Made by a program: the position numbers and the translations under genes. The notes beneath the pieces were generated by a model. It did not search any database and had not been told where the DNA came from. It saw nothing but the letters and a program-made list of their open reading frames with translations. DNA of 44,271 bases. Origin: a virus. Numbering within the stretch: position 1 is the first letter of the stretch; every line of letters begins with the position of its first letter. Positions 1 to 44,271 of the stretch are shown here, piece by piece. Where the stretch lies: the IMG/VR virus record IMGVR_UViG_3300047564_004221, positions 1-44,271 of that record. One strand, 5' to 3'.

Positions 1-2
1 GT

Positions 3-698
3 CCTGATATGACTGGCTATGATTACGAGTACCTAAAGCGTACTGCAACTGCAGCTGCTGTTGGTATGGCTGATGAACTTGGACTTCCGCGTCCCAAGAA
101 CATTACTTGTATTAAGCCGTCGGGTACGCTAAGCAAGATTATGGATACTACTGAGGGTGTACACAAGCCGCTAGGCAAGTACATTTTTAATAACGTACAA
201 TTTAGCCGATACGACCCCATTGTTGAAGTATTGCGTGCCGCAAACTACAGTGTAATTAACCACCCTACTGACCCTAGTGGCGTGTTGATTACGTTTCCGG
301 TTGAGTGGACAGATGTGCCGTTCCATAAAGTGAGTGGCAAAGAAGTTAACTTAGACAGTGCTATTGAGCAGTTGGAGAAATATAAACTGATTCAAAATAG
401 TTGGACTCAACAAAATACGTCAGTTACAATCAGCTACGATCCTAGCGAAGTGCCGGATATTATTAGCTGGTTGTTGAATAACTGGGATAGTTATGTTGGC
501 GTTAGTTTTATTTATCGCACCGACCCAACCAAAACTGCCAAAGATCTAGGCTACTTATACTTGCCGCAAGAAGTAGTTGACGAACAAACCTTTAAACAGT
601 ATCAGCAAAGCTTAAAGCCTATTGATATCGATAGTGCTAATAGTTTTGATGAGTTTGTAGATGAAGCCTGTGCAACAGGTGCTTGCCCTATTAAATAA
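3..698 (+). CDS. nrdJ: Class II (adenosylcobalamin-dependent) ribonucleoside-triphosphate reductase, C-terminal part
   Basis: This is the 3' end of a gene that enters from the left edge; the frame is open back to base 3, so the first ATG (base 9) is not the start. The enzyme reduces ribonucleotides to deoxyribonucleotides for phage DNA synthesis. Seen: an IKPSGTLS motif near the start, which is the conserved substrate loop of B12-dependent reductases, followed by an EGVHKPLGKYIF stretch. The last residues are ACATGACPIK, a CxxxxC pair at the extreme C-terminus that matches the redox-active cysteines of monomeric class II enzymes. The catalytic thiyl cysteine and cobalamin-binding parts lie outside the window. 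The class is inferred from these motifs, and a class I or III enzyme seems unlikely. It runs on the + strand, convergent with the structural genes. Confidence 0.9.
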   Translation, partial: PDMTGYDYEYLKRTATAAAVGMADELGLPRPKNITCIKPSGTLSKIMDTTEGVHKPLGKYIFNNVQFSRYDPIVEVLRAANYSVINHPTDPSGVLITFPVEWTDVPFHKVSGKEVNLDSAIEQLEKYKLIQNSWTQQNTSVTISYDPSEVPDIISWLLNNWDSYVGVSFIYRTDPTKTAKDLGYLYLPQEVVDEQTFKQYQQSLKPIDIDSANSFDEFVDEACATGACPIK

Positions 699-700
699 AT

Positions 701-865
701 ATGGAAACCAAAGAACTTACACTAAAATTTGAATTCACGGTTGAAGAAGCTAACATAGTGTTGGCAGGCTTGCAAGAGCTTCCAGCAAAAGTAGCCAATC
801 CACTTACTACAAAAATTCAAAAACAAGCAGCGGAACAGCTTCAGCCGCCTAAAGCTGAAGAGTAA
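701..865 (+). CDS. Small conserved phage protein, 54 aa, unknown function
   Basis: A short gene that begins two bases after the reductase stop and is probably cotranscribed with it. It starts METKELTLKF and continues with a VEEANIVLAGLQELP stretch and a Gln/Lys-rich tail ending in PKAEE. The pattern (a short beta segment, an amphipathic LVLxxLxxLP helix, then a KIQxQAxEQL-like helix) resembles small hypothetical proteins that recur in aquatic phages. No function is assigned. The stop is followed at once by the bidirectional terminator. It is supported by tight spacing, the family-like pattern and the absence of any competing frame. Confidence 0.75.
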   Translation: METKELTLKFEFTVEEANIVLAGLQELPAKVANPLTTKIQKQAAEQLQPPKAEE

Positions 866-866
866 T

Positions 867-904
867 AAAAAAGCCCCTAGATAACAATATCTAGGGGCTT
901 TTTT
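867..904. terminator. Bidirectional rho-independent terminator
   Basis: Arms AAGCCCCTAGATA (871-883) and TATCTAGGGGCTT (888-900) pair perfectly over 13 bp around an ACAA loop. An A-run lies to the left and a T-run to the right, so the stem is followed by a U-tract on either strand. It sits between the convergent reductase operon (+) and the last gene of the late region (-), whose stop overlaps its right edge. Confidence 0.95.
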
Positions 905-1551
905 TATGTTGGCGTGTCTTCGTCGCTATCTTCGTCGTCTATTTCTGTGCTTTCGCCAGGCATTTCAATGTAGCCTTCGTCTAGTTCTTCAAAAATCATT
1001 ACCAGTATATCACGATACGGCTGATCTACTTTGTGTAAATCTAGTAAGTACACGTCTAGATGCCCGTTACGTAATAGCTCAGCGTGATACATAAACTGAC
1101 CAAATGCGTCTAGTTGCTCGCTAATTTGCTCGTTGGCATAGTCTTCGATGGTTTGAGCAGCTGCCATTAGGAGCGGCTTTGCAATCTGCATTTTGGTTAC
1201 GTTGACTAGCTTTAGTGCTTTGCCTTCACGTTCCCGCATAATTTGATTGCGTTTGCTTTTACTCCAAGAATAGCCTCCGTCACCACCCCACAAGTCCCAA
1301 GCAACGCGACCTTTACTAGGATAACCGTCCTGCCCTGCGTAAAACCCTTGTGCTTGTTTGTCCACTTCGTGTCTGCTAAAAAAGCTGTACATGCGTAACA
1401 CAGTACTACCGCTTAGCGGGTCGCGATCTTTTAATTGATTGGCTCTGGCTAAACCAACTAAGGTGCCGCCTGTTTTGCCTTCTTGTTTCCACTTTAGTGC
1501 ACGTTTGGCTGCACTTGCCATTCCGCTAGTTGGTTTATAACTTTTTGCCAT
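904..1551 (-). CDS. Conserved phage protein with RHEVDK and WDLWGGD motifs, unknown function
   Basis: A 215-residue protein and the last gene of the leftward late transcription unit. The N-terminal half (about residues 10-100) contains AAKRALKWKQ, GGTLVGLARA, FFSRHEVDKQ, GYPSKGRVAWDLWGGD and GGYSW. I recognise this as a widespread phage domain seen both as a stand-alone protein and attached to head-maturation or capsid-related proteins; its biochemical role is not known to me. The C-terminal half is helical and ends in a very acidic tail (EIDDEDSDEDTPT). It starts 3 bases after phoH ends, with an AGGTAAA ribosome-binding site inside the phoH end. A small-terminase role cannot be excluded but is unsupported. 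The stop overlaps the terminator. Confidence 0.75.
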   Translation of the reverse strand: MAKSYKPTSGMASAAKRALKWKQEGKTGGTLVGLARANQLKDRDPLSGSTVLRMYSFFSRHEVDKQAQGFYAGQDGYPSKGRVAWDLWGGDGGYSWSKSKRNQIMREREGKALKLVNVTKMQIAKPLLMAAAQTIEDYANEQISEQLDAFGQFMYHAELLRNGHLDVYLLDLHKVDQPYRDILVMIFEELDEGYIEMPGESTEIDDEDSDEDTPT

Positions 1552-1554
1552 AAT

Positions 1555-2238
1555 TTACCTTTTGTATGCTAATATAATTTCCTTACACAGTTTACTGCGT
1601 ACAATATCACTATCCAAAAATCTTACTATTTCTATGCCTTGAATACCTTCTAACCTTTTGGTAGCATCTTCAAGACCACTTTGGTCTATATCGCTTTGAT
1701 CTTGGTCGCCGCTAATTATCATTTTACAGTTTTTACCAATGCGTGACAAGATCATTTTTAGCTCATCCTTTGTGGCGTTTTGTGCTTCGTCCAACAACAC
1801 AATACAATTTTCAAAGGTTTGACCCCGCATAAATCCTAAGGGCTTTGGTTCTATGCTTTTATTTTTAAGTGCGTACTCATAAAATCCTTTGCCTAGTGTA
1901 CGCTGAAATATTTGATCAAATGGATCCAAATACGGAGCGTACTTCTCCTCCAGTGTACCTGGCAAAAATCCTAAACCTCGACCTGTTTCTACATTGGGTC
2001 TGGTTAAGATAATTTTGTCTACTCGTCTGTGAAAAAGTTCACTGGCTGCATAGCTTGCCGCTATAAAGGTTTTACCCGTTCCTGCACTGCCAATACCAAA
2101 AATAATATCATTTTCGTGTATTGCTTGCAAATAGGTTTCTTGGATATAATTTAGTGGTTTAACTTCCTTAAAATTGTTTACAACAAAGTCAGGTTGTTGA
2201 CTTTGCTTACGCGCTTTTTTACCACTGTTTGTTGCCAT
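1555..2238 (-). CDS. phoH: PhoH-like P-loop ATPase
   Basis: A 227-residue PhoH-family protein. It has a Walker A motif GSAGTGKT at residues 50-57, a Walker B-like VLLDEAQN near residue 150, and the family-specific LTRPNVETGRGLGFLPG and ISGDQDQSD segments. PhoH proteins are P-loop ATPases related to helicase domains. They are abundant in phages of aquatic bacteria, and their exact role there (RNA or phosphate-stress related) is unsettled. The first 28 residues are basic and glutamine-rich and probably disordered. The gene follows lysozyme by 34 bases and precedes the RHEVDK-motif gene by 3. No clear Shine-Dalgarno precedes this ATG, but it agrees with the length of short phage PhoH proteins. 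Confidence 0.93.
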   Translation of the reverse strand: MATNSGKKARKQSQQPDFVVNNFKEVKPLNYIQETYLQAIHENDIIFGIGSAGTGKTFIAASYAASELFHRRVDKIILTRPNVETGRGLGFLPGTLEEKYAPYLDPFDQIFQRTLGKGFYEYALKNKSIEPKPLGFMRGQTFENCIVLLDEAQNATKDELKMILSRIGKNCKMIISGDQDQSDIDQSGLEDATKRLEGIQGIEIVRFLDSDIVRSKLCKEIILAYKR

Positions 2239-2272
2239 AGCATATAATTGGTTAGTTAAAAAATCACTAGTT

Positions 2273-2752
2273 TTAAACTAGCATAAGGCTTTCTGCATTG
2301 CGTCTTCTGGTTAATCCGCTCAAGACGCGTCCTGCTGCTTTATTCCATCGCTTTATTTCTTGTTGAGCACCTAGCCAGTCACCTTCATTGACTCGTTTAC
2401 GTAAGGTGCTTATTCTATAATTGCCTAACCCGCAATTATAAGTAAAGCTTATTAATGCCGCTAATTTTCTTGGCGGCTCGTTTAGTATGTCTGGACTTAA
2501 GTTGACCACTCCTAGCGCAAACTTATAACAGTCTCGCTTTAATGCGTAAGTTGCTTGTTCGTGTGTCCAAATAGTTTGTGGAGTTATCCCGCCGGTTGTG
2601 CCGTAGCCTATAGTCCAAGGCTCGGCACCGGTTGCGGGATCCGGGTAGGCGGCGCAGCCGCCATCCGGTAAACGTCTATGGTATCCTTCAAAAGGCTTAA
2701 TCAACAACTCACAACTTAAATCAATAGCTTGTTGAACTATATCAGTAGTCAT
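2273..2752 (-). CDS. Endolysin: GH24 phage lysozyme (muramidase)
   Basis: A 159-residue T4/P21-type lysozyme that cleaves the MurNAc-GlcNAc bond of peptidoglycan at lysis. The catalytic Glu is E22 in KPFEG. It is followed by YPDPATGAEPWTIGYGTT, where D38 and T47 correspond to the other catalytic-site positions of the T4-type E/D/T triad. Family-typical ALISFTYNCGLGNYRIST and GLTRRRNAE segments follow. No signal peptide or signal-anchor is obvious, so release is expected through the adjacent holin. Its ATG overlaps the holin TGA (ATGA), indicating translational coupling. A proline/glycine-rich insert with C33 between the Glu and the TIGYG motif makes the active-site loop a little longer than in T4. 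Confidence 0.95.
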   Translation of the reverse strand: MTTDIVQQAIDLSCELLIKPFEGYHRRLPDGGCAAYPDPATGAEPWTIGYGTTGGITPQTIWTHEQATYALKRDCYKFALGVVNLSPDILNEPPRKLAALISFTYNCGLGNYRISTLRKRVNEGDWLGAQQEIKRWNKAAGRVLSGLTRRRNAESLMLV

Positions 2753-3237
2753 GATTGTTTAATGTACTTTTCAATAGGACGACCTAAGAACCAGAACGTT
2801 AAAATCATCATTAGCATTGCAAAATCATCAGCAGTCCAATAAACTTGTGCAATTTCAACTATTGGCATGCCTGTTTGTATAGCATGACCAACTAGTATAA
2901 GTTTTACTAGTACGTACACTGCAAAAAGTATATAAGTTACTAGTGGTCTTACTAATGCACTAAATGCTGCCACCCAACGATAGCTGGCTTTGCTATCTTC
3001 ACCTTGTTGCTTAAACGCGGCTTCAATAGCTTGTTGCTGAGCAATACCGTGATCTACGTACCTCTCTTCTATTCTATTTTGACCACGCATTTTTTCCAAA
3101 TCTGTTTGGATTTGAAACATTGCAAGTTCGTGCTTACGATCTTCTTTGCGATCAAAAAACTTTAGTACTTCAGGCGCTAGTCTAAATATTCCGCCAAAAA
3201 TACTGCCTAATAATCCCGTTGCTGCAAATTCTAGCAT
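2749..3237 (-). CDS. Putative holin, 3-TM GTA type
   Basis: A 162-residue membrane protein immediately upstream of, and overlapping, the lysozyme start. It has an N-terminal hydrophobic stretch (FAATGLLGSIFGGIF) and a charged, probably coiled middle (about residues 25-85, EDRKHELAMFQIQ). Two strong C-terminal transmembrane segments follow: one around PLVTYILFAVYVLVKLILVG and one around FAMLMMILTFWFLG, ending in RPIEKYIKQS. This arrangement resembles the three-TM holin family described for gene transfer agents. Its partner is the downstream endolysin, which it would release to the cell wall. An AGAGG ribosome-binding site lies 8 bases before the ATG, just downstream of a stem-loop. The call rests on topology and position. 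Confidence 0.75.
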   Translation of the reverse strand: MLEFAATGLLGSIFGGIFRLAPEVLKFFDRKEDRKHELAMFQIQTDLEKMRGQNRIEERYVDHGIAQQQAIEAAFKQQGEDSKASYRWVAAFSALVRPLVTYILFAVYVLVKLILVGHAIQTGMPIVEIAQVYWTADDFAMLMMILTFWFLGRPIEKYIKQS

Positions 3238-3253
3238 ATTGTACCGCCTCTAA

Positions 3254-3276
3254 TAGTACTAACTTAATTAGTACTA
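3254..3276 (-). other. Stem-loop in the holin leader
   Basis: Arms TAGTACTAA and TTAGTACTA form a perfect 9-bp stem around a 5-base loop, directly upstream of the AGAGG ribosome-binding site of the holin gene. There is no U-tract, so it does not look like an intrinsic terminator. It may influence holin translation or mRNA stability. Confidence 0.5.
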
Positions 3277-3279
3277 ATG

Positions 3280-3447
3280 TTAAATTGAATCAAGTTGCTG
3301 CTGTGTTGGTTGTGGATGTGTTGGATGATTCCACTGAGCAATGTAATCACCTTGGCCATCACCATCATTTTGCAAACGAATAACAGTAATAAAATCTACA
3401 GAAGTTAAGTCAGGATAAATTGTCATAACTTTTTCGTATAGTGTCAT
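3280..3447 (-). CDS. Small protein downstream of the C1q-type fibre, 55 aa
   Basis: A short gene of 55 codons starting MTLYEKVMTIYPDL, starting 4 bases after the large fibre gene stop. It contains FITVIRLQNDGDGQGDYIAQW and ends in a histidine/proline/glutamine-rich tail (HPTHPQPTQQQLDSI). The tryptophan followed by a short Pro/Gln-rich tail recalls small proteins encoded next to tail fibres (XkdW-like), which may act in fibre assembly; this is a loose resemblance only. It is supported by tight spacing to the upstream stop, good codon content and the absence of any other gene in this interval. Confidence 0.7.
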   Translation of the reverse strand: MTLYEKVMTIYPDLTSVDFITVIRLQNDGDGQGDYIAQWNHPTHPQPTQQQLDSI

Positions 3448-3451
3448 ATAG

Positions 3452-6388
3452 TTAGGCTCCTACAAAGGCTCCAGAAAAGTAACTAGTTAGTGTAGAGGTA
3501 TTATAAAAAATCTGCGGACTACCTGCACCGCCATTATCAATATACGCATAAACTTCAACGTAGTCGGTTGATCCATTTAAGAATAGAATTGTACTTGCTA
3601 CCACGTGGGTAAAGTCGTTACCATTTATGCGTATCTCATTTCCTCTACATTCCTGGGCACCATTTTTATAAATTTCTACAATGTGTAATCCAGTTGTTGC
3701 GCTATTTAGAGGGTTGAGTCGGAGGGTGGTATTTATTTGATAATATCCCGCTACAGTAGGAGTAAATCGACTATTAGTAAAATTTGCATTAGTATCAAAA
3801 ACTTCTGTGCCAAAAGTTACTTTAGTAAAAGTTGCTGCTGTTATCGTTTGAGTTGCTGCAGACTTTGCTAAAAACTTTGGTTGAACAGTAACTCCTGTAC
3901 CACCATTTGCAACAGGCAGGGTTCCTGTAACGTTTGAAGTTAAAGAAACTGAACTTAAGGTCGCTAAAGTGCCTAGACCTAAAGAGGTGCGAGCACTAGC
4001 AGGTGTTTCTAGTATCCAAGTAGTACCATTGCCAACAATAAAGTTATCTGCTGTTGGCGTTAAAGCAGCTATAGCTGCTAGGTCCGCATCATATGCTTGT
4101 ACATTAGTACCAATTGCTAAACCTAAATTGGTTCTAGCTGTTGCCGCATCTGTAGCTCCTGTGCCACCACTAGCTACTGGAAGAGTACCAGAAACTTCTG
4201 ATGTAAGCGATACTGTACCAGCAGTAAATGCACCAGTACCATTGCCTTTAACTATTCCTGTTAGTGTAGTAGCTCCAGTACCCCCCTGAGCTACAGTTAC
4301 TGTTGCGCCTGTAGTTAGCACAGTTCCAGAATTATCAGGAAGTGTAAGAGTTCTACTAGCGCTTAATGTACCTGGTTGAAGTGTTACGCGTAATGAAGTA
4401 GTTCCACCTGCTCTACCTGCAAGTATAATTCCATCTTGAGTAGAAGTAGCCGTGCCAAATGTTTGACCTGTACCGTTGTAGAAAGTATTAGCACCAGTAA
4501 AAGCATTATTACTACCAACAGCAACAGCGTCTGTAATACCATAACCAGCTAAAGTAGTTGGATTAGTTCCGGCAGTAACTCTGCCTTTAGCGTCTACAGT
4601 TACACTACGATAAGTGCTTGCCGTAACACCGCTGTTTGCTAGCGTGGTAGCAAAACTTCCAGTTCCAGTACCAGTTACATCACCTGTTAATGTAATGGTT
4701 TGATCACCGGTATTAGTACCGCTCACTGTAGCTGCACTACTAACAGTTAAGTTACCACTTAAACTAATGGTTCTGTTAGCATCATTAACGTTTAAGCTTA
4801 GTGTTCTAGCTGCTGTTAAGTTAGCTGAGTTAGTAATACCTAAGTAGTGACTAGGAGTACTGTCGTCGTATAAGAATATATCGCCAAAGTAACCACTTTG
4901 AGTACTGGTGGTAGTGTTACTTAGTGCGTCAGTAATCCCAAAACCACTTAATGTAGTAGGTTTACTAGAAATTGAACTCCACTCTGGAGTTATAGTTACT
5001 TCTGTACCTACTCCTGTTATTCTGCCTTTTACGTCTACTGTAAAAGGTCTTACAGCAGTCGCACTATTATTATAAGTACCTGCTGTCACACCACTATTTG
5101 CTAGTGTGGTAGCAAAACTACCAGTTCCAGTACCAGTTACATCGCCTGTTAAGGTAATAGTTTGATCGCCTGTATTAGTACCGCTCACCGTAGCTGCACT
5201 ACTAACAGTTAAGTTACCGCTTAAACTAATGGTTCTGTCAGCATCATTAATGTTTAAGCTTAGTGTTCTAGCTGCGGTTAAATTAGCTGAGTTAGTAATA
5301 CCTAAATAGTGACTAGGAGTGCTGTCGTCGTATAAGAAAATATCACCAAAGTAGCCACTTTGAGTGCTAGTTGTACTGTTGGATAAAGCGTCTGTAATAC
5401 CATAACCACTTAGTGTAGTAGGATTAGTTCCAGCAGTAACTCTGCCTTTAGCGTCTACAGTAACACTACGATAAGTACTTGCTGTAACACCAGTGTTTGC
5501 TAAGGTAAGTGAAATTGCTGTTGTGCCAGTACCACTTGCGTCACCACTAATAGTAATGCTTTGATTACCAGTTAAGTAGGTATTGGTGTCTAAGGACCAA
5601 GTATCTGCAGCAGTTTTCTTCAAAAATCCGCTAGTACCCGCCAATCCTGCTATAGAAGCCAAGTCTGCATCGTAAGCTTGTACGTTAGTGCCGATTGCTA
5701 AACCTAAGTTGGTTCTAGCGGTTGCTGCGTCTGTAGCACCAGTACCACCATTAACAACTGCCAAAGCAGTACCGGACCAGTTGCTGTTGTTAATAGAACT
5801 TAAGGTTGCTAAAGTGCCTAAACCTAAGGAAGTGCGCGCATTAGCAGGGGTTTCTAGTATCCAAGTAGTACCGTTACCAACAATAAAATTATCTGCAGTG
5901 GGTGCTAGCGCGGCTATGGCTGCTAAAGTTGCGGCATAGGCTTGTACGTTAGTGCCGATAGCTAATCCTAAGTTAGTTCTGGCCGTAGCTGCGTCTGTAG
6001 CATTAGTACCACCATTTGCTAGCGGTAGTGTGCCGGTTACGCCCGTAGTCAAGCTAACATTGGTTACAGTGTTATTACTAGCATTAATAGTTTTATTAGT
6101 TATGGTCTGTGAATCGCTGGTACCTACTACATCGCCTGTGGGTACGCTTTTTTGCACAGCACTACCGTCTACAACACCGCTGGCATTGGACACAACAAAA
6201 CTTGATGCAGCAATTCCTGAAATTGTGTTATTATCTGCGCTAATAGTTTTGTTGGTAAGTGTTTGCGCTTTGTCAACAACAACACCTTCCGACACAATAT
6301 TCCACTTAGAACCGTCAAATCTGTACACAATATTGTTTAGTGTAACTTCTTGATTTGTTGTTGGACTACTAGGAAAATTAATAGCCAT
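3452..6388 (-). CDS. Tail fibre with repeated beta modules and a C1q-like tip
   Basis: A 978-residue structural protein dominated by Gly/Thr/Ala/Asn-rich repeats. The N-terminus (MAINFPSSPTTNQEV, then YRFDGSKWNIV) is a phage-fibre attachment-type motif. Repeats of GGTGATDAATARTNLG, TVDAKGRVTAGTNPTTL and SGTNTGDQTITLTGDVTG follow over residues 30-840. The last about 140 residues (from QPKFLAKSAATQTI) change character: FTPTVAGYYQINTTLRL, VEIYKNGAQE and a final YFSGAFVGA fit a C1q/TNF-like jelly-roll, a trimeric tip likely to bind the host surface. The ATG has a GAGGT ribosome-binding site. About 320 bp of this gene occurs twice here and again in the fibre at 14220-17879. Receptor binding is inferred. 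Confidence 0.88.
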   Translation of the reverse strand: MAINFPSSPTTNQEVTLNNIVYRFDGSKWNIVSEGVVVDKAQTLTNKTISADNNTISGIAASSFVVSNASGVVDGSAVQKSVPTGDVVGTSDSQTITNKTINASNNTVTNVSLTTGVTGTLPLANGGTNATDAATARTNLGLAIGTNVQAYAATLAAIAALAPTADNFIVGNGTTWILETPANARTSLGLGTLATLSSINNSNWSGTALAVVNGGTGATDAATARTNLGLAIGTNVQAYDADLASIAGLAGTSGFLKKTAADTWSLDTNTYLTGNQSITISGDASGTGTTAISLTLANTGVTASTYRSVTVDAKGRVTAGTNPTTLSGYGITDALSNSTTSTQSGYFGDIFLYDDSTPSHYLGITNSANLTAARTLSLNINDADRTISLSGNLTVSSAATVSGTNTGDQTITLTGDVTGTGTGSFATTLANSGVTAGTYNNSATAVRPFTVDVKGRITGVGTEVTITPEWSSISSKPTTLSGFGITDALSNTTTSTQSGYFGDIFLYDDSTPSHYLGITNSANLTAARTLSLNVNDANRTISLSGNLTVSSAATVSGTNTGDQTITLTGDVTGTGTGSFATTLANSGVTASTYRSVTVDAKGRVTAGTNPTTLAGYGITDAVAVGSNNAFTGANTFYNGTGQTFGTATSTQDGIILAGRAGGTTSLRVTLQPGTLSASRTLTLPDNSGTVLTTGATVTVAQGGTGATTLTGIVKGNGTGAFTAGTVSLTSEVSGTLPVASGGTGATDAATARTNLGLAIGTNVQAYDADLAAIAALTPTADNFIVGNGTTWILETPASARTSLGLGTLATLSSVSLTSNVTGTLPVANGGTGVTVQPKFLAKSAATQTITAATFTKVTFGTEVFDTNANFTNSRFTPTVAGYYQINTTLRLNPLNSATTGLHIVEIYKNGAQECRGNEIRINGNDFTHVVASTILFLNGSTDYVEVYAYIDNGGAGSPQIFYNTSTLTSYFSGAFVGA
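4638..4961 (-). repeat. Shared fibre module, copy 1
   Basis: A segment of about 324 bp encoding the STQSGYFGDIFLYDDS ... TISLSGNLTVSSAATV ... GDVTGTGTGSFATTLANSG module. It matches 5100-5422 in the same gene and 15163-15485 in a different fibre gene. Proteins are nearly identical across copies, while the DNA differs at scattered, mainly third-codon positions. Confidence 0.9.
5100..5422 (-). repeat. Shared fibre module, copy 2
   Basis: Second copy of the module at 4638-4961. Over about 140 bp aligned by eye I count roughly ten differences, nearly all silent. One non-silent change turns an Asn codon of copy 1 into Asp. Confidence 0.9.
5529..5755 (-). repeat. Second shared fibre module (GGTGATDAATARTNLG to GDASGTGTT)
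   Basis: About 227 bp encoding GGTGATDAATARTNLGLAIG ... AYDADLASIAGLAGTSGFLKK ... YLTGNQSITISGDASGTG. It is matched by 16257-16483 in the S74 fibre gene with near-identical protein and many silent differences. Shorter copies of its TNLGLAIGTNVQAYDADLA part occur elsewhere in this gene (around 4080-4170 and 5660-6010). Confidence 0.85.
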
Positions 6389-6416
6389 ATTTGTACCTCA
6401 TATAATTCTCCAGTAA

Positions 6417-6441
6417 CTACTGGCCCGAACTGGGCCAGTAG
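6417..6441 (-). other. Intercistronic stem-loop upstream of the C1q fibre
   Basis: Arms CTACTGGCCC and GGGCCAGTAG form a perfect GC-rich 10-bp stem around a 5-base loop, between a 52-codon gene and the fibre start. It has no U-tract on the - strand, so transcript processing, stability or partial attenuation is more likely than full termination. Confidence 0.6.
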
Positions 6442-6443
6442 TG

Positions 6444-6602
6444 TTAATTTGATCTAGTAGGCAATATTAGTGGCTCGTTGCCGGCTTCAACCCACAGTAT
6501 ATACTCTATAAAATCAGGATCTTGTGCGCTTTGACAAGGTGCTACAACTTTAGCGTCGCTATCGCGTACTACAATACCTTCGTCTAATATAATAGTGTAC
6601 AT
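6444..6602 (-). CDS. Small unidentified protein between fibre genes, 52 aa
   Basis: A 52-codon gene starting MYTIILDEGIVVRDSD. Its ATG is at 6602, just after the TAA (6604-6606) of the preceding fibre gene, with one base between. It is acidic and contains a single Cys (VAPCQSAQDPDF) and a YILWVEAGNEPL segment. I do not recognise a family. Its size and its place directly after one fibre and before the next parallel the 55-codon gene at 3280-3447, suggesting small fibre-associated or assembly proteins; this is inference. Confidence 0.65.
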   Translation of the reverse strand: MYTIILDEGIVVRDSDAKVVAPCQSAQDPDFIEYILWVEAGNEPLILPTRSN

Positions 6603-6603
6603 A

Positions 6604-7770
6604 TTAACTATCCGATTCTATATAAACGGAAATAACGTCTATTCCAACAGCGTTAGCCGCAGCGTTGTTAGTTCTCCAAGCTCTATGTGCTAGAAATGTG
6701 GTGCTTAGTGGAAGTTGTGTTCCTGCAGTTGCTGCAGTAATTGTTCCTGATACAGAAATTCCCGTAGCTAAATTTAGTACTCTATAATTTACAGTATCAT
6801 TTCTATTAGTAGGAGAAAATAGCATTAGCTCGTATGCCACAGCATTATTAGCAGCACTATTAGTAGGAAAACTTGTAGCTCCAAGTGTAATAGGAGTTTG
6901 TGCAGCCGAACCACCATAGTACAACAACAATCCTGTGGTATCAGAACTGCAGCCTACACCAATACAGTTTGTTAGTGTAGCAGGGTCCACGTTTGTAGCG
7001 ACGGCTACACTGCTTGTAAGTCCAACAAACATTCTAGCTGTAGCAGTAAATGTAGTATCACTTATGCCGAATCTGCATACATAATAAAAGCCGCCCAACC
7101 CTGCTCCATCTCCGACAGTAAATTGGGCAGCAGGAGAGTAGTGTCCAGCAACGGCACCGGCAGCAGTACTACTTACAAAACCCAATCTCCTAGTTCTAGT
7201 AAATGAATTGGTTGTAGCTACGCTTCTAGCTGTAACCGTTCCTTGAGTAGTTGGAGTATCAAAACCAACAATGGCTGAAGTAGCAGTACCGTTACCTGGA
7301 GGATTCCACCAACCTATTTTATTTAATGCTACTAAAGGTTGTAGTGGAGTATCAAATCCACTAGGTCCTTTCATTTTTAGCATCATTCTGCCGCCAATGT
7401 TTTTTGAGTAAACATTAAGCGTGTTAGCATCAGCATTAGGTGGTTCTGTTGTAATTCCGCGTAGCTTTAACTCACCATCAGGCCCGTCAATCAATAGTGT
7501 ACCTAAATTTGGATCGTATTCTAAGTGATCGCTGAAACCTATTTTACCACCCTGATTAGTACTAAAATTTATGTTGTCAGTAACGATATTAGTTTGATTA
7601 GACTCAATAGGCGTGTTGGAAATTAGCACTTCGTGCCAGTTCGGAGTTCCACCACTAGCAACAAACTTAAACAGTCGGTTGGTGCTAGGATTGTACCACT
7701 CGTCCCCGAGTGCTGGACTCGGGGGAGCGGTAGTAGAACTATAGTGTCGACTATAAGCTCTTGCTGTCAT
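6604..7770 (-). CDS. Short tail fibre / receptor-binding candidate, 388 aa
   Basis: The likely start is the ATG at 7770 (MTARAYSRHYSSTTAPPSP), 4 bases after the upstream gene's stop. The open frame extends 14 codons further but would overlap that gene. Residues 10-40 contain APPSPALGDEWYNPSTNRLFKF, the P-x-LGDxWYNxxxxxLF motif that marks the N-terminal part of many phage fibres. The middle contains LEYDPNLGTLLIDGPDGELKLRG. The C-terminal two thirds (from IGWWNPPGNGTATS) are Ala/Thr/Gly-rich beta structure with FYYVCRFGISD and LLLYYGG, typical of a receptor-binding head. No catalytic motif is seen. It is encoded between two other fibre-type genes in one transcription unit. Confidence 0.75.
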   Translation of the reverse strand: MTARAYSRHYSSTTAPPSPALGDEWYNPSTNRLFKFVASGGTPNWHEVLISNTPIESNQTNIVTDNINFSTNQGGKIGFSDHLEYDPNLGTLLIDGPDGELKLRGITTEPPNADANTLNVYSKNIGGRMMLKMKGPSGFDTPLQPLVALNKIGWWNPPGNGTATSAIVGFDTPTTQGTVTARSVATTNSFTRTRRLGFVSSTAAGAVAGHYSPAAQFTVGDGAGLGGFYYVCRFGISDTTFTATARMFVGLTSSVAVATNVDPATLTNCIGVGCSSDTTGLLLYYGGSAAQTPITLGATSFPTNSAANNAVAYELMLFSPTNRNDTVNYRVLNLATGISVSGTITAATAGTQLPLSTTFLAHRAWRTNNAAANAVGIDVISVYIESDS

Positions 7771-7774
7771 ATTA

Positions 7775-10558
7775 TTAAGCCTGTGCCTCTGTCCAGTTAA
7801 GTCTAGCTGCAACTGCTGCGTTAGCCCCTAGTGGAATTACTGCAACTGTTAAAATATCTGGACCATCAGGATATTTGTCATTATTGGTGGTTGGATAGCT
7901 TAAACTAGTGCCACCGCCTAATATACTGGTTCCAAGATCCCGCACTTTAGACAAGTCTTGTGCAGCAACGGTACTGGCTGCAACAATAAACGTAAATATC
8001 GGTTCACCACCAGATATAGTTTGTGTATTTGCATGCAAACATGCCTGTGCTAAACTTGAGCCGCCTACTGCAGCAAATGTTCCACCAGAGACTCTGGCGT
8101 TTAACCACAACTCTACACGAACCGCTGCTGTGGTTGTAAACACTCCAACACTAACTGGCGTTAGTTGCATACGATTTATGATTTCTCTAGCACCCAGCAA
8201 TCCAGTAATACCATTATCAACACTAGGCGCTAGTCGAATACTAAACACAGGATATCTAGTACCTGCGGTTGCGTATGTAATTGGCGAATTCATGCCGTAA
8301 TTAAATAAGAACGACTTGTCGTCATCATATCTGCCGTCCATGATAACACTAGAACCCCAATGGCTAATTGTGCTGGCTGCTTGTGGACTGTATAGTTCTA
8401 CGTCAATTGGAGCAGTTGCTGAATAAGTAAACGTTGTAGCCGAAGCAGTTCCGCCAGTTACGTTTCTTGTTAGTCCGGTTAAAGTAGTTGCAGTTTTACC
8501 TGTATAAGAAATTAATTCTACCACAGCACCTGTATTTCCTGCTTGAGTAACCATAACTGTTCCTGAGCTAGGAAAGTTAGCGGTACTTGCTACACTCATA
8601 CTAGAAGTTACGCCTGAGGATAAGGTAGCTGTTAAATAGTTGTATATAGGAACGGTATTCGTTTCATACCTAGCAGGCAAGTTGCCTGAGCGCATGTACG
8701 CTTCGGTATTAACGTTGTTATTAGGAATTCTGTGTGCAAAAATTACTTCGCCACGATTATTTTTAAATCCAAATCTAATTGCACCGGCACCATACCAAGT
8801 ATAGTCGGCGTAAAACATTTGCATTTTAGTTAAATCAGCATTGAAACCACTTGCGCCAGTTCCATCGCAACGATCAATATTCCAAGAACTTTGTGGATAT
8901 CTTGTATTAATAGTTTTACTTGCAATACAGTTTGTAGCAGTTGTTCCACGATACTCAGGATTGATAAACAGCTGAGTATCGCTAGTAATTGCTTGAACTA
9001 TGTAACTTTGGCCCCTAATAACAATCCAATCACCTGGTAATAGTTGGCTGGAGAATTTTGTGTTAGTTCCAGTAACAGTATTGCTGCCGTTAGTAACTGC
9101 AATTTTTCCAGCTAATTGAAATGTGCTAGAGCGTTTTACTGCGTATAGCTGCTGACCGTCAAACTCAAAATAGAATCCATTTTGAAAGTCAAACATTCCA
9201 ATTCTATTGCTGCTTCCATACCAACTATTTGGACCTGAATTAATATTACCAGTTGCAGTAGCTGCAGTAGGAGTAGCTAAAGCTGTATAAGTAAAAGTTA
9301 GTGGAGTAGGAGCAGTTACAACTGTAAATGTACCGTTATAGTCTGTTTCATTTGCACCGTTTACATAAACCACAGCTCCAGGCAACACTCCGTGGGGATA
9401 TTTTGTTGTAACGGTTACAGTAGTTCCAGACGAAGTAACGTTATCAATGTAAAATGGTGGTTTTAAAATACTACCTGTTGAAAACTGCACACCTTTACCA
9501 GATTGATATCTAAAATATCTACGAGTTTGACGTATAACTTGGTATCCGTGATAAGGAGTTTCGTTACTAAACTGCACTCCGCCGTCGTAGGGGCGATGCT
9601 CAGTATAACCTAGTGCTCTAGGATATAAGGAAGCGTTAAGCGTCGCAGTAATTGTACCAGTTGGAGTAGCCGCAGCCGTATAAGTAAATGTATTTGATGT
9701 AGGAACAGTTGCTACTACCCAATTACCGTTAGGAGGGTTAGTGGTTGCTGTTAGTCCCTTAACCATAATACCATTACCAGGTCTTAAACCGTGAGCATTA
9801 GTAGTGGTTACAGTAATTGTAGTTCCTGAGAATGTAAAAGCATTAGTTGCTGCTGGAATCGCGGAACCTGAAAAGAAGCTTCCTGCATATACATAAGTCT
9901 TTGTTGCGTCGTATAGTGACGCAGCAGGCGCTGTCGTTGTATTAAAACTAAAGTTTGTACCTGAACTTGCTGTAGTAATCCACCATCCGTCTGCATAGGC
10001 AGCGTCCAGTGTGCCTTGAATAAATACAGGCACACCAACTCCTGGGTTAGCAGTACTAGTAACAGTAACGGTAGTACCTGATGCAGTTACGTTGGTAATA
10101 GTTAGTGGAACAGTAGCATCATAGAAAGCAGTAGGACGATTATTAAGCATATTAATGCTTTCCCACTTTGTTGGCTGCAGACCATACTCAAAGTCTGTGT
10201 CGATAAGCGACTGGGGTGTAGAAACTCTCAGCTTATCTACAGGATCTCTGTAGGTTTCAGCAGGAACCATTTCAGTGTAAGTTTCTTCAACCAAAATACT
10301 CAGCTTGTCGGTGCTAGACATAGCTGCAGTATTGTACACTAAAACAATGGTAGTGGTTTCTTGACCTGTGGTGGCGTCCACTGCGTTAGTATACGCACTA
10401 ATGCCTAAGGACGGGTCGCTAAAGTTGTAGAGAACGGTGCCGGTATTTGTGTTGGTTATTAACAACAACTGCTCGCGTCTAATGTTCTTGCCGGTTACTA
10501 CAATAGTTTTTGTTGCCGGGGTAAAGGTGTACTGTTCTAGGATAACGTGTTTTGCCAT
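7775..10558 (-). CDS. Large tail structural protein with three Ig-like insert repeats, 927 aa
   Basis: The start is set at 10558 (MAKHVILEQYTFTPA); the open frame runs 25 codons further back into the preceding gene. The first about 140 residues form an attachment-type domain (TKTIVVTGKNIRREQLLLITN). Residues about 125-180 contain KLRVSTPQSLIDTDFEYGLQPTKWE, a signature I associate with large virion proteins of marine phages. Three repeats of the form GTTVTVTTxxxHGL...G...VxGxxxxxxNGxxxV(V/A)T follow at about residues 150-210, 240-305 and 370-430. The last 300 residues contain YTWYGAGAIRFGFKNNRGEVIF and HRIPNNN. Probable baseplate or tail-side structural protein; no enzyme motif is seen. The repeats look like inserted accessory beta-domains that may display on the virion. 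Confidence 0.75.
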   Translation of the reverse strand: MAKHVILEQYTFTPATKTIVVTGKNIRREQLLLITNTNTGTVLYNFSDPSLGISAYTNAVDATTGQETTTIVLVYNTAAMSSTDKLSILVEETYTEMVPAETYRDPVDKLRVSTPQSLIDTDFEYGLQPTKWESINMLNNRPTAFYDATVPLTITNVTASGTTVTVTSTANPGVGVPVFIQGTLDAAYADGWWITTASSGTNFSFNTTTAPAASLYDATKTYVYAGSFFSGSAIPAATNAFTFSGTTITVTTTNAHGLRPGNGIMVKGLTATTNPPNGNWVVATVPTSNTFTYTAAATPTGTITATLNASLYPRALGYTEHRPYDGGVQFSNETPYHGYQVIRQTRRYFRYQSGKGVQFSTGSILKPPFYIDNVTSSGTTVTVTTKYPHGVLPGAVVYVNGANETDYNGTFTVVTAPTPLTFTYTALATPTAATATGNINSGPNSWYGSSNRIGMFDFQNGFYFEFDGQQLYAVKRSSTFQLAGKIAVTNGSNTVTGTNTKFSSQLLPGDWIVIRGQSYIVQAITSDTQLFINPEYRGTTATNCIASKTINTRYPQSSWNIDRCDGTGASGFNADLTKMQMFYADYTWYGAGAIRFGFKNNRGEVIFAHRIPNNNVNTEAYMRSGNLPARYETNTVPIYNYLTATLSSGVTSSMSVASTANFPSSGTVMVTQAGNTGAVVELISYTGKTATTLTGLTRNVTGGTASATTFTYSATAPIDVELYSPQAASTISHWGSSVIMDGRYDDDKSFLFNYGMNSPITYATAGTRYPVFSIRLAPSVDNGITGLLGAREIINRMQLTPVSVGVFTTTAAVRVELWLNARVSGGTFAAVGGSSLAQACLHANTQTISGGEPIFTFIVAASTVAAQDLSKVRDLGTSILGGGTSLSYPTTNNDKYPDGPDILTVAVIPLGANAAVAARLNWTEAQA

Positions 10559-10562
10559 GTTA

Positions 10563-11138
10563 TTAATCTCCAATGGCGACTGTTGTCGCTGAGTATGGGT
10601 ATCTCCGTGTTTGTTGTGGAGACACTGTGCCAAGTTGTGTTACAGTTGCAATGTCACCTATATCTGGTGCATTGTAAACAATAAGTTTATCATCTACAAC
10701 CCTAAATCCGTTGCTGGAATCATAAGGGCTAATCCAAGGATATGTTATTTGCTTAGTATACGGAACTAGTCTTATTCCATTAATTACGACTTCATAATCA
10801 ATTGAGGTTCCAAACGAAGCAAGTGCACTTTGTTCTAGTCTTAGTAGAAACACTTGCTTAGCTCCGTCAAACTGATTTGAAATGTCGTTTAGTATCTGTG
10901 GATTTTCAAGCCGTTTGCCTATAACACTCCACTCATTGTTAGTGTATAAATAGAGCTTGAAGTTTGTAGAATCAAAATAAAGTGGAACTCGTCCACCAGC
11001 ATTACTTGGAACTCCAGTTGGTTCACCTTGTGCAGCAGAAACATACACAAAACCGTCAACCATACTAACAGTACCTGGCTCAGCATAAACGTTTCGACTG
11101 TCGTCGATAACGGTTACGTTTTGTACTTTAATTGCCAT
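10563..11138 (-). CDS. Tail structural protein, fibre-attachment type, 191 aa
   Basis: Starts MAIKVQNVTVIDDSRN, an N-terminus common among phage tail-fibre and adaptor proteins, and continues with RVPLYFDSTNFKLYLYTNNEW, the usual fibre motif describing a display segment. The C-terminal half (VVINGIRLVPYTKQITYPW, then VYNAPDIGDIATVTQ) is a compact beta domain. The ATG is preceded by AAGGGAG at good spacing. It ends 4 bases before the start of the 927-residue protein, suggesting tight coupling. It probably serves as an adaptor between tail tip and the larger protein; this is inferred from order and size. Confidence 0.65.
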   Translation of the reverse strand: MAIKVQNVTVIDDSRNVYAEPGTVSMVDGFVYVSAAQGEPTGVPSNAGGRVPLYFDSTNFKLYLYTNNEWSVIGKRLENPQILNDISNQFDGAKQVFLLRLEQSALASFGTSIDYEVVINGIRLVPYTKQITYPWISPYDSSNGFRVVDDKLIVYNAPDIGDIATVTQLGTVSPQQTRRYPYSATTVAIGD

Positions 11139-11174
11139 CTTCGCTCCCTTCTAGAACTCGGCAAACTTTATAAA

Positions 11175-11606
11175 TTATGGCGTGTTAGGCCATGTAACTT
11201 CCCAAGGAAACCCTTGTTGTTGTGGAATGTCCCGTAGTTGTTGTCTGTATGCAGCCCACGCCGGCTTTTGGCTGCCAGCGTAGTCATCTAGTTGTGTCCA
11301 GTCGCAGTCTTTTAGCAGGTCATTTCGCTTTTTACGAACCATAAGGCTTTCATAAGCTTGGTCGTTAGCTAAATCTTCTGCAGTTTTGTCTACTACTTCA
11401 ACAGTATAAACCCAAGGAGCTTCGTATACAGGCTGGCAAGGCACAAGTTTCTGCGTTTTAGGGTTGTATTCTCTAAACACACTAACTTTTGCCCAACCTT
11501 GTTGTGCTAAAAATTCTTCGCTTGGGCCTGCAGCGGTAAAAGAAGTACCTGGAAACGCTGCTCTATAGTCCATTGGTACAGGATTTGAAATTTGAGCAAT
11601 AAACAT
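11175..11606 (-). CDS. Tail (fibre) assembly chaperone, Phage_tail_APC type
   Basis: A 143-residue protein with the two-part build of phage tail assembly chaperones. The N-terminal part (residues 1-75) is short beta strands with MDYRAAFPGTSF and EEFLAQQGWAKV. The C-terminal part (residues 85-143) has RKKRNDLLKDCDWTQL, KPAWAAYRQQLRDIPQQQG and FPWEVTWP. The RxxRNxxLxxxDWTQLxD ... WxxYRQxLRDIP ... WP pattern is diagnostic of the family, found next to fibre genes in many phages. It is not a virion component in characterised cases; it helps fold or attach fibres. Its neighbour downstream is the 191-residue adaptor, and upstream is the LamG fibre. Confidence 0.88.
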   Translation of the reverse strand: MFIAQISNPVPMDYRAAFPGTSFTAAGPSEEFLAQQGWAKVSVFREYNPKTQKLVPCQPVYEAPWVYTVEVVDKTAEDLANDQAYESLMVRKKRNDLLKDCDWTQLDDYAGSQKPAWAAYRQQLRDIPQQQGFPWEVTWPNTP

Positions 11607-11615
11607 CGTTAATCC

Positions 11616-13604
11616 TTAATAATTTGGAAGTTGCTCGGTTGGTGGTGTAAAGTTAGCAGTATATCTAGCAAGGCCTTTTGTTATTCTTACGTCGTCAATA
11701 TATCCTGTAAAATAAAAAGCACCAGCACCAGTATCTCTCGAACCACCTATTTCCGTTATAGTTGTTGTATCAACAGTTCTGTTAGTGCTTGTAAATGTAT
11801 ATTGTGTTCCGTTTACATATCCAGTAACAACTGTACCAACTCTGCAAACAGCTATATGGTGCCAAGTATTAGTAGCTAAACTAGCGGGCCCGAAAACATA
11901 CTCTGCAACTCCAGGAATTACCCATGCTGCACGTATAGATCCACTAACATTATTAACTCTTAAAACGTATCCAGCGGCATTAGCCGTTTTAGATATTAGT
12001 GGGCCGTTACTAGCAGGCACAGCTGTTGGATAAATCCAGCACTCTACAGTAAAATCACCGCTACTTAGTATTCTAAGATTCGGACTATCAGGAATATTAA
12101 GTACATCGGTATTGCCATCAAAAAATATAGATCCAGTACCAAACTTAGATTGAACAGTACTTATTTGTGCTTGACCTACAGTTTCTATATCGTTCTGCAT
12201 TGCACTATCAAATATTGCAGCATTAGTACCGTTTAATAATAGCTGAGTATTTGTTATTGCTGTTAGTGGTACTGTGGGCGGAGTAAAGTTGCCAGTATAT
12301 AATGCTGTACCTTTAATTATACGAGCATTTGATATATAACCTGAAAAATATCCGGTTAATGAAGTGTCATCCAACACTCCGATAGTAAATGGTCTTGCTA
12401 CTGATGGATCAGTATTTGTTCCTGCGCTTATCGATCCGCTGGCTACACCATTGATATATATTGTAGCAGTACCGGAAGACCTTACTGCAGCAACGTGCAC
12501 CCAACTATTAGTAGTTATAGATGTTGAAGAAGTAAGGGTAACAAGACCCCCGCCACCTGTTGCTCTAACAATTAATTCAATTTTGTCTGAATTTCTTCTA
12601 AATTGAAAAACAGCATTAGTAGTCGCTTCTTGTCTACCAAATATTACACCCTGTCCAGCTGCAATTGTACTAGAGTATATCCATGCTTCTACAGTAAAGT
12701 CACCAGTACCAAAATTAAAAGCAGCGTTTGATGCAATGCTTAGATAATCACTGCCATCAAAATACATGCTACCACCCAATGTACTTGCACTATAAGGCAC
12801 TGATGGGCTGAAGGGACTTAATCGTTGCACACTAACATCACCGTTTTTAGTAATAGTAAAATTATTACTGCTGTTATCGACTAAGCGATTATTTTGGCAA
12901 GTTAATAGCTGAGTATTAGTAATTGCTGTTAATGGAGATGTTGGTGGTGTAAAGTTTGTTGTATAAAGAGCAGTTCCCTTTAGTAGTCGCAAGTTACTAA
13001 TGTATCCATTAAAATGTTCACCAGCCACAGTTGCTTTATTAGTACCAATTCTGGGCTGATTATCGGTTAAGTTATAAGTAAATGAGGTTGCTGTGGATGC
13101 TACTCCGTTTACAAATAATCGAAGATTATTTGACGCATCTCTTGTTGCAGCAACATGTGTCCATGTTGATAGTGGAATGGAGCCAAATTGTATAACAGCA
13201 TTAGTTTGGTAAAAAACTAACGAGTTAGAGACAAAATAAAGTCCATCATACTGTGCTGGTCCAAATATATATATTGCCTGATAATTGCCCGCATTCGCCG
13301 TAACAAAAATCCAAGCTTCAATTGTAAACTGCCCAGTTCCAACATTTAAATTTGCTGATGAAGTTGGCGAAAGATAATCGTCGATACCGTCAAAATAATT
13401 ACTCCAGCCATTACCATAAGGACTAAATGATCCCTGTGTAGTATTACCATTACGCGTAATTGTAAAATTATTTTGACTGCTGTCTAAGAAAGTATTATTT
13501 TGAGCACCATTTGTGCCGTTGCCATTTAGCAACAATGTAACGTTTTCAAAATTACTGTCTCGGGGGCCTGCCGCAGTCGAAGCTAGTTTAGTTCCTAAAA
13601 ACAT
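11616..13604 (-). CDS. Tail fibre with three LamG/concanavalin-A-like domains
   Basis: A 662-residue protein built from three tandem Laminin-G-like (jelly-roll, carbohydrate-binding type) domains, at about residues 20-225, 235-455 and 460-655. Each domain has a FDGxxDYL/FDGNTDVL motif, a G(Q/D)FT(I/V)E(A/C)WI strand, a W(T/V/H)HVA or WHHIAV segment, and an (I/V)NG loop. Each ends GYI(S/D)(N/D)x(R/L)xxKGxAxYTxNFTPPT. The linkers PLTAITNTQLL are also repeated. Such domains in phages are thought to bind sugars on the host surface or environmental polysaccharide. The N-terminal MFLGTKLASTAAGPR anchor is short. The domains are diverged enough not to be a recent duplication. Confidence 0.9.
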   Translation of the reverse strand: MFLGTKLASTAAGPRDSNFENVTLLLNGNGTNGAQNNTFLDSSQNNFTITRNGNTTQGSFSPYGNGWSNYFDGIDDYLSPTSSANLNVGTGQFTIEAWIFVTANAGNYQAIYIFGPAQYDGLYFVSNSLVFYQTNAVIQFGSIPLSTWTHVAATRDASNNLRLFVNGVASTATSFTYNLTDNQPRIGTNKATVAGEHFNGYISNLRLLKGTALYTTNFTPPTSPLTAITNTQLLTCQNNRLVDNSSNNFTITKNGDVSVQRLSPFSPSVPYSASTLGGSMYFDGSDYLSIASNAAFNFGTGDFTVEAWIYSSTIAAGQGVIFGRQEATTNAVFQFRRNSDKIELIVRATGGGGLVTLTSSTSITTNSWVHVAAVRSSGTATIYINGVASGSISAGTNTDPSVARPFTIGVLDDTSLTGYFSGYISNARIIKGTALYTGNFTPPTVPLTAITNTQLLLNGTNAAIFDSAMQNDIETVGQAQISTVQSKFGTGSIFFDGNTDVLNIPDSPNLRILSSGDFTVECWIYPTAVPASNGPLISKTANAAGYVLRVNNVSGSIRAAWVIPGVAEYVFGPASLATNTWHHIAVCRVGTVVTGYVNGTQYTFTSTNRTVDTTTITEIGGSRDTGAGAFYFTGYIDDVRITKGLARYTANFTPPTEQLPNY

Positions 13605-13607
13605 AGT

Positions 13608-14045
13608 TTAATAATTTTGGCTAACGGCTACACCATACCAATTTGTTCCGTCGCTAAAAAAGGAATACAAGTCGGCTTTGGATGCTGTGCTTGTAATTGT
13701 GGGGGCTGTAGCACTGGGCCACACAACTGTTGACCAAGATACAGTTTTGCCGCCAGTACCATCTTGTTTTAAAAATATACTAAAACTTTTGCCGGCAGTG
13801 GCAGTTGGCATAGTAATTGTTGTATTTGCTGTTAAGGTAATAATTTGAAAAGTTCCATTGCTTAAGTTGATGGTAATGGAACTTCCAGAATTTGCGGTAA
13901 ACGTTGTTTCTACATAGTCAGTAACTGTAGGATTCGTAATAGTAGACCCAGAAGGAATACTAACAGTGTCGCCTGAAGCAATTTCACCAAGAGCTGTTAC
14001 GTTTCCAGAAGTATAAATACTTTTAACTAAATTAACTAGTGGCAT
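13608..14045 (-). CDS. Small tail/fibre structural protein, 145 aa
   Basis: Starts MPLVNLVKSIYTSGNVTALGE and contains NGTFQIITLTANTTITMP and SFSIFLKQDGTGGKTV, then WPSATAPTITSTASKADLYSF and NWYGVAVSQNY. The LTANTTITMPxxxAGKSFSIFLxQDGTGG ... DxYSFFSDGTNWYG pattern recurs as a beta-domain at the ends of phage fibre and tail proteins. Here it is a stand-alone gene of one such domain. It may cap or decorate a fibre, but no partner can be named. The stop lies 3 bases before the LamG fibre ATG. Confidence 0.7.
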   Translation of the reverse strand: MPLVNLVKSIYTSGNVTALGEIASGDTVSIPSGSTITNPTVTDYVETTFTANSGSSITINLSNGTFQIITLTANTTITMPTATAGKSFSIFLKQDGTGGKTVSWSTVVWPSATAPTITSTASKADLYSFFSDGTNWYGVAVSQNY

Positions 14046-14053
14046 ATATTACC

Positions 14054-14236
14054 TCAACTAGATACAAGATCTATATTATCTTGTACCCCATTAGCTTTAA
14101 AAAATGGAATACTACTAAAATTTATAAGTGCGACGTTACTAGTATTGCCGTCTGCTTTATAAAACGGAAATACTCCGTTACCTGGACCTGGAGCACCTTG
14201 AAATGTGCTGCCTAATAAATTACTTAGTAGTGCCAC
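14054..14236 (-). CDS. Small protein with an internal duplication, 60 aa
   Basis: A 60-residue protein starting at a GTG (14236) inside the last codons of the S74 fibre gene, a 17-base overlap that implies coupled translation. After a glycine/proline-rich stretch (STFQGAPGPGNG) it carries two related segments, FPFYKADGNTSNVALI and IPFFKANGVQDNIDLV: the P-F-(Y/F)-K-A-(D/N)-G core followed by N-x-(A/D)-L-(I/V) is repeated. I do not recognise a family. Its place between the self-cleaving fibre and the 145-residue domain gene suggests a fibre-associated role; this is inference. Confidence 0.6.
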   Translation of the reverse strand: MALLSNLLGSTFQGAPGPGNGVFPFYKADGNTSNVALINFSSIPFFKANGVQDNIDLVSS

Positions 14237-17200
14237 GAGCTTGCTCCTTTAATACGGATATTTCTGCGTATAGTTGTTGTACAGCACTAATTAAAATAGG
14301 CACTAGCTGGTCATAAGATACTGATTTAATTTCTGTATCGCTAGTAGCAACAACTTCTGGAATGATCTTTTCTATTTGTTGAGCAATTACGCCGTACGCT
14401 TTGTTTTTAGTATCAATCCACTTAAAAGAAACCGGATTAAGTTTATTTACTATATCTAGTCCGTTATCAATACTTGTTACGTCTGTTTTAAATTTAGCGT
14501 CAGATAAAGAATTGAATGTAGTGGCGTTTAGCGTACCGCTAGAAGGATTAAAGTATAGTTTGGTTTCGGCAACATATGAATTTACTAGTGCTCCAGATGT
14601 ATCTCTGGACATTAGTAAGTATTGAGAAGTATTAGTAGTGTTATCAGATACTAATCCTGTAGAAGATGCTACAGTAAACACTTCCCAGGTTGCTCCGTCG
14701 TATACAAAGTCAACTCGTATATTCTTAATGTCTAAAACTAAATCTTCGCTTAAACCTTCTATGGTTAAACCATTTCTAGCGACGGTTAAGTTATTGGTTG
14801 ACCAATCTCCGGCATCAGCAACTACTACAGAGGCACCGATTGCTGGAGCTGCTGGTAAGGTAATAGTAAAACTTCCAGCAGTAGTATCTGCAATAATTCT
14901 ATCGCCAGATACTGCAGTATAGTTTGCTGTTTTCTTTGACCAAACAATAGAACCACCACCGCCTGTTGCGTCAGTATCATTGATCCAGGCTGTTCCGTTG
15001 TACTTTAATACTTGGCCTGTTGACGGAGAGGTAATTGTTACGTCGGTTAGTCCATCTAAATTTGTTGCTACAGCAGTTCCGTTGCTAGCAGCTGTAATTC
15101 GACCTTTACTGTCTACAGTAATATTAGCATTAGTATAGCTAGCTGCAGTAACACCAGTATTTGCTAGTGTAGTGGCGAAACTGCCGGTTCCCGTACCAGT
15201 TACATCACCCGTGAGTGTAATAGTCTGGTCACCAGTATTGGTACCGCTCACCGTAGCTGCTGCACTAACTGTTAAGTTACCGCTTAAGCTAATAGTTCTG
15301 TCAGCATCATTAACGTTTAAGCTTAGTGTTCTAGCTGCTGTTAAATTAGCTGAATTAGTAATACCTAAGTAGTGGCTAGGGGTACTATCATCAAATAAGA
15401 ATATATCGCCAAAGTAGCCGCTTTGGGTGCTAGTTGTACTATTACTTAGTGCATCAGTAATTCCATACCCACTTAAAGTAGTAGGATTAGTTCCAGCAGT
15501 AACTCTGCCTTTAGCGTCTACAGTTACACTACGATAAGTACTTGCTGTAACACCAGTATTCGCTAGTGTAGTAGCAAAGCTTCCAGTACCACTACCAGTT
15601 ACATCACCAGTGAGTGTAATGGTTTGATCACCAGTATTGGTACCACTAACGCTTGCGGTATTAGCAACGGTTAATGTAGTGCTTGCGTTAGTAAATGCTA
15701 GTGTACCGCTGTTAGTGTTTACGGCTAGCGTTCTGCCACCATTATTAACTCCGGTACCGCCGTAAGTAGAGTTAATTACTGCACTTTGCCAAGTACCAGT
15801 ACCAATAGTACCCAATGTAGTAATGTTAGTACTACCAGCCCAGGTAGACAGTGCAGTATTCTCTACGTTACCTAAGCCAACATCACTTTTAGTTAAGGTA
15901 ACTACTCCGGTTTTACCAGCAACGGAATCAACTGCACCACTGGTAATGTAAACATAAACACTACCGCTCCAACGATAAACTTTGTTGGTATCTAAGGCTA
16001 CATATATTTTTCCGGTTTCGCCGGTAGCAGGAAAACTGCCCAAGTTAGCGTATTCTAGTACGTCGTCTACATAACTTGGTAGTCTGGCTGAATCAATTGT
16101 TCCGGTTGTAATCTTGCTAGCGTCTAAGTTAGGAATGTCTGTGCTAGCTAGTGTTGTACCTGTGGTTACACGACCTTTTGCATCAATTGTTACTTTTGTG
16201 TATGTACCCGCAGTTGCACCACTATTTGCTAGTGTAAGTGCAATACTAGTAGTACCCGTACCACTTGCATCACCGCTAATGGTGATGCTTTGATTGCCAG
16301 TTAAATATGTACTAGTGTCTAGTGACCAAGTATCAGTTGCTGTTTTCTTTAAAAATCCACTTGTTCCAGCTAGTCCAGCTATAGAAGCTAAATCAGCGTC
16401 ATATGCTTGTACATTAGTACCAATTGCTAAACCTAAATTAGTTCTAGCGGTTGCGGCATCGGTGGCACCAGTACCGCCATTAGCAATTGCAACTGTACCG
16501 GTTACGTTTGCAGCAGTTCCAGTAGTATTTGCATTTATGGTCGCAGGTAACGATAAGGTAATTGCACCAGTTGAAGCAGATACTTCTACTTCGTTAGCAG
16601 TACCTGTTAATGACGTAACACCACTATTTGTAACTGTAATTGTACCGGCACCTTCGGTAATAGTAATGCCGGTACCGTCAGTTAGATTAGCATTTTTCCA
16701 TACGCCTGCTGTGGCGTCGTATACAAGAGTGTTACCACTTTGTGCAGAACTAATTAATACGTTGTGTAACTCGTCTAGTTCCCAGCCGTTGTTGATATTT
16801 AAGAATACTTCACCACTACTAGCATTTACTTTTACAACCCAGCCTAAAAATACTGTATGTGCAGGCGCGCTTGGTCTTGTAGCTGTAAAAGTGCCCGCTG
16901 TTTGAGACAAATAGACTGGAGCGCCTGCTGTAAACGCAGAAGTATCTATTCCTCGTACAACGCCAAATGTACTTATGTACCCTTCTGTGCCTGCAGCAAT
17001 ACTTTCTATTGCCATGCCAAGAGTAGCAGCGCTTAGTGGTTCACTGTCTGCGTCGGCTAGCACAACTGCGGGTCGTGCACCTTGAGCTCCGTTAATAGCA
17101 ACTACTTGACCAACTGTAATAGTTGAAGCAGAGTTGTTGTAAACTAGGACAACTTCTTCTTGGCCTACTTGAAGCTGAGCATTGCCGCCCTTTAGACCAA

Positions 17201-17879
17201 TTACTAAACTTCCATCGCCGTTGTCCCAAGCAAGTCTACCCACCGCACTAGCAGGTGTTGCAGCAGTATCAAAATCGATATAATCAGTATTTAAGCTAAC
17301 AACATTAGCATTGCCATTATCATCAATTGTAGCTAACGAATTTTGTAGTAGTTTGCCTGTTGTACCATCAAATCTGACAATTGCGTTATCGGTAGAACTA
17401 GCTGGGCCAAATACATCTGCAGGAGTAACCCACGCAGTATCATAATCAGTATTACTATTTTTAGCAAGTACCTGACCAGTTGTACCGCCAACAGCAACAC
17501 CAGGTCCTGTAGCACCAGTTGCACCTGTAGCACCTGTAGCACCTGTTGGACCTTGAGGACCTTGTGTTCCTATAGAAGCCTGAACCCACTGAGAACTAGT
17601 ACCATCATTATAATAAATAAACAGTTCACCAACTGTAGAATCCCACCATAAATCATTTGCACTAGGACTTGTGGGAGCGGTATCACTAACTGTGATATTT
17701 GCTCCGGTTGTGGTTCCTGCCGCACCTACTTCAACAATGGTTTCGGTACCGCTTACGTTTTTCTTTAGGTATAGCTTACCGTCGTAGGTATTAATAGCTA
17801 TTTCACCTAAATCAAGGTCAGTTACTAACGGAACTTTACCTTGTACGTTGCTGCGCTTTATCTGTATTTTACTTGCCAT
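14220..17879 (-). CDS. Tail fibre with collagen-like segment and S74 self-cleaving chaperone domain
   Basis: A 1219-residue fibre. The N-terminus MASKIQIKRSNVQGKVP ... LGEIAINTYDGKLYLKK is the usual phage-fibre head. Residues about 75-105 hold SANDLWWDSTVGELFIYYND, followed by a collagen-like Gly-x-y run (GPQGPTGATGATGATG) that would make a trimeric stalk. Long repeats follow, including modules shared with the 3452-6388 fibre. The last about 94 residues, from S1126 in LSDAKFKTDV through KAYGVIAQQIEKIIPEV to a coiled-coil end, are a Peptidase_S74 intramolecular chaperone. In this family the Ser/Lys dyad cuts the domain off after it has trimerised the fibre, so the mature protein should end just before S1126. 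Host-binding is expected of the preceding beta region. Confidence 0.92.
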   Translation of the reverse strand: MASKIQIKRSNVQGKVPLVTDLDLGEIAINTYDGKLYLKKNVSGTETIVEVGAAGTTTGANITVSDTAPTSPSANDLWWDSTVGELFIYYNDGTSSQWVQASIGTQGPQGPTGATGATGATGATGPGVAVGGTTGQVLAKNSNTDYDTAWVTPADVFGPASSTDNAIVRFDGTTGKLLQNSLATIDDNGNANVVSLNTDYIDFDTAATPASAVGRLAWDNGDGSLVIGLKGGNAQLQVGQEEVVLVYNNSASTITVGQVVAINGAQGARPAVVLADADSEPLSAATLGMAIESIAAGTEGYISTFGVVRGIDTSAFTAGAPVYLSQTAGTFTATRPSAPAHTVFLGWVVKVNASSGEVFLNINNGWELDELHNVLISSAQSGNTLVYDATAGVWKNANLTDGTGITITEGAGTITVTNSGVTSLTGTANEVEVSASTGAITLSLPATINANTTGTAANVTGTVAIANGGTGATDAATARTNLGLAIGTNVQAYDADLASIAGLAGTSGFLKKTATDTWSLDTSTYLTGNQSITISGDASGTGTTSIALTLANSGATAGTYTKVTIDAKGRVTTGTTLASTDIPNLDASKITTGTIDSARLPSYVDDVLEYANLGSFPATGETGKIYVALDTNKVYRWSGSVYVYITSGAVDSVAGKTGVVTLTKSDVGLGNVENTALSTWAGSTNITTLGTIGTGTWQSAVINSTYGGTGVNNGGRTLAVNTNSGTLAFTNASTTLTVANTASVSGTNTGDQTITLTGDVTGSGTGSFATTLANTGVTASTYRSVTVDAKGRVTAGTNPTTLSGYGITDALSNSTTSTQSGYFGDIFLFDDSTPSHYLGITNSANLTAARTLSLNVNDADRTISLSGNLTVSAAATVSGTNTGDQTITLTGDVTGTGTGSFATTLANTGVTAASYTNANITVDSKGRITAASNGTAVATNLDGLTDVTITSPSTGQVLKYNGTAWINDTDATGGGGSIVWSKKTANYTAVSGDRIIADTTAGSFTITLPAAPAIGASVVVADAGDWSTNNLTVARNGLTIEGLSEDLVLDIKNIRVDFVYDGATWEVFTVASSTGLVSDNTTNTSQYLLMSRDTSGALVNSYVAETKLYFNPSSGTLNATTFNSLSDAKFKTDVTSIDNGLDIVNKLNPVSFKWIDTKNKAYGVIAQQIEKIIPEVVATSDTEIKSVSYDQLVPILISAVQQLYAEISVLKEQARGTTK
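15163..15485 (-). repeat. Shared fibre module, copy 3 (in S74 fibre)
   Basis: Third copy of the about 320-bp module found twice in the fibre at 3452-6388, about 10 kb away. The encoded residues differ only at a few positions (for example FLFDD instead of FLYDD, SAAATV instead of SSAATV), while silent differences are scattered through the DNA. Confidence 0.9.
16257..16483 (-). repeat. Second shared fibre module, copy in S74 fibre
   Basis: Matches 5529-5755 (GGTGATDAATARTNLG to GDASGTGTT) with almost identical protein and many silent differences. The two module types occur in the same order in both fibres, with extra sequence between them here. Confidence 0.85.
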
Positions 17880-17916
17880 GTGGCTGCCCCTATAATGCTA
17901 TATAGCTGGGATTATA

Positions 17917-19242
17917 TTAATATGTTCCGCCGTCTACTGTGTCAATGGTGACCAAACCAGCAACAACATCGAAATTAGTTGAATCAAATTGTGCTAAACC
18001 TAGTACAGTGGTACTAGCAGTTGGTATATTATTAGTAGTAACAGCAGTTACTAAGCCTTTGGCATTTACAGTTACTGTTGGAACAACAGTACTGCTTCCA
18101 AAACTACCAACGTTACTGTTAACAGTAGCTAGTGTTAAGGCTGCGCTTACGTTTGCTGTGCCATCAACGCTGCTTAGTGTTGCTGTTGCATCACCAGTTA
18201 AACTTAAGTTACGTGCAGTTGCCCATTTTGTTGCTGTTGAAGCATTGCCACTTAATGCACCAAATACTGTGCCAACTACTAAATCTTTGTTAAAGTTCCA
18301 ACGATCATTGGCGCTGGTATAAGTAAGTGTAGCGTTCGCACCAGCAACCGTTAAACCAGCACCTTCAGCAGCGGCTGCGTTGGCAGCGTCTTTTGCTAAA
18401 GTAATATTTATATCGCTAATTGCAACTGCTGTACTATTAACTGTTGTTGTAGTACCCTGAACAGTTAAGTTACCAGTAATTGTAGCATCGCCAGCAATAC
18501 TAATGCTTGCACTAGTTATATCGTTGCTGGTTAAGGTACCGTTTACAGTAACACTATTAAAAGTTACATTATCTGTTGTGCCAACAGCTTGACCGATACT
18601 AATAGTAATTGTGTTATTAGTAACTGCTGCGCTAACGCCTGTGCCACCTAATACACTTAAAGTGTCGGTACCTAGTGCAACTGCATCAGTACCAGTATTA
18701 CCAGCAATATTTAGCGTAGTACTAATTGTAGCAGTACTAGCAACAGTTACGCGACCTTTTGCGTCTACTGTAATAATAGGAATTGCTGTGCTACTACCGT
18801 ATGTGCCTGCAGTAACTCCGCTGTTAGCTAGTGTAATGGCTGTGCTAATATTAGCGGTACCATCTACACCTGTAAAGCTTGCGGTTGCGTCACCAGTTAA
18901 ACTTAATGTACGAGCATTTAACCAAGCAGTAGCAGTACTTGCATTGCCGCTTAGTGCTGCAGTAATTGTGTTAGCACTAAAGTTACCGGTAGCATCTCGT
19001 CTTACTATTGTGCTTGCAGTATTTGCGCTTGTGGCGGCGTCTACTAAGTCTGTATAACGCTTTCCACCAATTACAAAGTGATTGACAGCATTGCCGCCAG
19101 TTTCGGTGCCCATACCAATGTATAGTCTGTCACCGCCGTTTGAACCATTATCTGTTAGTGCACTGTATGCTAGCTCACCCGCACCTAATACTGCTGGATT
19201 GCCGCTTACCTCACTTCGCTTAATTCTTAATATAGAAGCCAT
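17917..19242 (-). CDS. Tail fibre / baseplate-type structural protein, 441 aa
   Basis: Starts MASILRIKRSEVSGNPAVLGAGELAYS, the same head type as the S74 fibre but a separate gene, with RLYIGMGTETGGNAVNHFVIGGKRYTDLV behind it, a signature of T4-like and marine phage structural fibre proteins. The rest is Thr/Ala/Gly-rich beta repeats: TARxLSLTGDATAxxxxVDGTANxS occurs at about residues 108-130 and again about 345-370, TVDAKGRVTVAST at about 165, and TGNLTVQGTTTTVNSTAVAISDINITLAKDAA in the middle. There is no S74 domain and no obvious receptor tip, so it may be a proximal fibre or baseplate element. It has an AAGGAGAT ribosome-binding site. Confidence 0.8.
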   Translation of the reverse strand: MASILRIKRSEVSGNPAVLGAGELAYSALTDNGSNGGDRLYIGMGTETGGNAVNHFVIGGKRYTDLVDAATSANTASTIVRRDATGNFSANTITAALSGNASTATAWLNARTLSLTGDATASFTGVDGTANISTAITLANSGVTAGTYGSSTAIPIITVDAKGRVTVASTATISTTLNIAGNTGTDAVALGTDTLSVLGGTGVSAAVTNNTITISIGQAVGTTDNVTFNSVTVNGTLTSNDITSASISIAGDATITGNLTVQGTTTTVNSTAVAISDINITLAKDAANAAAAEGAGLTVAGANATLTYTSANDRWNFNKDLVVGTVFGALSGNASTATKWATARNLSLTGDATATLSSVDGTANVSAALTLATVNSNVGSFGSSTVVPTVTVNAKGLVTAVTTNNIPTASTTVLGLAQFDSTNFDVVAGLVTIDTVDGGTY

Positions 19243-19253
19243 GTGATCTCCTT

Positions 19254-19520
19254 TTAAAACTGACCAGCTTCAAAAATTTGTTTGTCCAGTGTATTAGTTG
19301 CTGTCCATTTCTGAGTATCAGAATTGTAGATTAGTACACTACCATTTTGTAGTTGTGATAAATCTATGTCTGTTAAAGCTGAAATACTTGCAATATTTGC
19401 TGGAGGCATTTGGCCTGTAACTACAACAGTTACGCGCTTGTCATCTATAACAACGTTTTGTACACGTTGTTGTTGTATTACGAAACTGTCATTAGCCTGT
19501 GTTACTACTACATCGGTCAT
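19254..19520 (-). CDS. Small tail-associated protein, 88 aa
   Basis: An 88-residue protein starting MTDVVVTQANDSFVIQQQ. It has a strand-rich N-terminal half (VQNVVIDDKRVTVVVTG) and a C-terminal segment LTDIDLSQLQNGSVLIYNSD followed by QKWTA, which is a motif found in fibre heads (LxDVDxxxxxxGxVLxYNxxxxKW). No enzyme motif is seen. Its ATG overlaps the preceding TGA (ATGA), so it is translated together with the 196-residue protein. It is probably a connector for the following fibre. Confidence 0.65.
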   Translation of the reverse strand: MTDVVVTQANDSFVIQQQRVQNVVIDDKRVTVVVTGQMPPANIASISALTDIDLSQLQNGSVLIYNSDTQKWTATNTLDKQIFEAGQF

Positions 19521-20107
19521 CGTGTAACCTCCGGAACTAGTGTTAAGTTACCAACTAGAAACGGAATTACGTTATTGCCGTTGTATAGTTCTAAGCTATA
19601 CACTGCTGTAGTAAATGTAAACTGACTGGTTATATTGCCAAGTAGCGTTATAGTAATAGTACTAGTAGCATTGTCCAAAGCTATTTGTCCACTTTGACTG
19701 GTAGCTTCGTATATTACTGTGGGGCTGTCCACTGTTTCACGAATCTGCATTCTAGCACTGTAGGTATTTAGCGGAACAGGTTGATTGTACTCTACCACAC
19801 CACCGCTTGTATAAGCAGTATACTGCAAACTATTAACTTGATTTAATTCAATAGTAGTGTTGGTAGTTGCAGTAGCAATATGATACTGCTCACTGGTATT
19901 ATTTATTTCTTTCATACCGCCGGCACCAACTACTTTAAATCTCCAGCCAACTGGTACATTGTGATTGCTGGAAGTAGTAATTACGCAAGGCGCGCTTTTC
20001 GTGATAGTTTGAATGGGCACATAAACTTTTGTTTCTGATTCCCACCTATAAACTTCTTGAAAGGTGCTGCCTTGATACATTTTATAATTAATTTTAGCTG
20101 GCTGCAT
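19517..20107 (-). CDS. Tail structural protein, 196 aa, unknown role
   Basis: Starts MQPAKINYKMYQGSTFQEVYRWES, an N-terminus I associate with small phage tail proteins (the I(Y/F)QGxxFxxxxxW motif). The middle contains ITTSSNHNVPVGWRFKVVG, similar to the HGL-type beta inserts of the 927-residue protein. The C-terminal part is YSARMQIRETVDSPTVIYE and FTTAVYSLELYNGNNVIPF, another typical tail-protein pattern. It overlaps the preceding coiled-coil gene by 14 bases and the next gene by 4. Position among tail genes supports a virion role; the exact place is unknown. Confidence 0.65.
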   Translation of the reverse strand: MQPAKINYKMYQGSTFQEVYRWESETKVYVPIQTITKSAPCVITTSSNHNVPVGWRFKVVGAGGMKEINNTSEQYHIATATTNTTIELNQVNSLQYTAYTSGGVVEYNQPVPLNTYSARMQIRETVDSPTVIYEATSQSGQIALDNATSTITITLLGNITSQFTFTTAVYSLELYNGNNVIPFLVGNLTLVPEVTR

Positions 20108-20453
20108 TGGTAAGTACCTCTACCTTTCTTACATCAGCAATATTTTTAAATGCGTTTAACTCATTGGTTAGTGCAATTACCTCAGTTTGTAGCTTGTCAT
20201 TTTCAATACATAACTGACGTAATTGAGCATTTAACTGAATTATCTCTTGCTGCAATTTATTTAATTCGCCACTAAGAACTGTGTTTTGAGCACTCATTCG
20301 CTCCAGTTCTTTGTGCATTAATTCCATTACACTATCACTAGCGTCGGATACTCGCCAATCTTTAAATAATTTCTTTATTGCAAAAATTGTAGCAACTACT
20401 GCCAGCGACCCTGCAAAAATAATTTCCATTAAAGAACTGCTTTCTGCTGCCAT
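20094..20453 (-). CDS. Membrane-anchored coiled-coil protein, 119 aa
   Basis: One N-terminal hydrophobic helix (about residues 8-27, LMEIIFAGSLAVVATIFAIKK) is followed by a long region with heptad-like leucines (LERMSAQNTVLSGELNKLQQ and LRQLCIENDKLQTEVIALT, residues 45-105). The expected form is an inner-membrane protein with one transmembrane segment and a coiled coil outside. This is the architecture of inner-membrane spanins (Rz type), yet it lies among tail genes, 17 kb of sequence away from the holin and lysozyme. No lipoprotein partner gene is visible nearby. Other options are a structural coiled coil or a superinfection factor. No family is recognised. Confidence 0.7.
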   Translation of the reverse strand: MAAESSSLMEIIFAGSLAVVATIFAIKKLFKDWRVSDASDSVMELMHKELERMSAQNTVLSGELNKLQQEIIQLNAQLRQLCIENDKLQTEVIALTNELNAFKNIADVRKVEVLTNAAS

Positions 20454-20482
20454 AAATTCACCCCTTTGCTAGCAGTAACAAG

Positions 20483-21196
20483 TTAGAATTCTTCTAACTG
20501 TATTGTTGAACTATACATTGTATAGGTTGTATGCGATATGTTTGGCAAACTACCAAATCTGCCATAAATGCAATACATTTGCTCTTTATCTTGAAATGTA
20601 TCTTGCGGAAACGCTGACACAAAAACAAGTCCAGATCTTCCAACTACTCTAACTATGTCAAACAGCTGGAATTTGTCCGATTCATTTAAATACTGTAGCT
20701 CAAACTGCAAAGTTTTACTTTTTGGTAGCTTTACTACGTATTGGTCGCCGCTTTGTAAACGTTCGACTGTGGTAGCTTCACTATATCCAACAGTTATTCC
20801 ATAGCCCATATTATGGGTAGGAGTCCAGTATTTACCAATTATAAATCTGCTTACTTTTACAGTTTTATTAAAACTAACTGTAAAGTTGGTAGTGGCTCCT
20901 ACAGTTAAGTATACTGTTGTGTACTTTACACCGCCATGCGCTACATTAGGAGTTGTAGTGTTTGTGGTGCTTGTAGTATTTTCTACGGTTGAGGTTGACG
21001 AAACAGTCATTGTAACAGGTCCAATATCTTCTGCTAAAACTGCCGTTACCGCGATATTGCCTGATATACTACTAGTGGTGACTACAAAACTTGTACCGCT
21101 TTGGAACTGAGATTTATAGTCATTACATGCTGCTGCGGTGCTACTGCCACCGACTGCAGTAACTTGATTATTATATACAAGTCTTAAATTTGCCAT
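20483..21196 (-). CDS. Tail structural protein, 237 aa, first gene after promoter P3
   Basis: The first gene of the fibre cluster, starting about 136 bases downstream of the P3 start point. It starts MANLRLVYNNQVTAVGGSSTAA. It contains SSISGNIAVTAVLAEDIG, a Thr-rich linker around residues 70-85, and a globular C-terminal half (SRFIIGKYWTPTHNMGYGITVGYSE and VRVVGRSGLVFVSAFPQD, then MYCIYGRFG). The RFIIGKYWxPxxNxxYGxxxG ... KFQLFDIVRxVGxSxPVFVSxFPxD-like pattern suggests a conserved tail protein. It may contact the central fibre, whose gene is next upstream. Function is not known. Confidence 0.7.
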   Translation of the reverse strand: MANLRLVYNNQVTAVGGSSTAAACNDYKSQFQSGTSFVVTTSSISGNIAVTAVLAEDIGPVTMTVSSTSTVENTTSTTNTTTPNVAHGGVKYTTVYLTVGATTNFTVSFNKTVKVSRFIIGKYWTPTHNMGYGITVGYSEATTVERLQSGDQYVVKLPKSKTLQFELQYLNESDKFQLFDIVRVVGRSGLVFVSAFPQDTFQDKEQMYCIYGRFGSLPNISHTTYTMYSSTIQLEEF

Positions 21197-21338
21197 GATT
21201 ACTATAAACCTTATATAATAGTTTTACATATAGCACCCAAGACTGGTTAGCTTTAGAACTATAATAGCTGTTACTAATATCTGCCTGCTTTGGCTTTAAT
21301 CAGTAAAAAATTGTTATACCAATACAACATTTTGGTAT

Positions 21339-21367
21339 ATTATACCATAGGTGCAAAACCTTGTCAA
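21339..21367 (-). promoter_or_regulatory. Promoter P3 (sigma-70 consensus) for the fibre cluster
   Basis: On the - strand: TTGACA (21367-21362), 17-bp spacer, TATAAT (21344-21339), with TGG directly before the -10 giving an extended -10. Both hexamers are perfect consensus. The -10 lies in the small palindrome GGTATAATATACC. Start point expected near 21332. The 136-base leader to the first gene (21196) contains nothing else I can assign. Confidence 0.92.
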
Positions 21368-21370
21368 TGC

Positions 21371-21408
21371 AAAAAAATACCCTGCCCATTGATTGGACAG
21401 GGTATTTT
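21371..21408 (-). terminator. Rho-independent terminator after the central fibre
   Basis: Arms AAAATACCCTG (21374-21384) and CAGGGTATTTT (21398-21408) form an 11-bp stem, extended by two more pairs past a mismatch. On the - strand it is followed by a run of T (complement of the A-run at 21371-21377). It ends the unit that finishes with the gene at 21449 and lies 4 bases before the -35 box of P3. Confidence 0.92.
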
Positions 21409-21448
21409 ATAATAGGATTTTATTGCTTAATCCCTTTTTGCGTGTTAG

Positions 21449-24400
21449 TTATCCGCAGAGATAAATACACGCAATTTGCTTTACCTCACCAGGACTAGTG
21501 AAAACCGCACCTTCTCTGGCTTTAGCAACAGTATAACTTCTAATAATATCGTCATTCTGTCGCATACCTTTGCCTGGCATATTACTTGTTACAATAAGGT
21601 CGCCTGGCTGTATGTTACCATTTTCACCACAAACATTAACTTGACCTTCACCTAAAGAGTTCATATTAACTAACCAATAAGTGTTTATTAAGTCGTTCAT
21701 ATTAGCTACAGGTTCTAGTACAGTTTTAATTTTGGTTGAGTTAGTACTAGGATCATGCTCTTCTACACCATACGCATTTGCAATCAACGCTGCTGGTGCG
21801 TCTGCGTAAATAAGATCTTCTTTTGAACAAAAAATACCTATTGCCGAAGTATTTGGCACAGTACTCAACTTTACTGCGTATATAGTATTTTGTACGTCCT
21901 TTTTGTTAATTAAAACGTCGTCTACAAGAATATCACCAACTTGTACTTGCGTATTTTTTACCAACAAGCCATCGTGTAGGCCAGTAAATGGTGAAATGCC
22001 GCCCACTTCTCCGTAGTAAGCAAGTCCATTAGTTACAGCAGCAATTCCAGACGATATTAGTGTATTACCAGTATCAAAATGTTGAAATCTAGAACAGTGT
22101 TGACTAAATCCGCCTACTGTACCCTTACTAGTTACTATTAATTGAGCTTCTTTTCTACTGCCAGTTATTACTACTAAGTAGCTAGATGAAAATGATGTTT
22201 TAGAGGATGTGTCACTAACATATAGTCCTGTGGCTCCATCCGGAGTTATAAGCAGTGCTTCACCAGAGTAAGTACTCAATCCGTAATCTAATTCTGTGTA
22301 AGTAATTGCGGTTGTGCCTATAGTTCCTGAAGTTGCCCCAGAAAAGTAGAATGATTTGTCAAAATTTGTGTTACCGTTATTAATATAAACAATTTGCCTG
22401 CCATTAAGAGCATCCCATAAATCGCTCCAAGCATCAGAATTTGTTGCTCGTGTCCAAGCGCCTGTTGAAGCTATGTATATTCCATTTTGGCTTGTTGTAG
22501 TTTGATTTTTTACTAGTACTCTATCTGACGTAGTTATAGCTACTCCGTCTATTGTCTGTGCACCGCTTAAGGTAATGTTTGCGGTAGTAGCTACTTTACA
22601 CTCAGATTTATTAAAGTACCCTTGAGGAGGCCATTTTTTACTCAGCCAAAAACTTGTTGCAGCACCTCCACTACCTTGAGTATTTACCCAATCAGTAATA
22701 TACGCGGGAGGGATTAAACATACATCATTTCGTTTTAATCTAAATGCATTGCCATCAAGATTAGCTCCCAATTCAACGCTTGTTTGAGGTGCATTAGAGT
22801 TTACAAAAGTACCAATGCTTCCGGTAATGGTTCCGCCTTTTAGTGTAAGATCGGTTCCGTTATAGCTTAAATACTTTGAAGTTCCACTGCCTATTTGGAA
22901 TCTGTAGTTGGTTCCTGAATAGCCTAAAAAGAATCCTGGTGTAAAAGTAGTGTCTGGTGTACTATCAAAAATAGTTTTGCCACCAACAATGGTACCGTAA
23001 CTTCCTACTTTAATATTTCCGCTAACAGTTAAACTGCCGGTGTTAGTTGCCAGTGCAGACAAGTTACCAACTTTTAGAGAACTCTTATACGGAACTCCCC
23101 AAATAGTTTGATCATTAGTAGGATTGTATATGCCATCACTTTGCCAAATAACGTCGTTAGTAACGGCTGTTGGCGGCGTACTAGTCCACGCAACTGCTGT
23201 AGTAGCGGTAAAGCTTATACTAGTAGTTCCTAGAGTGCCACCTGCTGTTGCATTACTTAGGTAAATTCCTGATTGTGTACCGCCTGTAACAACTACTCGT
23301 AAATTAACAAGCTTATTCCAAGTATCGGCATCAGTAGCACGTGTCCAAGCACCTGTTGAGCCTACGTACACCCCGTTTTGACTTGCTGTGGTTTGGTTTT
23401 TAACTAAAACTCTTGTTCCGGTAGTAACGCTTACGCCTGCAATGGTTTGCGTACCGCTTAGCGTAATGTTTGCCGAAGTTGCTGTTGCAACGTGTATACC
23501 GTGCCAAGTGTTTTGAGTAGGTAAATTGTCGCCAGTAACTGTGGTGGTATAAGTACTAGGAGTTGGTTGACTAACTAAACTATAGCCGTTAGTTTCAGTA
23601 TACGCGATTCTTCCAACAGCTCCGGTTGAGCCTACAAAACCAAAAGGTTGTATACTTGCAGTAGTCCAGTTTACGGAGGTAGTAGTAACATTAACTGATT
23701 CTATTAACGAAACAGTTGCTGCCCATAGGGTTTGTGAAGCTGTACCAGTATCAGGCACAGTTGTAAACCAGCCGCTAGGTGCTGTGTCTACTGCTTCTGC
23801 TGTCCAATCGTAATTGGAAGTTCCAGTAATTGTGGGAATTGATGTTGCCCACTGATATACTATGGCTTCTGCGGTTTTGGTTCCTGGTAAGCCGTTTCCT
23901 GTTGATGCGTATACTGTATAAGTACCACTAGCCCAAGTAACTTGTGTAAGTGTTGCAGTAGCAGCGGCATTAATTTGCTTTGCAGCAACCCATAAATAAG
24001 TGTTGGGAGTATTTGGGTTCGCAGGAGGCGTAACCGCCCAACCATCTCCACTAGCGCTATAATCGCTATGTGCTGGAGGACTCCAAGTGTAGTTAGAAGT
24101 TGCGTTTAGTGTTGGATTAGCCGGCGTAGTAGGAGCCCACCTGTACAAGTATACTGTAGCGTATTTATCGCCCGATGCCCCTGCGGCACCATTTGATCCG
24201 CCTACAGTAATAGACTGTGCTTCTGTATCTAAAATTGTTCCGCCGCCGGTTGCACCGCCTGTGGCAGAGTATAGTAGTGCTCTAACAAATCTGTCTGTAG
24301 TAGCTAGTGCGCTACTAAGTAAAGTGGCGGTATTGCCGTTAGTAGTGGTAATAGTGGTCCAGCTTCCTTCTGCACCAGTTTGACTTCGTTGCAAAACAAT

Positions 24401-26752
24401 ACTGCCTGTACTAAAGTTGCTGCGGTTTGCATTACCAATAATTCTGTATGCGTTAAAAACAACGCTGGTAGGGCTAAAAGTACTGGTGTTTGGATTAAAA
24501 TTAAATACACTACCTGCTTCTACTTCATAAACGCTAGAATCGGTGCCTGCTTTTGATTTACTAACTGTGAATACTGCTGTGTAAGTAACTGAGTTAAGTA
24601 CAATAGCAACGGTTAAAGTTCCGTTGTCCTGTGCCTGTGCTAATGCTGTTATGGCAACACTAAGGCTTGTGAGTCCTGTAGTTACAGTTTGTGCTGTGGT
24701 AAGATTGGATGTAAGAACACCGTTACGAGTATAACTGAACGTTACTCCAGTACTAGGAGTAATTGTTACGCTGGTAGCACTGGATAGTGTATTAGTATTA
24801 CCAGTTTGTAAAGTTACGGAGCTAGTAGCATTAGTATAACTACCGCCTGTTCCGTCGCTGTTAGTAGCAACAGTAACACTATCGTTGCTTAGGTCAATAA
24901 CTGTTGCGGATGTACCAGCAGCACCCGCTGCTCCGGCCGCTCCGTCTGTTCCGCCTACCGTTAACGCAGAAACTTCTGTGTCTACCAGTGTACCACCGGC
25001 GTTAATTGCTGTGTACAGCAGTGCTCGTACAAATCTTGTAGTACTTGTTAAAGACGTACTATTTAAAGTTGCACTACCAGCATTAACAGTATCAACAGTA
25101 GTCCAGCTTGCTTCTGCACCTGTATCGCTTCGTTGTAAACGAATGCTGCCGCTAGTAAAACTACTGCGAACAGCACTACCAGAGGCACTATATGCATTAA
25201 AAACAACACTGCTTGGACTAAAAGCGCTGGTGTTTGGATTAAAATTAAATGTTCCTGAACTTTCTACTTCATATACAGTTGCATTTACACCAGCTTTTGC
25301 TTTGCTAACGGTAAATACTGCTGTGTAAGTAACCGAGTTAAGTACAATGGCAACTGTTAAAGTGCCATTGTCCTGTGCTTGAGCTAGTGCTGTTACAGCA
25401 ATGCTAAGTGTAGTCAGCCCTGTGGTTACAGTTTGTGCTGTGGTATGGTTAGACGTAGTTACGCCGTTTCTAGTAATACTAAACGTTATTCCAGTACTAG
25501 GTGTAACGGTTACGCTAGTAGCGCTGCTTAGCACATTAGTGCTGCTACCAGACACTAAAGTTACGTTTGTGGTAGCGTTAGTGTAACTACCGCCTGTTCC
25601 GTCCGTATTAGTAGCAACAGTAACATTATCGTTGCTTAAATCAATAACAGTTGAAGCAGCACCAGTTGCTCCATCACTAACTATACTCAGTGTTTCATCG
25701 TCTATTAAATTAGTAGTACCGCCTGCTAAATATGCGCGCACTCTTATGGTTTTAGTGTTGGCAGGAATAGAACTGTATGTATAAGTAGACTCGTTAACTG
25801 ACGAAGTATAGCGATCTACAGCCCCAGTACCGTCATCTGTGCTAATAATAAATCTACCGCTGTACACTGCTGGTGGGTTGGCACCGCTAGCACTGTATAT
25901 AGTATAAGTAACGCTGTTAGGAGTGTATACTCCTGCAATGGTTTTTTGTATTGCAGCTGCGCTAGAAACTACCCAGTATGCTGCAGCATCTCGTGTAGGA
26001 ACTATATTTATATCTGTACTTAAAGTGGTGGCAGTTCCATTACTTGTTCTTATATACGCTGTTATTCTATAAACAGTTTTTTGCGTTAAAGTACCGGCCC
26101 ATACCCCAATTGTAGCTGTTGTAGTAGTAGCTCCACTTACAGTAGGTACTGTTAAAGTGTCACCACTTAATTTAGTAATATTGAGGCTGTACCTGCTATT
26201 AGTAGCAGGGGTAGTTGTGCCTAAAGTATCTGTGGCTAGCGTAAGAGGCGCACCACCTTCAAAAACTTGTAGAATACCATCACTACCGGTCCAAGTTGCT
26301 ACTCCCGCGGTACTAACCGGCACATTTAAGCTATCATTTGAGTACCCTAGTGATAGCCCGTTTTGAGCTGCACTAATAATTGGTAGGGTAAGAATTTGTG
26401 TGGTAGTAGTAAATCCTGTTTCGCTTACAGTTACTCTATACTGTACGCTCGTGTTAGAGCCTGCTGCCGTTAACCAAGCAGCATTTAATGTAACAGTTAT
26501 ACTATTTGTACTACCTGTTATAGCTGTCCAGGTTCCGGTAATACCATATCTAAACTCCCAAACATAAGTAGGAGTCTTGTACAGGCTAGTTGTTGCAGTT
26601 AAAACAATACTGCTTGGAACTGGTGTTGTTGCACCTGGAGGAACTGTAATTGTGTTTATGCTATCATTTACAGTTAGCACCACACCAGGCGTAAGAACTC
26701 TGGTGGTGGCGGTATTTAGTAGTATATTTTTAGTATTCTTTAGGACTGCCAT
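21449..26752 (-). CDS. Central tail fibre / host-specificity protein, 1767 aa
   Basis: A very large tail-tip fibre. The first 370 residues contain Ig-like beta domains. Two long tandem units follow (about 235 residues each), each with TVIDLSNDxVTVATNxDGTGGSYTNAT, TALAQAQDNGTLTVAIVL, FNFNPNTSxFSPxSVVFNAY and a Gly/Ala collagen-like end (GAAGAAGAAG). Later, a module ANITLSGxQTIxGVxxTTxxRVLVKNQTT occurs twice. The C-terminus has GNIQPGDLIVTSNMPGKG, SYTVAKAREGAVF and a final ACIYLCG, a conserved end of large fibres that may aid folding. Its ATG overlaps the stop of the tail-tip gene by one base (TAATG). The position after tape measure and tail tip, plus size, suggest the lambda gpJ role. Confidence 0.85.
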   Translation of the reverse strand: MAVLKNTKNILLNTATTRVLTPGVVLTVNDSINTITVPPGATTPVPSSIVLTATTSLYKTPTYVWEFRYGITGTWTAITGSTNSITVTLNAAWLTAAGSNTSVQYRVTVSETGFTTTTQILTLPIISAAQNGLSLGYSNDSLNVPVSTAGVATWTGSDGILQVFEGGAPLTLATDTLGTTTPATNSRYSLNITKLSGDTLTVPTVSGATTTTATIGVWAGTLTQKTVYRITAYIRTSNGTATTLSTDINIVPTRDAAAYWVVSSAAAIQKTIAGVYTPNSVTYTIYSASGANPPAVYSGRFIISTDDGTGAVDRYTSSVNESTYTYSSIPANTKTIRVRAYLAGGTTNLIDDETLSIVSDGATGAASTVIDLSNDNVTVATNTDGTGGSYTNATTNVTLVSGSSTNVLSSATSVTVTPSTGITFSITRNGVTTSNHTTAQTVTTGLTTLSIAVTALAQAQDNGTLTVAIVLNSVTYTAVFTVSKAKAGVNATVYEVESSGTFNFNPNTSAFSPSSVVFNAYSASGSAVRSSFTSGSIRLQRSDTGAEASWTTVDTVNAGSATLNSTSLTSTTRFVRALLYTAINAGGTLVDTEVSALTVGGTDGAAGAAGAAGTSATVIDLSNDSVTVATNSDGTGGSYTNATSSVTLQTGNTNTLSSATSVTITPSTGVTFSYTRNGVLTSNLTTAQTVTTGLTSLSVAITALAQAQDNGTLTVAIVLNSVTYTAVFTVSKSKAGTDSSVYEVEAGSVFNFNPNTSTFSPTSVVFNAYRIIGNANRSNFSTGSIVLQRSQTGAEGSWTTITTTNGNTATLLSSALATTDRFVRALLYSATGGATGGGTILDTEAQSITVGGSNGAAGASGDKYATVYLYRWAPTTPANPTLNATSNYTWSPPAHSDYSASGDGWAVTPPANPNTPNTYLWVAAKQINAAATATLTQVTWASGTYTVYASTGNGLPGTKTAEAIVYQWATSIPTITGTSNYDWTAEAVDTAPSGWFTTVPDTGTASQTLWAATVSLIESVNVTTTSVNWTTASIQPFGFVGSTGAVGRIAYTETNGYSLVSQPTPSTYTTTVTGDNLPTQNTWHGIHVATATSANITLSGTQTIAGVSVTTGTRVLVKNQTTASQNGVYVGSTGAWTRATDADTWNKLVNLRVVVTGGTQSGIYLSNATAGGTLGTTSISFTATTAVAWTSTPPTAVTNDVIWQSDGIYNPTNDQTIWGVPYKSSLKVGNLSALATNTGSLTVSGNIKVGSYGTIVGGKTIFDSTPDTTFTPGFFLGYSGTNYRFQIGSGTSKYLSYNGTDLTLKGGTITGSIGTFVNSNAPQTSVELGANLDGNAFRLKRNDVCLIPPAYITDWVNTQGSGGAATSFWLSKKWPPQGYFNKSECKVATTANITLSGAQTIDGVAITTSDRVLVKNQTTTSQNGIYIASTGAWTRATNSDAWSDLWDALNGRQIVYINNGNTNFDKSFYFSGATSGTIGTTAITYTELDYGLSTYSGEALLITPDGATGLYVSDTSSKTSFSSSYLVVITGSRKEAQLIVTSKGTVGGFSQHCSRFQHFDTGNTLISSGIAAVTNGLAYYGEVGGISPFTGLHDGLLVKNTQVQVGDILVDDVLINKKDVQNTIYAVKLSTVPNTSAIGIFCSKEDLIYADAPAALIANAYGVEEHDPSTNSTKIKTVLEPVANMNDLINTYWLVNMNSLGEGQVNVCGENGNIQPGDLIVTSNMPGKGMRQNDDIIRSYTVAKAREGAVFTSPGEVKQIACIYLCG
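24185..25660 (-). repeat. Tandem about 730-bp coding repeat in the central fibre
   Basis: Two units (about 24965-25660 and 24185-24910) encode the same Ig-like domain followed by an FNFNPNTS domain and a glycine-rich linker. DNA and protein are clearly homologous but diverged. The first half (TVIDLSND to FTVSKxKAG) is best conserved, while the second half varies more. Confidence 0.85.
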
Positions 26753-28266
26753 TACACTAGCACCTCTATTTCTATGGTTCCTTTTATCCAGTCGGGTTTG
26801 GTGGCTATTACCAAACCTAGCTTACTAGACAATCCAAATCTAGAACTTGTTAGGCTTACTGCGCTGCCAAGTTCCAAGGTTAAGAATTTTGCTGTGCAAA
26901 CCATCTTGTAGACGACTCGGCCAGCTTTAAATAGGTTTAATTTCTTTAAGGTAACGGTATCAGCTTCTGCTAAATTTATTAAATAGCTTGGATCTGCTTT
27001 TGGTTCTACAGTGATACCATAATTTGTTTTTGTTGTAGGGTCAGTACTGGAACTTTCCAAATATTCTTCTGCATACGCACTTTTGTGATCTTCAGGTATA
27101 GCAGTAACTAAATTATTTTGTACAGTATAGTTTCTGCTTATACCGGATTTTACGCCAGCAATAACTTCTATTCTTCTAGCAACAGTCATGGAGTTTAGCA
27201 GTACGTCACTATCAGTAATTGTAGTGGTGGCGCTACCTGGTATCTCCAAGTTTATTAATTTGGTTTTGCCAAGTCTGGTAACAGACAGCACACAACCTAC
27301 ACTTTTTGCTATGTCTTGACATACTTGTAAAACATTTGCTCGCTCTGATAAGTAGATGCCTACAGCTTCGGTAGCATACGAGCCTGCAAAAGAAGTTAAA
27401 TCTATTTCTGCAGCAGTTAAAGTTTTGCCAAACATTCGCAGTATATTTAAAATAGTATTTTTTGCGCTTGGATCGTAGCTAGCAGTAACAGCACCAGTTG
27501 TAGTGCTTACTGTATTTTTTGAACCTTGAACTGACGCAGTAATTGTACCTGCTGGTGATTTAGTAAGCCTGAAACTGCCTAGCGGTATGCCCGCTGTTGT
27601 AAAATTAACAGGTATGCCATTGTCTCGTACTTCTATAATTTGCTCACAATCGGCCAAGTGCACCATATACTCTAAGTATACAGGATCTGTTAGCAATGGT
27701 GTAACATTAAATACTTCGCCAAAACAAACTGGTCGTAGTGCAGCTTTATTTTGGTTGTTATAAGTGCCTATAGGTACATTCTCTGTGTTATTGTAATAGT
27801 TACCTAATAGTGTTTCACTTATAGAAGTGTTTAACTTTTCCAGCTTATCGCGGACTTTAAAGCTTAGGGTGAATCTATCCTTAGCGTCTATATCAGAAAT
27901 TATACCATCAAATACTAATTCAAAGTTATCAGCCAAGGTAACTGTTGCACCAGGTGCGGGGAGTTCTCCTACATATACTCTTATTGTTTTATTAACCCAA
28001 ATAAAACTAGTAGTTAGCCAAGTATCTCGCTCACCATTTCCATTAACTATATCAACACTTCCGTAGTTAATGTTAGCGCTGTAGTCAGTATTTATATTTT
28101 CGGTTATATCAAAACTATTTTTTACAATACCACTATACTGGGTTCCGCTAACAGTAACTGTGTGAGTAGATAAATATTCGGTTACTGTACCTGCTGTACG
28201 TTCAATTTGGACTAGTAAAACACGCACGGTTTCTGGCTTTTCCAACCATGTTTGGTAATTTAACAT
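26752..28266 (-). CDS. Tail tip / baseplate hub-like protein, 504 aa
   Basis: A globular structural protein between the tape measure and the central fibre, where siphoviruses encode distal-tail and tail-hub proteins. It contains LEKPETVRVLLVQIE, FDGIISDIDAKDRFTLSFKVRDKLEKLN, RPVCFGEVFNVTPLL and VYLEYMVHLADCEQIIEVRDNG, then LSERANVLQVCQDIAKSVGCVLSVTRLGKTKLI and SVTSSRFGL-like C-terminal strands. The (R/L)PxxFGxxxNVxPLL ... VRDNGxPV pattern recurs in tail-hub proteins of marine phages. No lysozyme or peptidase motif is present. Its ribosome-binding site is weak (AAGAAAG). The stop is shared with the start of the central fibre. Confidence 0.75.
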   Translation of the reverse strand: MLNYQTWLEKPETVRVLLVQIERTAGTVTEYLSTHTVTVSGTQYSGIVKNSFDITENINTDYSANINYGSVDIVNGNGERDTWLTTSFIWVNKTIRVYVGELPAPGATVTLADNFELVFDGIISDIDAKDRFTLSFKVRDKLEKLNTSISETLLGNYYNNTENVPIGTYNNQNKAALRPVCFGEVFNVTPLLTDPVYLEYMVHLADCEQIIEVRDNGIPVNFTTAGIPLGSFRLTKSPAGTITASVQGSKNTVSTTTGAVTASYDPSAKNTILNILRMFGKTLTAAEIDLTSFAGSYATEAVGIYLSERANVLQVCQDIAKSVGCVLSVTRLGKTKLINLEIPGSATTTITDSDVLLNSMTVARRIEVIAGVKSGISRNYTVQNNLVTAIPEDHKSAYAEEYLESSSTDPTTKTNYGITVEPKADPSYLINLAEADTVTLKKLNLFKAGRVVYKMVCTAKFLTLELGSAVSLTSSRFGLSSKLGLVIATKPDWIKGTIEIEVLV

Positions 28267-28323
28267 AAATGTCTTTCTTAGTCGGTCAAATATTCTTTAG
28301 CTGCCAGATTACTAGCAACTAAA

Positions 28324-28349
28324 GAATAGGGCTGATATCAGCCCTATTC
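28324..28349 (-). terminator. Palindromic stem-loop after the tape measure, possible weak terminator
   Basis: A perfect 26-base palindrome (arms GAATAGGGCTG and CAGCCCTATTC around ATAT), 3 bases after the tape-measure stop. The - strand continues TTTAGTT, a short U-tract, so termination may be partial. A second, imperfect hairpin (CTTTAG...CTAAAG arms, 28292-28323) follows. Confidence 0.65.
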
Positions 28350-28352
28350 AAG

Positions 28353-31300
28353 TTAGTTAAGCATTGGTTTTGTTTTATCTTGCCAATTTTTATCACTTAC
28401 TGTTTTAATAACAGATTCAGCAATTTGATCGGCCATTTTTTGCTGTGCGTCGTAATTAGTAATAATCATGTCGCCAGTTTGTTTTTGCTGTTCTTTGCGT
28501 AGTTGTGTTACTTCTTCTCGTAGATCTTGTAGTTCTGCAACCATTTGCTTGAATGTTTGGGTTGTGCTTGCTACTGGGGTAAACATTCCGCGAGTTTCTT
28601 CGGCGGTGTATACTCTACCAGGTGTTGCAAAGTCTACCAGTTCAGGACCCTCTTCTCCAACCATTGCTAAACCTGCGGGTGCTAGCCCGCCTTTAGCAAA
28701 ATAGTTAGGATAACCATAATCTACTGAAGTATTTGCTTGCTGCATACGTTGTGCGGCAAGTTCAGCTTCCGCTGTAGCTATAAACGTTGCACGTTCTGCT
28801 GCATCAATAGTAGCTCCAAATTGACGTGACCAGTAGTCTAAGCCACCTGGATCTGGCTCTCTGTTAAGTATCTCACGGTAAAGGGCAGTAACAGCGGCTT
28901 TGGCAGCATTTATTTCAGCTTGTGCTGTGCCTGTAAATATAGCACGCTCGTTTGCGTCAACAATTGGACCAAATTGATTAACCCAGTATTCTAAGCCACC
29001 TTGATCTGGTTCTCTGTTAAGTACTTCACGATAAAGATTAGTAACGGCCTGTGTAGCTGTAGGACCTAATAGTCTTTCGATTCTGCCTAAAGATTCTAAC
29101 TGATCGTTAAGAAGCGTTAATTGTCTTTCGCCAATATCGATAGTGTCTTGGCTTAAGTTACCAGCAGTTTCCAAAGCGTCTAAGACTGTTTGGAAATCTG
29201 TAGTATACTGTGCACCGCTAGCAAATAACTCTCTGGAAATAGTTAAGAAGGTTTGTGAAGCACCTTGTAACTTACCAAGAGCCTCTTCATTTCCTGTTAG
29301 TGCTAAGCCGCGTACAGATTCAAAATCTGCTTTAGCTTGTGCATAACGTTCAATTGGAGTTAGTGTACTAGTAGAACCTACTAATAGGGACTGTCTAAAC
29401 TCACGAAGTGATTTAGTTAAGTCTGCTAGCTTAGAACTAGAACTTCCTAAGATACTACTTTGCAGTTCTAGTAGTTCGTTATAGGTTTCTGCATTGTTTA
29501 ATAACAGTGCAAAAGTTTCACGATCGTACTCGCTGCCAACTATATCAAGCGAATTTATTAGGTTTGTAAACTCAGTTTTTGTCTGTGGCAGTGTTCTACC
29601 GGCATCAGTAAATACTCTTGTTAACTGATTAAAGCGTATTCTAAATTGTTGCTCTTTGCTAAGGAACTTGTCGAAGTATACATTAATAGATTCTGCGGCA
29701 CTTTCTATTCCGCCTAATTTATCAATTAAGTCTTGTTCAAAAGCAATTGCAGCTTGAGTACTTAAATTAGCTATACGAATTCCAAGTATTTCTAAGCCAA
29801 TAGCTAAAGTTTCACTTTCTTTAACTATTCTAGCAACTGTTTCAAAATATTCTTCGCCTATTCGTTGATATTGCTCGATATACGGAAATATCTTTTGAGC
29901 ACCTTGATTAATAGCTACGCTTAGTTCTGCAAGAACTGCTTCTATTGCTTCTTTGCCTGTTAGTCCTTTTAAGCTAACATCCAGATTTATTGCTAAATCA
30001 GATATAGCTTGTACGGCTTGTGAACCAGAACCTTCTAAAATAATGGCTGATTCTTCTAAAACAGACTTCATTGACTCAAATACACTGCTTAAGCCTTCGA
30101 CAGCATCTTGTTCTAAGTCTCTAAAGTTGGTGCTTGTTCTGGTACTCTTAGATAAGCCGAACAGCCTTTTCTTTGTTGTGGTTACAACTTCGTATTGTTG
30201 GAATATTCCTAGACCTTCTGCTAGTTGTTGTAAAGTTCCAGTAACTTTTATACCAGCATCTTGAATAGTAGTAGTTGTTTTTGTTAGCAGTCCGAATAAT
30301 CCTCCGCCACGACTACCTTCTATAGTTCCAAACTGAGAAACATTTCCACCGAAACCACTTACTTGACCAAGCAGGGCCTTAACAGTCTCTCCAGTATTCT
30401 TTTCAATATCTTGTAAAGATCTTACTATCTTACTGCTGCCGCTACCAAAACTTCCAAAAAACTCTTCGCTTAGTCTATCAATACTGCTAGTAATACTATC
30501 TGCTTTTTCTGTTGGGTCGCCTAAAACTCCGCCGGCTCTAGTTACTAGCTGCCCATTAACATATTGTTGGCCTGTACCTTGTACTTCTTGTCGTTCGGCA
30601 GCACTTGTTCCTGCTTGAACTTTTGGCTCTTTTCCACCAATAGATGATAATAAGGCACCAACAACAGCAGCGGTTGCTGCACCGGCTGCAATGTTTAGCG
30701 GGAAAGGTAAACTAGCAATAGCTTTTACTACAGCTTTAACACCATCTATTCCGGCTTCAACAACGGAAGCTGCGCTTCTTGTTGCACTATTTGCTACACT
30801 TACTCCAGTTGCGGCAGTATCGGTTAGCATTTCTTTAATAGTCATAGCTATTTTTGCTATGTGCATTGCCTTTTCAATACCAGCTAATATTTTATATGCT
30901 GCTGTTTTTTCCTTGAACATTGATTTTGCTGAAGCGACTACTCTAATGTTTCCATTTAATTCGTCTTTTTCAGCCTTTTTACGAAGATCTCTTTCTTCTT
31001 TTAGTAGTTCTATGCTAGGGGAGCCACTTTCTTCTTGGCGCTTAAGATTATCTGCTAGTGCTTTTGCATTCTTTTCGTTTTGAACGCCTACTTCGGCTAA
31101 AGCGACTACAAACTCACCTATTTTTTCTCCAACAGTTCCGAAAGCACCACCTAAAGCTTCTGCTAAACTTCTGGAGTTGTTAATAATATCATTGAATCTT
31201 GCTTGCTCAAGTCCTGCTTGTTTTACAGCGTCTGCTATTCCTATAGACTTCTGTAGTTGAGCATCTGCTAACTTAATTGTATTATCTTTAGCAGCCTTTT

Positions 31301-34300
31301 GTGCTGCTTCTCCTGCAAGAATCAAATCTATTCTTCGTTGAGTTTCGCCTGTTAATCCATCTTCACCAGTATCAGCTGCAAGAAGTTTTCTTATTTCAAA
31401 AGTATTACGAGCCTGTTCTCTAGCAAACTCTTCGTTTGCTAAAATCTTTGCTCGCTCGTTTTCGTATAAGGCTGTTTTTAGAGTATTTTGATAAGCTATT
31501 TCTAGTCTGATTCTTTCGGTTAGACCAAGATTTTCAATATTTGCTTGTTGAACACCTTGTTCTGTTTCTAAACGAAGTTTTGCTATTTCGAGTTCCGTTT
31601 CTCTTCTAGATTTAACAACGGAAGATTCGCGATCAAACTCAGCTTGTTCTCTGTTAATTCTTTCTATAGTAGTTGCTGATAATGCTTTTGCAGCGTCCAG
31701 TCTGGACTTTTCTAGCTCCAGAGCTCTTTGTGCGGACGCTTGATCTAGCTGTTGATTCAATCTATTCTGTAAATCAGGTAAATTTTTCTGAAAGTCTGCT
31801 GCGGGTAGGTTTCTTAGTCTAATTATTTGTTCCGCATATTCTCTTGTAGCAGCTAGCTTACGATCTTCAAATTCAAGCTCTATTTGCTTTTGTCTATTTA
31901 AGTTTATTTGATTTGTTACTTGGTCTTTAACATCTAAACCTAAGTTTTCTTGAGCAGCCAAAACCTTTAATTTTTCGCCATCAAGTTTTAAATCTTCTAA
32001 TTTTAATTTATTTTCATTTTGCTGCTGTTTGAATCTAGCGTTGGAAACATTTACTTGTTTCTGCAGTTCTTCAGATAAACGTTGTTTGCTTAAATCAGAT
32101 AAAGTTCTATTATACTCTACAGTTCTAGCGCTTAGTTCTCTAATGGTTGCTCCTAAGCGCTTTCCTATTTCTGTTTGATTTTTCTCTTCCTCGCTTAACA
32201 GTTTAAGAGCGGCAAGAGGATCAGAAATTGCTTTTTCTAGTAGATTTAATTCAGTTCTAGCTTCTGCTAAAGCCGTGTTTGCAGTTTCTCTTTGCGAATC
32301 TGTTTGAGCATCTTTTGCGGCTGTTTCTGCTCGTGTTACTTTTAGCTGCGCTGCACTTAGTATTGTTGCAGTTGTTAACGATCTCATTGCCTTTGTATTT
32401 TCTACTTGGGCATCAATTTCTTTCAATTTTAAATCAGAGCTTTTTGCCACTAATTCAGGAATTGCATCAAAAGATGCGTATATTCCTTGTAGAAATTGAG
32501 TAGATCCTTTAGAAATTTGTGCAGCTAATCTAACAGCTAATAAATCTGTTTGTGCAGCTAAAGCTTGTGGAAGGGCTTTTCCAACTTTTTCGCCTATTTC
32601 ATTTAGTTTTGTTTCTGCAGCCAGCCCGCCTCTTTGAGCCTGTGCTAACGCAACAGCTACTCTTTCTCTCTCTGCGCGCAACTCTGCTACAGCTTGTTCA
32701 AAAGCTCTATCGTCTCGTTCGTCTTGTCCGCGTGCACCTTTACGGAGAAACTTAGAATCATTTCTATTTAGCTCTACCTTATTTAATCGCTCTAGTTCTT
32801 CTGCTAATTTTTTACTTTCTTTGGCACTGTCCGAAAGCTGGTTTTTATATCTACTAGCTTCGTCAGCTAGTTGCGAAAGTTCCGGACTTAGTTTCTCTCC
32901 AAAAATAGACGTACCACGACCAATGCCTTGAAGAACTTGTACTAATTGATCAGCAGATTTTATTACACCTTGAGATAATAAATTATTTAAATCGTTAAGT
33001 GCATTAGAACTGTTAATAGCAAAATTAGCTAAGTCATCAGAAACTGCAAATTTTTGGTTAATCTGTGCTATTTGATCAGTAATCTTTTTATAGGACTCTG
33101 CAAATTGTGTGCTAGCTATTCCAGCTATTTTTGCCTCTGTAGCGATTCCTTTAATAGCTTCTTCAAGCTTTTTAAGTTCAGGAGACGAAGCACCTAGTCG
33201 TTTTGCCGCAGCTTCTATATTTTCAAAAGTTAGATCAGTTATTTTTAACTGCTCTGTTACAATATTTGTAACCCTGGATAACGCAGCTGGGTCGTCTATA
33301 CTTTTAATTAGTGCAGTGACTTGTGTGGCTATGCCCTTACCAAAGTTTCGCTCAACTCCACTAATTCCAATAAATTCCTTAAACCTAGAATACCAACTTC
33401 CACTTATTGCCTCTTGCGCTTCTTTAGTGCGCTTAGTTAATTCTTCGAATCCTAGTGCAAGTTCTGTTAAAGCATTTCCGCGAGCTTGTGTTGCCTGTGC
33501 GGAGAAAGGGTCGTTTCTATAAAGATTTTCGTAAGTGTCCTGCAAGTTTTTCACAGTAGATTCGACTTTACTTACTGCACTGTCAAATTTTCCTACTGCT
33601 GAACTGGCTTTATCCAAGAATAAATCGAAAACAGAATATAAAGTGGCAAGTATACCTATAGCGCCTAAAAATCTATTGAAGGCTGCACCTAGTGCAGATA
33701 AAGCTCCTCCAATAGCGGCAGCTCCCGCTTTTACTCGTAAAGTAAAGGCGTCAAAGCCCTTAATACCTTGTTCAACAATAGCTGCATTTACAGCAATCAT
33801 TGCTCTAGTAACGCCGACTAAACTAGCCTGATATGCTGCATTACTAATTATTGAGGAACGAACTGCTTGCTGTTTAGCTCTTTCGGCCGTTGATAAAGTT
33901 ATTGACTCTATACTGTACCATTTTGTAGCATTTTGTCTAGCTTTTGTTTCTGTTTCTAAGGCCTTTTCGTAAGCCTTACTTTCTGTTTGGTAAGACCTTA
34001 TAGCTACTGCTGCTTCGCGATAAGCTTTAGCTTGATCTGTTAAGCCTCTACTCTCTAAGCCTTTAGCACTCGTTTCTATTCTTTTTAATTCTTTATCAGT
34101 AATGCTTTCAAGATCTTTACTGAGTATTTTATATAAACTAGATTGTTTATTAATACTGCCAGCTTTAATATCCTGAATACGTTTTTCTGCAGCAACTACA
34201 TTTGCAACTTCTTTTTCAACGCGTGCTTCAGCGGCTTTTTTTACAGAAGCACTAATTGCTTCTTGTGCTACAGCAGCGTCTTTGGCACGTTCAATGGCTC

Positions 34301-35324
34301 TGTCACGTGCTTTTTCTGCAGAGCTTTCTAAACCTGCTCTAAATTGTCCAAATGCTGGTAATGCTTGCTTAACAATAAGTGTAGCAACAGCACCCAATAC
34401 CGTTAAAAGTGCTGTTGGACTTTGAGATAAATAACTAACTAAAGGTATTACGGCTGTATTTACTACTTCTAGTACACTTTGTCCAACGTTTTTAAGTGTA
34501 GCCAAAAACTTAGCATAAGGGTTGGCATCTAGTTCTAAAGTTCCAAACTTTTGATTACCTTCTTCTAATACAGCTATTGCGAACGCCTGTCTACGTTCAA
34601 AGTCTGTTAGTGAGCTTGCTGCCCTGCCTATACTTTGTGCATACTTTTGAACAGACGGATCGAGTTTAGAGAATAAGCCCAATTCGTCTAATAATTCTGG
34701 TTCTAGCTTTGTAATACCGCGAGTTAATCTACTTATAGCGTCTGACATATCCACGCCTAAAGCTTGGGATGCCTTTTTAGCTATGTTTCCTAGCTCTAGT
34801 ACTTGTTTTGAATTTAGTCCGCTGCTAGTAGCTTTAGTAACTGTTTCCATAGCTTCGCGCATGCTAATGGCACCGTCTGTTACTTCTACTAGTTGCTTAC
34901 TCAGAGTTCCTAAAGCCATGCCAGATCTTGCACCAAGTTGATCCAATCCTTTGATCATGTTGGTAGTGTCAGCGGCAGCCTTAAGAGCTGTAAATGCTGC
35001 ACTTACAGCGAATAAGTTAGCTGCAAATGTGGCGTACAAACGCACTAAGCCCCCCAAGCCTTGGGCTTGGTTGGCAAAATCTCTTGCACTAGCACCGGTG
35101 GTTCCGGCGGTGCCTCTCATTTGGCCGTATTCAGTGCCACTCATACCAGCACTGCCGCCCATAGCTCTTGCGGCGGCTGCTCTTGACCCTGCTGTACCGC
35201 CCAAGTTTGTAGCACTTCTAGCAGCTTCATCATACGCTGCTTTAAGTGCTTTGGCTTTTTTCAGCTCGGTATCAGCAGTTCCATTAGAACTTACTGTTAA
35301 GCCAATTTTGATATCATTTTGCAT
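28353..35324 (-). CDS. Tail tape measure protein, 2323 aa
   Basis: It sets tail length and is ejected ahead of the DNA. The start at 35324 (MQNDIKIGLTVSSNG) has an AGGAGA ribosome-binding site 4 bases upstream; the open frame continues 8 codons back without such a site. The N-terminal 60 residues are the usual small beta domain; then come a hydrophobic segment (LVRLYATFAANLFAVSAAFTAL), long alpha-helical and Gln/Glu/Lys-rich coiled coils (about residues 350-1450), and a second hydrophobic region (LPFPLNIAAGAATAAVVGALL). Near the C-terminus are two DUF4214-like units, then FAKGGLAPAGLAMVGEEGPELVDF, a hallmark end of tape measures. At typical helix rise, this length would predict a tail of a few hundred nm. 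No peptidoglycan hydrolase motif is seen. Confidence 0.95.
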   Translation of the reverse strand: MQNDIKIGLTVSSNGTADTELKKAKALKAAYDEAARSATNLGGTAGSRAAAARAMGGSAGMSGTEYGQMRGTAGTTGASARDFANQAQGLGGLVRLYATFAANLFAVSAAFTALKAAADTTNMIKGLDQLGARSGMALGTLSKQLVEVTDGAISMREAMETVTKATSSGLNSKQVLELGNIAKKASQALGVDMSDAISRLTRGITKLEPELLDELGLFSKLDPSVQKYAQSIGRAASSLTDFERRQAFAIAVLEEGNQKFGTLELDANPYAKFLATLKNVGQSVLEVVNTAVIPLVSYLSQSPTALLTVLGAVATLIVKQALPAFGQFRAGLESSAEKARDRAIERAKDAAVAQEAISASVKKAAEARVEKEVANVVAAEKRIQDIKAGSINKQSSLYKILSKDLESITDKELKRIETSAKGLESRGLTDQAKAYREAAVAIRSYQTESKAYEKALETETKARQNATKWYSIESITLSTAERAKQQAVRSSIISNAAYQASLVGVTRAMIAVNAAIVEQGIKGFDAFTLRVKAGAAAIGGALSALGAAFNRFLGAIGILATLYSVFDLFLDKASSAVGKFDSAVSKVESTVKNLQDTYENLYRNDPFSAQATQARGNALTELALGFEELTKRTKEAQEAISGSWYSRFKEFIGISGVERNFGKGIATQVTALIKSIDDPAALSRVTNIVTEQLKITDLTFENIEAAAKRLGASSPELKKLEEAIKGIATEAKIAGIASTQFAESYKKITDQIAQINQKFAVSDDLANFAINSSNALNDLNNLLSQGVIKSADQLVQVLQGIGRGTSIFGEKLSPELSQLADEASRYKNQLSDSAKESKKLAEELERLNKVELNRNDSKFLRKGARGQDERDDRAFEQAVAELRAERERVAVALAQAQRGGLAAETKLNEIGEKVGKALPQALAAQTDLLAVRLAAQISKGSTQFLQGIYASFDAIPELVAKSSDLKLKEIDAQVENTKAMRSLTTATILSAAQLKVTRAETAAKDAQTDSQRETANTALAEARTELNLLEKAISDPLAALKLLSEEEKNQTEIGKRLGATIRELSARTVEYNRTLSDLSKQRLSEELQKQVNVSNARFKQQQNENKLKLEDLKLDGEKLKVLAAQENLGLDVKDQVTNQINLNRQKQIELEFEDRKLAATREYAEQIIRLRNLPAADFQKNLPDLQNRLNQQLDQASAQRALELEKSRLDAAKALSATTIERINREQAEFDRESSVVKSRRETELEIAKLRLETEQGVQQANIENLGLTERIRLEIAYQNTLKTALYENERAKILANEEFAREQARNTFEIRKLLAADTGEDGLTGETQRRIDLILAGEAAQKAAKDNTIKLADAQLQKSIGIADAVKQAGLEQARFNDIINNSRSLAEALGGAFGTVGEKIGEFVVALAEVGVQNEKNAKALADNLKRQEESGSPSIELLKEERDLRKKAEKDELNGNIRVVASAKSMFKEKTAAYKILAGIEKAMHIAKIAMTIKEMLTDTAATGVSVANSATRSAASVVEAGIDGVKAVVKAIASLPFPLNIAAGAATAAVVGALLSSIGGKEPKVQAGTSAAERQEVQGTGQQYVNGQLVTRAGGVLGDPTEKADSITSSIDRLSEEFFGSFGSGSSKIVRSLQDIEKNTGETVKALLGQVSGFGGNVSQFGTIEGSRGGGLFGLLTKTTTTIQDAGIKVTGTLQQLAEGLGIFQQYEVVTTTKKRLFGLSKSTRTSTNFRDLEQDAVEGLSSVFESMKSVLEESAIILEGSGSQAVQAISDLAINLDVSLKGLTGKEAIEAVLAELSVAINQGAQKIFPYIEQYQRIGEEYFETVARIVKESETLAIGLEILGIRIANLSTQAAIAFEQDLIDKLGGIESAAESINVYFDKFLSKEQQFRIRFNQLTRVFTDAGRTLPQTKTEFTNLINSLDIVGSEYDRETFALLLNNAETYNELLELQSSILGSSSSKLADLTKSLREFRQSLLVGSTSTLTPIERYAQAKADFESVRGLALTGNEEALGKLQGASQTFLTISRELFASGAQYTTDFQTVLDALETAGNLSQDTIDIGERQLTLLNDQLESLGRIERLLGPTATQAVTNLYREVLNREPDQGGLEYWVNQFGPIVDANERAIFTGTAQAEINAAKAAVTALYREILNREPDPGGLDYWSRQFGATIDAAERATFIATAEAELAAQRMQQANTSVDYGYPNYFAKGGLAPAGLAMVGEEGPELVDFATPGRVYTAEETRGMFTPVASTTQTFKQMVAELQDLREEVTQLRKEQQKQTGDMIITNYDAQQKMADQIAESVIKTVSDKNWQDKTKPMLN
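28750..29055 (-). repeat. Two DUF4214-like units in the tape measure
   Basis: Tandem copies of the segment LYRE(V/I)LNREPDxGGLxYW ... QFG ... DAxERAxFxxTAxAE, spaced about 51 codons apart. This is the DUF4214 pattern known from bacterial surface proteins. The DNA of the two copies is similar (AAGCCACCTNGATCTGG on the + strand occurs in both). Confidence 0.88.
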
Positions 35325-35375
35325 GGTATCTCCTGTTAACAATACCACCTATAAATTACTATAGAGCAATTTTGG

Positions 35376-35410
35376 TATTATGCTATAATTTTGTATATTA
35401 TAGCATAATA
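35376..35410. promoter_or_regulatory. Perfect 14-bp inverted repeat over promoter P2, possible operator
   Basis: TATTATGCTATAAT (35376-35389) and ATTATAGCATAATA (35397-35410) are exact reverse complements separated by 7 bases. The right arm contains the -10 box of P2 and part of the spacer; the left arm covers the expected start point. It could be a repressor or activator site, or form a 5' hairpin on part of the transcript. Confidence 0.75.
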
Positions 35411-35425
35411 GCAATAATTAGTCAA
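35397..35425 (-). promoter_or_regulatory. Promoter P2 for the tape measure
   Basis: On the - strand: TTGACT (35425-35420), 17-bp spacer, TATAAT (35402-35397), with TGC directly before the -10 (extended -10). Start point expected near 35390, giving a leader of about 66 bases to the tape-measure ATG at 35324. Confidence 0.9.
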
Positions 35426-35449
35426 CTTACAAATTTTTCCAGCAAAAAG

Positions 35450-35479
35450 AAACCCCATAGAATTTCTTCTATGGGGTTT
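35450..35479. terminator. Rho-independent terminator after the tail chaperones
   Basis: Arms AAACCCCATAGAA (35450-35462) and TTCTATGGGGTTT (35467-35479) pair perfectly over 13 bp around TTTC. The - strand continues TTTTTGC; the + strand is also T-rich after it. The upstream arm covers the last codons and stop of the chaperone T frame. Promoter P2 begins 25 bases further on. Confidence 0.95.
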
Positions 35480-35792
35480 TTGTAGGTTTTTGTTTTGGTT
35501 TTGACAGTTCTATAGCTTTGCTACGTGCATTATCTAGTATAGTTATCCATTCTAGAAATTGTTTTCTGTCAGCTTTTTCAACTTCGAAGATGTCTAAGAT
35601 TTCTCCTAGTCCAGTATAGCTTTTGCCTAAGTATAAGCCATTCATTGTATCCCATTCATCACGTAGTCTGTAATAAACGGTTATAGCTTGCTGAACTTCA
35701 TCAGGAAAATCTTCTAGATCAAAAGGAATCTCTGACTCTATAGGCTCACTGCCCATTGCTTCGCACATTTCAAAATATCTGTCCTTGGTCAT
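35469..35792 (-). CDS. Tail assembly chaperone, T-like frame (read by -1 frameshift)
   Basis: The second frame of the chaperone pair. The 107 codons from the ATG start MTKDRYFEMCEAMGSEPIES and include ITVYYRLRDEWDTMNGLYLGKSYTGLGEILDIF, a pattern (FEMCEQxGSEPxxxEIP ... DxWxxMxGxYxGK) known from phage tail chaperones. No Shine-Dalgarno precedes this ATG, and the frame is open upstream through 35861. It is therefore most likely made as the C-terminal part of a G-T fusion after slippage at GGGAAAC in the upstream gene: about 130 G residues, 23 linker residues and these 107, near 260 in all. In lambda the equivalent fusion recruits the tail tube protein to the tape measure. Confidence 0.9.
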   Translation of the reverse strand: MTKDRYFEMCEAMGSEPIESEIPFDLEDFPDEVQQAITVYYRLRDEWDTMNGLYLGKSYTGLGEILDIFEVEKADRKQFLEWITILDNARSKAIELSKPKQKPTKTP

Positions 35793-35833
35793 GCCAACGC
35801 TTGCATTTTGAAAGTACGCAAAGAGTCGTTCAC

Positions 35834-36250
35834 TTATTTCTTCGCGTTGCTGCTGGGAAAGTTTCCCAAGTCTGTTACCGTTTCACTAACGAAGCTATCA
35901 AAATTAGAGCTATTCTTCATTAAGAATAAAGCATTTTCTTCAGTATACTCTAATTCGTCTTCTGGATCTTGTCCGGATAGATCGACGGGTACTAGCTGTT
36001 CCAAGTCACGTAACTTTAAGCCTTTCCAACCCTTAATACAGGCTTGTGCATAAAGTTGTAAAAATAATTCGTCGTTTAATTCTTCTGTAGCTTGACGATT
36101 TTTAAAACTAGTTTTTGTTGCCTTTTTGCGAATATTAAGCAAAGTCTCACGGCTTAAAAAGCCTAATTTAATTTTGAAGCCTATAATACCTGGATATTCA
36201 ACTTCTACTTCTTTGCTTGGCACCAAAAGGGTTTTTAACGAAACTGCCAT
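35834..36250 (-). CDS. Tail assembly chaperone, G-like frame
   Basis: A 138-residue protein between the major tail protein and the tape measure, the conserved place of lambda G. It starts MAVSLKTLLVPSKEVEVEYPG and has LGFLSRETLLNIRKKAT, DELFLQLYAQACIKGWKGLKL and a C-terminal EYTEENALFLMKNSSNFDSFV. The last segment resembles tail-chaperone (TAC) helices. It is not expected in the virion; it coats the tape measure during assembly. Its 3' end contains the slip site GGGAAAC at codons 128-130. Most ribosomes would stop at the TAA (35834), and a fraction would continue in the -1 frame. An AGGAAA ribosome-binding site precedes the ATG. Confidence 0.9.
   Translation of the reverse strand: MAVSLKTLLVPSKEVEVEYPGIIGFKIKLGFLSRETLLNIRKKATKTSFKNRQATEELNDELFLQLYAQACIKGWKGLKLRDLEQLVPVDLSGQDPEDELEYTEENALFLMKNSSNFDSFVSETVTDLGNFPSSNAKK
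35861..35867 (-). other. Programmed -1 frameshift site GGGAAAC
   Basis: The heptamer lies in the right phase (G GGA AAC in the G frame, i.e. X XXY YYZ) and differs from the lambda G/GT slip site GGGAAAG only in the last base. After slippage the frame is open with no stop into the T-like gene. The site sits inside TGGGAAACTTTCCCA, which could fold into a small stem. Confidence 0.92.
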
Positions 36251-36283
36251 TTTTAAATATTTCCTATATTTTATAATATAAGT

Positions 36284-36306
36284 AATGGGGGAATAGATCC
36301 CCCATT
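36284..36306 (-). terminator. Stem-loop after the major tail protein, probable attenuator
   Basis: Arms AATGGGGG and CCCCCATT pair perfectly around a 7-base loop, 3 bases after the major tail stop. The - strand continues ACTTATATT, a poor U-tract, so read-through to the chaperones is expected with a step-down in mRNA level. Confidence 0.75.
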
Positions 36307-36309
36307 AAC

Positions 36310-37764
36310 TTAAGCGTAGTAGCGAACCATTAAGTCGCTTGGGTTTGTAAGATCGAATGTGTTGTTTGCAGCAGTTGTGCTTGGTACATAACCTTGAGCG
36401 GTAAACGCAATGTTTGTACTGATAACCTGCTGAACATCCACTGTTGGAACTGCTAGCACAACGCTTGGCATTTCTAAGTCAACGTGAACTGTGTTTGCTG
36501 CTCCGCCGATGTTAACGATTAGTTCGAACATTGGCTCAATGTTGGTAGCAGCTTCGGCCAACATGTCCTTTAACAGCTCACCGCTCTCGCCGCTAGTACC
36601 GGTACGTAGATAAGCAGTAATGTTTCCGCTGATAGCACGTGTTCCGGTATAGTAAACTACTGGAGAGTTAACAACACCTAGGTTAGCTGGTGTAATGTAG
36701 GTGATGTTGTTATTAATTGTGAAGCTACCGCCAGTGATTGGGATATTGTAGCTGTCACCAGCAGCGATGCTGCTACCGATTGCTTTGTTAGCCTTTAGGC
36801 TGATAGTACTTAACTTGTTAGTAATGTACTGAGCATCGGTGATTTTGTCTAAGTAACCACCAGTACCGACGTTAGCACTGATACCACCACTAAAGCTTCC
36901 GCCATTAGCTGTGATGCCTGTACCAAATTCGCGTAGGGCTGTTGCTTGTCCAGTCCACTGTGCAGTAGCGATCTGGTCTAGTCCGAAGTCGATAGTGACC
37001 TGGTTTAGAGCACAGTTATCAACTGCGTATAGCACGTTGTCAACTAGGAACAACATTCCGAACTTTTGTAGCTGGTTCTTTTCGCTTAAACCTGCAGTAA
37101 CTTGACTGTAGGTAGTATTGCTTTCGTTCCAAGCAAATGTGCTGTACTTAACAGTACTAGCACTGATTGTGCCGGTAGCTGCAGTAGCTTTGTGGTTAAC
37201 TAGTTGGATTGTGATACTGGTGCTTGTGCTGGTAAGAACTTTACCTGCACCGTTCATGTACTTGTCTTGGCCAGCAGCACTGGTGCTGCCTGTGATGCCA
37301 CTTAATACAACGATACTGCCTACTGTTGGTAGTGTACCTGTAATGGTTGTACCAGCAATGGTTACGATACCAGTGGTGGCTAGGGTAACGCTGGTTACAC
37401 CGCCTAAGCTGGTGGGTGTTCCTACGTTAGCAGCGCACATTAGGGCGTTCCATAGCACGCTTTCTTCAGCAGTAATTTTTGTAGTTGCATTCTTTGGACG
37501 AATGTAAGTACTGAAACTAAAGTCTACTGGGGCTAAGCTAGTATTGAAACTGCGCTGACCACGAACTGGGTTTTCACTGGCCTCAGAAATTGTAACAGCT
37601 TCGCTGTTAACGTTTTGAGAGAATGTGAATCCGTCTAGAACCTGAATTTCGTATGTATTGCTGCTGCTGAAAGCAGTAGAGCTAGCTGCCTTAATTGCAC
37701 CTGTTGTCGAATCTACGTTTGTAGTAAAGAATACCTTACTATTGCGTACTAAATTTAATGCCAT
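36310..37764 (-). CDS. Major tail (tube) protein, 484 aa
   Basis: Starts MALNLVRNSKVFFTTNVDSTTG and continues with NTYEIQVLDGFTFSQNVNSEAVTISEA and RGQRSFNTSLAPVDFSFSTYIRP, a well-conserved N-terminal half in this type of tail tube protein. The middle (residues about 115-180) has a TSVTLATTGIVTIAGTTITG insert resembling an Ig-like domain. The C-terminal half contains GGSFTINNNITYITPANLGVV and ends in VAFTAQGYVPSTTAANNTFDLTNPSDLMVRYYA. At 484 residues it is larger than lambda gpV, consistent with an extra surface domain. It has a strong AGAGGAAAG ribosome-binding site, fitting high expression, and a stem-loop directly after its stop. Placed between tail terminator and chaperones, as expected. 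Confidence 0.9.
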   Translation of the reverse strand: MALNLVRNSKVFFTTNVDSTTGAIKAASSTAFSSSNTYEIQVLDGFTFSQNVNSEAVTISEASENPVRGQRSFNTSLAPVDFSFSTYIRPKNATTKITAEESVLWNALMCAANVGTPTSLGGVTSVTLATTGIVTIAGTTITGTLPTVGSIVVLSGITGSTSAAGQDKYMNGAGKVLTSTSTSITIQLVNHKATAATGTISASTVKYSTFAWNESNTTYSQVTAGLSEKNQLQKFGMLFLVDNVLYAVDNCALNQVTIDFGLDQIATAQWTGQATALREFGTGITANGGSFSGGISANVGTGGYLDKITDAQYITNKLSTISLKANKAIGSSIAAGDSYNIPITGGSFTINNNITYITPANLGVVNSPVVYYTGTRAISGNITAYLRTGTSGESGELLKDMLAEAATNIEPMFELIVNIGGAANTVHVDLEMPSVVLAVPTVDVQQVISTNIAFTAQGYVPSTTAANNTFDLTNPSDLMVRYYA

Positions 37765-37840
37765 AATCTTTCCTCTATGGTTTTTGGTACTTTAATACCT
37801 TAGTAGACATTTATCTATCCTGGCATTAACCATACCGCTT

Positions 37841-38281
37841 TTAAACAAGTGCATAGCGCACTTCTAAGTTTATTTCGCCTACTCCGTAGGGCGCTAACAA
37901 ACCTTCGTCTGTAGTAATACTTTGAATCAAGATTTCTGTTGTTTCTAAATTATTATCTACATCATATTTTAGCACACGATTTGCATCTATGCAAGTTTCT
38001 ATATCTTCCAATAACTGCTCAAGTTGCTCTTGTGCACTGTCTTCGCTGCGTACATAAACCTTGATGCAAACCATCAACATTGCCCAAGTAAATCCACTGG
38101 GTAAATAGTCGCGGGTTTCACTACCAGGGTGCATATACACGCACGGAAAGTCTTCTACTTCATCCCAAAATTTTAGCTTTGGAAATGCATTTTGGTACAA
38201 GTTAGTTTTGTACACGCCTGTACCGTCAATCTCTTTTAGCTTTTCTGCTAGGGCGTGTACTATACTTGTTCTTTTACTCAT
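37841..38281 (-). CDS. Tail terminator / tail completion protein
   Basis: A 146-residue protein with an alpha-beta layout. It begins with SKRTSIVHALAEKLKEIDGTGVY, then FWDEVEDFPCVYMHPGSETRDYLPSGF, WAMLMVCIKVYVRSEDSAQEQLEQLLEDIETCID and a final GEINLEVRYAL strand. This matches tail terminators of the gpU/minor tail Z type, which cap the tube and join it to the head. It is placed between the neck protein and the major tail protein, as in other siphoviruses. Its ATG overlaps the preceding TGA (ATGA). It is close to the usual length of the family. Confidence 0.85.
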   Translation of the reverse strand: MSKRTSIVHALAEKLKEIDGTGVYKTNLYQNAFPKLKFWDEVEDFPCVYMHPGSETRDYLPSGFTWAMLMVCIKVYVRSEDSAQEQLEQLLEDIETCIDANRVLKYDVDNNLETTEILIQSITTDEGLLAPYGVGEINLEVRYALV

Positions 38282-39711
38282 ATATTAACGGCCCTTAGTC
38301 TATTTGCTACTTGCTGGCCTACAATTTCGCGGATTGATTTAGCGATAAGAAGTTTAGGGTCTCGTGACCTTGGTAATTCTTGACGTCCGCCTGCACTAAA
38401 AGTAGCATATGGATTTTTCATATAACTGTAAAAAGCAGTTATCATTCCTTGACGACTTTCGCTTAGTCTTTCCACTTTAGCACTTTCAGCAAATCTTCCA
38501 GTGCGTAGATTTAGAATGTCTCGCCGACTACCGTTGCCCATATTTTGCTTTATTTTTTGTACAAGTAATGTATCTAATAAAGACTGTAAATTACCTATAA
38601 TGGAAACGGGCTTACCTGTTGACTTAAGTCCTGTTGGAACAGCGATTTTATTATTTTTTCTAGTAGGCTTATTGTATTTTGACTTTTTACCTATATCAAC
38701 TGACTGCAGTTTTTTACTACGCTTTTGTTGATTACCTAGTCGTTTACCGGAAATTGCACTAGAGTATCTTAGTGCCAATTCTTGTACCAAACTATTAGAA
38801 AAGTTAGCATCTATTAAAAATGATTTAATATCGCTTTCAGCTATACCTTCGATTAAACTACCAAATACTTTTTGGTTTTCTACTCGATCTTGTATTACTA
38901 CTACGTTTGCTCGTACAGATAATAAAAATTCTTTTAAGCCAAAGTCTTTTTCTAGCAATATTTCTATTTGCTGACCGTATGTACTTTTTGCTTGTAGTGC
39001 TTGAAGTCTGGTCGAAACTTTATTGTATAACTGTGTAAGTTTTCCTTTATTTTTGGAAACATACCCAGGTATACCTATATCTGCGTCAGTTATGTTGGAA
39101 ATAGCATCCAACATTCTGTTAATCTTTAAACCTAGTGGAGTTCTGGCTAAATCACTGTTTCCTAAAATGTGACCTACGTCAAAACCCTTTTTATACTTTT
39201 GCCCATCATACAGCTTATCGTCTATGTACTTTGCAATTTCTTTATTTAAGAAATCTCTAAACAAGCCGTCATATGCAGAATTATAGTTTGAATAAAGTAC
39301 ACCAACTAAGACTCCGCTTGAGTATACAACTGCTGGTAGATTTTGCGATAAAATTACGTCAACGCCTACTGCAGCAGGTTTTCCATTTACTAGTAGTTGA
39401 TTACCAGATATTTCTATCTTATTTTTATGTTTTGCAACTACGTATTTTTGTATTTTGTCCCGTAAATCGCGTAAGTTAATTACACGATCAGAGAAATCTA
39501 ATCCACTTTGTACCGCTAGTTCACGCTCTTCGGAATCTGGAAACAAACGTTCAAGATCTTGTACTATAACTTTGGATAGCGAAACGTTAAGAGCTTCCAA
39601 ATTTATCGGTATAAAATGAGGACTTATATCTAGTGTTGTTTCTCGAATTATTTTAGAACTACTCTTTTTCCATATACTGAGTAGTGCCTCACGTATTGGT
39701 GCAGTTGACAT
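38278..39711 (-). CDS. Neck / head-tail joining protein candidate, 477 aa
   Basis: It occupies the position of head-closure or neck proteins between the connector and the tail terminator, but at 477 residues it is longer than the usual 100-150. Segments: helical N-terminus (REALLSIWKKSSSKIIRETT), LQDLERLFPDSEERELAVQSG-like repeats of helices, and a basic Lys-rich middle (about residues 340-370, GNQQKRSKKLQ ... KKSKYNKPTRKNNK). The C-terminus is ILNLRTGRFAESAKVERLSESRQG, FYSYMKNPYATFSAGG and PRSRDPKLLIAKSIREI. The RTGRFxxSxxV ... RQGxxxxFYxYMxxPYATF ... RDPKxLIxxSIRE pattern recurs in marine phage virion proteins. The C-terminal part likely is the neck domain; the N-terminal part is of unknown role. 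Confidence 0.7.
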   Translation of the reverse strand: MSTAPIREALLSIWKKSSSKIIRETTLDISPHFIPINLEALNVSLSKVIVQDLERLFPDSEERELAVQSGLDFSDRVINLRDLRDKIQKYVVAKHKNKIEISGNQLLVNGKPAAVGVDVILSQNLPAVVYSSGVLVGVLYSNYNSAYDGLFRDFLNKEIAKYIDDKLYDGQKYKKGFDVGHILGNSDLARTPLGLKINRMLDAISNITDADIGIPGYVSKNKGKLTQLYNKVSTRLQALQAKSTYGQQIEILLEKDFGLKEFLLSVRANVVVIQDRVENQKVFGSLIEGIAESDIKSFLIDANFSNSLVQELALRYSSAISGKRLGNQQKRSKKLQSVDIGKKSKYNKPTRKNNKIAVPTGLKSTGKPVSIIGNLQSLLDTLLVQKIKQNMGNGSRRDILNLRTGRFAESAKVERLSESRQGMITAFYSYMKNPYATFSAGGRQELPRSRDPKLLIAKSIREIVGQQVANRLRAVNI

Positions 39712-40277
39712 TATGTATAATCCGAAACATACTGGTCTAAAACGCGCTTAATATGCGCTGGCAAATTAGTTGTGCTAATATATTCGATTTGCACACTGTT
39801 AGTGCCTGGAGCTTTTGTACTGTGAATAGCTCCGTCATTCTTACGATAGTAGGTAACTAAGTCTAGTACAGCTAGTTTTAAATCTTCTGGTACAGTTTCG
39901 TAGCCTGCAAAGTAATTTACGCGGTATCCGTTAATCATAAACTGGAACTCGCCTTGAGCATTTAGCGGCAGTACATAATCACCACTTTGTGCCCAATCAG
40001 TAAACTTGGTTAGTTTAGTATAAGTCTGACCATAGTTTGTACTTTGCTCAACACTAATTATCTGCGTAACCGGAGATTCTTTTAAAATTAGTTTGTCAAC
40101 ACCGCCGTCAAATACTTCTGTTTTTGCTTCGTCTATGAAGTCTATGAAACTACGGCGGCAATAAGTTTTTACTAAAGCGCTTACTTTTGGTATCAGTAAG
40201 TTTATCTCGGCATCGTGGTTTGTACTGTTGATGCCAGCATAAGTTTTATACTCTTGTCTTGTAATTAAATCTGCCAT
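39711..40277 (-). CDS. Head-tail connector (gp6-like adaptor), 188 aa
   Basis: Starts MADLITRQEYKTYAGINSTNHDAEINLLIPKVSALVKTYCRR, the helical N-terminus of HK97 gp6-type adaptors, which form the ring below the portal. A beta part (AKTEVFDGGVDKLILKESPV, then DYVLPLNAQGEFQFMINGYRVNYFAGYETVPEDLKLAVLDLV) and C-terminal helices follow. The ATG at 40277 has an AGGAGA ribosome-binding site; a TTG one codon upstream is less likely. It follows the capsid gene across overlapping stem-loops that may control this start. The stop and the next ATG overlap by one base (TAATG). Confidence 0.87.
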   Translation of the reverse strand: MADLITRQEYKTYAGINSTNHDAEINLLIPKVSALVKTYCRRSFIDFIDEAKTEVFDGGVDKLILKESPVTQIISVEQSTNYGQTYTKLTKFTDWAQSGDYVLPLNAQGEFQFMINGYRVNYFAGYETVPEDLKLAVLDLVTYYRKNDGAIHSTKAPGTNSVQIEYISTTNLPAHIKRVLDQYVSDYT

Positions 40278-40289
40278 CAACTTTCTCCT

Positions 40290-40348
40290 GTCTTTTAACT
40301 GGATTCATAAAACCCAGTTAAAAGACAGAGGAATAAATCCTCTGTCTT
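40290..40348 (-). promoter_or_regulatory. Overlapping stem-loops between capsid and connector
   Basis: In transcript order, hairpin 1 has arms AAGACAGAGGA and TCCTCTGTCTT (40348-40322), followed by TTTAAC. Hairpin 2 has arms GTCTTTTAACTGG and CCAGTTAAAAGAC (40326-40290) and ends directly before the AGGAGA ribosome-binding site. The two share the bases at 40322-40326, so they cannot both form completely. The shared arm can also pair over 9 bp with AAAAGACAG just before the ribosome-binding site. Confidence 0.75.
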
Positions 40349-40359
40349 AACCTAAAAAA

Positions 40360-42285
40360 TTAGGCTACGTAACGTAGTGCGCTAACGCCAGCACCGTTGT
40401 TTGTAGTAACTTGTGTTAGACCTGTACGCAGGCTAGCAACCATTACACGACGCTGTGTCTCGACTAAGTCGTCGGTGTCAACGCGTAGACCACGCTGATT
40501 ACCAACTAGGAAGTTCATTGGTGCAAAAGCGATAGCACCAACTGTACCGGCAGCCTTGTCTTCGAATTCAGCGCTAACTAGCACTGGGCTGTTAGCAACT
40601 GTACCGATTTGGCCGGTTAATAGAGTGGCTTGAGGACCAACACTGTCCATTGTCTGGAATGTGCTGTCGTCTAGTAGATCGTAGTAGCCTTCTGTGCTAA
40701 CGATATAGACAACCTCAGCTGGGTCTAGGCCCCAAGCACCTAGATCACGGCGTAGAGCGCGTAGGTTAGCAACAGTTAGCTTGTCATTGTTGCTGATATC
40801 TAGGTTAACAACGCTGCTTGCATCGTATGTGGATAGACCCTTGACTGGGTCAGCACCAGCTCCGGCACCACGTAGCATAGCGCGATCAACAGCGCGAGCA
40901 ACACGGCGAACCATAGCATCACGAATAACAGGCATAATGGCAACTAGAGCGTCTTCTTCCTCTTCGAAAGCTACGTACTCGTTTGTTGCAACTTTGTATG
41001 CGTTTAGGGTGATTTCCTTTAACTGGTGTGTAGCATTTCCACCTGTGCTGTTGCTTGTACCGAACTGAGCGTTCTGTACCCAAGTAGCTACGCCAGCCTC
41101 TGGGTTAACAGGGATGGTCATAACGTTGGTCTGCATGGAAATAGCACGTAGGGTAGGAGCAACAACTAAACGACGGCGAACTTCGTTCTCCATGTTTAGG
41201 CTAACTTCTAGTTCCCAAGTAGCGCTAGGTACGTGTGCACCTGCCTTTTCAACGATCTGACGACCAAACTTGGTGTCAGCTAGGGTCTTGCCAGCCATTT
41301 TGGCTAGTAGAACAGCCTTTTCCTTGTCGGCGTAAGAAACTGCGTCTTTACCACCGTCTTGGAATTGCATCTTGCTCTTTTGAATAGCCTCTAGTTCAGC
41401 GGCTTTTTCTTTTAAAGCAGACTCTAGACCTTCTAGGGCCTTCTTGCTGCTTTCGCGCTCAGCTTCTAGACGTTTTTCAACTTCGGCTAGTAGCTTGTCG
41501 GCACCAGTTTCTGTAGGAGTAACGGCAGCAACAGCAGCCTTAATACGGGCTTGTAGCTCTTGCTCAGCCTTTTCTTGAGCAGCCTTCTCTTGTGCAGCTT
41601 TTTCTTGAGCAGCGATAAGAGCTTTGGCGGTTTGCTCGGCAGCCTTAGCAGCAGCATCGGCTAGCATCTTTTCTAAATCTTTTGGATCCATGTTCCATTC
41701 CTTTTTAATGTCGCTCTTTGCTTCCGTTGAGGATTCTAGCCCTTTAGCTGACTCGCTGCCGGGTGCAAATTGCTGTTTGAATAAACTATATTCCTCGTCG
41801 TTGTCAAACGATTTGGCTAGGTTAAATAGTGTGTTTTGATTTGCTGGCACTGACACGACACTAATTTCATGTAGTTCCAAATCTTTTACCAAGAAAACTT
41901 CCGCTGCTTGATTGTACTCTGCGTCTTTAATGCGGAATCCAATACTAAAGGCACTCAAAATACCCTTTTTAATCAGCTTGTACACGTCACCAGCCGCATC
42001 AGTGATTCTGGCTTGAATCCACAATCCTTTTGCGTCTACTTTGTGTTCTACCATCTTACCAACTGGCATAGTGTGGTTGTGGTAAGCCAGGATAATAGGA
42101 TTCTTTAAGTAATCCTCTAATCCCTTTTCCCAAACACTGCTAGGCACAACGTCGCCGTGCCTATCTTTGTCGTTGGTTGACGCATAACCTTCAATAATTA
42201 TGCTCTGATCTTCATCATCGTCTTTTGGTAGTGCCTTGGCAGTAAACTTACTATCAAAGTAAAATAACTTGTTTTTATCTACCAT
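40360..42285 (-). CDS. Fused HK97-type prohead protease, scaffold and major capsid protein, 641 aa
   Basis: One open frame holds three functions normally split in two genes. Residues about 25-160 are a prohead serine protease (U35 family): IIIEGYASTNDKDRHGD, catalytic His69 in LAYHNHTMPVGK, catalytic Ser114 in LSAFSIGF, and LELHEISVVSVPANQ. Residues about 199-305 are Ala/Glu/Lys-rich coiled coil like the delta/scaffold domain of HK97 gp5. Residues about 315-641 are an HK97-fold capsid (RRRLVVAPTLRAISMQTNVMTIP, VAFEEEEDALVAIMP, VAFAPMNFLVGNQRGLRV-like end). The protease would cut the scaffold away during maturation. An internal ribosome-binding site and ATG at 41691 could give a separate capsid. 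Start ATG has AGGAG upstream. Confidence 0.94.
   Translation of the reverse strand: MVDKNKLFYFDSKFTAKALPKDDDEDQSIIIEGYASTNDKDRHGDVVPSSVWEKGLEDYLKNPIILAYHNHTMPVGKMVEHKVDAKGLWIQARITDAAGDVYKLIKKGILSAFSIGFRIKDAEYNQAAEVFLVKDLELHEISVVSVPANQNTLFNLAKSFDNDEEYSLFKQQFAPGSESAKGLESSTEAKSDIKKEWNMDPKDLEKMLADAAAKAAEQTAKALIAAQEKAAQEKAAQEKAEQELQARIKAAVAAVTPTETGADKLLAEVEKRLEAERESSKKALEGLESALKEKAAELEAIQKSKMQFQDGGKDAVSYADKEKAVLLAKMAGKTLADTKFGRQIVEKAGAHVPSATWELEVSLNMENEVRRRLVVAPTLRAISMQTNVMTIPVNPEAGVATWVQNAQFGTSNSTGGNATHQLKEITLNAYKVATNEYVAFEEEEDALVAIMPVIRDAMVRRVARAVDRAMLRGAGAGADPVKGLSTYDASSVVNLDISNNDKLTVANLRALRRDLGAWGLDPAEVVYIVSTEGYYDLLDDSTFQTMDSVGPQATLLTGQIGTVANSPVLVSAEFEDKAAGTVGAIAFAPMNFLVGNQRGLRVDTDDLVETQRRVMVASLRTGLTQVTTNNGAGVSALRYVA
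41689..41703 (-). promoter_or_regulatory. Internal Shine-Dalgarno and ATG at the protease/scaffold boundary
   Basis: AAGGA (41703-41699), 7 bases, then ATG (41691-41689), in frame at residue 199 (MDPKDLEKML). It would yield a 443-residue scaffold-capsid without the protease. The spacing is optimal and the position falls exactly between the protease domain and the coiled coil. Confidence 0.7.
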
Positions 42286-42294
42286 ATTACTCCT

Positions 42295-43473
42295 TTATTG
42301 CTCTGGTCGACCACCTTGCGATGGATCAGCAGCACTACCAGCTATATTAGCTGGTATTCTCAATGTGTCATGCCCGTCGATACGAACATAACGCAATTCT
42401 TGTCTGGCTTCGTTTGGAGTGATCACGCCGCCGTTAACTAGTGTTGAATGATATTGTGCTATATCTTTAAGATCTGGTTGTAAGGCGCTAACACTTGTTG
42501 TAATTGGCTCCACATCGTATCCAAAGTATCGTTCGAGACTTGAAACAAACCTCCTAGTGATAGGAATAACTGTTTCCAAATAAAATAACCGTAGATTAGG
42601 GGAAATGTTAGCATTGTTACCACCGTTTAATAAAATAGGCGGAACGCCCACTGCAGTCATCACCTTTTCACTATGGGTTCTAATCGACTGATCAAAATCC
42701 ATTTCTTTAAAACTTGTGTCTGCAATGTTGTGTGGCTTTAATCCCGAATCTAAAATTACCGGACGCTTGCCACCATTTTTGCTACTATATTTCTGTAACC
42801 AATATTGAATAGTCTTTTCTTTTGCTAGCTGCGATAAGGTGTTGTCGGTTGTTAACACTAAACCAAACACAGCACCGTTATCAAAAAACTGCTCTTGAAA
42901 GCCTTGCATCGAATACAAAATCTTGATGCTGCGTTCAGCAGATTCCAAACGCGAAGCGCCGCGGTAGATGGACTCCGAACTAACGTCGCGGAAGTAAAAT
43001 ACTTCAGATTCTTTAAAGTCTACCAATCCGTTGTAGCGGAATCCGCGAATAAACGTTTTGGTGTCTGTTAAAATTTCAACGTCTTTTGCTGGCAAGTGAT
43101 ATAAAAACGTGCCGTCAAAGTGCACAAAGGCATTGCCGTCTAAAATCAAGTCAGTGAAAATACTTTGACGAAATTCTGCTGCTGATTGATAAGGATTTGG
43201 ACGAAAGTTTAACAAGGTGTTTAAGGTCTTTTGGCGAATACCGCCAACCACACCGTCGTGTACTTTGTCTTTTATATCGTAGTCTAAGGAGCTGGCTGCA
43301 CTCACAACCATGTTAACTGAACGGTTAACTGACTCTAATTTTTTAAATGCTTGCTGGTAGGTGATTAAATTGGCTTCTGAACCAATTTGTGTACCCTCAG
43401 CTTGCGCGATTCTTTCTTGTGCTGGATTCAGCTTTTCCACCAAGTACTGGCGGAAATTGGTAATGATTCCCAT
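42295..43473 (-). CDS. Portal protein (HK97 family), 392 aa
   Basis: It forms the dodecameric ring for DNA entry and exit and for terminase docking. The start is set at the ATG 43473 (MGIITNFRQYLVEKLNPAQ) with AGGA 6 bases upstream; a TTG 15 bases earlier opens the longest frame but overlaps the HNH gene. Family features: VNMVVSAASSLDYDIKD, LLNFRPNPYQSAAEFRQSIFTDLILDGNAFVHF, VFYFRDVSSESIYRGASRLESA, FFDNGAVFGLVLTT, and the C-terminal VPPILLNGGNNANISPNLRLFYLETVIPITRRF. It is typical in length. The C-terminal Pro/Gly/Gln-rich tail ends in DPSQGGRPEQ. It lies directly upstream of the capsid gene with 9 bases between. Confidence 0.96.
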   Translation of the reverse strand: MGIITNFRQYLVEKLNPAQERIAQAEGTQIGSEANLITYQQAFKKLESVNRSVNMVVSAASSLDYDIKDKVHDGVVGGIRQKTLNTLLNFRPNPYQSAAEFRQSIFTDLILDGNAFVHFDGTFLYHLPAKDVEILTDTKTFIRGFRYNGLVDFKESEVFYFRDVSSESIYRGASRLESAERSIKILYSMQGFQEQFFDNGAVFGLVLTTDNTLSQLAKEKTIQYWLQKYSSKNGGKRPVILDSGLKPHNIADTSFKEMDFDQSIRTHSEKVMTAVGVPPILLNGGNNANISPNLRLFYLETVIPITRRFVSSLERYFGYDVEPITTSVSALQPDLKDIAQYHSTLVNGGVITPNEARQELRYVRIDGHDTLRIPANIAGSAADPSQGGRPEQ

Positions 43474-43481
43474 AATTTGTC

Positions 43482-43916
43482 CTAACAAAATTCACTGAAA
43501 AAGCTGTTAAAACTAGTTTTAGGGATCTTTTCATTAGTACCCAGCTCAAACTTTTCACGCTGTCGTTGAATCCAGTGCTGCTGTTTAGGCTCACTACCTG
43601 GCTTAGGAGTTTTACCGAAAACACTGTGCAGTGCTACATGGTGAGGGTTACATAGGGTGTAAACCTGGTCATATATTTCTGCATGGTGCTGTTCAATAAA
43701 CTCGTCACGAACTGCTAAAATGCCTGAGTCGGTGCTAATATCGTAGCCCTTAGCCAGTGCCCACTTTTCCAGTAGCAGGGTAATTGAATGTAGGTGATGT
43801 AGCTCTAAGTCTTGAGCCGTGCTGCATATATAGCACGTTGTTTGCTTCTCATAAGCCGACTTTGCGCGGTCACGAACCCATTTTACAGGAATTCGTTTAT
43901 TGGTATTTTTAGCCAT
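43482..43916 (-). CDS. HNH endonuclease, 144 aa
   Basis: Residues from ATG 43916: MAKNTNKRIPVKWVRDRAKSA, then the zinc-type CYIC pair, LELHHLHSITLLLEKWA and YTLCNPHHVALHSVFG; the HH...N.HH...H pattern is an HNH nuclease fold with a zinc-holding Cys set. Longer open frame upstream is rejected because it would run into promoter P1. It is located between terminase and portal, where HNH proteins in HK97-like and other phages assist terminase in cutting concatemers during packaging. That role is inferred from position. It could also be a stand-alone homing-type nuclease, but the conserved place argues against this. Confidence 0.9.
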   Translation of the reverse strand: MAKNTNKRIPVKWVRDRAKSAYEKQTTCYICSTAQDLELHHLHSITLLLEKWALAKGYDISTDSGILAVRDEFIEQHHAEIYDQVYTLCNPHHVALHSVFGKTPKPGSEPKQQHWIQRQREKFELGTNEKIPKTSFNSFFSEFC

Positions 43917-43944
43917 GTGGTTAGCGCACTTTAAAACTATAGGT

Positions 43945-43973
43945 ATTATACACCAAAGCCACGCCTTTGTCAA
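43945..43973 (-). promoter_or_regulatory. Promoter P1 (sigma-70 consensus) for HNH-portal-capsid
   Basis: On the - strand: TTGACA (43973-43968), 17-bp spacer, TATAAT (43950-43945), both perfect consensus. Start point expected near 43938, about 22 bases before the HNH ATG at 43916. It lies in the short gap after the terminase stop, with no obvious terminator in that gap. Confidence 0.92.
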
Positions 43974-43993
43974 TGTGCATTTTTTCTGTACCC

Positions 43994-44271
43994 TTAAATT
44001 GTGTAAGTGTACAGTGGATAGCGAACCGCATCGCCCATGTGCGAAAACTTGTCATGCAGTGGTCGTTCACGCTGCAAGCCTTCGCGAGTGTCCCAACGAT
44101 ACTGCTGAAACATCGCTAATACGTGCTCGCACGATCGCAAAACTTTTAACCTGTCTTGTTGGATTAAGGTTTGCACATACGCAATGCCTGGTAGCACATC
44201 CTTTTTGGCTTTAGTGGTTGCTATGTCGTAAAGATAAGCAAGATCACTAGCAAATTGTGCTGCTGCCGAAT
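43994..44271 (-). CDS. terL: Terminase large subunit, C-terminal end (partial)
   Basis: The frame is open from the right edge (44269) to the stop at 43994; a GTG inside it (44197) is not the true start. The 91 visible residues include FASDLAYLYDIATTKAKKD, IQQDRLKVLRSCEHVLAMFQQYRWD and GLQRERPLHDKFSHMGDAVRYPLYTY. The HDxxSHxxDAxRY ending, with Asp as a late metal-binding residue of the RNase-H-like nuclease domain, is characteristic of large terminases. This enzyme cuts concatemeric DNA and pumps it into the prohead through the portal encoded just downstream. The ATPase part lies outside the window. Confidence 0.9.
   Translation of the reverse strand, partial: SAAAQFASDLAYLYDIATTKAKKDVLPGIAYVQTLIQQDRLKVLRSCEHVLAMFQQYRWDTREGLQRERPLHDKFSHMGDAVRYPLYTYTI

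Follow-up and report, generated by a model that had tools for sequence, protein, structure and literature searches.

The window, by which we mean the whole stretch of DNA analysed here, is a virus fragment of 44,271 bases (IMGVR_UViG_3300047564_004221), and its source is a freshwater phage of a T5-related kind. Its genes include those for a portal, a protease-capsid protein, connectors, a tail terminator, a tail tube protein, the chaperones G and T, a tape measure protein, tail fibres, PhoH and ribonucleotide reductase. G and T are consecutive ORFs in different frames. They are placed between the tail tube gene (36310-37764) and the gene for a tape measure protein of 2,331 aa (28353-35348), so that the order at the locus is tail tube, G, T, tape measure. 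The ORF of G, the short tail assembly chaperone, lies at 35834..36250 on the minus strand, encodes 138 aa and matches the tail assembly chaperone family phrog_313 (E 2.7e-20). The T reading frame, taken from the slip site described below, lies at 35469..35861 on the same strand, is open for 130 aa plus a stop, and matches a second tail assembly chaperone family, phrog_3914 (E 1.2e-17). The chaperone proteins also match the Pfam family TAC_5, below its cut-off, and G matches none of the solved structures convincingly (best E 0.019). Among named phages, the matches of G are T5-like Demerecviridae with 31-41% identity. A near-identical phage was not found in the phage collection, nor was any relative found in a scan of bacterial genomes.

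The 3' end of the G ORF reads ACA GAC TTG GGA AAC TTT CCC AGC AGC AAC GCG AAG AAA TAA and contains the heptamer G_GGA_AAC (35861..35867, minus strand), in phase with the codons of G. Eight sense codons separate the heptamer from the G stop, which is the ninth codon. The -1 frame reads LSQQQREEISERLFAYFQNASVG-MTKD... and continues for 130 codons before its stop at 35469; the ATG that the ORF finder assigned to T (35792-35790) is codon 24 of this frame. The initial annotation had proposed that a programmed -1 frameshift at this heptamer joins the two tail chaperone frames. It had placed the heptamer in the correct phase nine codons ahead of the G stop, counted 23 stop-free -1 codons up to the T ATG, expected a fusion of about 260 residues, and noted a difference of one base from the lambda G/GT heptamer. 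Every one of these counts was correct on recheck against the sequence and the ORFs: the predicted GT fusion has 130 + 130 = 260 aa, and the single difference from lambda is AAC for AAG as the second slip codon. GGGAAAC occurs once on the two strands of the 44,271-base window, against 2.7 occurrences expected.

A scan of viral contigs yielded 80 relatives, to which a second one, made with a T5-like query, contributed further loci. The resulting -1 set has 107 loci including the window, or 68 after removal of near-copies (5% over 155 bases). A -1 heptamer is present at the same place in 107 of 107, counts that come from related sequences and are not independent trials. It is GGGAAAC in 87 loci and A_AAT_TTY in 20 (AAATTTT in 13, AAATTTC in 7), the latter sitting one codon later; the non-redundant loci divide into 55 and 13, respectively. 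Throughout the 55 GGGAAAC loci, GGA and AAC are invariant and the preceding codon is only TTG or CTG. Elsewhere in the genes of this group, GGA accounts for 22% of Gly codons, AAC for 38% of Asn codons, and TTG and CTG together for 15% of Leu codons. The A_AAT_TTY loci use AAT for Asn without exception and have a codon ahead of it that ends in A, both of which the A_AAT_TTY form demands. When the two motifs are mapped on a tree of the fusions, the label changes at least three times, on well-supported branches, which indicates that the heptamer was retained while its letters were swapped repeatedly. The arrangement of the slip site is far beyond chance, and its conservation in relatives rules out a heptamer that arose by coincidence. 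The comparison of related phages, which had been suggested as a check on the proposed frameshift, thus found the position and phase of the heptamer conserved and the -1 frame open.

The linker, the 23 T-frame codons from the slip site to the T-frame ATG (35793..35861, minus strand), shows signs of translation in the T frame. Between the last of the G stops among the loci and the T ATG (codons 14-23), the -1 clade is under purifying selection in the T frame only: pN/pS is 0.48 in that frame (bootstrap 0.45-0.52), compared with 1.03 and 1.10 for the two others. The product of the -1 frame in the linker has the conserved pattern L-F/S-x-E-Q ... Y-F-Q-N. In no uncut locus does the T frame meet a stop in the first 90 codons from the junction, while the remaining shifted frame closes within 29 codons in every locus. 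The T-frame ATG (35790..35792, minus strand) is a conserved Met codon and an unlikely start of T; it is not preceded by a Shine-Dalgarno sequence, as had been noted for the window. Across the relatives, the mean anti-Shine-Dalgarno duplex energy upstream of it is -1.32, which is weaker pairing than the background of -1.88. Stops in the linker of related genomes, or a strong ribosome-binding site before the T ATG, had been named in advance as observations that would count against a frameshift; in the relatives, no stop closes the linker and no such binding site occurs. Given T-frame selection in the linker, an open T frame and a weak or absent start, the simplest reading of these sequences is that translation reaches T from upstream and yields GT.

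The alternative that survives best, improbable as we consider it, is that T is a separate protein and the heptamer incidental. Ribosomes would then start T at the ATG at 35792, through translational coupling or reinitiation once past the G stop, which lies 41 bases upstream. Of the 68 non-redundant loci, 65 retain the ATG, and in most annotations of T5-like phages T is given as a gene of its own. The retained ATG is, however, accounted for by its Met, which belongs to the conserved protein motif M-T-K-x-x-Y, and it is absent altogether from three loci (L031, L035 and L151). An independent start was judged unlikely for want of a Shine-Dalgarno signal, since pairing upstream of the ATG is no better than background, and selection on the codons preceding the ATG requires translation that began upstream of them. 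Slippage during transcription rather than translation is a different matter, in that a frame change by itself does not separate the two. We regard it as very unlikely: the longest homopolymer run at the site is 3, and the conserved feature is the phase-dependent form X_XXY_YYZ, whose codon phase does not vary among the 107 loci. That the frame change is an artefact of sequencing or assembly, or marks a recent pseudogene, has negligible likelihood: it is refuted by 106 further -1 loci, drawn from many separate metagenomes, with the same slip motif and the same relation between the frames.

The window thus very probably contains a lambda-type G/GT pair of tail chaperones expressed by programmed -1 ribosomal frameshifting; the conserved heptamer, T-frame selection and the open linker in relatives all support the -1 shift that had been proposed. 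The sequences show the position, phase and conservation of the heptamer, selection on the linker in the T frame and the lack of a start signal for T; from them we infer that ribosomes slip here, how often they do so, and what part GT takes in tail assembly. The majority of ribosomes would make G only. A few would slip in tandem at G_GGA_AAC, where the tRNAs on GGA and AAC would re-pair with GGG and AAA; these ribosomes would then read CUU UCC CAG and onward through the T frame to produce the 260-aa GT fusion. If lambda is a guide, the tape measure protein may be coated by many copies of G and few of GT, and tail tube subunits may be recruited by the T part of GT.

Frameshifting of the lambda G/GT type is widespread, and different tailed phages use -1, -2 or +1 shifts (PMC5009743). 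The window resembles lambda in its gene order, with G and then T between tail tube and tape measure, and in the placing of a -1 shift close to the 3' end of G (PMC5009743). The slip sites, G_GGA_AAG in lambda and G_GGA_AAC in the window, have the same heptamer form and differ in one base. The window differs from lambda in having AAC rather than AAG as its second slip codon, and in its protein families, phrog_313 and phrog_3914, which are of the T5 type. The G-T frameshift of the haloarchaeal virus HCTV-1 uses the identical heptamer, G_GGA_AAC, in a gene pair of this kind (PMC5009743); the host there is an archaeon, and the likeness is one of heptamer and kind of gene pair. Because such frameshifting is widespread and GGGAAAC itself was already reported in HCTV-1, the window is a further case of a known kind. 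The AAC-type heptamer is uncommon in the bacterial literature that we searched, and the window adds a well-supported example from tail chaperones.

No conserved RNA stimulator accompanies the slip site in the sequences and folds searched. The initial annotation had pointed to an almost palindromic sequence enclosing the site that could form a small stem. The sequence, TGGGAAACTTTCCCA, is indeed present, and the stem finds no support: the 3' arm (CCC after the Phe codon) occurs in one of the 68 non-redundant relatives, the window itself, which means that the palindrome is not conserved. Pseudoknot-free folds of the 60 bases just downstream of the heptamer (mean z -0.43) are no stronger than those at control offsets. 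A 9-bp stem can form in the window 13 bases past the heptamer (35847-35839/35824-35816, minus strand); it is absent from the folds of four close relatives (L001, L002, L005 and L008). A stimulatory hairpin was rejected because the palindrome is unique to the window, downstream folding is at control level and the 9-bp stem is not shared. A conserved stem-loop shortly past the heptamer, by which downstream-stimulated -1 sites are recognised, was not found.

T5-like phages have the same gene pair in another frame relation. When 15 Demerecviridae regions were first inspected, the -1 heptamer was absent from them. The genes of T5 itself (T5.143 and T5.142) and its kin are homologous to G and T of the window, G with about 31-41% identity, and have the same place, gene order and junction Phe column. 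Unlike in the window, the T domain lies in the +1 frame and is continuous with G at TTT_CGT, or at TTT_CGA in some Vibrio phages. The +1 set has 53 loci from Demerecviridae and kin (L082-L122, L148-L150 and L153-L161). All 53 have an in-phase junction motif, TTTCGT in 45 and TTTCGA in 8, and a +1 frame that is open to T. Elsewhere in the genes of these loci, Phe is encoded by TTT (51%) and TTC (49%) and at the junction by TTT only, which is what a shift of tRNA-Phe from UUU to UUC would predict. The linker again shows selection in the T frame, with a pN/pS of 0.30 (bootstrap 0.21-0.40), and values above 1 in the other frames. The junction Phe occupies a column of the G alignment that never varies; its codon in the window is the TTT that immediately follows GGGAAAC. 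In the tree, which is unrooted and has some long +1 branches, all -1 loci fall on one side of a single branch with support 100/99; among them is L151, a divergent -1 locus with A_AAT_TTT.

From these sequences, T5-like phages seem to arrive at this fusion through a forward slip of one base, made at the same codon. It is likely, with less assurance than we attach to the -1 shift in the window, that in a single chaperone family whose members can be aligned the direction of frameshifting has switched, at one and the same codon position, between -1 (G_GGA_AAC or A_AAU_UUY) in the freshwater clade and +1 (UUU_CGN) in the T5-like phages. UUU_CGN is the +1 motif of influenza A PA-X (PMC3498833) and of plant amalgaviruses (PMC5052127). 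These are eukaryotic viruses in which the genes concerned are unrelated to the tail chaperones; the motif is shared with 53 of the 53 T5-like loci and not with the window. If the +1 reading is true, T5-like phages use in bacteria the motif of PA-X and the amalgaviruses. A full-text literature search for UUU CGU together with phage frameshifting found only one review, on the influenza case, and in the literature searched, in which few subscription papers were covered, we found no description of a UUU_CGN site in T5-like phages or of its place opposite a -1 site. Most T5-like records annotate the two chaperone genes as separate, and a genome note on phage Sugarland reports T5 and Sugarland as without a predicted frameshift signal (PMC6256483). 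Salmonella phage Shivani (KP143763), by comparison, has a two-piece joined CDS of 832 nt, the length required by a +1 shift, so the shift was already annotated at least once. The motif provides a testable +1 site for T5, a model phage whose predicted frameshift signal was reported absent. The family as a whole shows slip sites exchanged and the fusion retained: the two -1 motifs have replaced each other repeatedly, and in a sister group it is a +1 motif, placed at that same Phe, that leads into the T domain. It amounts to a natural experiment on the requirements of the fusion; what is needed would be a ratio rather than a direction.

The surroundings of the pair have features of their own. Terminator-like hairpins lie on both flanks of G and T: one at 36307-36283 (minus strand), just after the tail tube gene, and the other at 35479-35450 (minus strand), with a stem that includes the T stop codon. 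Erwinia phage KEY and Klebsiella phage Sugarland likewise have a terminator annotated between T and the tape measure gene. Between the second hairpin and the tape measure gene of the window is a promoter-like element, TTGACT-17-TATAAT (35425-35397, minus strand), which matches at 11 of 12 positions and has a TG preceding the second hexamer. The C-terminal part of the tape measure protein (28353-28800, minus strand) contains two DUF4214 (PF13946) repeats, to our knowledge an unusual location for this domain.
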